Shown piece by piece: positions 1 to 64,000 of a stretch of 64,000 nt of DNA. Position numbers and translations under genes: made by a program. The notes under the pieces were generated by a model. The model was not told the origin of the DNA. It searched no databases and saw only the letters and a program-made list of their open reading frames with translations. Numbering within the stretch: position 1 is the first letter of the stretch; each line of letters starts with the position of its first letter. The stretch comes from Termitomyces sp. T153 (taxonomy: Eukaryota; Basidiomycota; Agaricomycetes; Agaricales; Lyophyllaceae), in contig JACKQL020000103.1 in NCBI GenBank assembly GCA_018296165.2, positions 103,158-167,157 on the forward strand, read 5' to 3'.

Positions 1-890
1 ACTCAAGAAACAGGTTCACCACCCAAGGTATGAGCTTTGTGGCATTATATCCCATCCTATTAAATAATCAACCTTTTGACATGATGTTGGATCACAGGTA
101 GGAAGCTGCACTTACAATCCCTTCCCATATTGTGCATGAGGCCCAACACCAAGCTTCAGGGCTGCAAGGAACTTTTTCCAGCCTAATTTTTTGTTGCCAG
201 AGATATGGTTCAATGAAGACTTGTTGGACAAGGTGTTAGCATGCAGCATGGTGGTAGTTGGAAGGAAAAGACAAGGTAATTTCAGATGCACTGACATGAC
301 CATTTGTAATGATTTGCATCATGTGTCATGAGAATTGTTTCCCTCTTCAAGTTCTACTGTCCTAACTAGTATCTTGTCTTACCTCTCAAACACAACCAAC
401 AAACTCAATTGATTCAATATTTGGTAAGCTTGTGGAGAAAGATTCCATCTCAGGGTCATAATTTTTTGAGGGCTTCATGAGCTTAGCTCAACAATTTGAT
501 TTTAGTATTTGCATTCCTCTGTATATCATACTCAATATGACTGAGGATTTGAGAACTATGTTACCAAACTTGCTTGAGGTCATGCTGACTTCTCACATAA
601 TTTGAATTTGGAATGAGACAAAGATAGCATTGCTAAAACATGATGATTTCTCAAAATATTGCCATATTATAGCCATGTAGGATGCTATGAAAATGATATT
701 CTTTACAAATACTCAAGTCATTCTTACAACTTAAATACTTGTACAAGATAGAATGGTTTAAAAATGATATATAAAAGACAGTAATATTCTTCATAACTTT
801 CCAGGAAATACTATGAGAAAACATTCTTTGATAAAATAACAAAATATCACTATGGCACTATCATGATATAATCTGGTAAGGTCATGACAA
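1..890. other. CpG-free AT-rich sequence, no gene seen
   Basis: No reading frame longer than about 63 codons and no recognisable protein motif on either strand. CpG is essentially absent, as in the transposon debris that follows, so this is probably decayed repeat DNA. Nothing more specific can be supported. Confidence 0.5.
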
Positions 891-1070
891 TGTGAGTTTT
901 ACCTTGGATTTCTAGTCCTGTGTGATATGACATTTATCTTTAAAAACCAATGTGGGATTTACTAGGGATTTTTTTAACTGTGTGATATGACAGTTATTTT
1001 TTGAAATCAATGTGGGATCTACCAGGACTTCCTAGTCCTGTATGATATTACATTTATTTTCAAAAATTGA
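891..1070. repeat. Tandem repeat, 60-bp unit x 3
   Basis: Three consecutive 60-bp units start at 891, 951 and 1,011. Each opens with TGTGRGWTYTACC-like sequence and contains a shared TGTGATATGACA-like core. Units differ mainly by transitions. No coding potential. Confidence 0.85.
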
Positions 1071-1452
1071 CAAGTCTTTACATTATTTTAAAACATTCAT
1101 TTTGTTGAATAATAACAAATATCACTCAGTCTGACATTAGGTTGGCAAAACAATTTAACACATCAGTATTCTCATTCTATCATTTAACAGGTCCCAAGCC
1201 ATGTTTGGCCATATATCTTAACTGCCCTTTTACTGATGACTTGGTCATTTGAAGAGTGGTGGCATTTCCTTGAAGGCACCTAGCACAAGTTTGAAGTCTG
1301 GACAGACTACAAGAACCTTAAGTACTTCGGCACAGCTAAGAAACTCAATTGATACCAAGCTCAATGATCCTTGTATCTGGCCAACTTTGACTTCTTACTA
1401 CACCACAAACTAGGACAGAGCATGGGCAAAGCAGATGCATTGTCCAGGAGAG

Positions 1453-2064
1453 TGTCAGGACCACAGTCCTGGAGGGGGACTCTTACAGGAGCCAAAACCA
1501 CCTTGAGGAGGTGATGCCAACAGCAAGTATGTAAATAGGAAAAGAAACTAAGAAACTAAGAAATGAGAGTGAGTAATGAATGGAGAGAAGATCAGATAAA
1601 AACAGAACACAAACAAGATATCAGGTAATGTCAAGGCTAGGGTGTAGCTACAGACTAAGGGACCTTATATAGCTGTAGGACACTGCCAAAAGGAGAAGAT
1701 GGAAGTGATCTAAGTCATAGCAGGAAGTGATCTAAGTCATGAGAAAGCAATCTGGAACAAGGGAAGCAATCCTGGAAGTGATTTGGAACAGGTGGAAGTG
1801 ATCTGGAACAGGTGGAAGTGATCTGGAACAGGTGGAAATGATCTGGAACCTGTGGAAGTGATCTGGAACCTGTGGAAGTGATCTGTGCCTGTGGGAATGA
1901 TCTGGAACAGAAAAAGTGGTCCTAGAGGTGGCTAAAACCTGGATGTGGCTGAAACAGGACTGTGGCTAAGATCTGGGGGTGTGGCTGAGATCTAGAGAGG
2001 GACTGTGTAGAATCTGAGGTTGGATAATGGTGAAGGGAAGGGGGGAATGGAATGGATCATGACA
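1453..2064 (-). mobile_element. Solo LTR, 612 bp, gypsy type
   Basis: Starts TGTCAGGACC and ends ATCATGACA (TG...CA with short inverted ends). It is flanked by a perfect 5-bp target duplication GAGAG at 1,448-1,452 and 2,065-2,069. Removing it restores the RNase H-integrase reading of the host element, so it is a later insertion reduced to one LTR by recombination. A TATATAAGG box reads on the minus strand near 1,672, so the LTR points to the minus strand. It shares end and promoter motifs with the LTRs at 11,770, 27,113 and 34,626. Confidence 0.9.
1771..1910. repeat. 20-bp minisatellite inside the solo LTR
   Basis: About seven copies of a 20-bp unit, ATCTGGAACAGGTGGAAGTG and variants. The array lies in the U3 side of the solo LTR, upstream of its minus-strand TATA box. 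Confidence 0.8.
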
Positions 2065-2974
2065 GAGAGCTGATCATAGCACTGGAGCAGGCAATAACAA
2101 CAACATTGTACTTCTCAAGCCTAAGCTCCTTGCCATTCATGCTCTAGAGGGGATTGTGACCCAAGAATATAAGGCAAGCATCCTCAAGGACATTCAATGA
2201 GGAAATCAGGAGTGTGCAAAAGGATGCAGTTGCTCAGGCTGCTCAGGCTCTTTGAGCTTGACAAGTCAGCAGAGTCAAGTCAGTGCATGCAGATGAGTGA
2301 GGTCTTCAGGATAGACTTCTAACCTTCCAAGAACACATTTATGTGCCTAACATTCCAGAACTCCACAGATGCACTGTAGAGCAGTACCATGACTCCCATG
2401 TAGCTGGGCATCCTGGTAGATGGAAGACACTAGAACTGGTTACTCAGAACTATTGGTGCCCTCAGATATTCTAATGCATAGGCATCTACACTGGCACTTG
2501 TGACCTCTGCCTCTATCACACCAAGCCTTGTTGCCAGTCACCTATGAGCCAGCTCCACCCTCTCCCCATCCCAGTTTTCCACTGGAGTGTTGCTTCAGTA
2601 GACTATATTGTCAAATTCCCAGATGCTCATGGGTATGATGGCATAATAGTAGTAGTGGACCTGTAAGTGGGCCCACTTCATCCCTACTCACACTACCTGC
2701 TGGTAGGGCTATTAGCATACTGACTCAAGCTCCTCACAGGCCTGTGTCAACTACACCTGGTCTTTAATGTTGTTAAACTGTTCCTAGCTTTGGAAAACCC
2801 CATTCCTGGCCATCATCCTAAGCCACCACCACCACCAGTCCTGGTGAATAATGAGGAGGAGTATGAGGTGGAGGAAATTCTGGATAGCAGGGTGTTCTGC
2901 AGAAAATCACAATTCAAGGTGAAGTGGAAGGGATATGGCATTGAGGACATCTCTTGGCAACCACAGGCCAATAT

Positions 2975-3466
2975 ACATGCAGGACTCCCATTGCCAGGCC
3001 ATGTCCTTGACAGTGAGGTCAAAGAGAGGACAGACATGGTGAGAGAAATCCTGGATAAGCCTTTAGTAGAAGTTAGCAAAACCTAAGAAGGCTTGGACTT
3101 CCTTCTTGTACTTTGGTGCAGGCCATTCAGCTACCCCAGCTATCTTGACAGGGTCCATCTCCACCATTCCATATGGGAGGATTGAATCCAGATACTGAAC
3201 CTAGGTCTGCTCAAACTCACACTTTTCTGGTCTGAGATAGAGTGCTGGCAGAGATGCTCCATGGCAATGCATGTGGTCTGACAATGCTCCTCCAATGTTT
3301 TGGTATAGATGAGGATATTGTCAAGATAAACACAAACAATGCCTTCTGCAATCAGGTCACAAGAGATGTCATTCATTCTTGTCTGGAAAGTGGCAGGGCA
3401 CTTAGTGAGGCCAAGGAACTTTCATTACCAGAGGTTCAAAGAATCCACAATTGGTTTATACACTAG
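2975..3466 (-). pseudogene. Inverted gypsy RT/RNase H fragment
   Basis: Read on the minus strand it gives the end of a gypsy reverse transcriptase: the YLDD active site appears as YLDN within VCVYLDNILIYTKTLEEH, followed by [20 protein letters not shown] and the NFY...QDFSHH block leading into RNase H. It meets the plus-strand chromodomain at about 2,975, so two pieces of related elements are fused head to head. The catalytic change (D to N) and stops show it is dead. Confidence 0.8.
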
Positions 3467-3478
3467 AGGAGGACTACT

Positions 3479-4580
3479 GTCATGACCCCCCCATGGCCCT
3501 AAACCCCTTTCCTCTGACCTCAATGATACAATGGAATAAACAATGTATTAAAGATAGTATTTTGATACATAAGGAACCAGTAAACTGTGGAAAGTGTGGT
3601 CAGAGAGGCTTGGAATCTGTGTAAATCAAAAGGGAAAAGCTTACCAAGCTAGGTAAAAAGACAAGAACAAAGAGAAAGTGGAAGTCTGGGGCATAGAATG
3701 GTGAATAAGGGGGTCCAGTGCCATGCACAATGGAGAATATCCAAGAAACAGCATGGAATAAAGCTGTGATGCCATTACAGAGCCAATTAGGGCTGTGAAT
3801 CCAAAGCTGACACAGAAACAGCCAGAATATGAGAAGACCAAGATCACTGGGAGAGCCAAATGATCCAATTGCATGGGAACACTGGGAATAAGGGCAAGAG
3901 GACCAAACATGGGAAAACACATTGTTAAAAGGGAGAAACACCTCAGATAACATGGGGAAGGGATTGTTGGACTCCTGGAAAGCATGGAGAAGTGTGGAGG
4001 GAGAGAGCAGGAACCATGAAAAGGGTCAGTGGAAAGGGAACACAGTCAGAATAACAAAGATTAGCATTGAAAAAGAGGAAAATGCATGTGACTGGCATCA
4101 CAGATGATGACAGTGGTCCATGTGCAGAGAGAGAAATATAAATAGAAAGGGGGACAAAGATTAAAAGCTTAAGTTTTGGCATGATAGGCTCTGGGTCCCT
4201 AGTGTGTGGATTCTTTAGGCCTTGTTTGTTACCTCAGAATTATTAGTGTTCTGCATGGTAGTTCTTATTGTTAGAAGCCTTTGGCCATTACAACCTAAAC
4301 CCAATCTATTAAAAACACTTTAAAAACCTATCATCATGTAATCTACTGTGTATACAAGGAATAGTAAGCCCTGAACTTTGTGTTAAGATGTTGATGAGAC
4401 CCTATTCTTGCTGAGTACAGATTGCTGACTTTTCTTATGTTTTGGCAACTTGCAGATTTTCTGATTTCTATACAATGCAATGGTCACATGACTTTGTCAC
4501 ATGTGGTCTAGACCCTCAGCCCACTGACTGACATTCCTCTAGCACCCTCTGGTGCCCCTCCTAGCAAGGTCTCTGACAAT
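3479..4580 (+). mobile_element. Probable LTR or LTR remnant, boundaries uncertain
   Basis: Begins TGTCATGACCC after a purine-rich stretch, the same start as the LTRs at 11,770 and (minus strand) 35,782. A TATAAATAG box lies near 4,136. The 3' end is set only by a TCTGACA near 4,578 and no target duplication was found, so the right border is a guess. Apparent minus-strand reading frames at 3,600-3,985 show no homology and are taken as chance. Confidence 0.4.
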
Positions 4581-4599
4581 GTTTCCTTTCTTGGTATTA

Positions 4600-5345
4600 T
4601 TACTATAGTTTCATTATTTCTTGGTTTGGACTTATTTCCTTGATACATGCTGCCCCAGCAACTGGCATACTGGCTGTCATTCCAGGCATCAAATTAGCTA
4701 CATTTTTGGTTATAGACTTGCCCAGCCATTCCTCCTGACTTGCCTCTGTCACTAGCAACCCTTTTTCACTATTATTGACTCCTTTTAGTTTCATTACCTT
4801 TACTTACTATATATATACTGTCATGTTTTCTATACTACTATCAAAGAATTGCACCTTGTTATTAGCCCCAGACTTCAGATCTAAGTCTAGCAACTCTAAA
4901 GTACCTTCTTTTGCTCTAGTGCTTTCTATATTGAGTTAGCGCTCTTGTCATTTTGTTCAGCTAGTACCACCTTAGGATACTATTGTGCCAAGTTTATGGT
5001 TAGCACTAGCACCTATGGCTAGTTTTGTTTTGTTATGATTCCTGCTGCTAATGTGCTTTGCTAGCCCTAGCACCAGTATTTACCCTTGCTCTGCTAGCAG
5101 CATATCCTCTAGTGACTTCAGTTTGACTCTAGCTAGGTTTATCCATAGAGTTCTCCTTTTCTATCTGCTATCAACTATCAATATCTCTCAACTTTGCACT
5201 AGCAACCTAGCACCACTTCTGTGTCTAACAGGCTTTCTGGGACCTAGCTCAACTTGTGCCCTCACTTTCTATAGTCTGTTCATACTCTACTTGTAAAACT
5301 GCTAAATGTTGTGTTCTCTGCATGGCAGCTAGGCAGCAACAGATA
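4600..5345 (+). mobile_element. Probable 5' LTR of second gypsy family
   Basis: The stretch is rich in the phrases CTAGCAACT and TTGCTAGC and ends GCATGGCAGCTAGGCAGCAACA. That end matches the ends of the two solo LTRs at 21,212 and 24,531 (GCATGGCACTAGGTGGCA...). It sits directly before a gag-like reading frame. The left border was not resolved and no matching right LTR was found. Confidence 0.45.
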
Positions 5346-5420
5346 TCATCATGGAGCCCACTGTAGGGGTAAGTTAAGAGCAAGATTCCACCAGAAACCC
5401 ATGCACAAGCCTTTTGTTAC

Positions 5421-6360
5421 TTGTGTTTTACTCCAATGCCTTGCCAGTTTAACTCATTTCTTGATACTTTGACCCTGCCTCCATTCTCACTGACTCCTGC
5501 ACCACATAACCTTGCCAACAAACTTAGCACCACACATAACTCCCTCTTTATTGACAAACTTGACAACTGCTTTCTAGGAGGACATATACTCAGCTTTCTC
5601 CAAGCTCCATTTTTGCTGCTAATGCCTCTTGACTTGCCCACCTTCTTTCCAGAGCTTTATCAGCTACCACTTTTCCCAATCCCCCTTCCAACTTTAAATC
5701 CAACAATTGCTATAGCCAACAATAAATGTCTGGTATGTCATGAGCACATGCCACCATGCAATGACTCTACTACCCCTAAGTGGAATGAGTCCCATCCTTG
5801 CAAGCTATCAGAGTACTTCTGCAAACTTGAATACTTGTTTGGTGACTGTGGCATTTCTGATGAAACTCAGAAAAAGGAGTATGCAGTGTGCTACATCTCT
5901 TATAATATGGCAGAAACCTGGCTTGGCATACTTGAATTTAGCAACTCTTTTTTTCCTGCTAGTGCTGCTGAGGAGCATTGCTACACATATTGCAAATGGA
6001 AAGTGGCAAGTGATGCAGCTCTATCCTAGTACTGATGAAACAGCTTGGCAATCTCAAACAACTTGTAACCCAGCCATTCTCTAGCAGCCTCTCCACCCTT
6101 GGCAGGTTCTCTGATTACTATTGCAACTTCCAGTGGATTGCTAGATGGCTTTTGGCTAATGGCAAGCTCTACAGGAATGAGGAACATTGCCTCTTTCAGC
6201 AGGGTATTCCAATGTTGCTATGGTCCAAAATTGTCCACCACCTCAAGATCATCATGCCAGACCACCACTCTGATGACCTCTACAACATTAGTGGTTGTTG
6301 AACCCAGCTGGAACTTTACATCCAGCAAGGAAAATGTTGTTGCAATGCTGAAGGAGAATT
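5421..6360 (+). pseudogene. Gag-like region of second gypsy family
   Basis: A 202-codon frame (5,421-6,029) continues with frameshifts to about 6,360. The proline-rich start is followed by a capsid-like helical block (KWNESHPCKLSEYFCKLEYL, then TQKKEYAVCYISYNMAETW). The arrangement, a leader then a helical Gag and then protease and RT, is that of Ty3/gypsy Gag. No zinc knuckle was found. Arg-to-Cys/Trp-like replacements and stops fit CpG decay. Confidence 0.6.
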
Positions 6361-6745
6361 AGTGCTGCCCTGTAGTGCTATGATTTCCAACTACATAGCA
6401 AACACTTATACATAGAGTGCATTGACAAATGGCACAGACACAACCCAGGACAACTTGCTCCAGGATGCTTGACAGGCAATGCTAACTCAGATGCAGAGCA
6501 GGCTTCACACCAGACCTTAATCCATGAAGTTTTGCACTTGGACAGTAATGGACCCAGGCCTCTCTCTTACAAGGAATGCATCAAGCTGTTAGAGAGGGAG
6601 TTGATGGCTTTGCAATGAATGCTCTAATGTTTTTGATGGTGTAGAGATCCCCTGCACTAAAAAATGCTGCTCAGCTCCTCCTGCCACTCCTGCTGCTGCT
6701 GCTGCTGACCCTGCTCCAGGCTCTAGCACTCCTGCTGCCATCAAA

Positions 6746-7694
6746 GTGCCAGAACCAGTCCCCTGTCCTGCCACCTCTGCACCAGTTGTTAGCATTAGTG
6801 ATCCTCAGCCACCCTTGCATCTGTACTCTGGTATTCCAAATTACTATGTCCTGCCCAACACTCACAATTTTGCCACCCCTGACAAGTGCCAAGATGGAGC
6901 CTATAGGATGATGCCTCCAATTTATGACATAGAGCAGACTAAGGCAGTTTTTGACCATGTACTTCAGACCAAGGTTACTGTTTCAGTGGGTAAATTGTGC
7001 TCACTTTCATCAGATATTTGCAATCAGTTCCACAACACCATTACTCCCAAGCACAACTTGGCAACTAACATTGTTATCACTAATGAACCTTCTACAATTC
7101 CTTGAAGAAATCCTGCCAACAGTTGCCTATGACAATGCCACCTTCAGTCTGTCCTCCAATGCTGCCACTGCTCAGAGTATCTTGGAAATGTTAGCACTAG
7201 TCACAGCCATAGACCCTGTTGAAGCCTACATTGAATCAGTACCTCCAGGTCAAGACCCCATCATTCTCACTTGTGCTAAGGAAGCTCAGGCTATTTGGTC
7301 CATCATGATGCTAATCATCAATTGCAAGGAAATTGAATGCATTGATGATAGTGGGTCTCAGAGCATCTCTATGTCAGCTGAACTTGCTAGTGAACTGTCA
7401 GTGACCTACAACCCAAGCATTGTCCTCAACATGCAGGGTGCTAATGGTACCATGGATCAATTGTTAGGCCTAGCATGCAATGTTCCCTGCACTATTGGCA
7501 ACATTCTATTTTACCTCCAGATCCACATCCTCAGATCCTCCACATATGACATTTTACTTGGCTGGCCCTGCAACATTCTTACCTGCAATGTTGTTAAGAC
7601 TCTTAGCAAACAGGAAACAATGCTAACAATCATGGGCCCTAACACTGGATTTTGGCACATCATACCAACATTTCCAAGAGGCAAGCCCAAGTGA
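6746..7694 (+). pseudogene. Aspartic protease region of second gypsy family
   Basis: Two overlapping frames (6,746-7,105 and 6,951-7,694) cover a linker and a retropepsin-like domain. The active-site motif appears as IDDSGSQS at about 7,340, and the C-terminal block as YDILLGWPCNILT at about 7,550, the usual hydrophobic-ILG-[RW]P hallmark. The final 247-codon frame is open. The protease would cut the Gag-Pol polyprotein. It belongs to the same relic as the gag before it and the RT after the copia insertion. Confidence 0.7.
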
Positions 7695-7741
7695 CCTTGC
7701 CAGCAGTTTTGTTATGACAAAAATATGTTGCCCTCACACTG

Positions 7742-8400
7742 ATGCTGCCCACCACCAACATGATTAGCAACAGTGCTAGCAATCTGGTACTAGCAGTTGA
7801 ATATAACCATCAGACCAGACAAGTTTCATTTATTTCTTGTGCTGAATTAGACAATGACGTTTTACTTACAGACAATTTACTTACAGAAAACCTACAATGC
7901 CCTTCTCTCACCTATCTCAATGCTACTGCCCCTTTTCTTTTTGAACCTCTTCCTACTGATTCCTACATTATCTTCACAGATGCTTCTAGTCTCCAGATTC
8001 TTAGATTTACTGCTACCACACTCCATTCACCTCTTAACAATGTCACTACAGATATCTTTATCAATTACTCCTTCCCCACCATTTTTATTGCTAACAATAC
8101 CCACCCTCCTCCATACCAACAGGATAATTTACCAACAAGCACAAAATTATTTTTATTAGCAAACATGATACTGGCTTCCTCACTAGCAACAAACTCAATG
8201 TATTGGTCAACCTTGTTGCTATGCAAAATCAAGCCTTTGCTTGGGACAACTCCAAATGTGGCAGCCTGCAACCTAACTTCTTTCCACCAGTACATATACC
8301 AACACTTCCCCATGTCCTATGGGTCCAGTACAATTACCCTATACTACCAGGCCTACAGAAGGAAGTCTGTATGACCATACAAATAAGATCAATGCTGGCA
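7742..8400 (+). pseudogene. Protease-RT linker region, second gypsy family
   Basis: A 210-codon frame (7,742-8,374) lies between the protease and the RT of the same element. It has no motif I recognise. It is interrupted just downstream by the copia insertion at 8,406, and the polyprotein resumes at 10,194 after the target duplication. Confidence 0.45.
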
Positions 8401-8405
8401 TCTAC

Positions 8406-8925
8406 TGTTGGGAAATCAGACAGAGAACCCAGTGTAAGAAGCAGAGCATGCAATGTCACAAGTGCTGAAAAGTGCATAGCTATGACAGATCTGTCTATTA
8501 GTTAATGTGGGGGGATATATATTTATGGAGAATTTAGAGCGATTTGTATATTTTTCCGGACACCTATATGAAAATGAATATATTTTTTATGTTTCTTAGC
8601 TTCTTTAGAAACTTTGGTAGAGGAGTAATTCGTTTATTTAACATAGACATACGGTTAAATATTCTTCTTGGTGTTTTGAAGCGAATCTCGGAATTACATA
8701 AATTGATGGTAGATATTCAGACTACTCATGCTAAGTTGGGTAGTCAAGATGGAAACAGCCGAGAACACTGATTAAGGTCCCAAATGATTGTTAAGTGAGT
8801 TTAAGGATGTAGCAATATTGTATACAGCTGTGAAGTGAGCCTGGCAGTCGCTACTTTTAATGATAATAAAGTTTAATGTCCAATTGGTCAATTCTGCTAT
8901 CATGTGAGCTCAGTTATCCTCAATA
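8406..8925 (-). repeat. 3' LTR of the copia element, with internal insertion
   Basis: Matches the 160-bp LTR at 10,029-10,188 in two blocks (8,406-8,507 and 8,857-8,925). The blocks are separated by 349 bp that the other LTR lacks. The ends are TG...TA; the expected terminal CA has changed to TA, a transition. Confidence 0.85.
8508..8856. mobile_element. 349-bp insertion with 6-bp target duplication
   Basis: Absent from the sister LTR and flanked by the direct repeat TTAATG (8,502-8,507 and 8,857-8,862). Unlike its surroundings it keeps several CpG sites. No terminal inverted repeats or poly-A tail were seen. A 75-codon plus-strand frame at 8,544-8,771 fills most of it, starts with a hydrophobic segment (about residues 12-26) and matches no family I know. 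It may be a short mobile element or a captured fragment. Confidence 0.6.
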
Positions 8926-8967
8926 CTTCCCCTTGAGCAAAATATTTGTGACAGTCTTCCCCTCAAT

Positions 8968-9718
8968 CTACAAGGCATAGTTCTCCTTGTCATTCTCAGA
9001 GAAGACAGCAAAACCAGCAAACTTCTTATTAATCAATTTGAAGTGCTTCAACCTAGTTTTGCATGAAGCAGTGAAATGGCCAATGCCTCCACAATAGAAA
9101 CAAGTCACAGTGGAACCAGTCTTCTTTGTTGCAGTCATAGTATCCAAACCAGGCTTTTCTCCTGACTTCAATGTAGTAGCAGTGGTGGTGGTGCAGGTGA
9201 GATTCTGACAACTCTCCTCATTGAGTAAGCAAGTGATGACAAAGTTGAGGGTGAGCTCCTCAGGTTTAATGGCATCAAGAGAGATGATGACAGTCTCATA
9301 AGAAGGAGGGAGACTAGCAGTGAGGACAACAATGATGTCTTTGTCAGAAGTGGAAATGTTGATGGGCAGTAAGGCAGTTGGCAAGAGAGCAGACTTCTCC
9401 AATCCAGGCCTCCATGGTTTGGCCTTCCTTCATAGAAGCAGTAATGAAGGCACAATGGAGTGCAAGGTGACTACTAAAATCACAAGCATGATGAACCTTG
9501 GCAAGGTTATCTCAGATGGTGTAGGGGTTTGGGTCAGTTATATGGGCAAGTTGAGCATCTTTCACACTAAGAATCAATGTTGCCTTAGCCTCAGCCATCC
9601 TCTTCTTGATCCTCTTCACCTCCAGACCTTCTTTATTCTCTAGCAACACCTTCCCCTCAAACAAATCCCAATACCCCTGACAAACCAACAGCTTCCATGC
9701 ACTTTGCCCACTCAACAT
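8968..9718 (-). pseudogene. Copia Gag with CCHC zinc knuckle
   Basis: Minus-strand frames 9,718-9,512 and 9,402-8,968 together give a UBN2-type copia Gag. The hallmark block ASLPPSYETVIISLDAIKPE is followed by one CX2CX4HX4C knuckle (CFYCGGIGHFTASC) and then FAVFSENDKENYAL just before the stop. A frameshift separates the two halves. Gag packages the RNA into virus-like particles. The frame ends close to the polypurine tract, so nothing downstream of Gag was ever carried by this copy. Confidence 0.8.
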
Positions 9719-9888
9719 AGTTTGTGTGAGAGAGATGGGGAAAGCAAATAGAACTATCTATAGGTGCTGAATCTGGCATGATGGTGACCAAGAAAGAAAA
9801 TGGAGATAGAGAGCAGCAAAGATGAAAGCAGTAGTAGTTTGCATCTCAAGAGTCTCTGCAAGATCTGGCACTTGCAATGCAAAATAGA

Positions 9889-10000
9889 TTTTGGCCTCTG
9901 GGGGGCAGGTAGTAGATTTTGGCCTCTAGGGGGCAGGTGTGAAATTTGGCCTTCATAGGGCAGGGTACAGAATTTGGCCTTTGCAGGGCAGGGGTGAGAC
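9889..10000. repeat. 28-29 bp tandem repeat in copia leader
   Basis: Four imperfect units of the form GATTTTGGCCTCTRGGGGGC followed by AGGT and 3-4 variable bases. They lie between the 5' LTR and the gag start of the copia element, on what would be its leader RNA. Confidence 0.75.
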
Positions 10001-10028
10001 ACTCAAGGTATGTGAGATGCTTAGCACT

Positions 10029-10188
10029 TGTATTGGGAAATCAGACAGAGAACCTGGCATAAGAAGCAGAGCACACACTGTTACAAGTACTAAGAAGCAC
10101 ATAGCTACAACAGATCTGTCTATTAGTTAACATAATAAAGTTTAATGTTCAATGAGTCAATTCTGCTATCATTTGGTTATTCTCAACA
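10029..10188 (-). repeat. 5' LTR of the copia element
   Basis: 160 bp with TG...CA ends, aligned to the two halves of the LTR at 8,406-8,925. It is followed directly by the TCTAC target duplication. Confidence 0.85.
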
Positions 10189-10230
10189 TCTACAAACCCC
10201 AACTCAGCCTACTGCTTGCACTGGTATTGT

Positions 10231-10304
10231 GTTCTTAAGAAGAACAGTAAGCTCTGACTTGTGCACAGTTCTCAAGAAGAACAGTAAGCTCTGACTTGTG
10301 CACA
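10231..10304. repeat. 37-bp tandem duplication
   Basis: Two head-to-tail copies (10,231-10,267 and 10,268-10,304) differing at one base, a T/C transition. They sit just upstream of the RT domain of the second gypsy family. Confidence 0.9.
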
Positions 10305-10309
10305 GCTTA

Positions 10310-11200
10310 GAGCTGCTAAACTGAGTGACCATTTATCACTCTGGAGTCCCACTGTTTCCAGATCATGTTGTTGAGTCCTTTGCTGGGTGCATATATGGCA
10401 CTATCTTTGACCTCTATGTTGGCTACAACAAGTGCTTGATCCACTCTTCCTCTCACAACCTAACAACATTTCAGACTCTCTTTGGTGCCTTGCAACTGGT
10501 GATGCTATGAATGGAATGGACTAACTCTGTACCAATCTTTCATGATGACATCAACTTCATCTTGCAACTCAAAATTCCTCACAACATGCTCAGCTTCATT
10601 GATGACCCAGGCACTAAAGGACCCAAGGATTGGATGTTGATTAATGGCATACCTTCTAAGCATCCCAACAGCCCCAATGTTTGTCTAGGACTCTGAGAGT
10701 TCTTTGAACTCCTCAATTGCATCCTCCAGTGCATGGAGTGCATGGAGTATTGTGGCAGTATGTTCTCTGGTCATAAGCTAGTCCTTTGTGCTGTCAAGTT
10801 TGAGATTCTCAGTCATGTCTGCATGCCCAAAGCACTAGTTCCTGAAGAGAGTCACTTGGCACTAATCAAGCACTGAGGACCTTGTAAGTTGCTATCAGAA
10901 GTTTATGCCTTTCTTGGCACTGTCAGTATCCTTAGAATTTTTGTCAAGAGCTTTGGCCACTGAGCCCACCATCTGATGAAGCTAACATGTGCTGGCATCC
11001 TCTTCAAGTTTGGTCCTGATCAGATTAATGCCTAGTGTGACCTTGTGCAGGTGCTACAAGATGCCTAAGCCCCTAGTCCCTATTGATTATGAATCTACTG
11101 ATCCAGTCATCCTAGTAGTCAACACTTCATATATTGCTGTTGGCTTCTACCTCTGCCAGTGCCATAGCAATAATTGCAAACAGCATTGCTATAATTGATT
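10310..11200 (+). pseudogene. Reverse transcriptase and RNase H of second gypsy family
   Basis: RT blocks are recognisable despite stops: FQTLFGALQLVM at about 10,470-10,505, MEWTNSVPIFHDDINFIL at about 10,511-10,565, and FIDDPGTKGPKDW at about 10,594-10,640, the position of the catalytic YxDD motif. The RNase H start PVILVVNTSYIAVGFYLCQC follows at about 11,104-11,164. The order protease-RT-RNase H-integrase marks it as Ty3/gypsy, clearly different in sequence from the chromovirus family elsewhere in the window. Confidence 0.75.
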
Positions 11201-13684
11201 TGGGTTCATTATGCTTAATGACAGGGAAGTATGCTTCAGCTAGCCCAAGCTCAAGCTCTATGGTCTGTTCAGGACACTACAGACTCTGCATATGTACCTC
11301 CTAGGCATTCACAATCTCATCATCAAAGTCAATATGTGCTACATCAAGGGTATGCTCCTGAGCCTCCCTGCTATGTACCAGTGGCTTAGCAACTTGAAAT
11401 AGCCTGAAGACCTTAGCAACACCAACTATGCCACCTTTGTTTGCTATGCCACCACCTTTTTCTTAGCTGACAGCAAGCTCTGGCAATGTAATCGCAATGG
11501 TGCCCACAACTTATTTGTTGATGCCAGCCACTGTATTTGCATCCTGCATGGGCACAGAGGACTATTTGCTACTAGGGCAGCCCTGCTGGAGCACTTCTGG
11601 TGGCTTCACATTAGCACTGACATTGCTTAGTACATCTGCACCTGCCACCTCTACCAGATGACCAGACCATCAAAGTTCTCATTCTGCCCACTGTTGCTAT
11701 GCCTGCCCCCTTGTTCAGCAAGATTTACATTGATACCATGTTAATGCTGCCATCTAATAAGTTCAAGTATATTATGACCCATTATCAGACCTCCAGACCC
11801 TTTCTTAAGCCACCTCACTTTCCTCAAGTTCCCCCCTCAACACCTCCTTGACTCACCTGACCTTTGTTCACCTATGGTGCTCATCCTGGCTAAATCCAAT
11901 GTTTTCCTGAAAAACCTTGACATGTTACCTGCAGGCTCCAACACTTCTCCTTCTCCTCCTGAGCCCCTGGAGCCCCCCCAGCACTGTTCCTGATCCCAGC
12001 ATACATTACTGACTTGTTACCATGGCTTACCCAACCCAGTCCAGAATATCACAATGATCTCAGGGCAGCCCATGTTCCCATCAGATCCCATCAGTATATC
12101 ACCATGGCCCACTCACTGATTATAACTGACACTCATTGGCTTTGCATGACCCCAATGAGCCCTGCTGCCAGACCTGTTATCCCTGGAGGACTTCCAGTAG
12201 CTAGTATATAAGTGTAAAGTTGCATCTGTTACTCTAATCTTGATATTGCTTTACTTGGTTATCTGTAGTTATTGTCTCTTGTTATATTTGTCTCTGTTAC
12301 ATTTCCCAGTCTTGTCTCTATTTTATGTCTCTAGTCTTGTATGTCTTGTCTCAGTTCTATTTCATTCTTGTCTCTGTCTTGTCTCAACTCCATCTCACCT
12401 TGCATGCCTAAATTCCTTTCAACTCTAATGCTGTTACAAACTCCACACATAAGTTACAACCCCCAACACTCATAATTAACTCTGGACCTTGCTCTACACT
12501 CAGCCCCAGAACCCATCATCATTAATTGATCCTCCATCAATTGCTGGCCCTGCTCCCATCACCTGCATAGCCTCCACTTGCCCCACAATCTGTATAATCA
12601 CCTCCAGACTTGTACCTGAGTTTTTCCTCCAGCTTAACTCTTCTCTGTACCTTGTCTTAGACTTTTCTGGACTACTATAGACTTGCTTGAACCATCCCCT
12701 CTAGCTTATCCTTGCAGGTATCCAAAGTACAGACCTCTCCAGAATGCTAGGTTATAAGTACAGGACATCCTGTCCATCCAGTAAGGACTCACCCAGTTAA
12801 GCTGAGCCCCCATGGTTAGTGGAACCTGACAAAGTATATCATTCAAGGTTGCTGCTTGTTGATTCAATATCCAGAGTTTTGCATGCTCCAATGCAAAAAC
12901 ACCATTGCTATTGCCAAGTGGATCTTTGAAGACATCATCTGTTGCTGGGGTGCCCTCTGCAAGATTGTTACTGACAATAGGCCCCCCATCATTAAAGCAG
13001 TCACCTACCTAGCAAAGAAGTACCACTTCAACCACATTGATATTTCTGGCTAAGTGGGCTAGTGCTACTTACTCTGTCTTTTGGTCTGAGAGAGTTATGA
13101 TATGCAAGTGCATGAGATGCTCATCTTATTATGCCACTACAGAAACACACCCTCTCTTCCCTGCTAACATCCAAGAAGCTACTTACCTCCAGCTGCTGCC
13201 AAACTCAGTGCTCTTCTCTACCAACCTTATTGCCAGACATGCTATTAACCTTCAGCAATGCTCAGAAGACCTCAAGCAACTCCACAACAAAGACTTTAGC
13301 ACCTGTTGCCAAGCCACCCTTTGCTTTGAGAAAGAGCATGCTGCCACCATCTACAGCTACAACTTCAAGCATGGCAACCTTGTTATTATGCACAATACTA
13401 AAATTGAAGTTACTTACAACAAGAAGATGTGCTCCCATTACTTGGGACCTTTAGTGGTAATCTCTCATAACCATGGAGACACTTACATCCTTTGCAAATT
13501 ACATGGCTCTGTTTTACACCAACTAGTTGCTGCCTTTTGCCTACTCCTCTATTTTACCAGAGAACATATCAATATGCCTAGCAACCTCCTTGACATTGAC
13601 ACCTCAAAACTTTGCCAGCTAGAGAAAACTGACCTCTTAGATAATGAAGACCTGCCTAACATTGCTAGCAACAATGATGGCTAG
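11200..13684 (+). pseudogene. Integrase region of second gypsy family, split by a solo LTR
   Basis: An HHCC-like zinc region (LFATRAALLEHFWWLHISTDIA) is at about 11,560-11,630. The catalytic core begins at about 11,720, is cut by the solo LTR at 11,770, and resumes at 12,837 with WIFEDIICCWGALCKIVTDN, where the D of the DDE triad is visible. The C-terminal part is a 215-codon open frame (13,037-13,684) ending NEDLPNIASNNDG then stop. Removing the LTR and one AAGTA copy restores the reading across the junction. Confidence 0.75.
11770..12831 (+). mobile_element. Solo LTR, about 1,062 bp
   Basis: Starts TATTATGACCC (decayed TGTCATGACCC) and ends GGAACCTGACA, the same ends as the LTRs of the large element at 27,113-35,782 read on the other strand. 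A 5-bp target duplication AAGTA is at 11,765-11,769 and 12,832-12,836. A TATATAAGTG promoter box lies at about 12,207 on the plus strand. It interrupts an integrase coding region. Confidence 0.85.
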
Positions 13685-14162
13685 TGCAGCCTTGCCTTTG
13701 CTAAGCACTTATACTTTTCCTTGAATTTTTGATACTATACTAAAAAACTGTCAAAAATACTCTACAAACTATTTCTTTTGCTATCATTTCATGTTGCTAC
13801 AATAAGATGCAGTGCTATGCCTTCACTATGCTACCTTGCACAAGCCTCTAGGGGCTTTCTTGCTATGATGATCTACTGAGCATTTCCTCTTCAAGTTGTT
13901 TGGCTGTTACTATGTGTTTCTTTTCTGTTTGCTCATTTTTGGCTTCTATGTCACTAAGTGCCAAGTCCTTGGGTGGTAACAATCCTTTCTCACTTCTTAC
14001 TTTTTCCCTCAACTTTTGATATGGTACATTTTATATTGGCCCCTGCAGGGGGCACTACTAACTATATTGCAAGACATCTCAAGGGAGTTAGTCTCTATGT
14101 TAAAGCCCCTTAGGGGGGCTAGTCCATTCATAAAACAACAAGATAAAAAGACCTCTTAAGGG
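13685..14162. other. 3' flank of second gypsy family, no gene
   Basis: Noncoding. It contains three imperfect copies of a CCTTAAGGGGGYYAGTC motif (about 14,107, 14,152 and 14,177) and a near-palindromic CCCCTGCAGGGGG at 14,040. No second LTR of the preceding element could be identified, so that element looks 3'-truncated. Confidence 0.5.
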
Positions 14163-15025
14163 GGTCAGTCTGCAAACCTTAAGGGGCCAGTTCTGCAAAG
14201 TCCATCATAGCATTGGCTTCCTCAAAGTTGCTAGAGGGCATGGTAAGAGGACTGATGAGTGCCAAGTCCCCCATCTGCACATTGTTGACTATCTGCCAAG
14301 CCATTGTGGCATCACAGTTGTCCTGCAGACAGTGCAAAGTTTGCACTGTCCTTTCTTCAAAACTTGGTATCATGTTCTTGCAGTGATCATCTCCCTGCAG
14401 AACATTGCTTCTGCCACTGCCACCCTCTTTCAATTGAGCTCTAGGTGAGCATGGGAATCCAGAGTGAAGACCAGTGCTACAAAGCCATTGCCCAGTCAAT
14501 CCAAGTCATCTAGTGATATCTGGAAAAGGGGGAAATCTGTCTATTTTCCAGGGTGCTAGAAGAGATATCAGACCAAGGTTAGTAAGCAATGAAGTTGATC
14601 ACTCACTGGAACCTCTGGCCAGGGTGCAGCAGGGTCACTAGTTGCTGGTGCCTCTGGAACTGGCATGGCAATAGAAGATTTGCTAAAAGGAGATCAGTCA
14701 TAATGCCAGCAAAAGGGAAGTGCCACTTGCTAGACTCCACTGAGACCAGAAATGGAGCCCTCTTACTCTACCTCCATCTCCTCTCCACCCAAACTCTTAG
14801 TAATGGCTGTAGCTACCTTGCACCACTCTGCTAGTGACATTGCCTCTTTCTCTGCCTCATCATTGCTAGCACCTTCTATCACTTCCTCCTCCTCATTGCT
14901 ATCCTCAATGACCTCTTGATTCTTCTCTTTTCTCTTGACAAGTGTTGGCCCTCCCACCATAATCTCATCTTGCATTATCAGCAAGTCAAAGCTGGGCTGT
15001 TTGATGGCTATGGGCAGACTCTGGG
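14163..15025 (-). pseudogene. Decayed unknown coding sequence
   Basis: Two minus-strand frames look protein-like: 15,025-14,763 has an acidic stretch (EDSNEEEEVIEGASNDEAEKEA) ending LGGEEMEVE then stop, and 14,499-14,179 reads through MAWQIVNNVQMGDLALISPL. I do not recognise the family. CpG is depleted. The older chromovirus LTR at 15,026 is inserted into its 5' side. Confidence 0.35.
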
Positions 15026-15364
15026 TGTCAGAGGACTTCCATTTCTGACCTCTGTGGCAATCTCTGCTGCTTGTTCCAGACCCTTGGAGATCTCTGGAGA
15101 CCCTTAGAACTTCCCATGGTTTCTTGTTAAGCACCTCTCTAGGGTTAGGGCTAGCTTCAGCTTTTTGTACAGTTGTTCCCATGCCTCTACTGCCTGCTGA
15201 TGTGCTGCACTGAGTAGTGGGGATTCTTAGACTTGTTTTCTTCAGATTCCCCTCTGCTAAGTGATTAGTTACCATTTGTATCATTGACTACCTTGCTAAT
15301 ATACTTCAGATTCCCCTCTACTAGCTGCATGATTGAGCCACCACTCCTAGAGGTTGCCCTTACA
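15026..15364 (+). repeat. 5' LTR of chromovirus copy A
   Basis: 339 bp, TGTCAGAGGACTTCC ... GCCCTTACA. It aligns along its length with the LTRs at 16,627, 23,385 and 62,553. The sequence immediately inside, GCAGAACAAGTCTC, is shared by three of these copies and is the position of the primer-binding site. No 3' LTR for copy A is present in the window. Confidence 0.85.
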
Positions 15365-16626
15365 GCAGAACAAGTCTCTAACTCTGGTCTGGAAGCTCCT
15401 CACAGCCTGCAAGGAACCTCTGAGCCCTTATTTGTTGCTTCACCACCAGACTTAAGCACCAGTGGAATTCTATGTCTCAGCTTGCCAATCCAAACACTTC
15501 CCCAGAGGCCCCAGCCCCTCAGGACAAAGTCTGGACTCACTTGCTACACCTAGAGAACCAGGTGCAACTGACTCAATTGTCTCTCACCCATCACACAACC
15601 AAACTCTCTACCCTCTGTCAGACCACAAATCACATTTTCCAATTCCTCCAGGCACTGCTAGAACACCTGCCCCCTATCTTCACACCACTCCCAGTAGCAA
15701 AACTACCCCCAGCAGCTTCAATAGTTGCTCCTATAGCTCTAATAACTTTCTGGCCATGGATTCCATGCTCTATGCTCCTGGACACATATAACAGTGCTCA
15801 CTCTGGTGGAGAGCACTTTCTCCAGTTCTGTCTCACCTACATCCACCTCAGTAGAGATGCCTTTGACTCCAATGCATTGAAGATAGCTTGGGTGCTGTCA
15901 TATATGAAGACTGGATAGGCCTCCACCTATGCACTATGGATGTTCTGGCACCCTGGAGGTGTTGGAAGCTTCACAGATTGGGCCACTTTCAAAAAAGACT
16001 TCTAAGCAGAGTTTTTCCCAATCAACTCTACCAAAACTGCCACTTTAGCACTGCATGACAGGGAGCAGTATGGGCAAGGGAAAAGGATGCTGGATGAGTA
16101 CATCAACTCCTTCTGAGCACTAGTTAAGCAAGCTGCCTACCCCAATGGTCTCCAACTATGCCTTGTGTTCTGGGACAGCCTGCACCCTGCACTGATAGAG
16201 TGCATTGACAACCTGGTCAAGGGCTGCCCAAATGATGAATGGATTGCCTCCTGATACAAGGTGGCCTGGAATCAGTGGCAACTTATGGAGATCCAATGAG
16301 AGTGCTGCTTGTACTCTATGCAGCACCCTGCTTTGGTTGCCAGTCTCCAATACCTTGCTCTAGTACTCCTAGCATCCACCCCTGCTCTGGCCATCCCTGC
16401 ACTACACTCTTTGCTGCCAGGCATTCCCATGGATGTAGATACAGCCTGCCAGCACCACTCTATGCTGTTACTATGCCAGAAATGCAAAAACCCAAGGCAC
16501 TTTGCACAACATTGCCCATTGGGTCTAGAGGTGCACTACCTTTCTATGGTGGAGCAGGAGAAGCTCTCCTGCAGCTGTTGGCCACAAAGGATGCCATTGG
16601 AGCTTCATTACCAGACAAGCCAGCAC
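15365..16626 (+). pseudogene. Chromovirus A Gag, 5' part
   Basis: Open for 148 codons from 15,472, then continuing with stops: FLQFCLTYIHLSRDAFDSNALKIAW at about 15,815, GVGSFTDWATFKKDF, and one CCHC knuckle (CQKCKNPRHFAQHC) at about 16,474. This is the retrotransposon Gag capsid fold followed by a nucleocapsid knuckle. At 16,626 copy B is inserted; the C-terminal tail of this Gag resumes at 23,759. Confidence 0.85.
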
Positions 16627-17105
16627 TGTCAGGGGACTTCCATTTCTGACCTCTGCAACTTGTTCCAGCACCTCTGCAGCTTATTCAACATCTCTGGAGC
16701 TCTTTCTGGAACCCTGGAGATCTCTGGAGAACTGTGGAGTTCTCTGTATCACTTCAGCAATCACTGCCCTAAGGTTAGAAGTAGCTCTGGTCATCTGTAT
16801 AGTAGTTCCCACACCTCTGCTGCCCACTGATGTGCTGCACTGAGCAGTGGAGATCCTTAGACTTGTTCTCTTTGGATTTCTCTCTGCTAGGGGATTAGTT
16901 ACTGATTGTATTGTTGTCTACTCTGCTAATATACTTCAGATTCCCCTCTGCTAGCTGCATGACTCTGATCTGCTGCTCCAGAGGTTGCCCTTACAGTAGA
17001 ACAAGTCTCCTAAAACTGGTCTGAAAGCCCCTTATAGCCATAAGGAACCTCTGAGCCACTATCTGTTGCTTCCCCATCAGGACTAAACACCACAGAGTTC
17101 TATGT

Positions 17106-18324
17106 CTCAGCTTGCCAACCCAGACACACCCTTGAAGGCCCCAGCCTGGACTTGCCTGCTTCACCTAGAAACCCAGGTGCAATTAATGCAATCATCTCTC
17201 ACCTACCATATTACCAAACTTTCTATTCTTTGTCAAACAACAATCTTATCTCCCAGTCCCTCCAGGTGCTGCTTGAATGCCTATCTCCTAACTCTGCCCC
17301 TCCTGCAGCTGTGGAACCAGCCCCAACTGCATCTGCACCTGCCTTTGCAGCTCTGGTAACCTTATAGCCATAGATTCCACATTCTGCACTACTAGACACA
17401 TATAATGGCACCTGCTCTGGCAGAGAGTGATTCCTGCAGTCCTGCCTCACCTATATCCACCTCAGCAGAGATGCCTTTAATTCCAACACATTGAAAATAG
17501 CCTGGGTGCTGTCATATATGAAGACCAGACATGCCTCTACTTACACACTGTGAGTCTTCTACCACTCTGGAGGTGTTGGAAGCTTTCTGGACTGGGCCAC
17601 CTTTGAGAAGGACTTCCATGTGGAGTTTTTTCCATTAGACCCCACCAAGACTGCAGCCTTGACACTACATGATAGGGAGCAGTACAGACAAGGGAAGCAT
17701 ACACTGGATGAGTACATTGACTCATTCTGGGCTCTGGTGGAGCAGGCCACTTACTCCAATGGCCTCCAACTATGCCTTACTTTCTAGGATGGCTTGCACC
17801 CCACACTGGTGGAACACATTGACAATCTAGCAGAGGGTTGCTCCAATGATGAAAGGATTGCATCATGGTATGAGGTGGCCCAGGACCAATGGCAACTCAT
17901 AGAGATCTGAAGAGAGCTCTGCCACCCCCATTCTGCACTGCACCCAGCTCCAATCAGCAATCTCTGCTACCCTGCACCTGCCCATCCAATGCTGGCCTTT
18001 ACTTCAGCTATCCCTACAGCATGCCCCCTGCCACCAGGAATTCCTATAGATGTGAATGCTGCCAGGCAGCTCCATACTGCCCTACCACTGTGCCAGAGAT
18101 GCCAGAAGCCTGGGCACTTTGCATGGCACTGCCCCCTAGGCCTGGAGGTACACTACCTTTACTTAGTGGAGCAGGAGGAACTCCTTCTGCAGCTGCTGGC
18201 TGTGAAAAATGCTGCTGGAGCTCCATCACCAGATGAGCCTATACTGGAGTTGACCCCAGAGGAGATCAGTACATGTGCCTCACCTCCAGAGCTGGAGGGG
18301 GATTTTGAGTTGAGTGACAGATGA
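17106..18324 (+). pseudogene. Copy B Gag
   Basis: Fragmented frames give the same capsid blocks as copy A. A CCHC knuckle (CQRCQKPGHFAWHC) lies at about 18,091, inside the 111-codon frame 17,989-18,324. The tail LELTPEEISTCASPPELEGDFELSDR ends at a stop at 18,324. Because copy A is split in this tail, the two Gags can be aligned base by base. Confidence 0.85.
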
Positions 18325-18589
18325 GGTGTATGCCTCCATCACTGGGTGCTAATAGGTTCTTGTGTCTGTCAATAGAAAATGAAATTGCCTTGTCTGATGC
18401 TCTCCATTCTGAGACAGAAGAACCTCAACACCCCCCTTCAGATGTACAAACACTAACTCCAGAGCCTCCACCAAGCTCCCTGACACTTCTGAAGGTCTGT
18501 CAGTGCAGCCCCACTTAGGTGAGTTGAATGCCCCAATAGTATGTGATAGCCTCTGCCCCATCCACTAACTCTCTATGCCTCAATATAGA

Positions 18590-18938
18590 GATTGAGATGA
18601 TGGACACTCAGCAAACCCATAGAGTCACAGCTCTTCTGGACAGCAGAGCAACAGGACTGTTCCTGGACTTAGAGTTTGTCAAATGCCATGGCCTGACCAC
18701 ATAGTCCCTCTCCAAGCTCATTCCTGTCTACAACATTGACAAAATGCCTAACAAAGCAGGCACCATCAGCTCCATGATTGATCTGGTTCTCCATTATCAG
18801 AACCATATAGAGCATGCTGTATTTGCCATCACTAGCTTAGGAAGGCAGGACATGATCCTTGGTTTCACATGGCTCTGGGAGCACAACCCCAAGGTCAATT
18901 GGACTAAAGGGGAGGTAACCATGAGTAGGTGCCCCTAG
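18590..18938 (+). pseudogene. Copy B aspartic protease, active site altered
   Basis: Retropepsin-like domain. The catalytic triplet reads DSR (LLDSRATG at about 18,637) instead of DSG, a G-to-A change, while copy A at about 24,150 keeps DSGATG. AVFAITSLGRQDMILGFTWL at about 18,819 is the C-terminal ILG block. Protease would be inactive in this copy. Confidence 0.8.
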
Positions 18939-19325
18939 AAGTGTTCTACCCATGCTGCAGAGGACAGGGTGGAGTGCTGGACCTGAATTCAGAAGCATGC
19001 AGCCATTTGCATATGTTATGCTAGCCCTCTCCCTTTTGCAGATCTAGACCTCCTGGATCCCCTGCCTCTGGCATTCCCTTGTAGAGAGGCCCTCTACAAG
19101 GATGATTGGAGCAACAGCAGAGCTCCAGAGGAGGAGTGCAGAGGGGAGTTTGGTAGCATATGCAAGCCAGAGCTCCTAGACAAAGTGGTAGAAGTGGAGG
19201 ATTAAATCTATGCTACCACCATACACCTGCTGCTCTCTGTTGCAGAGATTCAGGCTAGCCAGACCACATTTCAATGGCTGGCCCAGGCATTTGCTGCTAA
19301 TGCCATGCCTTGAGAGTTCTGAGAT

Positions 19326-20640
19326 GTGGTACTCTCCTATCTTCATGTGTTCAAGAATGTGTTCACCAAAGCTTTGTTTGACTTGCTTCTGGAGCACAAG
19401 AGGTGGGACCATGCCATCAAAGTGCTACCAGACTTGGCACCCTCTAGCTGTAAGGTCTACCCACTTGTGCTCTGGGAACAGGATGAGCATGATGCATTCC
19501 TGCAGGAGAACTTAGACTCCAGTCACTTCTGCCCATCCAAGTCCCTAATGGCTTCTCCAGTCTTCTTCATCAAAAAGAAGGATGGCTCCCTCCAACTGGT
19601 CCAGGACTACTGGGTACTTAATGCCATAATAGTGAAGAACCATTACCCTCTCCTTCTCATCTTCAAGCTTATCAACAACCTCTGGGATGCGCAATACTTC
19701 ACTAAGCTGGATGTCTAGTGGAGTTACAATAACATGTGCATTCAGGAGGGAGATGAGTGGAAGGCTGCCTTCCAGACCAACTGGGGATTGTTTGAGCCAC
19801 TTGTTATGTTCTTTGGACTCACCAATAGCTCTGTCACCTTTCAGACCATAATAAATGACATCTTCTAGGACCTCATAGCAGAGGGTGTAGTATGTGTGTA
19901 CCTTGATGACATTCTCATCTATATCAAAATGCTGGAGGAACACTGTTGGATCACTTGCCTTGTCCTGGAACTCCTCTGCCAGCATCAGCTCTACCTTAAG
20001 CTAGAGAAGTGCAAGTTCAAACAAACCTGGATCAAGTACCTGAGTCTGATTATATCACATAGAACCATGGAGAAGGACCCAGTGAAGTAGCAGGTGTGGT
20101 GGAGTGGCTGGAGCCCCAGAACAAGAAGGAGGTGCAGGTGTTCCTTAGTTTTGCAAACTTCTACTAGAAATTCATCCAGGACTTTTCACACCACACCTGT
20201 CCACTATTTGACCTCATGAGAAAGGATGTTCTGTGGAGTTGGGGACCTTTAGAGCAGATGGCCTTTGACACTCTTAAGTGTGCTATGACCTCCAGACCTG
20301 ACCTCCTCTTCTTGGACAACAATTCTCCCTTTTGGGTGGAGGCTGACAGCTCTGACTTTGCCACTGGAGCCATGCTCTCATAGCAATCTCTGGAGGATGG
20401 AAAGTGGAATCTGGTGGCCTTTTACTCCAAGAGCCTGAATGCAGTGGAGCAGAACTACAAGATCCATGACAAAGAGATGCTAGCCATCATCTGGTTGTTT
20501 GAGGAGTGGTGGCACTTCCTAGAGGGCATGCAGCACAAGTTTAAGGTCTGGACAGATCATAAGAACCTGGAATACTTCTGGATGGCTAAGAAGCTCAATC
20601 ACTAACAGGCCAGTGGTCTCTCTACCTCACTAACTTCAAC
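19326..20640 (+). pseudogene. Copy B reverse transcriptase and RNase H
   Basis: RT motifs in order: SLMASPVFFIKKKDGSLQLV (about 19,540), YFTKLDV then stop (about 19,700), and VCVYLDDILIY with the catalytic YLDD intact (about 19,894-19,925). RNase H follows with LDNNSPFWVEADSSDFATGA (about 20,310) and MAFYSKSLNAVEQNYKIHDK (from 20,414). Several TAG/TGA stops interrupt the frame. Confidence 0.85.
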
Positions 20641-23295
20641 TTCTCTTTGCATTACAAGCTTGGCCAGAGCATGGGGAAACCAGATGCCCTGTCCTGGAGA
20701 GTGGACTATGGCATGGAAAAAGGGGATAACAGCAATATTGTGCTCCTCCATCCTGAATTGTTTGCAATCTGAGCCATGGAGAATCTTTCTGTCAAGGGAG
20801 CAGAAGCAGACATTCTCTGGAACATACAGTAGGGTAATTGGGATGGCCAGCAGGAGGAGCTGGTGGCACAAGCTGCTCAGACACTGAAGTCAGGGCATAC
20901 CACTGGTGCCAAGGTGGTCCATGCTGACAAATGGGCCCTCCAAGATGGAATCCTGACTTTCTGAGACTGTATCTACATCCCCAATGTTCTGGAGTTCCAT
21001 TTGAGGATTGTGGAGCAACACCATGACTCCTGCATTGCAGGGCACCCTGGACAGTGGAAGACACTGGAGCTAGTATTGCAGAACTACTAGTGGCCCCAGA
21101 TGTCCTGGTATATTGGGTCCTACACTAGTACCTGCAATCTCTGCCTCTGGACCAAGCCCCAGCACCAACTCCCCTATAGACAGTTACACCTACTACCCAT
21201 GCCTGTTGATGTGCTCCTATGCCACCTAGTGCCATGCAGGAAACCTAAAAAGAGAACCCAACACTAGTCACTAGATAGGGTAGCTGGCAGTAGGAAGTTA
21301 ATAGTTGAGGGTGAGTCTGTAACTATCCCAGAGAATGAGAGTGAGTGCTGTGTTGAAAGGTGAAGTTGAAATGGTCACTTTGCCAAAACAAAGCAAACTC
21401 TTAATAGTGGTAGAGGAGTTAGGAAGGAGAATAAAAAAGGGGAAGATGGTAATAAGGAGACTGAACAAGGGACAAATGTAAACTAGTCACTAGCCACAGT
21501 TGCTAGTGTTGCTAAGTCAAGATAATACAAGGGGCACCTGCAGTTAGTACCACACTAGATTGGAGTCAAAGTTGGTAAGACTTGTTGCTAAGTCATTGTC
21601 AACAGCAAGTGAGGAAATAGAGTAAAGGTAGACATAAAGTGTAATCTCAAGCTGGTAGGCTTAGAGATGTATGGATTTGATTTGAGGGGAGTTAATTGTA
21701 TGTTGTTGGTGTCTATATACAGGCAGTATTTATACTGTTCAAAGGTATAGTATGGGAAAGTAAGCAAATAGTTGCCACTAGCAATGGTGTCTGCCAAGAT
21801 GTTTATGGTTCATATGAGCCATCAATCTGTAACTAAGTGAAAATTATAAGTGAAGTCTCTAAAGAATAGATGCCATTCAAGTATGTTAGTAAGCTTGATA
21901 AGAGAAATGATAAGTAAAAAAAGGTACACATTTGGCAATATGTCCATATATGGGGGAGGAAAGCTGTTTTGTCACCAATGAGTTGCTAGAGTCACTAATA
22001 ATCATTGCTAGGAAAGGTCTTGGCCTTACTGTTCTAGACCCAAGGTCCAGGCTCCATGTGATATTTCTTGTGATTGATGAGTCTCATGGTTGCTAAGGTT
22101 CTATGTGAGGGCTATGTTGGTCCAGACCTTGAGCTAGGCCCCATGTGCTGAGTATTGTGGCTTGTGCCAAATTAAAATAGTCAGCTGCTGCTAAGTCTGA
22201 AATGCCAAAAATGGTGCTCAGCAACAACTGGGTCTTATCACTGCAGAATGATGGAGTGTGGCATCCATGGACTTCATTGTAGAGCTCCCTGATGCCCATG
22301 GTTATGATGCAATCATGGTGGTAGTAGACCTATACAGCAAGTGAGTGCACTTCATTCTGACCCACACCACCTGCTCTGCTATGGATGCTGCAAACCTGTA
22401 CTGGAGGAATGTCTGGAAGCTCCATAGCTTCTTCAACACCTATGTCTCAGATCAGGGACCACAATTTGTGGCAGAGTTCACTTGGGAGCTCTACTAACTG
22501 CTTGGAGTAAAGCTCCACACCACTACCACCTACCACCCACAGTCTGATGGCCAGACAGATTGTGTAAACCAGGAATTGGAGTAGTATCTTTGCCTCTTTT
22601 GCAATGAGCACTAAGATAACTGGAACAAACTCCTCCCTGATGCCAAATTCCAATACAACAACCACATTCATGCATCCACCCAGTTTTTCCCATTCTTCCT
22701 TGACATAGGATGGCATCCACACATGGGTTTTGAACCCTAAGCTTGGCCCTCAGAGTATGAGGCAGTAAATAAATTTATGGACCAGATGAAGAGGTCACAG
22801 GAGGAGGCCTGGGCAGCACTGGCAAAGGCAAAGGATGACATGGTGCAATACTACAACTGCAGACCCTGGAGCACAAACATCAGCCCAGAGATTGAGTCTA
22901 CCTGGATGCCTCTGACATTACAACTACCTGGCCCTCAAGAAAGCTGTTGCACCAGCAGTTTGGGCCTTTCACAGTAGAACAACAGGTAGGACCCTTGGCC
23001 TATTGACTCTGGCTCCCTATGGGGATGTGCCAGCTTCATACAGTGTTCAATGTGGTCAAACTGATTCCAGTCTCTAAGAATCCTATTCTGGGGCATTGTC
23101 TGCCACCTCTGCCACCCCTCATGGTGGTTAACAACAATGAGAAATATGAGGTGGAGGAAATCCTGGATAGCCATTTATTCTGGAGACAACTACAGGATTG
23201 AGGATATCTCCTGGGAGCCACAGGAGAATGTACATGCCCCTGGACTTGTCAAGGAGTTCCACCAGAGACATCCAGAGGCCCTGCATGCCATATGA
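20641..23295 (+). pseudogene. Copy B integrase and chromodomain, split by a solo LTR
   Basis: The zinc-binding N-terminus is at about 20,990-21,165. The core resumes after the solo LTR at about 22,260 with [20 protein letters not shown] (a wild-type-like integrase core block) and VSDQGPQFVAEF at about 22,445. The chromodomain starts at about 23,140 (EKYEVEEILDSH) but has lost part of its middle; ISWEPQENVHAPGLVKEFHQ ends it in another frame. Confidence 0.8.
21212..22248 (-). mobile_element. Solo LTR of second gypsy family, minus orientation
   Basis: Reverse-complement match to the LTR at 24,531-25,677 across its length, for example the region with ACAGTATAAATACTGCCTGTATATAG. A possible 5-bp target duplication TGATG (21,207-21,211 and 22,249-22,253) places the ends, but the right end lacks the expected CA, so the borders are good to a few bases only. 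Confidence 0.7.
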
Positions 23296-23758
23296 GGGAT
23301 CTACTTTATCTTACCAGCAGACTGAGTGATCAGGGACTTCTTTTACCCTGCATGTCAAGACACTGCATGCTAGAGGGGGGGTGATGTCAGGGAACTTCCA
23401 TTTCCAACCTCCACAACTTGTTCCAGCACCTCTGCAGCTTGTTTGATATTTCCAGGGCTTTTTCTGGAACCCTGGAGATCTCCAGAGAACTGCAGAGTTC
23501 TCTGTATTACCTCAGCAATCACTGCCCTAGGGTTAGGAGTAGCTCCAGTTATCTTTACAGTAGTTCCCATGCCTCCACCACCTGCTGATGTGCTGCACTG
23601 AGCAGCAGGGATCCTTAGACTTGTTCTCTTTGGATTCCCATCTGCTAGGTGATTAGTTACTTATTGTATTGTTGTCTACTCTACTAAGATACATTGGATT
23701 CCCCTTTGCTAGCTGCATGACTCCAATCTGCCACTCTGGAGGTTGCCCTTACAAGCAC

Positions 23759-24530
23759 TAGAGTTGACTCTGGAGGAGATTAGCACTTGTGCACCCCCCC
23801 TGGGCCTGAAGGAGGATTTTTAGTCAAGTGATGGATAAGGTGTATGCCTTTGTTGCTGAGTACTAACAGGTTCTCATTTCTGTTGTTAGAAAATGAAATT
23901 GCCCTTCCCAATGTCAATTATTCTAAGACAGAAGAACCTCAATCTTCCTCTCCAGATATACAAACACTAACCTCAGAGTCCAAGCCAAGGCCCTCAACCC
24001 CAGCTAGGCTCCATTAGTTCTGCCCTGCCTGGAAGTGCCAGCTGTCCCAGTGGTACATAGTGGCTTCAAGCCCATCCACAAACTCATTGTACCTCAATGT
24101 AGAAATTGAGAGCACAGACACCCAGCAAACTCATGCAGTCACTACCCTCCTAGACAGTGGAGCAACAGGACTGTTTCTAGACTCAGAGTTCATGAAGCAC
24201 CATGGCCTGACTATGCAGCCACTTTCCCAGCCCATTCCAGTGTTCAACATTGACAGAATGTCCAACAAAGCTGGTGCTATCAGCTCTATAGTAGACCTTG
24301 TTCTCTACTACCAGAATCACACTGAGCATGCAGTTTTTGCCATCACTAGTTTAGGCAAGCAGGACATGATCCTTGGTGTCACATGGTGCCAGAAGCACAA
24401 TCTTAAAGTATACTGGGACTGGGGCAATGTAACTATGAGCTGGTGCCCTCAGAGGTGCTCTGCCTGTGCCACCAAGGTCAGAGAAGAATGCTGTGCTGAA
24501 GTTTGAGAATGCATGGCCATCTGGGCATAC
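23759..24530 (+). pseudogene. Chromovirus A: Gag tail and aspartic protease
   Basis: LELTLEEISTCAPPLGLKEDF-like Gag tail directly follows the AGCAC duplication. The 148-codon open frame 24,060-24,506 is the protease: TLLDSGATGLFLD at about 24,147 with an intact DSG, and AVFAITSLGKQDMILGVTW at about 24,331. It is cut at 24,531 by a solo LTR. Confidence 0.85.
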
Positions 24531-25677
24531 TGCTAATAAGACCCACTTGTTGCTGAGCACTATTTTTGGCATTTTGGACTGGACAGCAGCTGACTGTTTT
24601 GACATGGCACAAGTCACAACACTCACTATGTGAGGCCTAGCCCCAAGGTCTGGATCAATGTAGCCTTTGCATGGGATTTTAGTGACCACAAGATTTATTG
24701 ATCATGAGCAATATCACAAGGAGTCTGTACTTTGGGTCTAGAACAACAAGGCTAAGGCCTTTCTTAGTGACAATCACTAGTGACACTCTTGGTGACAACA
24801 CAGCTTCCCCACCATATATGGATATATTGATAGTCATGTGATTTCTTAGTTATCATTTTTCTTGTCAAACTTACAAACATACTTGAATAGCATCTACACT
24901 TCAGGTAGTGACATCAGTCTTGCTCTTTTTGAGATTTATTGCCTTTATGCTTCACATCAACATCACTTAATGTTTTTCACTTGGTTACAGATTGACACCT
25001 AGTATGTATCATAAACACTTTGGCAGATGCTGTTGCTAGTGGTGACTATTTGTTTCTTTTCCCATATTATACCTATAAACAGTATAAATACTGCCTGTAT
25101 ATAGACACATCATTGAATGAACAGAGTACAGTTTCCCCTTCTCTTTCTCTCTCTAAGCTTACTAGCTTGAGATTTTACTTTGTCTCTAGTGCTCACTCTT
25201 CTCACTCACTTCTTTTTACAAATGACTTAGTGATAAGTCTTGCCAACCTCATCATTGACTTTGTGTGGCACCAACTGTGGGTGCCCTTAGCATGATTTTT
25301 GACTCAGCAATGCTAGCAACTATAGCTAGCAACTAGTTTTGCATTCATCCTCTATCCAGTCTCTTATTGCCACTCCCCCATTTTGTTCCCAACTCCTCTT
25401 TCATTGCTTAAGTTCACTCCTCCTTAGCAACTCTTTTGCCTTCATTTGTTTTTTTACCTTCCTCTCATTAGCAACCCTTTGTTACTGTCTAGCAACTCAG
25501 GCCAGCAATAGTGACTCTTTCCACTTTGCTCCTCACACACCCATTTGCTCTAGTTCTCTGGGATGGTTACTAACTTGCCCTTATTTATTAACTTGCTACT
25601 GCCAGCTACCCTATCTAGTGACTAGTGTTAAGTCCTCTTGTTAAGTTTCCTGCATGGCACTAGGTGGCATAGAAACA
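24531..25677 (+). mobile_element. Solo LTR of second gypsy family, plus orientation
   Basis: Starts TGCTAATAAGACCC and ends GCATAGAAACA. It contains a GTATAAATACTG promoter-like box at about 25,081. Copy A's polyprotein (IWAY before, CAGHLPFVDLDLL after) continues on both sides. A clear target duplication was not found. A 91-codon frame at 25,020-25,295 inside it has no homology and is disregarded. Confidence 0.75.
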
Positions 25678-27107
25678 CATCACTGTGCTGGCCACCTCCC
25701 CTTTGTGGATCTAGACCTTCTAAACCCCCACTCCTGGCATTCCCCCATAGAGAGGCTCTCTACAAGGATGACCAGAGCAGCAGTGGGGCCCTGGAGGAGG
25801 AACTAGGAGGGGAGTTTGGAGGTGTACATGACCTGGAGCTCCTGACAAGGCAGTGGAAGTTGGAGACCAGATCTATGCCACCACTTTATGCTCACTGCCC
25901 TCCACCATGGAGATTTTGGCTAGCCAAACCACATCCCAGCAGCTGGCCCAGGTGTTTGCCACCAACTCTGCACCCTGAACATTCTAGGATGTTGTGCCTG
26001 CATACCTCCATGTGTTTGAGGATGTGTTCTCAAAGGCCTCATTCAACTTGCTCCTGGAATGCAAACAGTGGGACCATGCCATTGAACTAAGGCCAGAATC
26101 TAAGCTCTTGAGCTGCAAGGTCTACCCACTCGCATCCAAGGAGCAGGACAATGATGCCTTCCTGCAAGAGAACCTGGACTCTAGTTGCATCTGCCCCTCC
26201 AAATCCCTGATGGCTTCTCTAGTCTTCTTCATTAAAAAGAAGGATGGCTCACTCCAACTGGTCCAGGACTACTGGGTACTTAACACCATGACCATGAAGA
26301 ACTGCTATCCCCTCTTGCTCATTTCTGAGCTCATCAATATCCTTTGAGGTGCATGATACTTTACTAAGCTGGACATCTGGTGGGGCTATAACAATGTGCA
26401 CATCCATGAGGGAGACAAATGGAAGGCTGCCTTCTGGACCAACTGGGGATTGTTCAAACCTCTTGTCATGTTCTTCAGACTCACCAATAGCCTGGCCACC
26501 TTCCAAACAATAATGAACAATATCTTCTGGGACCTTATTGCTGAAAGGCATAGTGTGCATATACCTCAATAACATCCTCATCTACACCTAAATGTTGGAG
26601 GAGCACCACTGAATCACATGCCTCATCTTGGAATGCCTCCACCATCATCAGCTCTATCTCAAACCAGAGAAGTATGAGTTAAAGCTGACCCAGATCGAGT
26701 ATCTCAGGCTGATCATCTCACACAGAGCCACAGAGATGGACCCAGTGAAGGTGGCAGGTGTTGTGGAGTGGCCAGAGCCCAAGAACAAGAAGGAAGTGCA
26801 GGCCTTCCTAAGCTTTGACAACTTCTACTGGAGGTTCATCCAGGACTTCTTGCATCATGCCCACCCTCTATTTGACCTCACTATGAAGAACACCACCTGG
26901 AGCTGAGGGTGTCTGGAGCAGATGGCCTTCAACACTTTCAAGCACACTATCACCTCTGGACTAGTGCCTCCTCTTCCTGGATGACAACTCTCCCTTCCAG
27001 GTGGAAGCTGAGAGTTCTGACTTTGCTACCAGGGCTGTTCTATCACAAGAGTCCCTGGAGGATGGGAAGTGGCATCCAATGGCCTTTTACTCCAAGAGCC
27101 TGAATGG
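25678..27107 (+). pseudogene. Chromovirus A: RT and start of RNase H
   Basis: Follows the order of copy B: SLMASLVFFIKKKDGSLQLV at about 26,200, a decayed YLDD region at about 26,560 (first stop-broken, then NNILIYT), MDPVKVAGVVEWPEPKNKKE at about 26,740, and RNase H to MAFYSKSLNG at about 27,080-27,110, where the large element at 27,113 is inserted. Confidence 0.85.
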
Positions 27108-27112
27108 GGTGG

Positions 27113-28277
27113 TGTCAGGTTCCACTGACCATGGGAGCTCAGCTACACTGGGCAAGTCCTTACTAGGCAGACATAATGTCCTGCACTAATTACTTGGCAT
27201 TTGAAAAAGGTCTAGACTTTAGAGACTTGTGAGAATAAGCAATGGAGAGTGATCTGAACAAGTCTGAGGTGGTCTGGAGAGGTCTGAGACAAGTTGTGGA
27301 GAAGGGGTTGGACTTGATGGGGCAACAGATACAAGTCCAGAAGCAAGTATTGAAGGTGCAGGGTAAGCAGAGGCTACATGAGTGATGGGAGTGGAGCTGG
27401 AGCTTGATGGGAGATCAATAGATTTTGATGGATTTTGGGGCTGAGCAAATAGTGAGGTCCAAAGTTGGTTTAAAGAATGTTTGAAGTTCATAATCATAAG
27501 CATGGAGTTTGTAAAAGTGTTAAGGTTGAAAGAACTTGAGCACAATAAAGGAAATGAGTTGAATGAGACAAAACAGAGTTAAGATAAGATTGAGATGAGA
27601 ACAAAAATGGATTCAAGTGGAAATATGAAACAATAACAAGAATGATAACAGAACTGGAGATGAGACAAGACCAGGAGACTGAGATAAGACCAGGAGACTG
27701 AGAGAAAGGGAAACATAACATAGAACACAAAACATGAAAAGAGAAACAATCAAAAACACATCAGGTAAGACAGGTAGGTAATATCAAGACTAGAGAATGG
27801 GATGCTACTCTATGACTTATATACTGACTACTGGACAGCTCCAGGGTCTGGCAGGTCTGGCAGTGAGACTCATTGGAGCTATGCAGAGTCAATGGGTGTT
27901 GATTGTGATCAGGGAATGGGCTGTGTTGATATTCTGATAGGATCAGTCAAGAATGCAGGCTGTCCCAGGGCTGTTGTAATGCTCCAGAGTTGGTCAGGAA
28001 AACCAGAATGATGAGTTGATGATGTACACTGGAGTCAGAAACAGTGGGGGAAGGTTCCAGGAGTTCAGAAGAGGCAGGGGGGTGTTGATGGCTGTGGAAA
28101 AAGCATCAGAGTTGGCCAAGAGGCCATTGGGGTTTGCTGGAGAAGCATTGGGGTTACCCAGAGTGGGTGCCATGGGTGGGCAAAGGTTGGGGAAGTCAAA
28201 GAGGAAAATGGGAGTAAACTTTAGAGAAGCAAGGTGGCTGGAAACAAGATTCGGGGTTCTGGGAATGGGTCATGACA
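27113..28277 (-). repeat. 3' LTR of the large element
   Basis: Aligned end to end with 34,626-35,782. Both also share ends with the solo LTR at 11,770-12,831. Confidence 0.88.
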
Positions 28278-28477
28278 TCATTCCCCTTCAGCATTGAGAC
28301 TCTTGAGATGCCAGGCATGAGTTGGGGATGAGCAGGGGGCATGGGAATTTAAGTCTGAGCAATATTGATCAAACTGCAGCAAGCAGCAGTGACATAGGGA
28401 ACAAAGTTGAAGTGTGATCATTGTCCATCAAGAAGCTCTTCTTAGGAAATTAAAAGGGTCAGTATGCACCCACATGT

Positions 28478-30160
28478 TTGCTTGACCATTTTTCCATGGC
28501 CTCACCAGTACCATCATTCTTGTGGCCCTCTCCAACTCCACCTTCATCAGATGGCAATTGTGTAGAGGTATGGGCAGAATACAAGTATTACTGGGAAAAC
28601 TTCAACAAGTGTTGGGATTGTCAGAGAATAGATGTCATGCACTGCAGTTGTGAGTATGGTGTCTCTTTTGCTTTGGAGCAGGTTGCTGATCTGTGACTGA
28701 ATTGTCCACAGCTGCAATGAGTTCATTCAGTGGCTCTACTTGTGTGAGGGGCCCAGGGCAGGTCAGTTGAGTGGCTCCACTGCTGCCAACCCATTCTGCA
28801 AGATCAAGTTTGGGTCTGGGGATTGTCCAGGTCATCTTAGAGGGGCAAAGGGTGCCATAGAGAGAGGTGATGCCAGAGATATTTGCAGGAGCATTGGGGC
28901 ATGCATGGGGCTCTCCAATGTTGGAATGGTGTCAGAATGAGGCTCCAATGAGTCCTCAACTCTTTCTTACCATGTTTGCTGACCAGTTGTTCCAGTGTGC
29001 CCTCTGTGCCTAGCAGAGAGAGCCATGTAAGTTTGATAAGCCTTCTGCAGGGTCCCACTATGATATGTTGGTCTGCCTTCTATGCTGCACAAGGCACAAG
29101 AAGTGCTCAGTTTTGCTGGAGTGGTGTGCAGCTTGCATTGCCATGGAGCAGGAGTGGGAGGAAGGCTGAGTGAGGGAACAGTTGGAGGAGGGGTGGAGGA
29201 CTAAGGCACCAGAGAGTGGAGGTTTGGTGGGGAAGGTAAGCCCACTATGGGGGAGTTGCAAGAAGGAGGAGTTGAGCATGCAGGACAAAAAGAAGAGAAG
29301 GGTATCCCTACCCCCAGTGGCCAGTCCTAGTAAGAGGCCCTAAGGCAAGTTGTTGATGGCAGGCCCCTCTGGGCCTCACATATACTCTTCCCAGCTCAGA
29401 GGCATTGCTGGGGCATCTATCAAGTTCCTCTGAGCCTGAACTCTCAATCACTGAGACATTCCTCTGTTAACAGGTAGAGGGCTTATCTAGGATGCTGACA
29501 ATGTAAGAGGGGGAGCTCCAGAGGGCAGGGGAGGATTGGGACTAGGCACAGAGAGAGAGAGGGACATGTTGCAGTGGAACTGCAATACTACCATACAGGT
29601 GGCCACAGAGCATGCATTGGAGGTGCAGGGTTTGTGGGAGTATTTGGTGCAGTTGAAAACATGGTCTGTAGAGGAGGCAGAGAGGTGGTGAAGCCTGCAG
29701 GAGAGTAGTTTATCCTAGGCAGAGGCAGAGGCCAGTAGGCAGTGGGAGGAGTGGTTGGTGAGCAAAGTGGCCTCAGGGCATACTGGAGTTTTGTATAAGT
29801 GTTTCACTTGTTCCCCCAGAGCTTGTTAATGGGGTTGGGCCAGGCTGGATCTACAAACACCAGGTTCTAATGGACAGGGTGTCTGCCACATTGGCATCAA
29901 TCCAGGATGGGTTGGCACAGATGCTTAGGGATCACCTGCTGGAGTTGGGGTAGAGAGTGGTGAGGATGGGGTGGTTGCTGGCAGAGCATTGGCAGCACAA
30001 TGTGGTGGCCCCAGAGTTGTGGTGGGAGGTGGCAGCAGACATGGGGGAGGTGTTGCCAGGGCTTACAGAGGTCCTGGCAGTGGTGAAGGCACAGATGGAG
30101 GTAGACTTGGGGGTTGGGGCAGTGGGGGGAGGAATTCTGGAGGGGGAAAGAGAGTGAGGG
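28478..30160 (+). pseudogene. Antisense coiled-coil coding relic inside the large element
   Basis: On the plus strand, opposite to the LTR promoter, frames look genuinely protein-like: MASPVPSFLWPSPTPPSSDG then VEVWAEYKYYWENF (from 28,496), later TEHALEVQGLWEYLVQLKTW (about 29,605), RQWEEWLVSKVASG (about 29,733), and LMDRVSATLASIQDGLAQML leading into a 66-codon open frame (29,957-30,157). The regular Leu/Glu/Arg spacing suggests a long coiled coil. I do not know the family. Several stops show it is dead. Confidence 0.45.
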
Positions 30161-33100
30161 AGTTGGACTCCATGTTTCTTATTGCTTCACACCTTCCATA
30201 GACCCATCCTGTAAAACTTTGTATTTCATAGACTGTATATAACAAGTTCTGGGGTTTTGATTCAGCTAGTGTGAGACAAATGAAATTTCAGATTTTGTGA
30301 GAGGGTGAAGAAGTAAAACATGCAGGGAGTTGTTTGGAGGAGTTAAAACCCCAGTAAATTCAGATGCAGGGGTTAAGCCCACTAGTGCCATCTGTATCAA
30401 CTAGTCTTAGGGTTGCTGGAGCTTGGTGGAGCATTGCAGGTGGGGTTCAAAGTTTGGTGGAGGTGTTGGAGGGTTTCTGCAGGGCTCTGACATGTTTTGA
30501 AGGAGTCAATGGGTGGAGTGTTGACCTGGGGTGTTGACCTGGGGTGTGCTTCTCAAGGGTTCAGGCCAAGGTTGTGGGTGGGTTTCCTCAGGTCTGGAGT
30601 TATGCTGGTCATTTGGGGTTGGGTTTGGGGGTGGATCTCTGGACTTTAAGTATGCTTGGTGGTGGCTTTGATTTTGTTCCAATGTGGCTGGCAAAGGGGG
30701 CAGAGGTCTTCTGGCAACTTGGATTTTGCTCCAACATGGCTGGCAGAGAAGGCAGAGATCCCTTTTGACAATGGCAGGAGTGACAGAGTAAAGGTCATCC
30801 TTGGGGGGATAGGGTTGGCCAGAGATCAGAGTTCTTGGTGGTATAGCAGAGGGGGCTCTGGGGTTGGATTTGCCATTGTAGTGGACTTGGCAGGGGCTGT
30901 TCTACATGCCAGTTATGCTGTTGGTTGGATTAGCATAGGGGCAAAGATACTCTCTTAGGTTTGGTTGGTTCATTCTTGTGGTTTGTTGTTTAATAGTGTC
31001 TGGAGGTTTGCATTTTGGCAGAGGCACACTTGGGTAGGGTTTTGTTGAACTCCAGAGTATTGTGTTTTGTCAGAGATGTGTCTGGTTAGGAATTTGCTGT
31101 GCTCCAAAGTGTTGGAGGAGAGTCATACTTAATTGGGGTTTTCTGTGCTCTGGAGTATTGGTGGTGAGGTGGTGGGGTCCAAAGTGGCCAGTCTCAATGG
31201 ATTTCCTTAGTCCAGAGTTGGGGTTTGTAGGTTTTGGACCAGCTACATGACATCCCTCCTTGTTCCTGACCAAAGGTAAGTCCAGAGATGGGTAGGGGGG
31301 TCTTACATGTTCCTGGCATCCTTGGGGATTGGGGTTCTGCTGAAGTTTGTCAGAAATGAGTGTGTTCTGAGTCTGGGGCATAGGTTCATCCTTTTTAGAG
31401 TAGGGGTTGGTGGTCTGGAGATAGCCTGGAGGTTGGTTGATAAATAACTCTTCTTGGTGGAGTTGCTTCTGGTTGAGGTATGGAGTGAGGGGGAGGGTGG
31501 AGTTCAGGGTTGTTGTTCTGTAGGCCATTCTTCTTAGGGGTAGGGGCAGGTGGTCTAGAGGTAGCATAATGGGTGGGTTGGCTGCTGGCTCATGGGTAGT
31601 GTTGTGTCAATGGTTGTATTGGGGGGTCCAGCATTGTATTGGAGGTCCAGCAGCAGTTTAATCCCTTCTCAGGGTGGAGCCAGCAGACTGGAGGCAGTGC
31701 AAGGGTTGGTGGGGTGCTGGCTTGTTGGTAGAGTTCGTTTGGAGTTTGTAGAGCATGGGCAGGGTTGGTCTTGAGATGAGCTTGGTGGGTTATGTCTTCT
31801 TCCAGAGTAGGAGCCAATGGTCCAGAGTTAGTGTGGAGGCTGGCCAATGGATGGCTCATCAATGGAGGTGTCTTTGGAGATGGTGCTGAGTGGGGGAAGG
31901 GGTCCAGGGTTAGTGTTTTGTTGGTTTGTTCTTCCCAGCACAAGAACCAGAGGTCTAGAGGCAATGTAAAGGTTGAGTTGGGATGTTTGCTCATTGGTGG
32001 GCTTGCAGTGGAGATCATCCTGAGCAAGGAGGGGTCCAGAGTGGAGTTAGCATGCAAACATTTAATGGGGATTACCACTGAGTGGTGGAGGTCATGCTGC
32101 TCAGTCCCAAGGTTCCCTATTGGTTGTCTGGTGGGGGTGTTTAGGCTCCTTGAGTTGACTGTGGGGCTGTGGAGGCTGAGATTGATTTTTGGAGAGGTGC
32201 CTGGGCCTGCAAGCAGCAAGTGACAGAGTTGTTGGATAATTGGCAGGGGTTCCTGGAGTTGTTCTTAGATGCAGTGGGCATGCTCAAGTTGGTCTTTAAG
32301 AGCTTGGTTAGGTCAGACCATTGTCCAGACATGTGGAAACATTGCTTGTGTTGTAGGGATGGTCATCCACAAATGCTGAGGGGTGGCAGGGAAGTTGGTC
32401 ATGCACATGCATTACTAGGACTCAAAGGGAGCCATGGCAGGTGTGGGGGCAATCTTCCATTCATGCTCTGGAGCAGTCTGGAGGTCATTGTAGTAGGTCT
32501 TGGCATTGCAGGGGCAATCAACAAGATTTCTGATCAGGGGAAGGGGGTACTGCTTCTTTTGGAGGGTGTTGTTGGTCCCTTGATTGTTGGAGCAGAGTCA
32601 GAGGAGCCATTTATTTTTCTTGGTGTCTGGGTCAAATCTTTGGTGGATGTGGTTGGATTGCATGGGGCATTGCCAAGCTTGGGGGAACTACTTTGAGTGT
32701 CTGGAGCTTGTTCTTTCACTGAGTAATCAATTTTGTTGGAGAGGTAGGGGAGGGTGATGGTGGGGTTGTGACCCTGTTGGCAGGGGTCAGGGCATGTAAT
32801 GTCCTTGCTTGTTGATGGGTTGGTGTCAGAGGTTCCCTAGATGGGTGTTGGAGTTAAAATGGGGAATTCTGGAGTTGTGTTGCCAGGGTCTGGAGTTGCA
32901 TGGAGGAGTGCCTGGGGTTTCCTGGCATTGTGGGTTGAGGTGCATTGGACCTTTGTGTGGGGTTTCCAAAGTCATTGGTTGTTCCCAAGTCAGTTTGGCA
33001 GGGGGGAAGCCTCTAAGGGGCACTCAGAAGTACATTCTTCATTGTGGAGGCTTTGGAATTTGAGATAGTTGAGTGTGGAGTTTGTAACACAGGTGATGGT

Positions 33101-34625
33101 GGGGTTCTTTGCTTTCTTCAGAGAATATGTCAGCAAGTTTGTGATACTCCAGGGGAACTACTTCATATAGGGTTCTCTTTTTCCTATAGTCTGCTCTGGC
33201 AGGGTAACTTCTGTGCTTGAGTGTTCTTTTGCTAAGGATGGCAGAATTTGGTAGTTGAAGAGCAGAAGTCCCATCTTGTGAAGTGCATGTGGAGGGAGGT
33301 GGCATTGAGCATTTTGATGCCAGGGGCTCCAGATTGATTGGGAGGGGGTGTTGAAGTAATGGCAGAGGGGTCTGGAGTTGTCCAGCATCATAGGTTAAGG
33401 TACCATGGTTCTCACATTGACTTCTGGGGTTTGTTGGGGGTGCCTTTGGGGTGTGTTTTGAGGTAAGGAGGCTGTGGCAGAGATGCATCTTCCTCCCTTT
33501 CTTGACCACCTTGAGGCTTTGGAAATTCTCTTATCTTCCTCCAGAGTTGCTGGAGTTGGGTCAGAGGCATGGGGCCTTAGAGAACTGGAGGGAGGGGTAG
33601 AGGGGGTTGTGTCCATGTTTGGAGACTTCATTGTGGAGTCTGTCCAGTTAAATGTGGGGCAGAGTTGATGGCCAGTTAACCAGAAGGGTCCTAGCTGATT
33701 CCAGAGGTTGGTTCTGGGGTTGTGGGCAGAGCACTGGTCTTGGAATATTGATTTATTCTTAAGGGGAGAGGGGTAGTTGGCTCAGGGTTTGATTCCAATG
33801 ATGGCAGGGCTTGCTTGGGGAGTTGACATCCTCAAAGTTGGGTGAGAGTATAGCATGAAAGTCAGAGGGTTTATTGGTGAAGCAGTGGAGGTTTGCTCCT
33901 TTTATGTGGGTGGAGGGGGCACCATTGGAGAATTGTTGGTCCAGATATTAGTGACACATGGATTTTGATGGAGCTGCAGGGTAGCACAGGGGTGTTGGTG
34001 TGCTTTCTTGAGGAAGGTGTGGCATTGGAGGAGGGGCTGGTCCAGAGTTGTACAGTTATTCTGGTTGGAGTGGGGTAGGGGCAGTAGGTTTGGAGGGGAG
34101 CTAGGGTTTGGTAGTTGGAAGTCTTGTTGTTGTTTGTCAATGGGGGGAATTGACTTGTTTTTATGTGGCAAGGGATTGTCTCTGGCAGGGGTTTGCATTA
34201 TTGTTGGGGGAGGGTGTGTGATGAGGTGCTAGAGAAGTCATCAAGCAATAGATTTATTCATTGCCAGGGTTGGTTGAGTACTGGGTTGGAGATGTCATGG
34301 TTAACCTTCAGTAGGAGGCAGAGTTGGTGGAGGGAGTGAGGGGGGTGCAGGGGGTGCAGGAGAGGGCAGCATAGGCAAGATGCAATTGGGGTGGAGTGGA
34401 GAGGGTGTCCATGGAGAGAGCCATTGTGTGGGGGTGTAACCAAAGCAGAGAGGACATTTGGCATCAGATTCATAATTCAATGTGCCTTAGCAAACTGGGT
34501 AAGGCAAAACAAATCATAGTGGGTCTCAGGCATGGGCCAACCATAGACATCAAGAGTTCTGACAGAAGTGTATGTGGAGTCAATTGCAGACATCACAAAT
34601 GGGGTAAGGGGGAGTCTTGATATTA
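30161..34625 (-). other. Low-complexity Pro/Asn/Thr-rich interior of the large element
   Basis: Strongly strand-biased sequence (G+T-rich on plus). It translates on the minus strand to Pro/Thr/Asn/His-rich frames such as 33,509-33,039, 32,219-31,590 and 31,567-31,070. Phrases like CCAGAGTTGGGGT recur throughout on the plus strand, so much of it may be expanded simple sequence rather than a gene. Only the 33,140-33,100 block resembles retrotransposon polyprotein. Confidence 0.4.
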
Positions 34626-35782
34626 TGTCAGGTTCTGCTGACTACAGGGCTCAGCTACATTAGGTGAGTCCTTACTAGGTGGAAGCAATGTCCTGCGCTG
34701 ATAACTTGGCATTCAGAGAAGGTCTAGACTTTAGAGACCTGTGAGGATAAGCAATGGGGAGTGATCCAAATAAGTCTAGGGTGGTCTGGAGAGGTCTGAA
34801 ACAAGTTGTGGGGAAGGGGTTGGACTTGATGGGGCACCAGGTACAAGTCCAGAAGCAAGTATTGAAAGTGCAGGGTAAGCAGAGGCTATGCAAGTGATGG
34901 GAGTGGAGCCAGAGCTTGATGGGGGATCAACAGATGTTGATGGGTTTTGGGGCTGAGCAAATAGTGAGGTCCAGAGTTGGTTTAAAGAATGTTTGAAGTT
35001 CATAATCATAAGCACAGAGTTTGTAAGGTATTAAGGTTGAAAGGACTTGAGCACAATAAAGGAAATGGAGTTGAATGAGATGAGACAGAGTTGAGACAAG
35101 ATTGAGATGAGAACAAAAATGGATTCAAGTGGAGATATGAAACAATAACAAGAATGATAACAGAATTGGAGACAAGACAAGACTGGGAGACTGAGATAAG
35201 ACCAGGAGACTGAGAGAAAGGGAAACATAACATAGAACACAAAACATGAAAAGAGAAACAATCAAAAACACATCAGGTAAGACAGGTAGGTAATATCAAG
35301 ACTAGAGAATGGGATGCTACTCTATGACTTATATACTGACTACTGGAGAGCTCTGGGGGATGGCAGGTCTGGCAGCAGGACTCGTTGGAGCCATGCAGAG
35401 TTGATGGGTGCCAGTTGCAATCAGGGGACAGGCCACAGTGATATTCTGATGGGATCAGTCAAGAACATGGGCTGTCCCAGGGTTGTTGTGATGCTCCAGA
35501 GTTGGTTGGGAAAATCAGGGTTGATGATGTACACCAGAGTCAGGAACAGTGGGGGAGGATTCCAGGGGTTTAGGAGAGGCAGGGGGGTGTTGATGGCTGC
35601 ATGGAAGGCATTGGAGTTAGCCAGGAGGCTGTTGTGGTTTGCCTGGGAAGCATCAGGGTTACCCAGAGTGGGTGCCATGGGTGGGCAAAGGTTGGGGAAG
35701 TCAAAGGGGGAAATGGGGGTGAACTCCAGGGAAGTGAGGTGGCTGGGAACAAGGTCTGGGGTTCTGGGAATGGGTCATGACA
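34626..35782 (-). repeat. 5' LTR of the large element
   Basis: Carries a TATATAAG box on the minus strand at 35,328-35,335, with a plausible transcription start about 25-30 bp beyond it. Confidence 0.88.
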
Positions 35783-35787
35783 GGTGG

Positions 35788-36512
35788 AGTGCAACTATGA
35801 GATCCATGACAAGGAGATGCTGGCCATCATCCAGTCCTTTGAAGAGTGGTGGCACTTCCTGGAGGATGCATGGCATAAATTTGAGGTTTGGACAGATCAC
35901 AAGAACCTCAAATACTTCCAGATGGCTAAGAAGCTCAACTGCTGCCAAGCCTGGTGGTCCCTTTATTTAGCCAACTTTGACTTCTTGTTGCACCACAAGC
36001 CAGGCCAGAGTATGTGGAAGCCAGATGCCCTGTCCTGGAGAGCAGACCATGACACTGGAGGAGATGACAATAGCAACATTGTGCTCCTCTGCCCCAAATT
36101 GTTCACAATCCAAGCCATGGAAGGTCTAGCTGTCAAGGGAGTGGAGGTGGACATCCTCTGGGATATCCAACATGGAAATTGGGATGGTCAGCAGGAGGAA
36201 CTTGCTGCTCCGGCAGCCCAGTCACTGAAGTCAGGATGCACCACTGGCACCAAGTCTGTCTGCACAGACAAATGGGCCCTCAGAGATGGACTTCTGACCT
36301 TCTATGACTGCATCTACATGCCCAACATCCCAGAGCTCCATCAGAGGATTGTAGAGCAACACCACAACTCTCAGATTGCTGGACACCCTAGTCAATGGAA
36401 AACATTGGAGCTAGTATCCCAGAACTACTGGTTGCCACAGATGACCTGGTAAATTGGGTACTACACTGGTACATGCAATTTCTGTCTCTGGACCAAGCCC
36501 CAACATTGTCTC
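35788..36512 (+). pseudogene. Chromovirus A: rest of RNase H and integrase N-terminus
   Basis: A 222-codon open frame (35,784-36,452) resumes exactly where the large element entered: NYEIHDKEMLAIIQSFEEWW, then WTDHKNLKYFQ, then the integrase zinc region with HQRIVEQHHNS at about 36,338. It stops near 36,512 at an abrupt switch to Gag sequence. Confidence 0.85.
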
Positions 36513-37030
36513 CCCACCAGAAGCAGGTGCAACTCTTCCCCTTCCATCCCACATTGCCCCCTTGTGCTCCCTACCCAAGGAGTCCCAATGGATGTTAACA
36601 CCTCCTGACAGCAATCCTCTACCCCCTTGTTGTGCCTAGTGCCTAATCTTTTTGCTCCCCTGTCTGTAGAATCAAATATATCTGTTGCTGCTTTTGATAC
36701 TATGCCCAAAATGATAAGCCCCTCCTCAGATGTACAAACCCCCTCCCTAGCTAAAGTCTCTGCTGGAGAAACACTTCCTCACCCATGCCTCCAGATTCCT
36801 GCATGGGAATGCCATCTCCCCCATTGTTACATTGTTGCTTCCACCCCTTCCACCAACTCTGAAGCTACAGGTAGAAATCAAGACAACAGACACCCAGCAG
36901 ACCCAAAGTGTGGTCACCCTGCTTGACAGTGGCGCAACAGGCCTCTTACTTGACACAGACTATGTGCAATGACATTGTCTTACCACTCGCCCCCTAGCTT
37001 GTCCTATCCCTGTGTACAATGTTGGTGGCA
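36513..37030 (+). pseudogene. Chromovirus Gag-protease fragment
   Basis: 36,516-36,600 matches the Gag just before the zinc knuckle seen at the right edge of the window (63,940-64,000: AGAxPSxxPHxAPxxSLPQGVPMD). The knuckle itself is missing. SSDVQTPS and then TTDTQQTQSVVTLLDSGATG (protease, DSG intact, about 36,930) follow. It fades out near 37,030, where CpG becomes common. Confidence 0.75.
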
Positions 37031-37263
37031 TGCTACCGACCTTCAATACCTATACTGAGGCCTTGCCGCTTACCGTGCGCCCAATGCGTCCATTACTGTT
37101 CCTAGACATGTCTGACTGATCAAGATCGAGCTCAACGTGCATGTTGGGAACAATGGCATTGATATGGTACAGCTAGTCATACATAGAACAATATACAGTA
37201 AGACCCTAAATATCATCCTCGGAGAGAGAGACAGATGCTTATGGTTGGTCGCACTGACAGTAG

Positions 37264-37352
37264 TCTGGAGTCTCGTATTCGGTATATGGGAATACAGGAG
37301 TAGTATCTGTATGTACCTGGAGTCTCGTATTCAGTAAATGGGAATACGAGAC
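37264..37352. repeat. Direct repeat with a perfect 11-bp hairpin
   Basis: The phrase CTGGAGTCTCGTATTC, a short spacer and ATGGGAATAC occurs twice (starting about 37,265 and 37,318). The second copy forms GTCTCGTATTC / GAATACGAGAC (37,322-37,332 and 37,342-37,352) with a 9-base loop. Confidence 0.75.
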
Positions 37353-37406
37353 GTCCAGGGAGTGGAAATAATCTACTACTGTCACATGAGTAGCTAGACG
37401 GTGTAA

Positions 37407-37964
37407 GTGGAAAGTAATACTAAGTTGTGTACGATTGACACCCGTGATCTCAACACTTGCATGGGCATGTCTCAAGAGAGTTGCACTTATTTGAAAGTGA
37501 TAAGACGAATGCTTATTGAGAAGAACAAAAAGTTGGATGCAGATGAGAATGCCGCTTTGAAAAATGCAGACAGGGCCAGAGTTGAAGAAGCAGCTCGTTT
37601 GGAAGACCATACCTTTCAGCAAGCAGAGGAAGGGTTATTGATATCTTTACTAAATTTACATGCGTACTGGTCGTATGGTGTCACATGGTTGCGCGAAGAA
37701 GTTGCTGGGCCAATAGTGTTCACTGTGACAAGTCAAGGGAGAGATGCAGTCGTACTGGGTGTAGGGGGAAGTTGTATCCAGTCAAAGTTCCTCCTCGTGA
37801 CTAGGGATCGTATCGACTTTGACATCGACTTTGACATTCATCCGTCTCGCGCAACCATCGGGCTCTCCTGTATCAGCTCCACATCATCCACAGCCTCGTT
37901 CTCATGCGCAGCGCCATTTCTGCACTATGTCAATGGTCCAACCCCTACCCCCTCAGGATCATGA
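37407..37964 (+). CDS. Possible small hypothetical protein
   Basis: A 185-codon frame in CpG-bearing sequence. The first half is charged and helical (EKNKKLDADENAALKNADRA followed by RVEEAARLEDHTFQQAEEG) and looks like real protein; the second half is Ser/Thr-rich and less convincing. Introns may be missed. No family recognised. It lies just beyond the retrotransposon nest. Confidence 0.3.
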   Translation: MESNTKLCTIDTRDLNTCMGMSQESCTYLKVIRRMLIEKNKKLDADENAALKNADRARVEEAARLEDHTFQQAEEGLLISLLNLHAYWSYGVTWLREEVAGPIVFTVTSQGRDAVVLGVGGSCIQSKFLLVTRDRIDFDIDFDIHPSRATIGLSCISSTSSTASFSCAAPFLHYVNGPTPTPSGS

Positions 37965-38489
37965 TGCACTCTACTCTTCATCGACGGCGTCCACGTCCAG
38001 TCCCTCACACCCCTGGGACACGAGCGTCGGCGAAGAGTCAATCAAGTATCAATCAGTGACTTGTCTGGCGGCACTACCTTTTTTCGGGAATCCTCACCAG
38101 TAATATGGGTAGACGAGTCCTCAATTACGGGCCGCAGAGCAAACGATGATGATTCAGAAAATCGCGCAATATTCTGGTGTAAATCAATCGAATTCTGGGG
38201 TAGCATACCCCACCAATTGCAGGAGCGACATGTGTCAGGTGTATCATAATGCTAGGAAACTATGAGGAATTCTGCAGGACCGGGGCAGGACCTAGTGAAA
38301 ATGAATGGATTCATCTCTGTTGGCGAGTGCCATTGATTTGATATTTTGATTCATGCTGATCTTCGCCATGTACATAGTCCGCGGATCCGCATCTGCATTC
38401 GTATCTTTTTTGTGAGGTGTCAAGCTATCTACCTTGGAATTATGCCTGCTGCGAGTTCCCATCTTCGGCAGTAGCGGAGTAAGAACGCC

Positions 38490-38675
38490 CATCTCTACAA
38501 AGTTTTTCGACCTATACTTGCCATGTCGACTGTATTCGGACCTTTCTCCTGTATCTCGAGCAGCCCACTTCAGCAGCGGAGGATGTTCACCCGTCTCCAC
38601 AAATTCCTTATTGACATTATCATGTCTTTTTGGACCCTTGCTCTCCATCTCAAGCAGCCCACTTCAGCGTTCACT
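38490..38675. repeat. Two ~100-bp imperfect tandem units
   Basis: Blocks CCATCTCTACAAA...TCGAGCAGCCCACTTCAGC and CCGTCTCCACAAA...TCAAGCAGCCCACTTCAGC follow each other. They lie inside unit 1 of the larger duplication. Confidence 0.65.
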
Positions 38676-38803
38676 GTTTGCAGGGCCCTGCGCGCGTTTG
38701 CTCGCCGAACGTTGAACAGAAGGAAGATCTTAACCTGTTATTGCGGATGTGCTCGTGGTGCTATAAACGCCAACGCACACAAGTATGTGAGCAGAGGGAC
38801 CGC

Positions 38804-38907
38804 TGTATAATCATATCCGGCACCACAAATGACCATTGCCTTTTGTGCATGAGCAGAGAGTGTATAATCATATCCGGCACCACCAATGACCATTGCCTTT
38901 TGTGCAT
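38804..38907. repeat. 57-bp tandem duplication
   Basis: TGTATAATCATATCCGGCAC and about 27 following bases occur at 38,804 and again at 38,861, nearly identical, so this duplication is recent compared with the ~1-kb units around it. Confidence 0.85.
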
Positions 38908-39109
38908 ATATGCATACGGATGCTCCAGCTATGGCCAATGATGATGTCGCCTCCCTCATTCTTGATTGATTTTGATTTTTCTCAGAGGTCAGGATTCCAT
39001 CCTCACTGGACCTCTGTAGTAGATCCATTAGATTACTCTGCTTTGGCTTGCACGAGAACCACGCTTTGAAATCCTCTTACCTGGGGCTAAGGCCTGACTT
39101 TTCGCGCGA

Positions 39110-39170
39110 CTCAAGTTGGGAGTACGTTCGAGGTTCAGACTCAAGTTAGGATCACGTTCGAGGTTCACAA
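39110..39170. repeat. 29-30 bp tandem duplication
   Basis: GACTCAAGTTGGGAGTACGT then TCGAGGTTCA, followed by GACTCAAGTTAGGATCACGT then TCGAGGTTCA. Noncoding spacer between the two ~1-kb units. Confidence 0.8.
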
Positions 39171-39244
39171 TGAATTAGGGGAGATGGGAGTTGAGTATCG
39201 TGAGTGTGATTTGGTAAGTTATTTCATAGTGGTGTCCGAGTATA

Positions 39245-40120
39245 TTGACTGATAAAACAACGGATTCCTTCCTATTCAGCCGAACGGCTCGTTCTAAAAG
39301 GTCTTCATCGACAAGTCTGCAATTTCCTCTGCAAATCATCCCGTCATCTACCGAGTCGAGACTCCTTCACTCTCAAGCTCTCAAAGGCCAAAGGCCCCTT
39401 TGCCTTGGGTCTCCGGGAATTACAGATTTGCGAGCAGAAGACAATGAATCAGAAGACTTCTCCCTGGTACCCGGAATACTTTTCTGTCGACGAGTTGAAT
39501 TTTGGGGTACTTAGTTTTACTCTGCTGGTTGGAGGAGCGACACATGGTACAAGTGAACAGTGTTCGGTGTTCAGTTAGTCGTGTCCTGTTTTTCTGTGTT
39601 ACATGCTAATCGTAATATCACAGGTCTAACACGAGCTTTGCTATCGACTCGGACCCGCCTTTGCATTTGTATCGTCTTAATGAGGTATCCATTTAACCAC
39701 TCTGTGGACACGGGGGTACTGCGAGTATTCCATATTTCTTATCTTTCGGTGTCGTCATCGGCGGGAGCGTCCCTCTGCAATTTCCCCTTCGCTTCCCGCC
39801 GTTTTGTCGCTATGATAACGATGGAACTAGTTTACCTCGGACTCCGTTCCTCGAATTGACTTAAATTTTCGTTGCTTGCAAGGCCTTGCATGCGTGAATT
39901 GGAAGAACATCTTCGGCGGTATACCTGTTGCTTGTGGTGCTGGCAACGCCGACGTATACAAGCATCCGAGCGTTGCATAATCATGCTCGGCACCACAAAC
40001 TATTATTTCATTTCGTGTATATATGCATCTGGACGCTCCAGGTACGGCGAACAATGCTGTCGCCTCCTTCTCGGACGATCTTAATCAAAGAGGTTAGGAT
40101 TCCATCTCACTTGACCTACG
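39245..40120. repeat. Unit 2 of the diverged ~1-kb tandem duplication
   Basis: Collinear with 38,000-39,010 (see that entry). No convincing intact gene in either unit; the longest frames are 89-112 codons and differ between the copies. Confidence 0.6.
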
Positions 40121-40269
40121 TGGTCTCTACGACTTCTGTATACTGCATGAAGTCCGCTGCTGCGAATGAGATCACCACCTTTGATGGTCCTGAATGCAAA
40201 ATGAGATCGCTGTCATTATATAACGTTTATATTCCCTACCTCGTTTATCATTCCTTCGTCGAATGATCT

Positions 40270-42250
40270 ATCGACTCCATTGCTATTTTGAAGTATGGTT
40301 GCAACTGAAATTTCCCTGTCGTGGTCCACAAGCTACAGAAGGTATGAATGGACTTTAACCAGCATGTCAATTGGCCAGAAAAACTGTGGGCTGGAGCCAT
40401 ATCAGCATTCTTGATGATCTTGTGCTGGAATTCAAGGAAAAGAAAGAATTCAAGTGGCAGAGATACAACCATAATTAATTGTGTTGCCTGTGATAAACAG
40501 ACTGTACGAAGGAAGGGAAAGTAGATTCTTCCTTATGCAAGGTCAAAATGTCAGGTATATAACTGAATAGGGGTTTTTTATGAGTGTGACTTAGGAATTC
40601 CATACTAGACCCTCCAAAAACAATGGCCCAGGCTCTATAAGCACACTCTAGATGAATTGGCTATGAAATCTAACAGCATTTCTCTTGAAAATGGCCATGA
40701 GAATCACTTTCTGCCCATTTGGAACACAAAAGAAGAGCTTACAGAGCATTAGGAGGAAAGAAAATAAAACACAAACCATCTCAGCCTCACACTTGCACTG
40801 TAATTCCTGGTAGTCATTGTCAATCTTGACAATAGCATTGGCAAAAACCACAAAAGCTTTGGTGCTGGAAGAGACCTCCCAAATTGTAGATGGAAGCTTG
40901 AGTGCAGCTGAGAGAGCATTGGGGAGACCAGATTGGTCTACAAGGCAAGGGAAGTTGGCCTGTTCCAAAAAGGCCTGGCCAGGGCTGTAAGAAGAGGGGA
41001 AAAAATCAGGGAAGGGAAGCTTACCAGATTGAGAAGTCCCAAGTATCAGGCATGATCTGCAGAGCTAGGGAGGAGCTGCGTGGTTGTCAAGACACCAACA
41101 ACAGCACTAGCAAAGGGAGGATAATGCAAGATGGCAATAACCATGCCAGCCACTATTTTGCTTCACTGTGCCATCAAAAAGTGCAACATAGTAAGGAGGC
41201 TTGACAGGTGGTGTTAGCACATGGGCCATGGCAGCAGCATAGGGAGCAGTCAGAGGTTTGCAAGATGGAGAGGTTGAAGGAGGCATCATGGTGGAGGTGA
41301 TATCATGGAAAGGACTTTAATAGGTGTGGAGGAACAATCAAAGTTTCAGCATATTAAATTATGAAAATAAGTTTTCACACAGAGAAAAATACTTGATTTT
41401 CCCACCAAAAGGTAGATCAAAGTGGTGTGTTGGTACAGGGCTCAATATGGGCAAGGACAAGTGGTCAAGGACAGGAGATAGGCTTAGGAGCTATTTTGTG
41501 CTTCAGGTATTTGTGCAAATATACTTTTGAACCCATTCATTAGTGCAAGGTCATATCAAGCTTTTGAATGAATCAATAAAATATTAATTATCACTCAAAC
41601 CTATTCTACATTGAAGTGAGACTAAAGTGTGTAAATAAGCCTCAGACAATAGTGAATAATTTATCTATGTTGACATGATCATTCAACAAAGTAAACTCTC
41701 CAATTTTGCATCACCAGGGTGGATATTGAATGCCACTCCAGTGGCTTGACCTATGTTGATTCTCCCATCACCATTAGCTAATACTGACAAAGATGGGGAG
41801 ATGGCCATAATTAAACCAGTGCCCTGTACTCCTCCTTCCATGTAGTCATCTTGTGCAACAACCACTTATATTTTGTTACATTGCCATATTACTGTCACCA
41901 ATATGTCAGTTGTGTTACTGAGCACATGATTTTCTAAAAAAAAATTATCAGCAAATCTTTATCAGCCTAATCTTTGCTCCCTCATACTATACACTAGTCT
42001 GAAAGAATGGCATGTAACAGAATAGAGTCTCCTTAAGACATTACTGTATCTATCATGTTTGTTATCTTATCACTATCACTAGCTCATACATTATTATATC
42101 AGGTAATTAGCCTTTTTGTATTCATACTTGCTACTAGAATCCATTATCAGTCTGGTTTACAAGTCTCAATCTAAGCTACCCCATAACAATGTTACAAAGA
42201 TACAGGAACTAACACAATCAGTGAATGCTCTCAAGCTTGAATCATAGGAC
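40270..42250. other. CpG-free decayed repeat sequence, no gene assigned
   Basis: Only short frames. The minus-strand frame 40,968-40,648 (LPNALSAALKLPSTIWEVSS and so on) and its upstream neighbour 41,289-41,107 (PPYYVALFDGTVKQN) look faintly protein-like and may belong to one decayed gene, but no family is recognised. Confidence 0.4.
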
Positions 42251-42254
42251 TCAA

Positions 42255-42337
42255 TTCCATGGTTTAAGTGTAATGTAACACCTCCAGAGAATTGAACCAA
42301 CAACCTCAGCATAACTGGGACTAGCAGGGCTTTAACC
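42255..42337 (-). repeat. tRNA-like (SINE-type) sequence
   Basis: On the minus strand GGTTAAAGCCCTGC...GAGGTTGTTGGTTCAATTCTC resembles the inner part of a tRNA: an A-box tail and a B box GGTTCAATTC. It directly adjoins the old LINE's A-tail. A similar B box is at 61,045-61,110. It is not a functional tRNA: acceptor ends are missing. Confidence 0.35.
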
Positions 42338-45300
42338 TTTTTTTTTCTAATCATAATTTATTATGCATGTGGCCCAGTAGGCATGTTGCATGGTACTGTG
42401 GAGGTATGTGTATAGAGCTACAAGAACCATGGAATACTCTGTCCTCCCACATACATGGATAAGACAGGTCAGCCTATCTGAGACCATTTTAGACTGCACT
42501 CCCCTAGTACTACTCTGAGGCCATGAGACAGCATTTGTCATGTAGAGGTGCAACAATGTGCTACCCATGAAGAGCAGGCAAAGGGGCCAATCAGTTTGGC
42601 ATTATGCCCAACCTGAGTGGAGAATATGTAAGGTGAGGGTGGGGAAGGGGGGAATGCCAGTGCCAACATTATATATGGGATGTGTATGGTAGATTAAATA
42701 AAAATTTTAGGGGTTTGGAGCCCAATTTGGCCTTGCAACTGTGTTGGGAATTTTAGGCTTTGCAATTGGCTTGAGGCATTGTGTATTGTGGGGACAGTTT
42801 CCATTGCTCCTTCCAGATTGCTTGCAGTTTCTTGAGGGCATGCTGACATGTTGCACTAGGCTTGTCAGAAAACAGCTGGTCAGGATTTTGTGTTGCTGTT
42901 GGTGCTTTGGGCAGCCATCTTTGCCAGTGTGTCTGCTCTCTCATTTGGTGCAAATCCCTCATGACCTGGCATCCAGTGTATTTGCAGTTCAATGGCATTC
43001 TGTGTACAGTTGGTCTAAGTGCTATCTCAGCATGTGGCTCTCTTGCATTCCTGAGTTTGTGATATCCTGTCTTGCTTGGCATGTAGGGATTCAGCAGCAA
43101 AGTGGACCAGGTTTAAAAGGTAGTATTCTGGGTGAGAGCACTAGTTTGATAAGGCCCTCAGCATGGCCTGGCTGTCACTACCAATTATGGCCAGTACAGA
43201 GAGCTGTCAGTTCAAATTGGTCAGTAAATGCAGGGCTAGCAGATTACTCACTATTTCAGCCTCATAGACCATGTGGTCAGTGTTGGGTTTGAGGTGGAAG
43301 CAGAGGTGATTAGATTCAATTTCTCTCATGTACAGCACTACTGCAGTGCCTATGCCACCTTTGTAGTTGGAGCTGTCACAATATGCAGCTGCTCTGGCAG
43401 AGTTGAAGGCCTCAGAGGCTGAGGTTAGTGTGTTCTCCCTGCTGTCCTCTATGTTGGTAGTGAATGATGGTGTATAGTTAGCGCACCTGCAGGAGGGCTC
43501 CACTGTTTCCATTTTCTTTGGGTTTACTCCTGTGATGTAAAAGAGGTAGTGTAATGGAGATCAGTGCTGGGCAACAAATTGCCCTGCAGCCTTGCATACA
43601 GTGCAGAAAAGGGGGTGCAAACATTGGAGAGAAGAAAGACATACCATGGCCCTGTGTAATACCTTATCAAACAGTAGATTGATTAGCATGATACCAGCAT
43701 GGACATCAAGCACATTGCCTGCTGTGGTGCTAAGGGTCCTGAGAATGGTCTTTGTTACTTTGCACTGGGTTGCAGCTAGTCTGTTAGTCATTGCAATTAA
43801 GCCAAGGTTTTTCTTTCCAGACAGGGAGTCCTGTATGCCCATGTACCAGACTTTGGCCATGTAGGTGAATGCTGGGACTGTGATGGTGTTGTAGAGTTGG
43901 TGGAGTCAGTGGGTGGCATTCCAGCAGATGGTTTTGTGAGTCTTATCACTTGTAATGACCACCACATGGCCTGCATAGTGACCTTCTGGTAGTGGGCATT
44001 TTGTTGCAGCTTAGAGTCAAAGATAATTCCCAGGTACTTGTACATGGGGACAGTCTTCACCCTCTAAATGGTAGCCATACTGTTGGGATTAGCACATGGT
44101 TAGTGAGAAGTCTCCTGGGATAATGTTATGTTGAGAAAGTGAGAAGTTCATGAGGGCAAGGTTTGAGAGCTCAAAGGGAGAGTTATGTGAAGTGGACCAT
44201 TAGAATCCTCCTCCTGAGCATTAGACCATATTGGCTAGAATGTCATGGCATTTGATGATTGTCTTTGCAATAGCCAGGAACATTGAGTTGTTGACAAAAC
44301 CAGAGGCCAGTTCTGACTTGGAGCTTTCTATGGCTACCATTAGCAGAGGCACATCATAGAAGGTGTAGAATAGCATCAATAGCAAGCAGCCTTGTGTGGT
44401 GTTATTGAGGATGTTGAAGAGCACTGAAACAAAATCATCAAACTTGATGAAAGAAAGGTCAGTGGCAACAATTGTAGTGAGGAGCTTTCCAATTGTATTG
44501 AGAAGTCCTATGGGTCTGTATGCATTTGGCACAGTGTAGCTTGGCCTTCTGGGCTTGCAAACCACCAGAGTGGTGGAGACCAGCCAGCTGTTGTAATACA
44601 TGTTCAGTTCAAGGACTGCACAGAATATATTGTAGAAGTGGTCCATGAGGGTATCAGCACATTGTTTCAGCACTATGTTTGGGATCCCATCAGGACCAGG
44701 TGCCTTGAGTGGTTGGAGCTATGCTATGACTGCTAGGATGCAATGTTGGTTGAAGAACCAAATGTTGGGGAGGGGCTTGGGATATGCAGAGGGGGAGGTA
44801 TGGGGTGGAGGAGGAAAGAACAACTTAGCTAAGACCTCTGCTTTCTGCTCACTAGTTGTTGCCCAGCCCATGGCTCCATTGTGGGTGGCTTTTAACTCAG
44901 GAACTCTGTCACAGAACATGTCAGTGGGCTCTTTCACAATGTACCTGTTTGCAGTGTATATCTGCTTAGTATCTATGTTTTCCAACCACTCCACCCAGTG
45001 TTCTTCCTTTGCCTCACAGATATGTTTAGTTATGAGCTGGGAGAGGTGGTCTACTTCCACCCAGCTTGGGTGGTTTTCTACATGGCAGTATTTGTAAGCC
45101 AGGTTGTTGGCTTTGTTCCTTTCCCTTTTCAGAGCCATCAGCTCCTTTGTCCACCACTTCTTAGTGTATGGGCAGGGTTTGCATAATGCAACAATGCCAT
45201 TGTTCACAATTACTACCTAGATCAATACCATCAGTGTTGATAGCTTGGAGTCAAATTCCTCTTTCAATGCAATGAGCCTTGTCAGTGACTGGGTGGTCAA

Positions 45301-46521
45301 CTTCTTGAGAGAAGCATCAAAAGCAGTCCAGTCAACCTCACCAAAGTTTTTGAAAGGGGGTGGGCTAGCATGTTGAATTGGCAAGTCAACAACCATTACA
45401 ATAGGCATGTGGTCAGTGACCAGGGGAAAAGAGATGGATCAACTTTACATGATACAATGGGGTCAGCTATTAGAGCACCTCCAAATGTTGTCTGGGCATG
45501 TCCAGTTGTTCTGGGATGTGCAGAGGGTGGGAAGGCCTGGGGAGCAGTGCTAGATCCATCTGATATCTCCAGTAGGCACAAGAGAATCTGCATCTTGTCC
45601 TCCAAGGAGTGGAGGTGGTGGTTATTGACTGTCTCCCACATTAGGTGGTGCTGGTTGAAATCACCCAGCCACAGCATATAGTTGGCTGTTGAGGGGCAAG
45701 CAAGGTGGAAAGAGGCAGAAAGAAAGGAGGAAAGAGCAACAAAGCTGTTGTTGTTAGTACAGTCATTGTAAACATTGAAAATTACTAAGTGTCCACTGTT
45801 TCCACAAAAGCAAACTGCTGTTACATCTAGTGAAGGAACATCCAGAAAGGTATAGAAATCTGTATCTGTGGGAATGTTAGGATTGATAAGGAGGATGGAT
45901 TGCATATGGTTGGATCCATTGCACCTATGTGAGTGGAGATAATGAATGATCCATTTGCAGGTGGCTTGGGTATTGCTCAGTCTGTCAAGGAATAGTTCTT
46001 GCAAGGCAATGACATCCCAATCATCCAGGGCTGCAGAACCTAGCAGGGTTTCCTAGGCAATGTGGGACTTGCAAATGTCCTGCTGCCAGATGCAGAGTCA
46101 TCCTGGGATTTTGTTTTTCATTCTCATTGCAAGGCAGGAGGAGTGGAGCTAGCCTAGGATGCCATCAGGGCCTTACATCTGGGTTTCAGGAGGTGGGCAA
46201 GACTAACCTGGTAGTGGTGGGGGCCCTGGAGCCCTGGCATGGCAGAGTAGTCCATGCATGGAGTGGGGGTAAGAGTAAACTTAGAGAGCTTCTTAGGGTT
46301 GAGGACTCATGTGCTTGGATCCCCAGAGGGGAAGAAGGGCATGCTGTTCTCTGGATAACAAATATCCAGATCATCACAGCATTGTTTAGAAACAGGGCCA
46401 CTACAGAATGAGCTTGCATGTGTAGAGTCAGGTCCACATGAGATGTAGTGAGGGGCAGTCCTAGAAGGACAATTGTCAAAAGAGTGGCTGTTGCTGATGC
46501 AGTGTGAGCAACACTTGGCCT
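42338..46521 (-). pseudogene. Old LINE copy, 3' part (end of ORF1, ORF2)
   Basis: Minus-strand homologue of the young LINE. 46,521-46,307 codes for the last two zinc knuckles of ORF1. The endonuclease is at 46,004-45,396 (WLGDFNQHHLMWE), RT at 44,673-44,221 with an internal deletion and FVDD changed to FVNN, and RNase H at about 43,420-42,890 (MPGHEGFAPNERADTLAK). A nine-base A tract (T on plus, 42,338-42,346) probably marks its tail. CpG-free with many stops. Its 5' part continues at 53,043-54,527 beyond the young insertion. Confidence 0.88.
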
Positions 46522-46692
46522 TGGACGCTTCTTGATCTATAACCACCGCAATCCCTTCCGGGGTCCTGGTAGTTTTTAGGTTGTAGCTAGCGTATATACC
46601 TTTTTCTCCCGTGCTCATCAGCCTCCAGCTGCCTCCGAGCACTTCCTAAGCTTGTCTCTCTCTCTCCCCTATCGCCTCCACTCGGCCTCGCG

Positions 46693-48513
46693 ATGACTTC
46701 GACCTCGAGGTTATCGTCCAGGCCCCCCCCCGGCGGTCCCAGCCCAGGTGGGACCCCAGATCGCTCGCGCCTCCTTCCGACCCATTCCGACCTGAAGACC
46801 CTGATGGCTGTCGATAGTGGTCCGATCAAATCGGCGCAGGATGCCCGCAAGTGGCTTGAATTGAGAAGCTGGATACTAGCTGCGGACCCGTATGACCGCA
46901 CCAAACTCGTGAACATCCTCGCGACCGCCGCACTCACATCCAAACTCCCGGAGCTCAGGAATGCGGCACTGGCAGTAGCATTCCTTCTGGATGCTGATAT
47001 CACGGATTGCGTCTCGGACACCCTGGCCGACGCAGTGGCGGCAAAGGCCCTCGGTCGTATCGAGGGTCTAGTAGAGAAACTCGGCTCCACAGCCGATTTC
47101 CTCACTGCTAATGATGCCAAACGCGCCGAGTCGACCCTCGCGCTCAAGGCTACATCCGAGACGCTTGAGGGGGTATCCTCCTCGCTGGGCGCTTTGGCGT
47201 CCAAACTTGCGAGCCCCCCTCCCACCTCCATTGATGCCTCCGCCCTGTCCTGGGCATCAATAGCCAAAACCGCCCCCAAGACCACCGCCCCTGCACCCAT
47301 CACCCGCAACGCGCCTACGAACAATCTATCACCTGAAGACGTGTCCCGCATTCAGCAACAATCTCTCCGGGATGCATGAACAGTCCTCATTCGATTTGAC
47401 CCCCTCAACACCAACGCACCCACCGACTTCACAGCCTCGGGATCCTCAAAACTCCAGGACAGCCTCAACAAGATCCTAAAATGACTGGACGAGAATGCCA
47501 CCACTATCTGTCAAACCGAGGACGGGGAAATCGACGTGACCACCCCACGCACTCACGCAATAGGACTGAAGTCACTAGGCGGCAGTGCGTACCTCGCCGA
47601 ATTTGACACAGCTGACTCTGCTTCCAGATTCCGTCAGTACATGACTACCGAATGGATCCTTTTCACAGCCATCTTTGGGGATGGGGTAAGTATAGTTGAC
47701 AAGGCCTTCAACCTCATCGCACGCTTCGTCCCGTGCGAGGGATCCTTCAACCCTGACGACGTCAACTGCCTCCGCACGATCGAACTCGAGAACGGCCTGA
47801 AGTCCAACACCATCTCTTCGGCACTGTGGCTCAAACGTCCGGATCTACAATCCCTGAAGCAATTGGTTGCCTCTCTCAAGATCATATGCAACAACGCCGT
47901 GACAGCCAACGCCTTGATCGAGAAACAAATCTTCATCGGGGGCCGTCAAGTCCCTATTCGAAAGGACGTCCGCGAGCCCATACGATGCGGCAACTGCCAC
48001 AAATACGGCCACATCCGCAAAGAATGCAAAGAGGACGGCTGCTGCGCTAACTGCACCGACAAGGACCACTCAGCAAGCACGTGTAAAGCAGTGAAATATA
48101 GGTGTGTATCGTGCGGTCCAGATTCTGCCCATATGAGCACGGACCGCAGCTGCCCTGAATTCCTGCGTCGCTGCGCCGAGCTGGATTCTAGGTTCCCAGA
48201 AAACCGCATGCCATACTTCCCGACGGACAACCCTCTGACGTGGATAACGGCCCTGCCTAAGCAAGCTCCCAAGCCAGCCTCCGAGCTCACTCGCCCCCTC
48301 GCAACGCCCCTGCCATTCCCTATATCGCAGTCCCTGTCGCAACCTCCTCCACCATGGACTGAGCCTACCCGACCTCAGCCCCCGACGCAACGAACCCAGG
48401 CCAGCTCCAGGGCTCCAAGCCACATGGGCAACCTTGACGACTTCGGTTTCACATCCCAGCAGGGGGGCCCGAAGAACAGCGGAGGTGAAGTCTCTTCCTC
48501 CCCGTTGAATTAA
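46693..48513 (+). pseudogene. LINE ORF1 (RNA-binding, three zinc knuckles), two TGA stops
   Basis: A 606-codon frame open except for two TGA codons, at 47,377-47,379 and 47,491-47,493; no frameshift is needed. The N-terminus is Ser/Pro/Gly-rich and the middle helical. Residues about 430-495 hold CX2CX4HX4C (CGNCHKYGHIRKEC), CANCTDKDHSASTC and CVSCGPDSAHMSTDRSC, typical nucleic-acid-binding knuckles of ORF1 proteins that form the RNP with the element RNA. The C-terminus is Pro/Thr-rich. The old copy has Lys-like codons at the matching places, so both stops are mutations of this copy. The stop codon TAA (48,511-48,513) overlaps the ORF2 start. Confidence 0.85.
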
Positions 48514-48515
48514 TG
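48511..48515 (+). promoter_or_regulatory. TAATG stop-start overlap between ORF1 and ORF2
   Basis: The A of the ORF1 stop TAA is the A of the ORF2 ATG. The same UAAUG arrangement is used for termination-reinitiation in some insect LINEs (SART1). Here the mechanism is inferred from sequence only. Confidence 0.7.
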
Positions 48516-51500
48516 AACTGCCGTCCATCCAGAGCACCCGGCAAACTACGCATCTGGCAGCAAAACACTCGCAAGTCCGACACCGCGCAAGCGGAGGTTC
48601 TGGCTGCGGCCCGCCCTGAGGACTGGGATGTGCTCGCCATTCAGGAGCCATTCCTTGACCATGTGGGCAACACGAAAGCAAACAGACACTGGAGAGTCCT
48701 CTACCCCTCAGATCACCGACGGGATGGAAGCTCTCGTACGTGGTCTATACTCCTAATCAACGCTAACATCTCCACAGACACATATACCCAGCTGACCATT
48801 CACTCCACAGACATCACAGCTGTCCAATTCGCTGGCGAATTTGGACACCTATCTCTCTTCAACGTGTACAACGACTGCACCCACAACGAGGTGTTATTCT
48901 CTCTTTCTTCCTTTCTGTCCTCCTCCCTTCATCTTGCCCGCCCCTCTCCAGGGGATCATATGGTATGGCTGGGCGACTTCAACCGCCACCACCCACTCTG
49001 GGAGCCTGTTGATAATCGCCACCTCCTCACCCCTCGAGACTTCATCCAGCCTCTCCTTGACCTCCTGTCTGATTATGACATGGAGTTGGCACTGCCGCCA
49101 GGTATACCCACACTGCAGACTTCTGCCAACCGATGGACTCGTCCAGACAATGTCTGGAGAACACATTCGGATGTGGATCCTATTATTTTCTGTGACGTAG
49201 ATGCCTCTCTCCGTCCCTCCCTTGCTGACCACCTCCCGATCATCACCGAGATAGAACTGCCAGTACCTCGGTCCTCCGCACCTCCCTCAAGGGACTTTAG
49301 GGCCGTGGACTGGACAGCCTTCAGCGAAGCTCTGACGGAGCAGCTGAACTCTCGCTCCCCCGCCGTACACCTAACCACAGCTGAGGCCTTTGACCGAAAA
49401 GTCTCTGACCTCTCTTCCATCATCCAGGAGATTGTGGCCAGAGATGACGTTGTCCCTCTCCGGAAACCCTGCCCACACACCAAACGGTGGTGGAATGATG
49501 ACCTCAAATGGCTCAAGGCCCAGAGGCGCAGGGCCTGCAACCAGGCTTTCAAGCATCGCAACGTCCCCGATCACCCGTCCATTGCTGAAGCCTCCCGCCT
49601 CGCACGCGAGATGGACTCCACAATCCGTCTGGCCAAAGAGACACATTGGAGGGAATGGCTGGAGAACATTTACGCGCGCCAGATTTACCTGGCGAACAAA
49701 TACGTCGTCAACGAGCCAACCGACTTTGCTCGCGACAGGGTCCCAGATCTCAAGGTCGAGGTCAACGGCGCCCAGCTCACAGCATCCACCAATGGAGAGA
49801 AGGCCGATGCTCTAGCTGAGTCTTTCTTTCCTCCTCCTCCCGCTTCTCCCTCCATACCCCACACTGCCTATCCCTTGCCGCTCCCAGACTCCCCCTTCTT
49901 CACCCGGGACCGCATAGCTGCCGCTATTGGGGGACTACCACCGCTCAAGGCGGCTGACCCAGACGGTATTCCAAACATTGTTCTTAAGCGCTGCGCCGAG
50001 ACTCTCCTCGACCACTTTTACTTCATTTTCAGAGCAGTCTTTGAACTGGACGTCTACCATTCCAGCTGGCTGGAATTGACGACTCTCGTCCTGCGCAAAC
50101 CAGGGAAACCCGCCTACAATGTTGCGAAGGCATACCGACCCATTGGTCTTCTCAATACCATTGGAAAACTCTTGTCCACCTTGGTTGCTGCTGACCTTTC
50201 GCACTTAGCAGAAAAACATGGCATGTTCCCTCCTGGGCAGTTCGGCGGCCGACCAGGACGCAACACGTCTGACGCCATGCATCTGGTGGTCTCAAGGATC
50301 AAGGATGCATGGCAAACAGGTAAAGTAGCGACTGCCCTCTTCCTTGACGTCCAAGGGGCTTTCCCCAACACAGTCACGAGCCGCCTCTTGCACAACATGA
50401 AGGAACGCAGTGTTCCCTCTGCCTATGTCTGCCTGGCGGAGCATATGCTCTCCAACAGACGCACTTGTTTGACGTTTGACGACTTCACGTCGGACTGGAT
50501 CGACATCACCAACGGCACCACTCAAGGCTGCCCCTTGTCGATGATCTATTACGCCTTTTACAATGCCCCCCTCATAGGGACTGCATTGATCGTGAATAAG
50601 TCAGAACTCATGTCTGGCTTCGTCGACGATGTGATGTTTCTAGCGGTAGCCAAGTCTCTGATGGAGACCCACACTATCATTGCTGACATGATGGAACGCG
50701 CCAGAGGCGGGTTCGACTGGTCCATCCAACACCACTCCCCCTTTGAACTAACCAAACTAGCTCTTATGAATTTTCCTCGCTCCCACCATGACCCCCCCCC
50801 CACTGACCTGACGCTCCGCCGTACGAATGCTGACGGCTCAATCACCACGCAGACAGTCGACACTGTCCAGACTTACAAATACCTCGGGGTGGTCTTTGAC
50901 CCCAAACTACGTTGGTCAGCACATATCCAGAGAGTGACGGCGAGCGCCGTATGGTGGACAAACCAAGTGTCTAGACTCTCCAGAGTCTCTGGAGGCATGC
51001 CCCCTCACCGCGTCCAGCAGCTTTACAACACGGTCGCGGTGCCGGCCTTTACATATGCCGCAGATGTTTGGTACACTGGTGTCTCTGATGGCACAGGTGG
51101 TCAGCGGAAAACAGGCTCGGTGGCGGCCACTCGGAAGCTCTCATCAGCCCAACGGAAGGCTGCCAAGACCATCACAGGTGCCCTCAGCACCACGGCAGGT
51201 GATGTAACCGAAGTGCATGCAAACCTGTTACCTGTTGACCTTCTTTTCCAAAAAGTACTGACAAGGGCGGCCGTCTGCCTTGCATCGCTACCTCCCTCCC
51301 ACCCCCTGTTTAAACCAGTCAGAACAGCTGCACGACAATACGTCAAGCGACACTGCTCACCATTACACAACTTATTCCACTTCACAGGCATCAACCCGTC
51401 AACTATGGAGACCATCGAACCCACACGACGACACCCCAGCTACCGACCAGCCTTCAGCTTCCACATCCCCCCATCAAAGGAGACCGCCCTGATGGCCATC

Positions 51501-52502
51501 CAGAGGGCCCATGACAAGTCAAGGACCTTGGTCTACTGCGACGGGTCGGGCTTCGAAGGGGGGATTGGAGCCTCGGCTGTCCTGTACATAGATGGCGAGG
51601 AGGTTACCTCTCTGAGGTATCACCTCGGCTCTGCTGCAGAGCACACGGTCTATGAAGGGGAGGCGGTTGGGTTCACACTTGGCCTACACCTACTCTCAAC
51701 ACTCAACCGGCAACTACGAGGCCCCACGATCATGGGGAGTGACAGTCAAGCGGTCATCAAGGCCCTCAAGAACCAGCAACCTCACCCCGCACACCACCTG
51801 CTCGACAAGGCCCACTCTGCAGCCGAAGCCCTACACAGGAAGCAAGGCCGTCTCATCCACATGACCCAACGTCGTGCCGTGCAAGGCACGGGCAGAGAAA
51901 AGGACTTGCGTTCCCGGGGCGTCATCAAGCTGCAGGTCCACTGGGCACCTGGACACCTTGACTTCAGTCCGAACGAACGCGCAGACGAACTCGCCAAGGA
52001 TGCGGCCATGGGCTCCTCAAGCCCCCCACATGACCTTCCAGTATACCTCCGCACCAAACCCTTACCAACCAGCACCACCACCGTCCGCCAAGCCGACCTC
52101 GTCGCCTCACAAGTCATATGGAAGAGGAGATGGAAAAAGTCAATGCGATCCCCGTTCATCCGACTCCTCGACTGTACCCTCCCCTCTAGAAGTTACCTCC
52201 GTCTCGTCTCCGACCTCGATCGACGCCGCTCCACCCTCCTCACCCAGCTGCGTATGGGCCACCTCCCGCTCAACCACCACTTATTCCGCATCAGGAGATC
52301 AGAGTCCCCAACCTGCCCGTACTGTCAGGGCATAACAGTCGAGACGGTCGCACACTTCCTGTTCCAGTGCCCGCAGTACAAACATGAGTGGCACATACAT
52401 TTGGTCCGCCCACTGAAACGTAAAGCTGAGTCTATTTCCCTGCTGCTCTCATCCCCGGCTGCTCTCAAACACCTATTCAGATTCGCGGAAGCTACCAAGT
52501 GA
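48513..52502 (+). CDS. LINE ORF2: endonuclease-RT-RNase H, intact 1,329 aa
   Basis: Drives target-primed reverse transcription. N-terminal APE-type endonuclease (residues 1-245): WQQNTRKS, QEPF with the catalytic Glu, GDFNRHHPLW at about 152-161, and ADHLPI at about 237-242 where most relatives have SDH. RT (about 470-800): FLDVQGAFPN at about 609, TQGCPLSMI, and catalytic FVDD at 703-706. RNase H (about 1,005-1,160): YCDGSG, the YEGEA Glu, GSDSQA, and PGHLDFSPNERADELAKDA, so the acidic residues are present. A zinc-like CPYC...HFLFQC segment is at about 1,270-1,290. No stop or frameshift. The start ATG lies in a TAATG stop-start overlap with ORF1, suggesting reinitiation. Confidence 0.93.
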   Translation: MNCRPSRAPGKLRIWQQNTRKSDTAQAEVLAAARPEDWDVLAIQEPFLDHVGNTKANRHWRVLYPSDHRRDGSSRTWSILLINANISTDTYTQLTIHSTDITAVQFAGEFGHLSLFNVYNDCTHNEVLFSLSSFLSSSLHLARPSPGDHMVWLGDFNRHHPLWEPVDNRHLLTPRDFIQPLLDLLSDYDMELALPPGIPTLQTSANRWTRPDNVWRTHSDVDPIIFCDVDASLRPSLADHLPIITEIELPVPRSSAPPSRDFRAVDWTAFSEALTEQLNSRSPAVHLTTAEAFDRKVSDLSSIIQEIVARDDVVPLRKPCPHTKRWWNDDLKWLKAQRRRACNQAFKHRNVPDHPSIAEASRLAREMDSTIRLAKETHWREWLENIYARQIYLANKYVVNEPTDFARDRVPDLKVEVNGAQLTASTNGEKADALAESFFPPPPASPSIPHTAYPLPLPDSPFFTRDRIAAAIGGLPPLKAADPDGIPNIVLKRCAETLLDHFYFIFRAVFELDVYHSSWLELTTLVLRKPGKPAYNVAKAYRPIGLLNTIGKLLSTLVAADLSHLAEKHGMFPPGQFGGRPGRNTSDAMHLVVSRIKDAWQTGKVATALFLDVQGAFPNTVTSRLLHNMKERSVPSAYVCLAEHMLSNRRTCLTFDDFTSDWIDITNGTTQGCPLSMIYYAFYNAPLIGTALIVNKSELMSGFVDDVMFLAVAKSLMETHTIIADMMERARGGFDWSIQHHSPFELTKLALMNFPRSHHDPPPTDLTLRRTNADGSITTQTVDTVQTYKYLGVVFDPKLRWSAHIQRVTASAVWWTNQVSRLSRVSGGMPPHRVQQLYNTVAVPAFTYAADVWYTGVSDGTGGQRKTGSVAATRKLSSAQRKAAKTITGALSTTAGDVTEVHANLLPVDLLFQKVLTRAAVCLASLPPSHPLFKPVRTAARQYVKRHCSPLHNLFHFTGINPSTMETIEPTRRHPSYRPAFSFHIPPSKETALMAIQRAHDKSRTLVYCDGSGFEGGIGASAVLYIDGEEVTSLRYHLGSAAEHTVYEGEAVGFTLGLHLLSTLNRQLRGPTIMGSDSQAVIKALKNQQPHPAHHLLDKAHSAAEALHRKQGRLIHMTQRRAVQGTGREKDLRSRGVIKLQVHWAPGHLDFSPNERADELAKDAAMGSSSPPHDLPVYLRTKPLPTSTTTVRQADLVASQVIWKRRWKKSMRSPFIRLLDCTLPSRSYLRLVSDLDRRRSTLLTQLRMGHLPLNHHLFRIRRSESPTCPYCQGITVETVAHFLFQCPQYKHEWHIHLVRPLKRKAESISLLLSSPAALKHLFRFAEATK

Positions 52503-53041
52503 TTCCCGTCCAGCATAGACCCCGCCGCCCGATCCGCCTCCACCCCACCGCCCCTCCGTCCAACTGCACTCCCGCCCACACGCTCTCGCTAAAATCGTCA
52601 ATGCACTCCGCGCCCAAAGCCTCTACCCTGATGTTCGAAACCGCCCACACTCGGCTGTGCCTTCTAAAACTTTATAATTTCATACACACAAACTAATACT
52701 AACATACTCCCACCTACTAACGGCACTCGGCCCTCTCCCACCATCACTAACCTCTTCCTTAGCTGACCCGGTGGGGACCACGGCTCCCCTGCTCGTCCTC
52801 ATCCTCACTCGCCCACGCGAGTCCTCGTTCACTCCTCCACCCGGCACAACACAACGATTCTCCTCTGTACTCGGGACTACCAGGGGAATGCGGCCTAAAC
52901 GACGTTCGGAAGCGTCGGCCCACTCTTTCTCCGCGTATGCGGGGGGGTGAGGAATCCCGTAGTTCTCGTAGATGTATGTACCCGTCGATAGTTCCGTGCA
53001 GCATAGGTGCCAAGCGCCTCGTGCACGTAATAAAAAAAAAA
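52503..53041 (+). other. LINE 3' UTR and A tail
   Basis: Noncoding, CpG-bearing, ending CGTGCACGTAAT followed by an A run that includes AATAAA. Minus-strand frames through this stretch are chance except that 53,189-53,043 is the old LINE copy beyond the junction. Confidence 0.75.
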
Positions 53042-53042
53042 A

Positions 53043-54527
53043 ACACTTGGCCTTTTTGCTGTTGGCTTGGATGTGCCCAGATTCCTGGCAACTGTTGCAC
53101 TGGAGAGGCTCATTTATATCCTTGTGGACAATGACATGGTGGCCAGCCACAAAGACATGTTCATGTAGGAGGTGGTTGTTTTGCAGCATCCCTAGAGTTG
53201 CAGATCACCTTGAGAGATGCAACTGTCTGCCTATCATGGCAGCAGTCAATTCTTTTCAGCCAAATAGCTGAGGTTATGCAACTTGTAAGCATGCCATTCT
53301 CCATTTCAAGCATTGCAATGTCCTCATCTTTGGAGGGGTCAAAGATCCCCCTGCACAATCCTTGACCCATTCTGTTGCTGAGACAAGTCTTGGCAAAGTC
53401 CCAGATGGGTCATGTGCATAGCCTCTAAAGCATGCAGCCAATTCTGCAGTGTTCAGCTTAAGGAGGTATGCACCTTGTTTAAGCCAGGAGATGCCATGGA
53501 CAACAGTCTTGGCTGGAGGCAATGCTATCAATGGCTGCAAGGTCTGCACCCAACTTGTCAATCTTGTTGAGGAGCTTATTGATGCAACCTTGCAGTTTGT
53601 AGTTTGTGAAAGGCAAGTGGTCAACTGGGGTGTCAGCACAGGAGGGATCAACTGTAATCAGGATAGTTTTTGCACCATGAATAAGCCACTGCTGCAAGTG
53701 GGTGTGCAGGTTGGGCAGGGCAGAGTTGAATGTGGTGGTTACCAAGGACAGCTTGATGCTAGCTACATCAGCCTAGGATGGGGTGCAAGTGGTTGCAGAC
53801 TGGGGCAAGGGTAGTAAAGGGGCAGGCATGAGCTTGGTGATGACATTGTTGAGGGAGGTGGAGACCATTTCAAGCTGGGCTGAGACACTCTTGAGAGCTA
53901 GAGTAGTCTCTGCTTGAGCCATGTCATTTGCAGAGGCAAAGTTGAGGGAAGATGTGATGCAGTGGACAATGGGTTTGATGTATTCCAGGACCTTGGATGT
54001 GACTGTGTCTGCTAGGATGTCTGATAGCTTGTTGTTCACATTGTCCTCCAGCAAGAATATGACTGCAAGAACTGCATTCTTTGCATTGACCTTGAGTTTT
54101 GGTCCATTTGAAGTGACAACTGCAGTCATGAGTGTGCATGCAAGCTTCATGCAATTGTATGGCTCTGCAGTGAGTATACAACCTTTGGCCCCCAACCATT
54201 GATGGGCCTCATGGGCCAATTTGACTGGTTTGCTGTGGCTATGCAGCAAGGCACCAAATTTGGAGCAGGACAGGAATGGTTGGGATGGGATTGGGGTCCC
54301 TGCATGGCTGGCACCTCCAGGTGGTGGTTTTGATGGTGGTGGCTTGGACATTGTATGTGACATCCTAGGCTGGGGGGGTTGTAGGATTGGAGGGTACTTT
54401 AAGGGGTAACATGCTTGTGAGCCAGGGTAGAGTAGTTTGGCAGTAGTGCTTGAAAATGCAATCCATGTTCTGATAACTGCCAGGGCCCTGGAAGGGATGA
54501 TGGTGGCTGCAGATCAAGATGTGTCCA
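53043..54527 (-). pseudogene. Old LINE copy, 5' part (5' UTR and ORF1)
   Basis: The ORF1 start MSHTMSKPPPSKPPPGGAS at 54,363 parallels the young copy's N-terminus. Further blocks are KTILITVDPS, GGSLTPPK, then VHKDINEPLQCNSCQESGHI ending in the first zinc knuckle at about 53,054, where the young LINE entered. 54,527-54,364 matches the young 5' UTR (CTTGATCT...CCCTTCC...GGTCCTGG-like). CpG-free. Taking out the young element and one duplication copy restores the knuckle reading into 46,521. Confidence 0.9.
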
Positions 54528-54900
54528 GGCTTGAAGTTCCATTGCATGTTACCATTAAACCATAGTCTCATCTTACTACTTGTCTTTTTATGTCAACTAA
54601 TACCATTCTAGCTCCAGTCAATAGGGGCTTAGGTCTAACCCCAGGCTTTAACTAAGGCATATTGACATGCCCTTACATCAAGAGAACCCTGAAAGAAGCT
54701 CTCAAGCAAACTTGTCTGTCAGTTTCTCCAAATTCCAGCCTCAAATCTGCAAACAATGGACAATATATGTCCAAAAGGGAAAATTTCTTTCTTTTTCTTT
54801 TTTTTCCATTTGAAGCCAGATCTTGAATAATACATTCATCTGATTATAATCAATATCTGTGATCATCACTGCTAGCACTGGAAAGTGTTTCCACTGAGTA
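54528..54900. other. CpG-poor spacer, no gene
   Basis: AT-rich, no reading frame of interest on either strand. It lies between the old LINE and the foldback elements. Confidence 0.5.
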
Positions 54901-54902
54901 AA

Positions 54903-55022
54903 GAAAAACATGTTACACCATTTCTTTTTCAGCTCTTTGTATTGGAAAAAGACATCTTTCATTGTCTAATGCTTTTTCACTTTGAAATGTGTACACTAAA
55001 GATGACATAACATGTTTCTATA
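54903..55022. mobile_element. Foldback (MITE-like) hairpin 1
   Basis: Imperfect inverted repeat: AACATGTTACACCATTTCT near 54,908 pairs with GATGACATAACATGTTTC near 55,000. Same arm motif as hairpins at 55,081 and 61,651. Noncoding. Confidence 0.55.
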
Positions 55023-55080
55023 TCACCTTTTCCAGAGCAACTTAGTAGCCAATCATAGTATTTCTCTGCAAAATATTGAG

Positions 55081-55200
55081 AAAGAAATGTGTTATGCCAT
55101 TTCCAATAGGTCTATTTCTCATAGAAAAAGGCTTCAGGCAATGAAAATGTCTTTCTTCATGATGAAAAGTGGCCAAAGAAATGACACAACACATTTCTTT
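55081..55200. mobile_element. Foldback (MITE-like) hairpin 2
   Basis: AAAGAAATGTGTTATGCCAT (55,081 on) pairs with the arm 55,178-55,200 (GAAATGACACAACACATTTC) over 23 bases with two mismatches; inner loop about 75 bases. CpG-free, immediately upstream of the CpG-bearing promoter region of the patatin gene. Confidence 0.7.
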
Positions 55201-55402
55201 GCCAGTGAATTCGGCAGATTTATTTGTATTCCCACGGTCACACAAATGTCTGACATAATTATATCAACAATCAAGCGCTCAGAAACCATACAGTACATTA
55301 GTACATTGTGACAACCGTCTGCGCAACGGGTAACTTTCTGTGCAGCGGCTGTTGTCTTTTCTTTTTGTCCGTCATTCTCACTCGCTAGCCTACCTATAGC
55401 CG

Positions 55403-56661
55403 ATGGAGAGTAAAGCTGAAGAAGGACTGCGGTTGCTCGCTCTTGGTACGAGATCCCCGAGTCGGCAGCCATTGACTGGGACCTCTGACTTTAAGATTGA
55501 AACTGATTTTGCACTCATGTCAGATGGCGGTGGAATTCGTGGGCTATCTGAGCTTCTCATACTTGAGGAGATCATGTACAGGATTAAAGCTGAGGAAGGG
55601 TTGGAAGAAGTACCTAAGCCTTGCGAATATTTTGATATCATCGGAGGCACGAGTACTGGAGGGTACGTCACGTCTTCTTCTACCTACCAAGGACTTCTCA
55701 TAACTGAAATGTGTTTTTCCTGCGAGAAAATAGCCTGATTGCGATCCTACTGGGTCGATTATGTATGTCGGTCGAAGAGGCGATCAGCGTGTACAACGAG
55801 TTCGCGGGAAAAGTATTCTCGGAAAGGAAGTATTGCTGGCAGGATGGGACATTTAAAGCGAGTACTCTCGAGGTTGCGGTGAAGGATATCGTCGCGCGGT
55901 TCGACGAGAGCGGGGACGATAATATGATGAGTGATATGTCTAAGCGGAGTGCATGCAAGACGTGAGTCCGAGTTTCTCCCCACAAATCTTTACGCGAATT
56001 CTATCCAAACTCCTCTAGCTTCGTCTGCGCAATGTCCGCACAGAACATGGCCCACCCGCGCCTCTTCCGCTCGTACGAAGTCCGTTCACATCCAGAGTAC
56101 AATGCCAAAATCTGGGAAGTAGCCCGTGCAAGCTCCGCCGCGCCTACGTTCTTCAAACGTATCAAAGTTGGCGCCGACCCCAAGGAAGAATTTGTTGACG
56201 GCGGGTTGATGTGCAACAACCCTACCGCCGAAGTACTTAAGGAAGCACAAAATACCTATGGGATGGATCACCCTATAGCGTGCATCGTGAGCATTGGCTC
56301 GGGGCATCCCAGAACGATCACATTGCGCAAGCCGGATGGGTTCCAGAGGTTACTTCCGACGAATTTGATCAAAGTACTTGTGGCTATTGCGACAAATTGT
56401 GAGAAGGAATCGGAGAACTTTGAGAGGACGCATGGGGAGGGAAATAAAAATAGGTCTCGGGGAGAAGCGAAAAAGTATTTTAGATTCAATGTGCAGCAGG
56501 GATTGCAGGATGTTAGTCTCGCGGAATGGACGAAGATGGGTGAGGTGAAAGCACATACGTTGCAGTATTTGAGAGGTGCAGCAGTCGATGTGGAGATTGA
56601 TAGAGTTAGGGACGTGTTGAGGGCCAGGAGGACTCGGATGTTGGTGGAGTCGTTGACATGA
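55403..56661 (+). CDS. Patatin-like phospholipase, catalytic dyad intact
   Basis: Predicted 350-aa acyl hydrolase of the patatin family (cleaves fatty acids from membrane phospholipids). Exons: 55,403-55,445, 55,524-55,662, 55,734-55,961, 56,019-56,661; all introns GT-AG, 57-78 bp. The first intron is chosen because it joins LLAL to DGGGIRG, the family's oxyanion-hole motif (residues 15-21). Nucleophile elbow GTSTG with Ser58, and the DGG motif with Asp197 (FVDGGLMCNNP), complete the Ser-Asp dyad. No signal peptide or membrane segment is seen, so it is probably cytosolic. No kinase follows; the gene ends with its own stop. It is the upstream member of a tandem duplication; the downstream copy has lost the serine. 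Confidence 0.88.
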
Positions 56662-57714
56662 CTCGGAAGGGCAACGATGATGATATAATAGGGTTACTTA
56701 CAGTAGCTTGCGACGTCGATGGAGAAGGTATTACATTACCAACACCAAACCAAGCTTGAGAGCAAGAGACGACAGTATAACTAGTAATAAAAAATTGATG
56801 GTTTTGCCGAACAGGCCCTATAAATCTTATCTTATCAGCAAAATTTCAGCTTGTTTTGAAGGCCCGGATCAGCGCTTACTCCGTACCTTATAACTAACTT
56901 AGCTGTACAGCTTACAGCTCGCCCCTTATCCCAGTTTGTGGCTTGCCGGCGTTAAACAGACATCCATTCATCCATCAAGTACCTTGAACACATACCTTAA
57001 AGCTATACCAGTTCAAGTCAAATTATCCTTCACAAGTCTTACTTACGCGCGATTCGGATGACAACGTTCTTGTGTTCTGTGTTTGTATCTCAGCGTTGTG
57101 CGTTATCAAGGTTCTCATCTATTACGTCACTTGCTCCCCTGATCTCTTCTGGGAAATTTCTCAAAGAGTGAAACCCTAGCGTGCATAATAATACTCGAAG
57201 GCTGCGAGAAACAGAAAAGTTCGACGTTTGCATATAAGTTGTGGTCGATTTGCAATGGTTTTTCCTGTCGCGATGGCCATCGTTCATGAACAGCTGCTTT
57301 CCGGGCTGTAATCATGATATTCCTCCAAAGTTCGTAAGTGTACTTGCTATAAATCATAATTTTCTGACCCTTCCATCCCTTCCAACTCATCTCAAATTTC
57401 TCAATTAGCATGTAACATCGATATTACCATTCAACATCGATGCTCAATAGACCTCCGAATCAATACTTCTTAAAATGATGTCGTAATGCCCAAGTTAAGC
57501 GCTTGCTCGCATCGTAACAAGTCACCTGCCGTAACCGCCAAACTGACATACATATGCATCCACAATACCACGGGTACAGGTCAACAAATCAAGCGCCCAA
57601 ACCCCATGCTGTGTAATCACTACGGCTACCGTGATAACCACCTCCACAACGGCTGTGCAAGTGGCTGTTATCCTCTCTTTCCGCTGTCATTTGCTCCCGC
57701 TAGTTCTATCGCCG
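56662..57714. other. Intergenic region between the patatin copies
   Basis: CpG-bearing, no credible gene. 57,215-57,340 (GACGTTTGCATATAAG ... GGCCATCGTTCATGAA ... CCGGGCTGTAATCATGA) has a diverged copy at 60,780-60,910, downstream of the kinase. 57,645-57,714 resembles the sequence before the first patatin start (GGCTGT...TCTATCGCCGATGG-like). Both support a tandem duplication of the whole unit. Confidence 0.65.
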
Positions 57715-60598
57715 ATGGCTGAAGGACTGAGGCTGCTCGCTCTTGGTACGTGATATAACTCCGAGTCGGCAGCCATCCGTTGACCTGACTTTATGATTGA
57801 AGATGGCGGTGGCATCCGTGGGATATCCGAGCTTCTCATACTTGAGGAAATCATGAATAGGATCAAAGCTGAGAATGGGCTAAAGGAGGCCCCCAAGCCT
57901 TGTGAGTATTTTGATGTAATTGGGGGTACGGGTACTGGAGGGTACGTCATGTCTTCTACCTACCAGGGTTGAATCTATCATAACTGGCATGTGTTCTTTC
58001 ACCGCAAAATACTCACATAGCTTGATTGCGATCCTACTGGGACGACTATGTCTATCTGTCGAAGAGTCGATCGGGGCGTACACCGAGTTTGCTGGGAAAG
58101 TCTTTTCAGAGACGAAACACAAGTGGCAAGACGGGACGTTTAAAGCTAGTACATTCGAAACTGTGATTAAGGCTGTAGTCGCGCGGTACGACGATAGTAA
58201 GAGCGAGAATGCGCCTATGATGAGTGACGTATCCGCACAACGAAACTGCAAAACGTAAGTAAGTCCCTTCGATCACCCAAAAAAACATCCTCAATGTATC
58301 CAGCTTCGTCTGTGCCACGCCTGGACCCTCTCAACTCACAACCGACACACGCCCGCACCTCTTCCGCTCCTACCCCGCCCAATCCCCCTCTGAATCCCTC
58401 AACTCTACCATCTGGGAAGCAGCCCGCGCTACCACCGCTTCTCCCCCTTTCTTCAAACGCATCGAGATCGGCACATCGTCCCCCAAGGAAGAATACATCG
58501 ACGGCGGGCGGGGATGCACCAACCCCGCCTTCGAAGTCCTCAAAGAAGCACAGAGTATCTATGGGATGGATCACCCTGTTTTGTGTGTTGTGAGCGTGGG
58601 CGCAGGACATCTGGGGACGGTGGGAGTTGGGGCGGGTAGGTCTGATGCGTTTCGGGTGGAGGTGGTGAGGGCGCTTGAAGGGATTTCGATGGATTGTGAG
58701 AGGGTTGCGGAGGACTTTTCGAGGGTGTATGGGCACGGGAATAAAAACAACAATCAAAATGTGGGGGAATCAAAAACGTATTTCAGGTTTAGCGTGCAGC
58801 AGGGGTTTCAGGATGTTAGTCTTGCGGAGTGGACGAAGATGGGAGATGTGAAGACGCATACAATGCAGTATCTGAGAGGGGTGGTTGTTGATGCGGAGAT
58901 TGACAGGGTTAGGGATTTGTTGAAGTCGGCGGGTCCGGACGAGTACCGTGGACGTCTTCAAATTGAAGGTCAGGGCGTTGGCTTGAATGAAATAAGCTCG
59001 ACCTCGGTGTGTAATCACCTAAAATATGTGTATATCACTTTTTATGACTTGGGAATGATCTGGTACAGGTGCTAGAGCAAACTCTACTGAAACAAGTAAA
59101 AGTGACGTCCTCGCTTTGTGTTATATTCGACACGGTCGCGCATTATAAATGTCTTCTCTCTTGCGATGAAGCAGACGCTCAAAAAATCCTCGACGCATTC
59201 CAAACGGTAAATGACTACCCTTACTACTTACTACCAAAGACAAGAGTGTAACTCAACCAATCCAATAATGAAGCTTCTAGATACCGAAACTTTCCAAAAT
59301 CGAGCCCAGCTGGTCGTTGCGATGCACCGACTCTCAAGTCGCACAAACCTCTACCCTACCCAATTTTTCTTAAAAGGGTCTCTGCCTCCTCTCGGAGATG
59401 AACCAGTGGCAGCGGGAAGTTTTGCCGATGTCTATAGGGTAATGTTTCGAGGTGAAGATATGTGTTTCAAGGCGATTAGATTGTATCAGCGATCGCAGGT
59501 TGAGCATATGGCCAAGGTCTGTCTGTCTGTCACCATCTTTAATTGGTGTAATGTAGAACTTATTTCTTGATTTTTTTCTTTGATTTCTAGGTATACGCGA
59601 GGGAAGCTATACTTTGGGCACAGCTATCCCATCCGAATATTCTTCCGTTTTATGGACTTTTACAAGTTGGTTCAAGGTTGGCTTTTGTATCGCGGTGGGC
59701 TACGAACGGGAATCTTGAGGATTATTTGACGAGTGAGAACCCAGATGCGAATAACCGATTACTTCTAGTAAGGTAATGCAAATATTAGCTTGAACGCGTC
59801 TTGATTTCCCTTTCTCCAGTGTTTGGATACCGCAGCTGGGGTGGAATATCTGCATACAAATGATGTCGTTCACGGAGACTTGAAAGGGGTGAGTGAGACC
59901 CGTACTTCACATGTCGATTGGTACCGTTTCCAATAACACCAAGGTGAACGTCCTCGTTGATAGTTCCGGTCGCGCTGCACTAGGAGACTTGGGTCTCGCC
60001 AGCGTGACAGACCCGCAGATTCTTAAATGGACTACACAGTCGAGTGTGGCGTCGAAAGGGGGAACTGTACGTTGGCAGGCTCCCGAGTTGTTGGACTCTG
60101 AGGATAGGTCTGAGAAAATTCATAATACGAAAGCGAGCGATGTGTTTGCGTGGGGTAGTGTTTGTTATGAGGTGGGTTTCCTGGGAGCATTCCATTTCAA
60201 GTCTCATTTGGATTGGATAATAGATATTCACGGGGAGTGTTCCGTATCATCAGCATCGGAACCAGACGACTGTTATGCTGAGTATACAGAGGGGAGATAT
60301 GCCGCAGCGTCCGGAGGATAGTGATCCCGCGTGGATTAGACATGGGTTGACTGATAATGTCTGGAACCTCATGAGGGATTGTTGGGCATTTGATCCATCT
60401 AAGCGTCCGGATATGACTAGGGTGATTTCGAGACTTGAGGTTGAGAAGATGGTGGATTTTCGATTGCGAGGAGAGTGGGAGGATAAAGTGGGTATGTGGT
60501 TTAGGAATGCGCAGGATGGGTCTGAGGGGGCGATGGATTTGTTTTGGGAGGAGTTGGACCTGTTAATTAAGCGTGTTGTACCGGTGGATGAAGAATGA
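57715..60598 (+). CDS. Pseudo-patatin fused to a tyrosine-kinase-like kinase
   Basis: Predicted 778 aa, ten exons: 57,715-57,745, 57,803-57,941, 58,021-58,254, 58,304-59,006, 59,069-59,206, 59,274-59,516, 59,591-59,767, 59,820-59,888, 59,944-60,171, 60,224-60,598; all introns GT-AG, 49-79 bp, frame kept throughout. Residues 1-365: patatin domain, DGGGIRG at 11-17 and DGG with Asp201, but the elbow reads GTGTG, so the nucleophile is Gly54. Residues about 460-730: kinase with AAGSFADVY loop, Lys481, HGDLKGVN (573-580), GDLG with Asp593, WQAPELL and a normal C-lobe, so probably active. The exon 59,069-59,206 has no in-frame ATG and encodes the N-terminal flank typical of these kinases, so it needs an upstream exon. 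Alternative: intron 59,007-59,068 is retained and the patatin stops at 59,077; a separate kinase could start at 59,268. Confidence 0.75.
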
Positions 60599-61600
60599 TG
60601 AACGTAATAAAGAGTGCTGCGACGGTTGGAGTCCCAATGTATTAGGAGTCACTGTGAGTAATGGGAACGTACGAGGACCATGCCAACCTTCTGTGGCGAG
60701 TCCGCTGATGCCGAATGAGAGGGCACGTAAGTTTGTTATTCTAGAGCCTGCTAAGTACAATGATTTGGGAAGCGTACGTTGTTCGAAGTTTGCATATACT
60801 GGCGAGTCAATTAGCAATGACATTGCTTGTCACGATAGCCATCGTGCATGAAAGGCTGATTTCCCGGCTCCAATCATGAATGATATTCTCCCAAAGTCGT
60901 ACCCATGCCTGACAAACCATAACTCACCAGAAAAAGGTAGATTGATGCATGATTTGCTGTAATCACAGATGCAACTATTAGCAATACAAGTAATGCATTA
61001 ATAGGTAATTCATCAATTAGGAATGTACTACAAAGTAAAAATAAAGATACATGCAATGAGGATTGAATCAACAACCTTTGATTGAAATAGGTACCGCTAG
61101 TGTTGTTCCGCTTGAGGCGGCTCCGGCTCATACCAACATCTGGGCCGAGCCCAAACTCCCAATGGTGGGTGGCCTGGCTCCGGCTTGGCTTGACCCAGGC
61201 CGCGGCTTTTAGCAGACAAAATATATTTTCTCGTATAATTACAACGCATGCCTTCTCCCATATTCATTACAGCCTATATTTGATCAGACTTGCTACCTTT
61301 TTGATCGACAGAGGAAAATCAGAAGAGAGAGCAGTAAGAGTTTTTACAAGTGACTGAATTGCAGCGACGGTAGGCATTTCCATGCTTTGAGAATGGGTTG
61401 AAAGGGAAGGTCAATCGAAGAAATAGCTCACATCTTATACACAAAATCATGTCATGTCCATAGGAAGTAAAGTACTAGCCATTTCTATTGAATTTGCATG
61501 GCGACGCTATCATCCATCAGTATGATGAGGGCTTATATTGAAGTCGTCGACGTCAAAGTTACAAACAGTCTGTGTCACTGTTTGTATCTGTATATCATCC
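60599..61600. other. 3' flank of the kinase gene, no gene
   Basis: 60,780-60,910 repeats the flank at 57,215-57,340. 61,045-61,110 read on the minus strand holds a tRNA-like B box (GATTCAATCCTC). 61,100-61,220 has CGGCTCCGGCTC-type GC-rich phrases. No frame above 92 codons with any homology. Confidence 0.5.
61045..61110 (-). repeat. tRNA-like (SINE-type) box
   Basis: AACACTAGCGGTACC...AAAGGTTGTTGATTCAATCC on the minus strand, with spacing near that of tRNA A and B boxes. It shares GGTTGTTGRTTCAAT with the sequence at 42,255-42,337. Confidence 0.3.
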
Positions 61601-61650
61601 ACCAAAAGTGCACACACTGGAACCTGGTTCCATAGGAAAAATGGAAAAAG

Positions 61651-61765
61651 AAACCTGTCATATCATTTCTTTGACAGAATTTTCCTTTGGAAAAAGGCTT
61701 TTCCCATTGTTCAGAGCCTTTTTCCATTGGAAATACCCTGTTTAGAAATGACATAACAGATTTCT
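61651..61765. mobile_element. Foldback (MITE-like) hairpin 3
   Basis: Outer arms CTGTCATATCATTTCT (about 61,655) and AGAAATGACATAACAG (about 61,744), inner arms TTTCCTTTGGAAAAAGGC and GCCTTTTTCCATTGGAAA. Arm sequence matches hairpins 1 and 2 left of the patatin genes. CpG-free. Confidence 0.7.
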
Positions 61766-61799
61766 TTTTCAGTATTTCCTTAGGAAACACTATTGGCTG

Positions 61800-62552
61800 C
61801 CAGCAGTGTATCAAACAGCTTCTTTTATCAGTAACTGCCAATGATTGATTTGGAACAGTCTTCACAATCTTTTGGCTGTTTTCAGTGTCAACACACTTCA
61901 ATGCACAATGTTTCTAGACCCAGCTTGCATAACATTAAATTAAGACTGGATTATTTACTATGAAACTTTGTTTCAATTTGTCTCAAGTTCAATCTGCTAA
62001 CATGTGGGGCATGTTTAATGGCCATTACTATGTCAGTTCTGATTCAAATTACATATGCCTAAATGCAATTTGTAGCTATGATGTCATAGTACTTTACATG
62101 ATTTAACCAGAATCTTAGGTACTTCCAACCCTTCATGCCAATGTCATCTTTCAAAAAGTATAAAACATTGGAACAGTTTTTTGAGCCACTGTATACCTTG
62201 AATATACCTTGATTATCCATTTGATTTGTGTCTGCTGGGCTACCACCAGGTCAGATTGTTGGCCTGTTAGACAGTGTTGTTGACACACTGTCTCTATGGT
62301 AGGGTCACACAATCTATTGTCATGCCAAAGGTACCTAAGTCATGATACACATGCCCACCAAGCTCACAGACACTGCAATCAAGTCTGGACACTGCCTATT
62401 GGATTATTGATGATGAATGCTGTTGGATGCTCACTTTATATAGTAGGATTCTCCAATTTATTGCTGCATCAAAGGTTCCTAAGTACTTATTTCCATGTGT
62501 TTAATATGCAGGGACATACATGACAAATGCTCTTGTGGATGCCCACCAGATT
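61800..62552. other. CpG-free spacer before the last LTR, no gene
   Basis: Only frames under 76 codons. Phrases such as GGTACCTAAGT and GGTTCCTAAGTAC with CACATGC recur (about 62,330 and 62,472), suggesting a decayed internal duplication. Confidence 0.45.
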
Positions 62553-62884
62553 TGTCAGGGACCACTGTTTTAGGTCAGCACATGCATGGCTGTGATCATG
62601 CATGTGCAAGTCTGGGTCATGTGATTAGGTCAGCATGTGCATGGCCATGGCTGTGCACATGCAAGTCATGTGATTTTTCTGTCCTACTGTACAGTTGTGT
62701 CCCATGAGTCCAAAGGCCTAGAGTGTAGCATCTGGCCTAGGGAGTTCCTCAGACTTGTTCTCTTTGGATCTCCCTTTGCCAGGTGTGTAGTATATTTGTA
62801 GGCACCATACCATACTGAATAGACTTTGGATCTCCCTTTGCCAGTTGTGTGATTAAGCCACAGCCTCCAGAGGTCACTTTTACA
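62553..62884 (+). repeat. 5' LTR of chromovirus copy D
   Basis: 332 bp, TGTCAGGGACC...CTTTTACA, same family as the LTRs at 15,026, 16,627 and 23,385. It is followed by the shared GCAGAACAAGTCTC primer-site sequence. The phrase TTTGGATCTCCCTTTGCCAG occurs twice inside (about 62,764 and 62,827), as an internal duplication absent from the other copies. Confidence 0.85.
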
Positions 62885-63000
62885 GCAGAACAAGTCTCTA
62901 GATTTGGTCTGAGATCCCTCTTTTTGATTGCCTGAGTTTTTACTTGGTCCTCAAAAAGTCTCTCCCCCACCAGTGTCTTAGTGCTCCCTGTGCTCCTCCT

Positions 63001-64000
63001 ATGACCCAGCCAACCTCTTCAGCACCTCCCCCTGATGCTTCAAGCCCCCAGGATGATGCCTGGAGTTGTTTGCTGTCTATAGAGACACAACCTCAACTTA
63101 CTCAAGCCTCCCTTACCTCCCACACTGCCAAACTCACTGGGCTCCATCAAACTACTGAAGCAGTGTCCCTTTCTCTCCAGGCCCTCCTGGAACATCTCCC
63201 CCTTGCTCCTACTCCCCCTCCTGGACCCCCTGCAGCTGCAGCAAGGTTTTCTTCTGCACCTAACTCAGAGGTTTCAGCACCCTGCTCCAAACTTCCTCAC
63301 CCTGCCCTCTCTAATGTCTTTGATGGGAACTGTAGAGTTGGGGAACATTTCCTCCAGTCCTGTATCACCTATATCCAGCTGAGTGGTGAAGCCTTTGCCT
63401 CTGATGCTTTGAAAATTGCTTGGGTTCTCTCCTACTTAAAGGCCAGCCAAGCTTCAACCTATGTGCTGCATATCTTTCAACACCCAGGAGGAGTTGAGAG
63501 TTTCTCTGGCTGGATGGAGTTTGAGAAGGAGTTTCAAGCTGAGTTCTTTCCCCTTGACCCTACCAAAACTGCAGCTCTTTCCCTTCAAGACCTCATCGAG
63601 TATGATCAAGGGAAGCTGTTACTCAATGAGTACATTGACTCTTTTCATGCCTTAGTTGAACAGGCTAGATATCTGGATGGTCTGCAACTTTGCCTAACCT
63701 TCAGTGATGGACTTCACCCCTCTCTTATGGATTGCATCAACAGTATGGCAGAGGGACACCCAGATGATGAGCATGTCAATACCTGGTATAAGGTGGCATG
63801 TGAGCAGTGGCAGCTCATGGAACTGCAATGTGAGTTGCAGTGGACACAATCTTCAACCTTTCCTTTCTCTCATGGAGGGTTCACCTCCCAAGCTCCCCCT
63901 TCCACACCTGCACTAGCATCCTCACAAGCAGGTGCAGCTCCTTCCTTCACACCTCACATGGCTCCCTTGCACTCCCTACCCCAAGGAGTCCCAATGGATG
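63001..64000 (+). CDS. Chromovirus D Gag, open, cut by the window end
   Basis: ATG at 63,001 (the first after an in-frame TAG at 62,899) opens 333 codons with no stop before the window ends. Pro/Ser-rich N-terminus with a QLTQASLTSHTAKLTGL coil, then the Gag capsid domain (FLQSCITYIQLSGEAFASDA, GGVESFSGWMEFEKEFQAEF, LLLNEYIDSFHALVEQARY, AEGHPDDEHVNTWYKVA). It ends just before where the zinc knuckle should come. It is far better preserved than copies A and B, though just as CpG-poor (one CG seen, near 63,598). Confidence 0.85.
   Translation, partial: MTQPTSSAPPPDASSPQDDAWSCLLSIETQPQLTQASLTSHTAKLTGLHQTTEAVSLSLQALLEHLPLAPTPPPGPPAAAARFSSAPNSEVSAPCSKLPHPALSNVFDGNCRVGEHFLQSCITYIQLSGEAFASDALKIAWVLSYLKASQASTYVLHIFQHPGGVESFSGWMEFEKEFQAEFFPLDPTKTAALSLQDLIEYDQGKLLLNEYIDSFHALVEQARYLDGLQLCLTFSDGLHPSLMDCINSMAEGHPDDEHVNTWYKVACEQWQLMELQCELQWTQSSTFPFSHGGFTSQAPPSTPALASSQAGAAPSFTPHMAPLHSLPQGVPMD

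What the first reader, a model, noticed from the sequence alone, without database searches (positions are those of the whole stretch)
57715..60598. Catalytically dead patatin fused to a complete protein kinase
Seen: the patatin half keeps DGGGIRG and DGG but the nucleophile elbow is GTGTG, not GTSTG (AGT to GGT), and ten exons stay in frame from the patatin ATG to the kinase stop. The first kinase-side exon (59,069-59,206) has no in-frame ATG, so it needs an upstream exon. Known: patatins need the elbow serine; fungal STAND/NLR-type immune proteins can carry patatin domains; plants use inactive integrated decoys. Inferred: a lipid- or effector-sensing pseudo-patatin coupled to kinase output, with the active patatin next door as the guarded or signalling partner. 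I know of no described system with this layout.
Basis: partly seen in the sequence, partly recalled or inferred. Interest (0 to 1): 0.88.

Follow-up and report, generated by a model that had tools for sequence, protein, structure and literature searches.

The report
Dead lipase joined to protein kinase
A gene in a termite-farmed mushroom joins a lipase-like domain that has lost its catalytic serine to a complete protein kinase; the joint protein recurs in several Termitomyces genomes, and the same serine has been lost many times in related mushroom proteins.

Summary
Window 57,715-60,598 splices into ten in-frame exons encoding 778 aa: a patatin domain with elbow G-T-Gly-T-G, then a RAF/RIPK-like (TKL) kinase with its catalytic Lys, Glu and Asp residues. 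It is unlikely to be a read-through or a base error. Seven database proteins, all from Termitomyces, carry the same join (60-98% identity for the six longer ones); six of the seven have the same Gly, and one (T159_Od127) keeps Ser. A second copy in this genome (C43) conserves the join and its intron and has lost two more active-site residues. Both halves are under purifying selection.

The interpretation needs changing. Loss of the elbow Ser is not special to the fusion. Of 19 related patatin loci read in this genome, 14 have Gly, 2 Asn, 2 Ser and 1 is unreadable, and about 19 changes fall on a tree of 247 proteins. The patatin is of the fungal NLR (PLP-1-like) type, but there is no NB-ARC, so this is not an NLR. 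The neighbouring Ser-bearing patatin is a close relative in tandem; the C43 copy has no such neighbour, so a guard pair is unsupported. Most likely it is a receptor-like kinase with a pseudo-patatin input domain.

The parts
57715..57745 (+). exon 1 of patatin-kinase gene (PK1), start codon 57715
57803..57941 (+). exon 2: oxyanion loop DGGGIRG and nucleophile elbow GTGTG
57931..57933 (+). elbow codon GGT (Gly54) in place of AGT (Ser)
   Evidence: AGT in neighbour; Gly in P0001-P0005 and P0242
58021..58254 (+). exon 3, patatin
58304..59006 (+). exon 4: patatin DGG (Asp201), C-terminal part and linker to the kinase
59007..59068 (+). intron 4 between patatin and kinase parts, 62 nt, GTGTGT..TACAG; 46 nt in the C43 copy with the same ends
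59069..59206 (+). exon 5: N-terminal helical region of the kinase part, no in-frame ATG
59274..59516 (+). exon 6: helical region, Gly-loop (degenerate), beta-3 Lys481
59591..59767 (+). exon 7: alpha-C Glu501
59820..59888 (+). exon 8: HGDLKG catalytic loop
59944..60171 (+). exon 9: catalytic-loop Asn, DLG Asp593, APE
60224..60598 (+). exon 10: kinase C-lobe, stop codon at 60598
55403..56661 (+). neighbouring stand-alone patatin P1 (exons 55403-55445, 55524-55662, 55734-55961, 56019-56661), 350 aa, elbow GTSTG and DGG intact

Best explanation
A single gene of a Termitomyces mushroom encodes a two-domain signalling protein: a pseudo-patatin (fold kept, nucleophile Ser replaced by Gly) followed by a short linker and a TKL protein kinase with its own helical N-terminal region. 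Shown: the gene model, its conservation in the genus, the loss of the nucleophile, intact kinase motifs, and purifying selection on both halves. Inferred: the patatin part no longer cuts lipid. It instead binds a lipid, nucleotide or protein partner, or self-associates, and so gates or localises the kinase, which carries the output. The patatin was probably taken from the patatin-NLR family, a member of which triggers cell death in Neurospora, so the most likely setting is self/non-self or stress signalling; this last step is the least certain.
For: Frame and motifs. Six longer Termitomyces homologues plus the Mn162 fragment P0242 carry both domains. The C43 copy has the same ten-exon plan, the same phase-0 join and an 800-aa product; intron 4 differs by 16 nt while linker residues on both sides are shared in frame. 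Of 69 alternative first-exon combinations (ATGs from 58,800 on), 58 start at patatin-frame ATGs 58,839 or 58,863, among them all 4 with a GT[AG]NG donor; the 11 others have weaker donors. NG86 dN/dS between the two copies: patatin 0.39 (bootstrap 0.26-0.56), kinase domain 0.26 (0.17-0.36). The kinase parts of PK1, the C43 copy and P0001-P0006 lie in one 11-member Termitomyces clade, support 0.994; one clade of fused patatin parts is not rejected, p-AU 0.26. AlphaFold model of the orthologue P0001: mean pLDDT 83.9, pTM 0.56; first Foldseek match RIPK1 kinase.
Against: No transcript or protein data. Inside the kinase clade, unfused proteins are nested: P0006 groups with P0007 and P0008 (0.996) and P0005 with P0040, none of which three carries a patatin (and, for P0008, the Pfam column). 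One fusion then needs later losses of the patatin or cut gene models (P0007 and P0008 lie on contigs of 5.6 and 6.8 kb); otherwise there were several fusions. T159_Od127 keeps Ser and Asp, so loss of catalysis is not a constant of the fusion. The C43 copy has lost more active-site residues, which also fits slow decay of the patatin part. Several database models skip or cut exons (P0002, P0004, P0005, P0006, P0242). The donor filter used on alternative first exons would also reject 2 of this gene's own 9 donors, so a weak-donor start cannot be excluded by it.
Confidence: 0.5

Rival explanations
1. Two adjacent genes, a decaying patatin and a kinase, wrongly joined by splicing prediction.
For: The patatin frame reads on to a stop at 59,075 if intron 4 is kept. 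An ATG at 59,268 could start a kinase-domain-only protein. Eleven weak-donor first exons outside the patatin frame exist. In-frame joining alone has about a one in three chance.
Against: The join is found across Termitomyces and in the C43 copy. The 59,268 ATG is absent in the C43 copy, and the intron-4 read-through differs there in length and frame. No first exon with a GT[AG]NG donor lies outside the patatin frame in the stretch searched. Only about 160 bases, intron included, separate the last patatin-like and the first kinase-like residues, little room for a terminator and a promoter.
Confidence: 0.08
2. The patatin half is a decaying passenger: the kinase is the functional part, and the dead patatin remains only because it is joined to it.
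For: Loss of Ser, and in the C43 copy also of the catalytic Asp and one oxyanion-loop Gly. dN/dS is higher in the patatin than in the kinase part (0.39 against 0.26). Close unfused kinases exist. Ser loss is common in this family.
Against: The patatin interval (0.26-0.56) lies well under 1 and overlaps the kinase interval. Much of the patatin part is modelled with high confidence. The join persists down to 60% protein identity. Losses are mostly to Gly.
Confidence: 0.2
3. Integrated decoy or guard: the pseudo-patatin is bait for an effector or virus that attacks patatin-NLRs, and the neighbouring active patatin P1 is the guarded enzyme.
For: Patatin is an N-terminal effector domain of fungal NLRs, and integrated kinase domains in Sordariales NLRs have been read as putative decoys (passages of PMC4986451, PMC12258605). 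P1 lies 1.05 kb upstream with intact GTSTG.
Against: No NB-ARC or repeats found in PK1. The C43 copy has no such neighbour. P1's near-copy on C38 has Asn at the elbow and no kinase in the 8 kb read. Ser loss is family-wide and so needs no decoy reason.
Confidence: 0.12
4. The patatin domain still works as an enzyme with another nucleophile, or as a different kind of acyl-handling enzyme.
For: The oxyanion loop and Asp201 are kept in PK1. The Gly elbow recurs in many otherwise intact proteins.
Against: Patatins are serine hydrolases with a Ser-Asp dyad (recalled), and cell death by the Neurospora patatin-NLR PLP-1 depends on patatin activity (passage of PMC12881547). The C43 copy has lost Asp as well.
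Confidence: 0.08

Closest known systems
Fungal patatin-NLRs (Neurospora PLP-1 type; patatin-NB-ARC-TPR)
   Same: Patatin half is 35-46% identical to the patatin of many proteins listed with NB-ARC.
   Different: No NB-ARC or repeats found; a TKL kinase follows the patatin instead; elbow Ser lost.
Agaricomycete TKL kinases (expansion noted in Laccaria, PMC2838846; the related FslK lineage, PMC3937382; passages seen)
   Same: Kinase part with HGDLK loop (HG in 96 of 97 motif matches), RAF-like by sequence and RIPK1-like by fold.
   Different: Carries an N-terminal pseudo-patatin. I did not test whether it belongs to FslK.
Bacterial CBASS phospholipases (CapV and relatives)
   Same: Closest solved patatins by sequence, E 7e-11 to 4e-9.
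   Different: Those are described as nucleotide-activated phospholipases; PK1 lacks Ser and is fused to a kinase.
Plant tandem kinases and NLRs with integrated domains (recalled; titles seen)
   Same: Idea of a dead enzyme domain joined to a signalling module.
   Different: Different kingdom and domains; no recognition data here.

Membership tests
Patatin-like serine phospholipase (active) | Patatin fold and sequence profile | tested here: met
   PF01734, 61.5 bits against cut-off 27.7
Patatin-like serine phospholipase (active) | Ser at the G-x-S-x-G elbow | tested here: not met
   Gly54, codon 57931-57933; also Gly in P0001-P0005 and P0242
Patatin-like serine phospholipase (active) | Asp of the DGG/DGA motif | tested here: met
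   Asp201 in PK1; Asn in the C43 copy
Patatin-like serine phospholipase (active) | lipid hydrolysis | not testable with these tools
   needs an assay
Fungal patatin-NLR (PLP-1-like) | NB-ARC or NACHT domain | tested here: not met
   only patatin and kinase profiles found at E up to 0.001
Fungal patatin-NLR (PLP-1-like) | patatin of the NLR-type family | tested here: met
   patatin-NB-ARC proteins at 35-46% identity
TKL protein kinase | kinase profile; beta-3 Lys, alpha-C Glu, HxDLKxxN, DxG, APE | tested here: met
   139.3 bits; Lys481, Glu501, HGDLKGVN, Asp593 (DLG), APE; RAF best by sequence
TKL protein kinase | phosphotransfer | not testable with these tools
   needs an assay
Integrated decoy immune receptor | binds a pathogen factor through the dead domain and triggers a response | not testable with these tools
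   no interaction data; no NB domain found

The most novel reading that the evidence does not exclude
Mushroom-forming fungi have repeatedly turned the death-dealing patatin domain of their NLR-type immune proteins into a non-catalytic switch by one change, elbow Ser to Gly; in Termitomyces such a switch was wired to a kinase, giving a ligand- or membrane-gated receptor kinase without any NLR core.
Probability: 0.3. Interest if true: 0.82.

Novelty: new variant of a known kind. Interest (0 to 1): 0.58.

Why it matters
I found no description of a patatin-kinase protein in my nine keyword searches. The genus offers a natural experiment: one fused protein with intact Ser and Asp (T159_Od127), others without Ser, and some (the C43 copy and its orthologues P0003 and P0004) that have also lost Asp. 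The wider pattern, about 19 separate changes of one catalytic serine and mostly to Gly, suggests a class of pseudo-patatins in mushroom immune-type proteins that can be tested directly. The passages I saw on fungal NLR patatin domains describe them as lipases linked to cell death; proteins with a Gly elbow could hardly act that way.

Tried and rejected
Exon 7 was first ended at 59,772 and then 59,768, which broke the frame; 59,767 with donor GTAAGG is right. Idea that the Gly is a sequencing error: rejected, since the orthologous proteins of other strains carry it. Idea that the fusion is unique to this genome: rejected. Idea that P1 and C38 are followed by remnants of the kinase: nothing beyond chance matches (best E 1.3 and 1.6). 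Idea that the Sphagnurus patatin P0121 ends in a kinase: no; it ends in a second patatin start. Whether P1 lost a kinase or never had one: unresolved. Whether the ancestral elbow of the fused group was Ser or Gly, and whether there was one fusion or more: unresolved. A CapV-like nucleotide pocket was not tested; identity is too low to align the pocket with confidence. One paper search for CapV structures gave nothing that I used. Two Termitomyces paper searches listed papers off the point. A dN/dS value for P1 against C38 came from a wrongly joined C38 sequence and is discarded. Foldseek on the whole model lists only kinases in the 50 rows shown, so the patatin half was not checked by fold. 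A note of mine says 13 GVGTG loci; the recount is 12.

Full report
What is there. The window lies at G000:C103:103158-167157 of a 72.4-Mb assembly in 307 contigs. The closest protein of the first search, at 98%, is H2248_001987 of Termitomyces sp. 'cryptogamus'; the Mn162 fragment P0242 groups even closer with the window, so the source is a Termitomyces mushroom or something very near it. All introns are GT-AG, and the product is 778 aa. Pfam finds Patatin at 8-210 and a protein kinase at 458-725, both well over cut-off.

The elbow. Residue 54, codon 57,931-57,933, is GGT (Gly). The oxyanion loop DGGGIRG and Asp201 are kept, and NNP has become TNP. The neighbour P1 (55,403-56,661, 350 aa) has GTSTG and DGG.

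Is the fusion real? First, homologues. Of 309 proteins found with the full query, 120 are listed; six of these (P0001-P0006) carry both domains, and all six are from Termitomyces. A second search scored on the patatin part lists 120 of 295, and again only those six carry a kinase profile. A third search, with P1, lists 120 of 6595 and added P0242 from Mn162, a 401-aa fragment with both parts, its kinase piece just over the cut-off (23.3 against 23.1 bits). The unlisted rest was not seen, and only proteins of 0.55 to 1.75 times the query length are candidates, so restriction to Termitomyces is not proven. Several of these models skip or cut exons: P0005 lacks the catalytic loop and P0006 the end of the C-lobe. 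Second, a copy in this genome. On C43 a gene with the same ten-exon plan, one intron having a GC donor, encodes 800 aa. Its intron 4 is 46 nt against 62 nt here, with the same ends, while linker residues on both sides are shared; so the intron looks non-coding and the linker coding. Third, starts. A list of alternative first exons for exon 5, with ATGs from 58,800 on, gave 69 combinations: 58 begin at patatin-frame ATGs 58,839 or 58,863, among them the four with a GT[AG]NG donor; 11 begin elsewhere with weaker donors and encode 1 to 9 residues. Two of this gene's own nine donors would fail that filter, so this argument is supporting, not decisive. The ATG at 59,268 that could start a kinase-only product is absent from the C43 copy. 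I have no transcript data.

History. In a tree of 122 kinase parts (123 found, one dropped for coverage), those of PK1, the C43 copy and P0001-P0006 fall in one clade of 11, support 0.994. The three others in it (P0007, P0008, P0040) are Termitomyces kinases without a patatin match, and they are nested: P0006 with P0007 and P0008 (0.996), P0005 with P0040. One fusion then requires later losses of patatin or cut gene models; P0007 and P0008 come from contigs of 5.6 and 6.8 kb. In a careful tree of 23 patatin parts that I chose from those held, the fused rows need two changes, and holding the seven together costs 0.54 log units and is not rejected (p-AU 0.26). One fusion within or before Termitomyces is the simplest reading, not a proven one. 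P1 and its near-copy C38 (orthologue P0232 in strain T112) fall beside the fused group with weak support, so whether they lost a kinase is open.

Selection. NG86 dN/dS between PK1 and the C43 copy is 0.39 for the patatin (338 codons, bootstrap 0.26-0.56), 0.28 for the helical region (77 codons, 0.14-0.64), 0.26 for the kinase domain (324 codons, 0.17-0.36) and 0.33 overall. Both copies have the Gly elbow, so the simplest reading is that purifying selection on the patatin continued after the Ser was lost. The C43 copy nevertheless shows Asp to Asn and DGGG to DNGG. T159_Od127 (P0006) has GTSTG and DSG, so its dyad residues are intact.

The loss of Ser is much wider than the fusion. In this genome I could read the elbow at 19 related loci: Gly at 14 (PK1, the C43 copy and 12 with GVGTG), Asn at 2 (C38, C43:96k), Ser at 2 (P1, C45), and 1 unreadable (C41:299k). 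Five further loci (C4:123k, C4:140k, C4:840k, C12:559k, C41:405k), a more distant patatin on C7 and a partial match at C2:96k were not read. The GVGTG loci look like patatin-NLR genes: a match to P0188 residues 369-509 lies beside 10 of the 12 and an NB-ARC profile match beside an eleventh, C4:674k. P0188's own NB-ARC match, 22.1 bits, is just under the curated 23.5. Among database proteins, of 121 with an alignable patatin out of 231 held at that point, 98 have Ser, 22 Gly and 1 Asn. Of 114 further ones, 102 have Ser, 6 Gly, 3 Asn, 1 Asp and 2 are not covered. On a FastTree tree of 247 patatins (250 anchored, 3 dropped; 201 Ser, 40 Gly, 5 Asn, 1 Asp; elbow column masked), parsimony needs 19 changes, 20 if Ser cannot be regained, and 20 or 22 after collapsing weak branches, against a mean of 42.9 (least 38) for 200 shuffles. 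Equal-cost parsimony does not tell gain from loss. Of the 20 pure non-Ser groups, 15 are Gly, 3 Asn, 1 Asp and 1 mixed; some rest on weak branches. If both transitions from AGY were equally likely, 15 or more of 18 has a probability of 0.004 by hand arithmetic. Gly thus seems favoured, perhaps because it fits the strained elbow (recalled). Codons other than those of PK1, P1, C38 and the C43 copy were not checked. By the names listed, the Gly and Asp cases are mostly basidiomycetes; P0278 and the Asn case P0157 bear ascomycete names, and P0167, P0180 and P0260 bear none (classes recalled).

The kinase. Lys481, Glu501, HGDLKGVN and Asp593 (as DLG; DFG in the C43 copy) are present. The HG form of the catalytic loop is the family rule here, 96 of 97 motif matches. 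By profile the nearest solved kinases are B-RAF, RAF and plant CTR1, among the best 60 of 1813; by fold, RIPK1 first and BRAF third of the 50 shown. The AlphaFold model is of P0001 (98% identical), with an alignment of 51 proteins chosen from those held; mean pLDDT 83.9 and pTM 0.56: two mostly confident domains, relative placement unsure. Relatives of this kinase carry other N-terminal parts by the listed Pfam accessions: NPHP3_N (NACHT-like), and, by accession names recalled, ENTH, PB1/CBS, BTB and SH3; there are also tandem kinases. The family is therefore modular, and patatin is one of its input parts.

The patatin. It is related to patatin-NB-ARC proteins at 35-46% identity; its closest solved relatives by sequence are CBASS phospholipases such as CapV. 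In Neurospora PLP-1, cell death depends on patatin activity (passage of PMC12881547). A Gly elbow should not support that chemistry; this is inference from known patatin chemistry, not shown here.

Mechanism, with likelihood. Most likely (about 0.5) the pseudo-patatin is an input or localisation module for the kinase; which ligand is unknown. The passenger reading (0.2) is the strongest rival. The guard-pair reading is weak: on C43 the only other patatin match is about 184 kb from the fusion and has Asn.

Known or new. I saw no patatin-kinase protein described in the listings of nine keyword searches, each capped at 8 to 20 papers. I read passages, not whole papers, of PMC10197012, PMC4986451, PMC9815663, PMC12881547, PMC12258605, PMC3937382 and PMC2838846. 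PMC4986451 and PMC9815663 list kinase and patatin separately as NLR N-terminal domains; the join without an NLR core was not in the passages seen.

Noticed in passing
own genome: C2:68-71k, C2:85-88k, C12:480-484k, C12:513-516k, C12:594-597k, C12:911-915k, C12:869k, C24:309-312k, C56:102-106k, C56:150-154k, C108:49-52k, C4:673-676k: Twelve patatin loci with DDGG and GVGTG in place of DGGG and GxSxG, most beside an NB-ARC-like stretch: patatin-NLR genes whose patatin looks catalytically dead.
   Followed up: partly
L070 (C38:315500-323500) and P0232 of strain T112: A near-copy of the neighbour P1 with Asn (AAT) at the elbow, shared by another strain, so hardly a sequencing error.
   Followed up: partly
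L073 (C77) and L076 (C54:311k), P0007, P0012: Tandem kinase proteins of the same family, with two or more kinase domains in a row, some looking degenerate; they recall plant tandem kinases.
   Followed up: no
P0081, P0083 and P0115: NACHT-like domain (PF24883) joined to the same kinase family in Blastosporella and Tephrocybe.
   Followed up: no
window 48489-52502: Long open frame of 1337 aa with endonuclease, reverse transcriptase and weak RNase H matches: a non-LTR retroelement near the patatin pair.
   Followed up: no
window 62902-63999: Open frame with a weak retrotransposon gag match, under the cut-off, running off the window.
   Followed up: no
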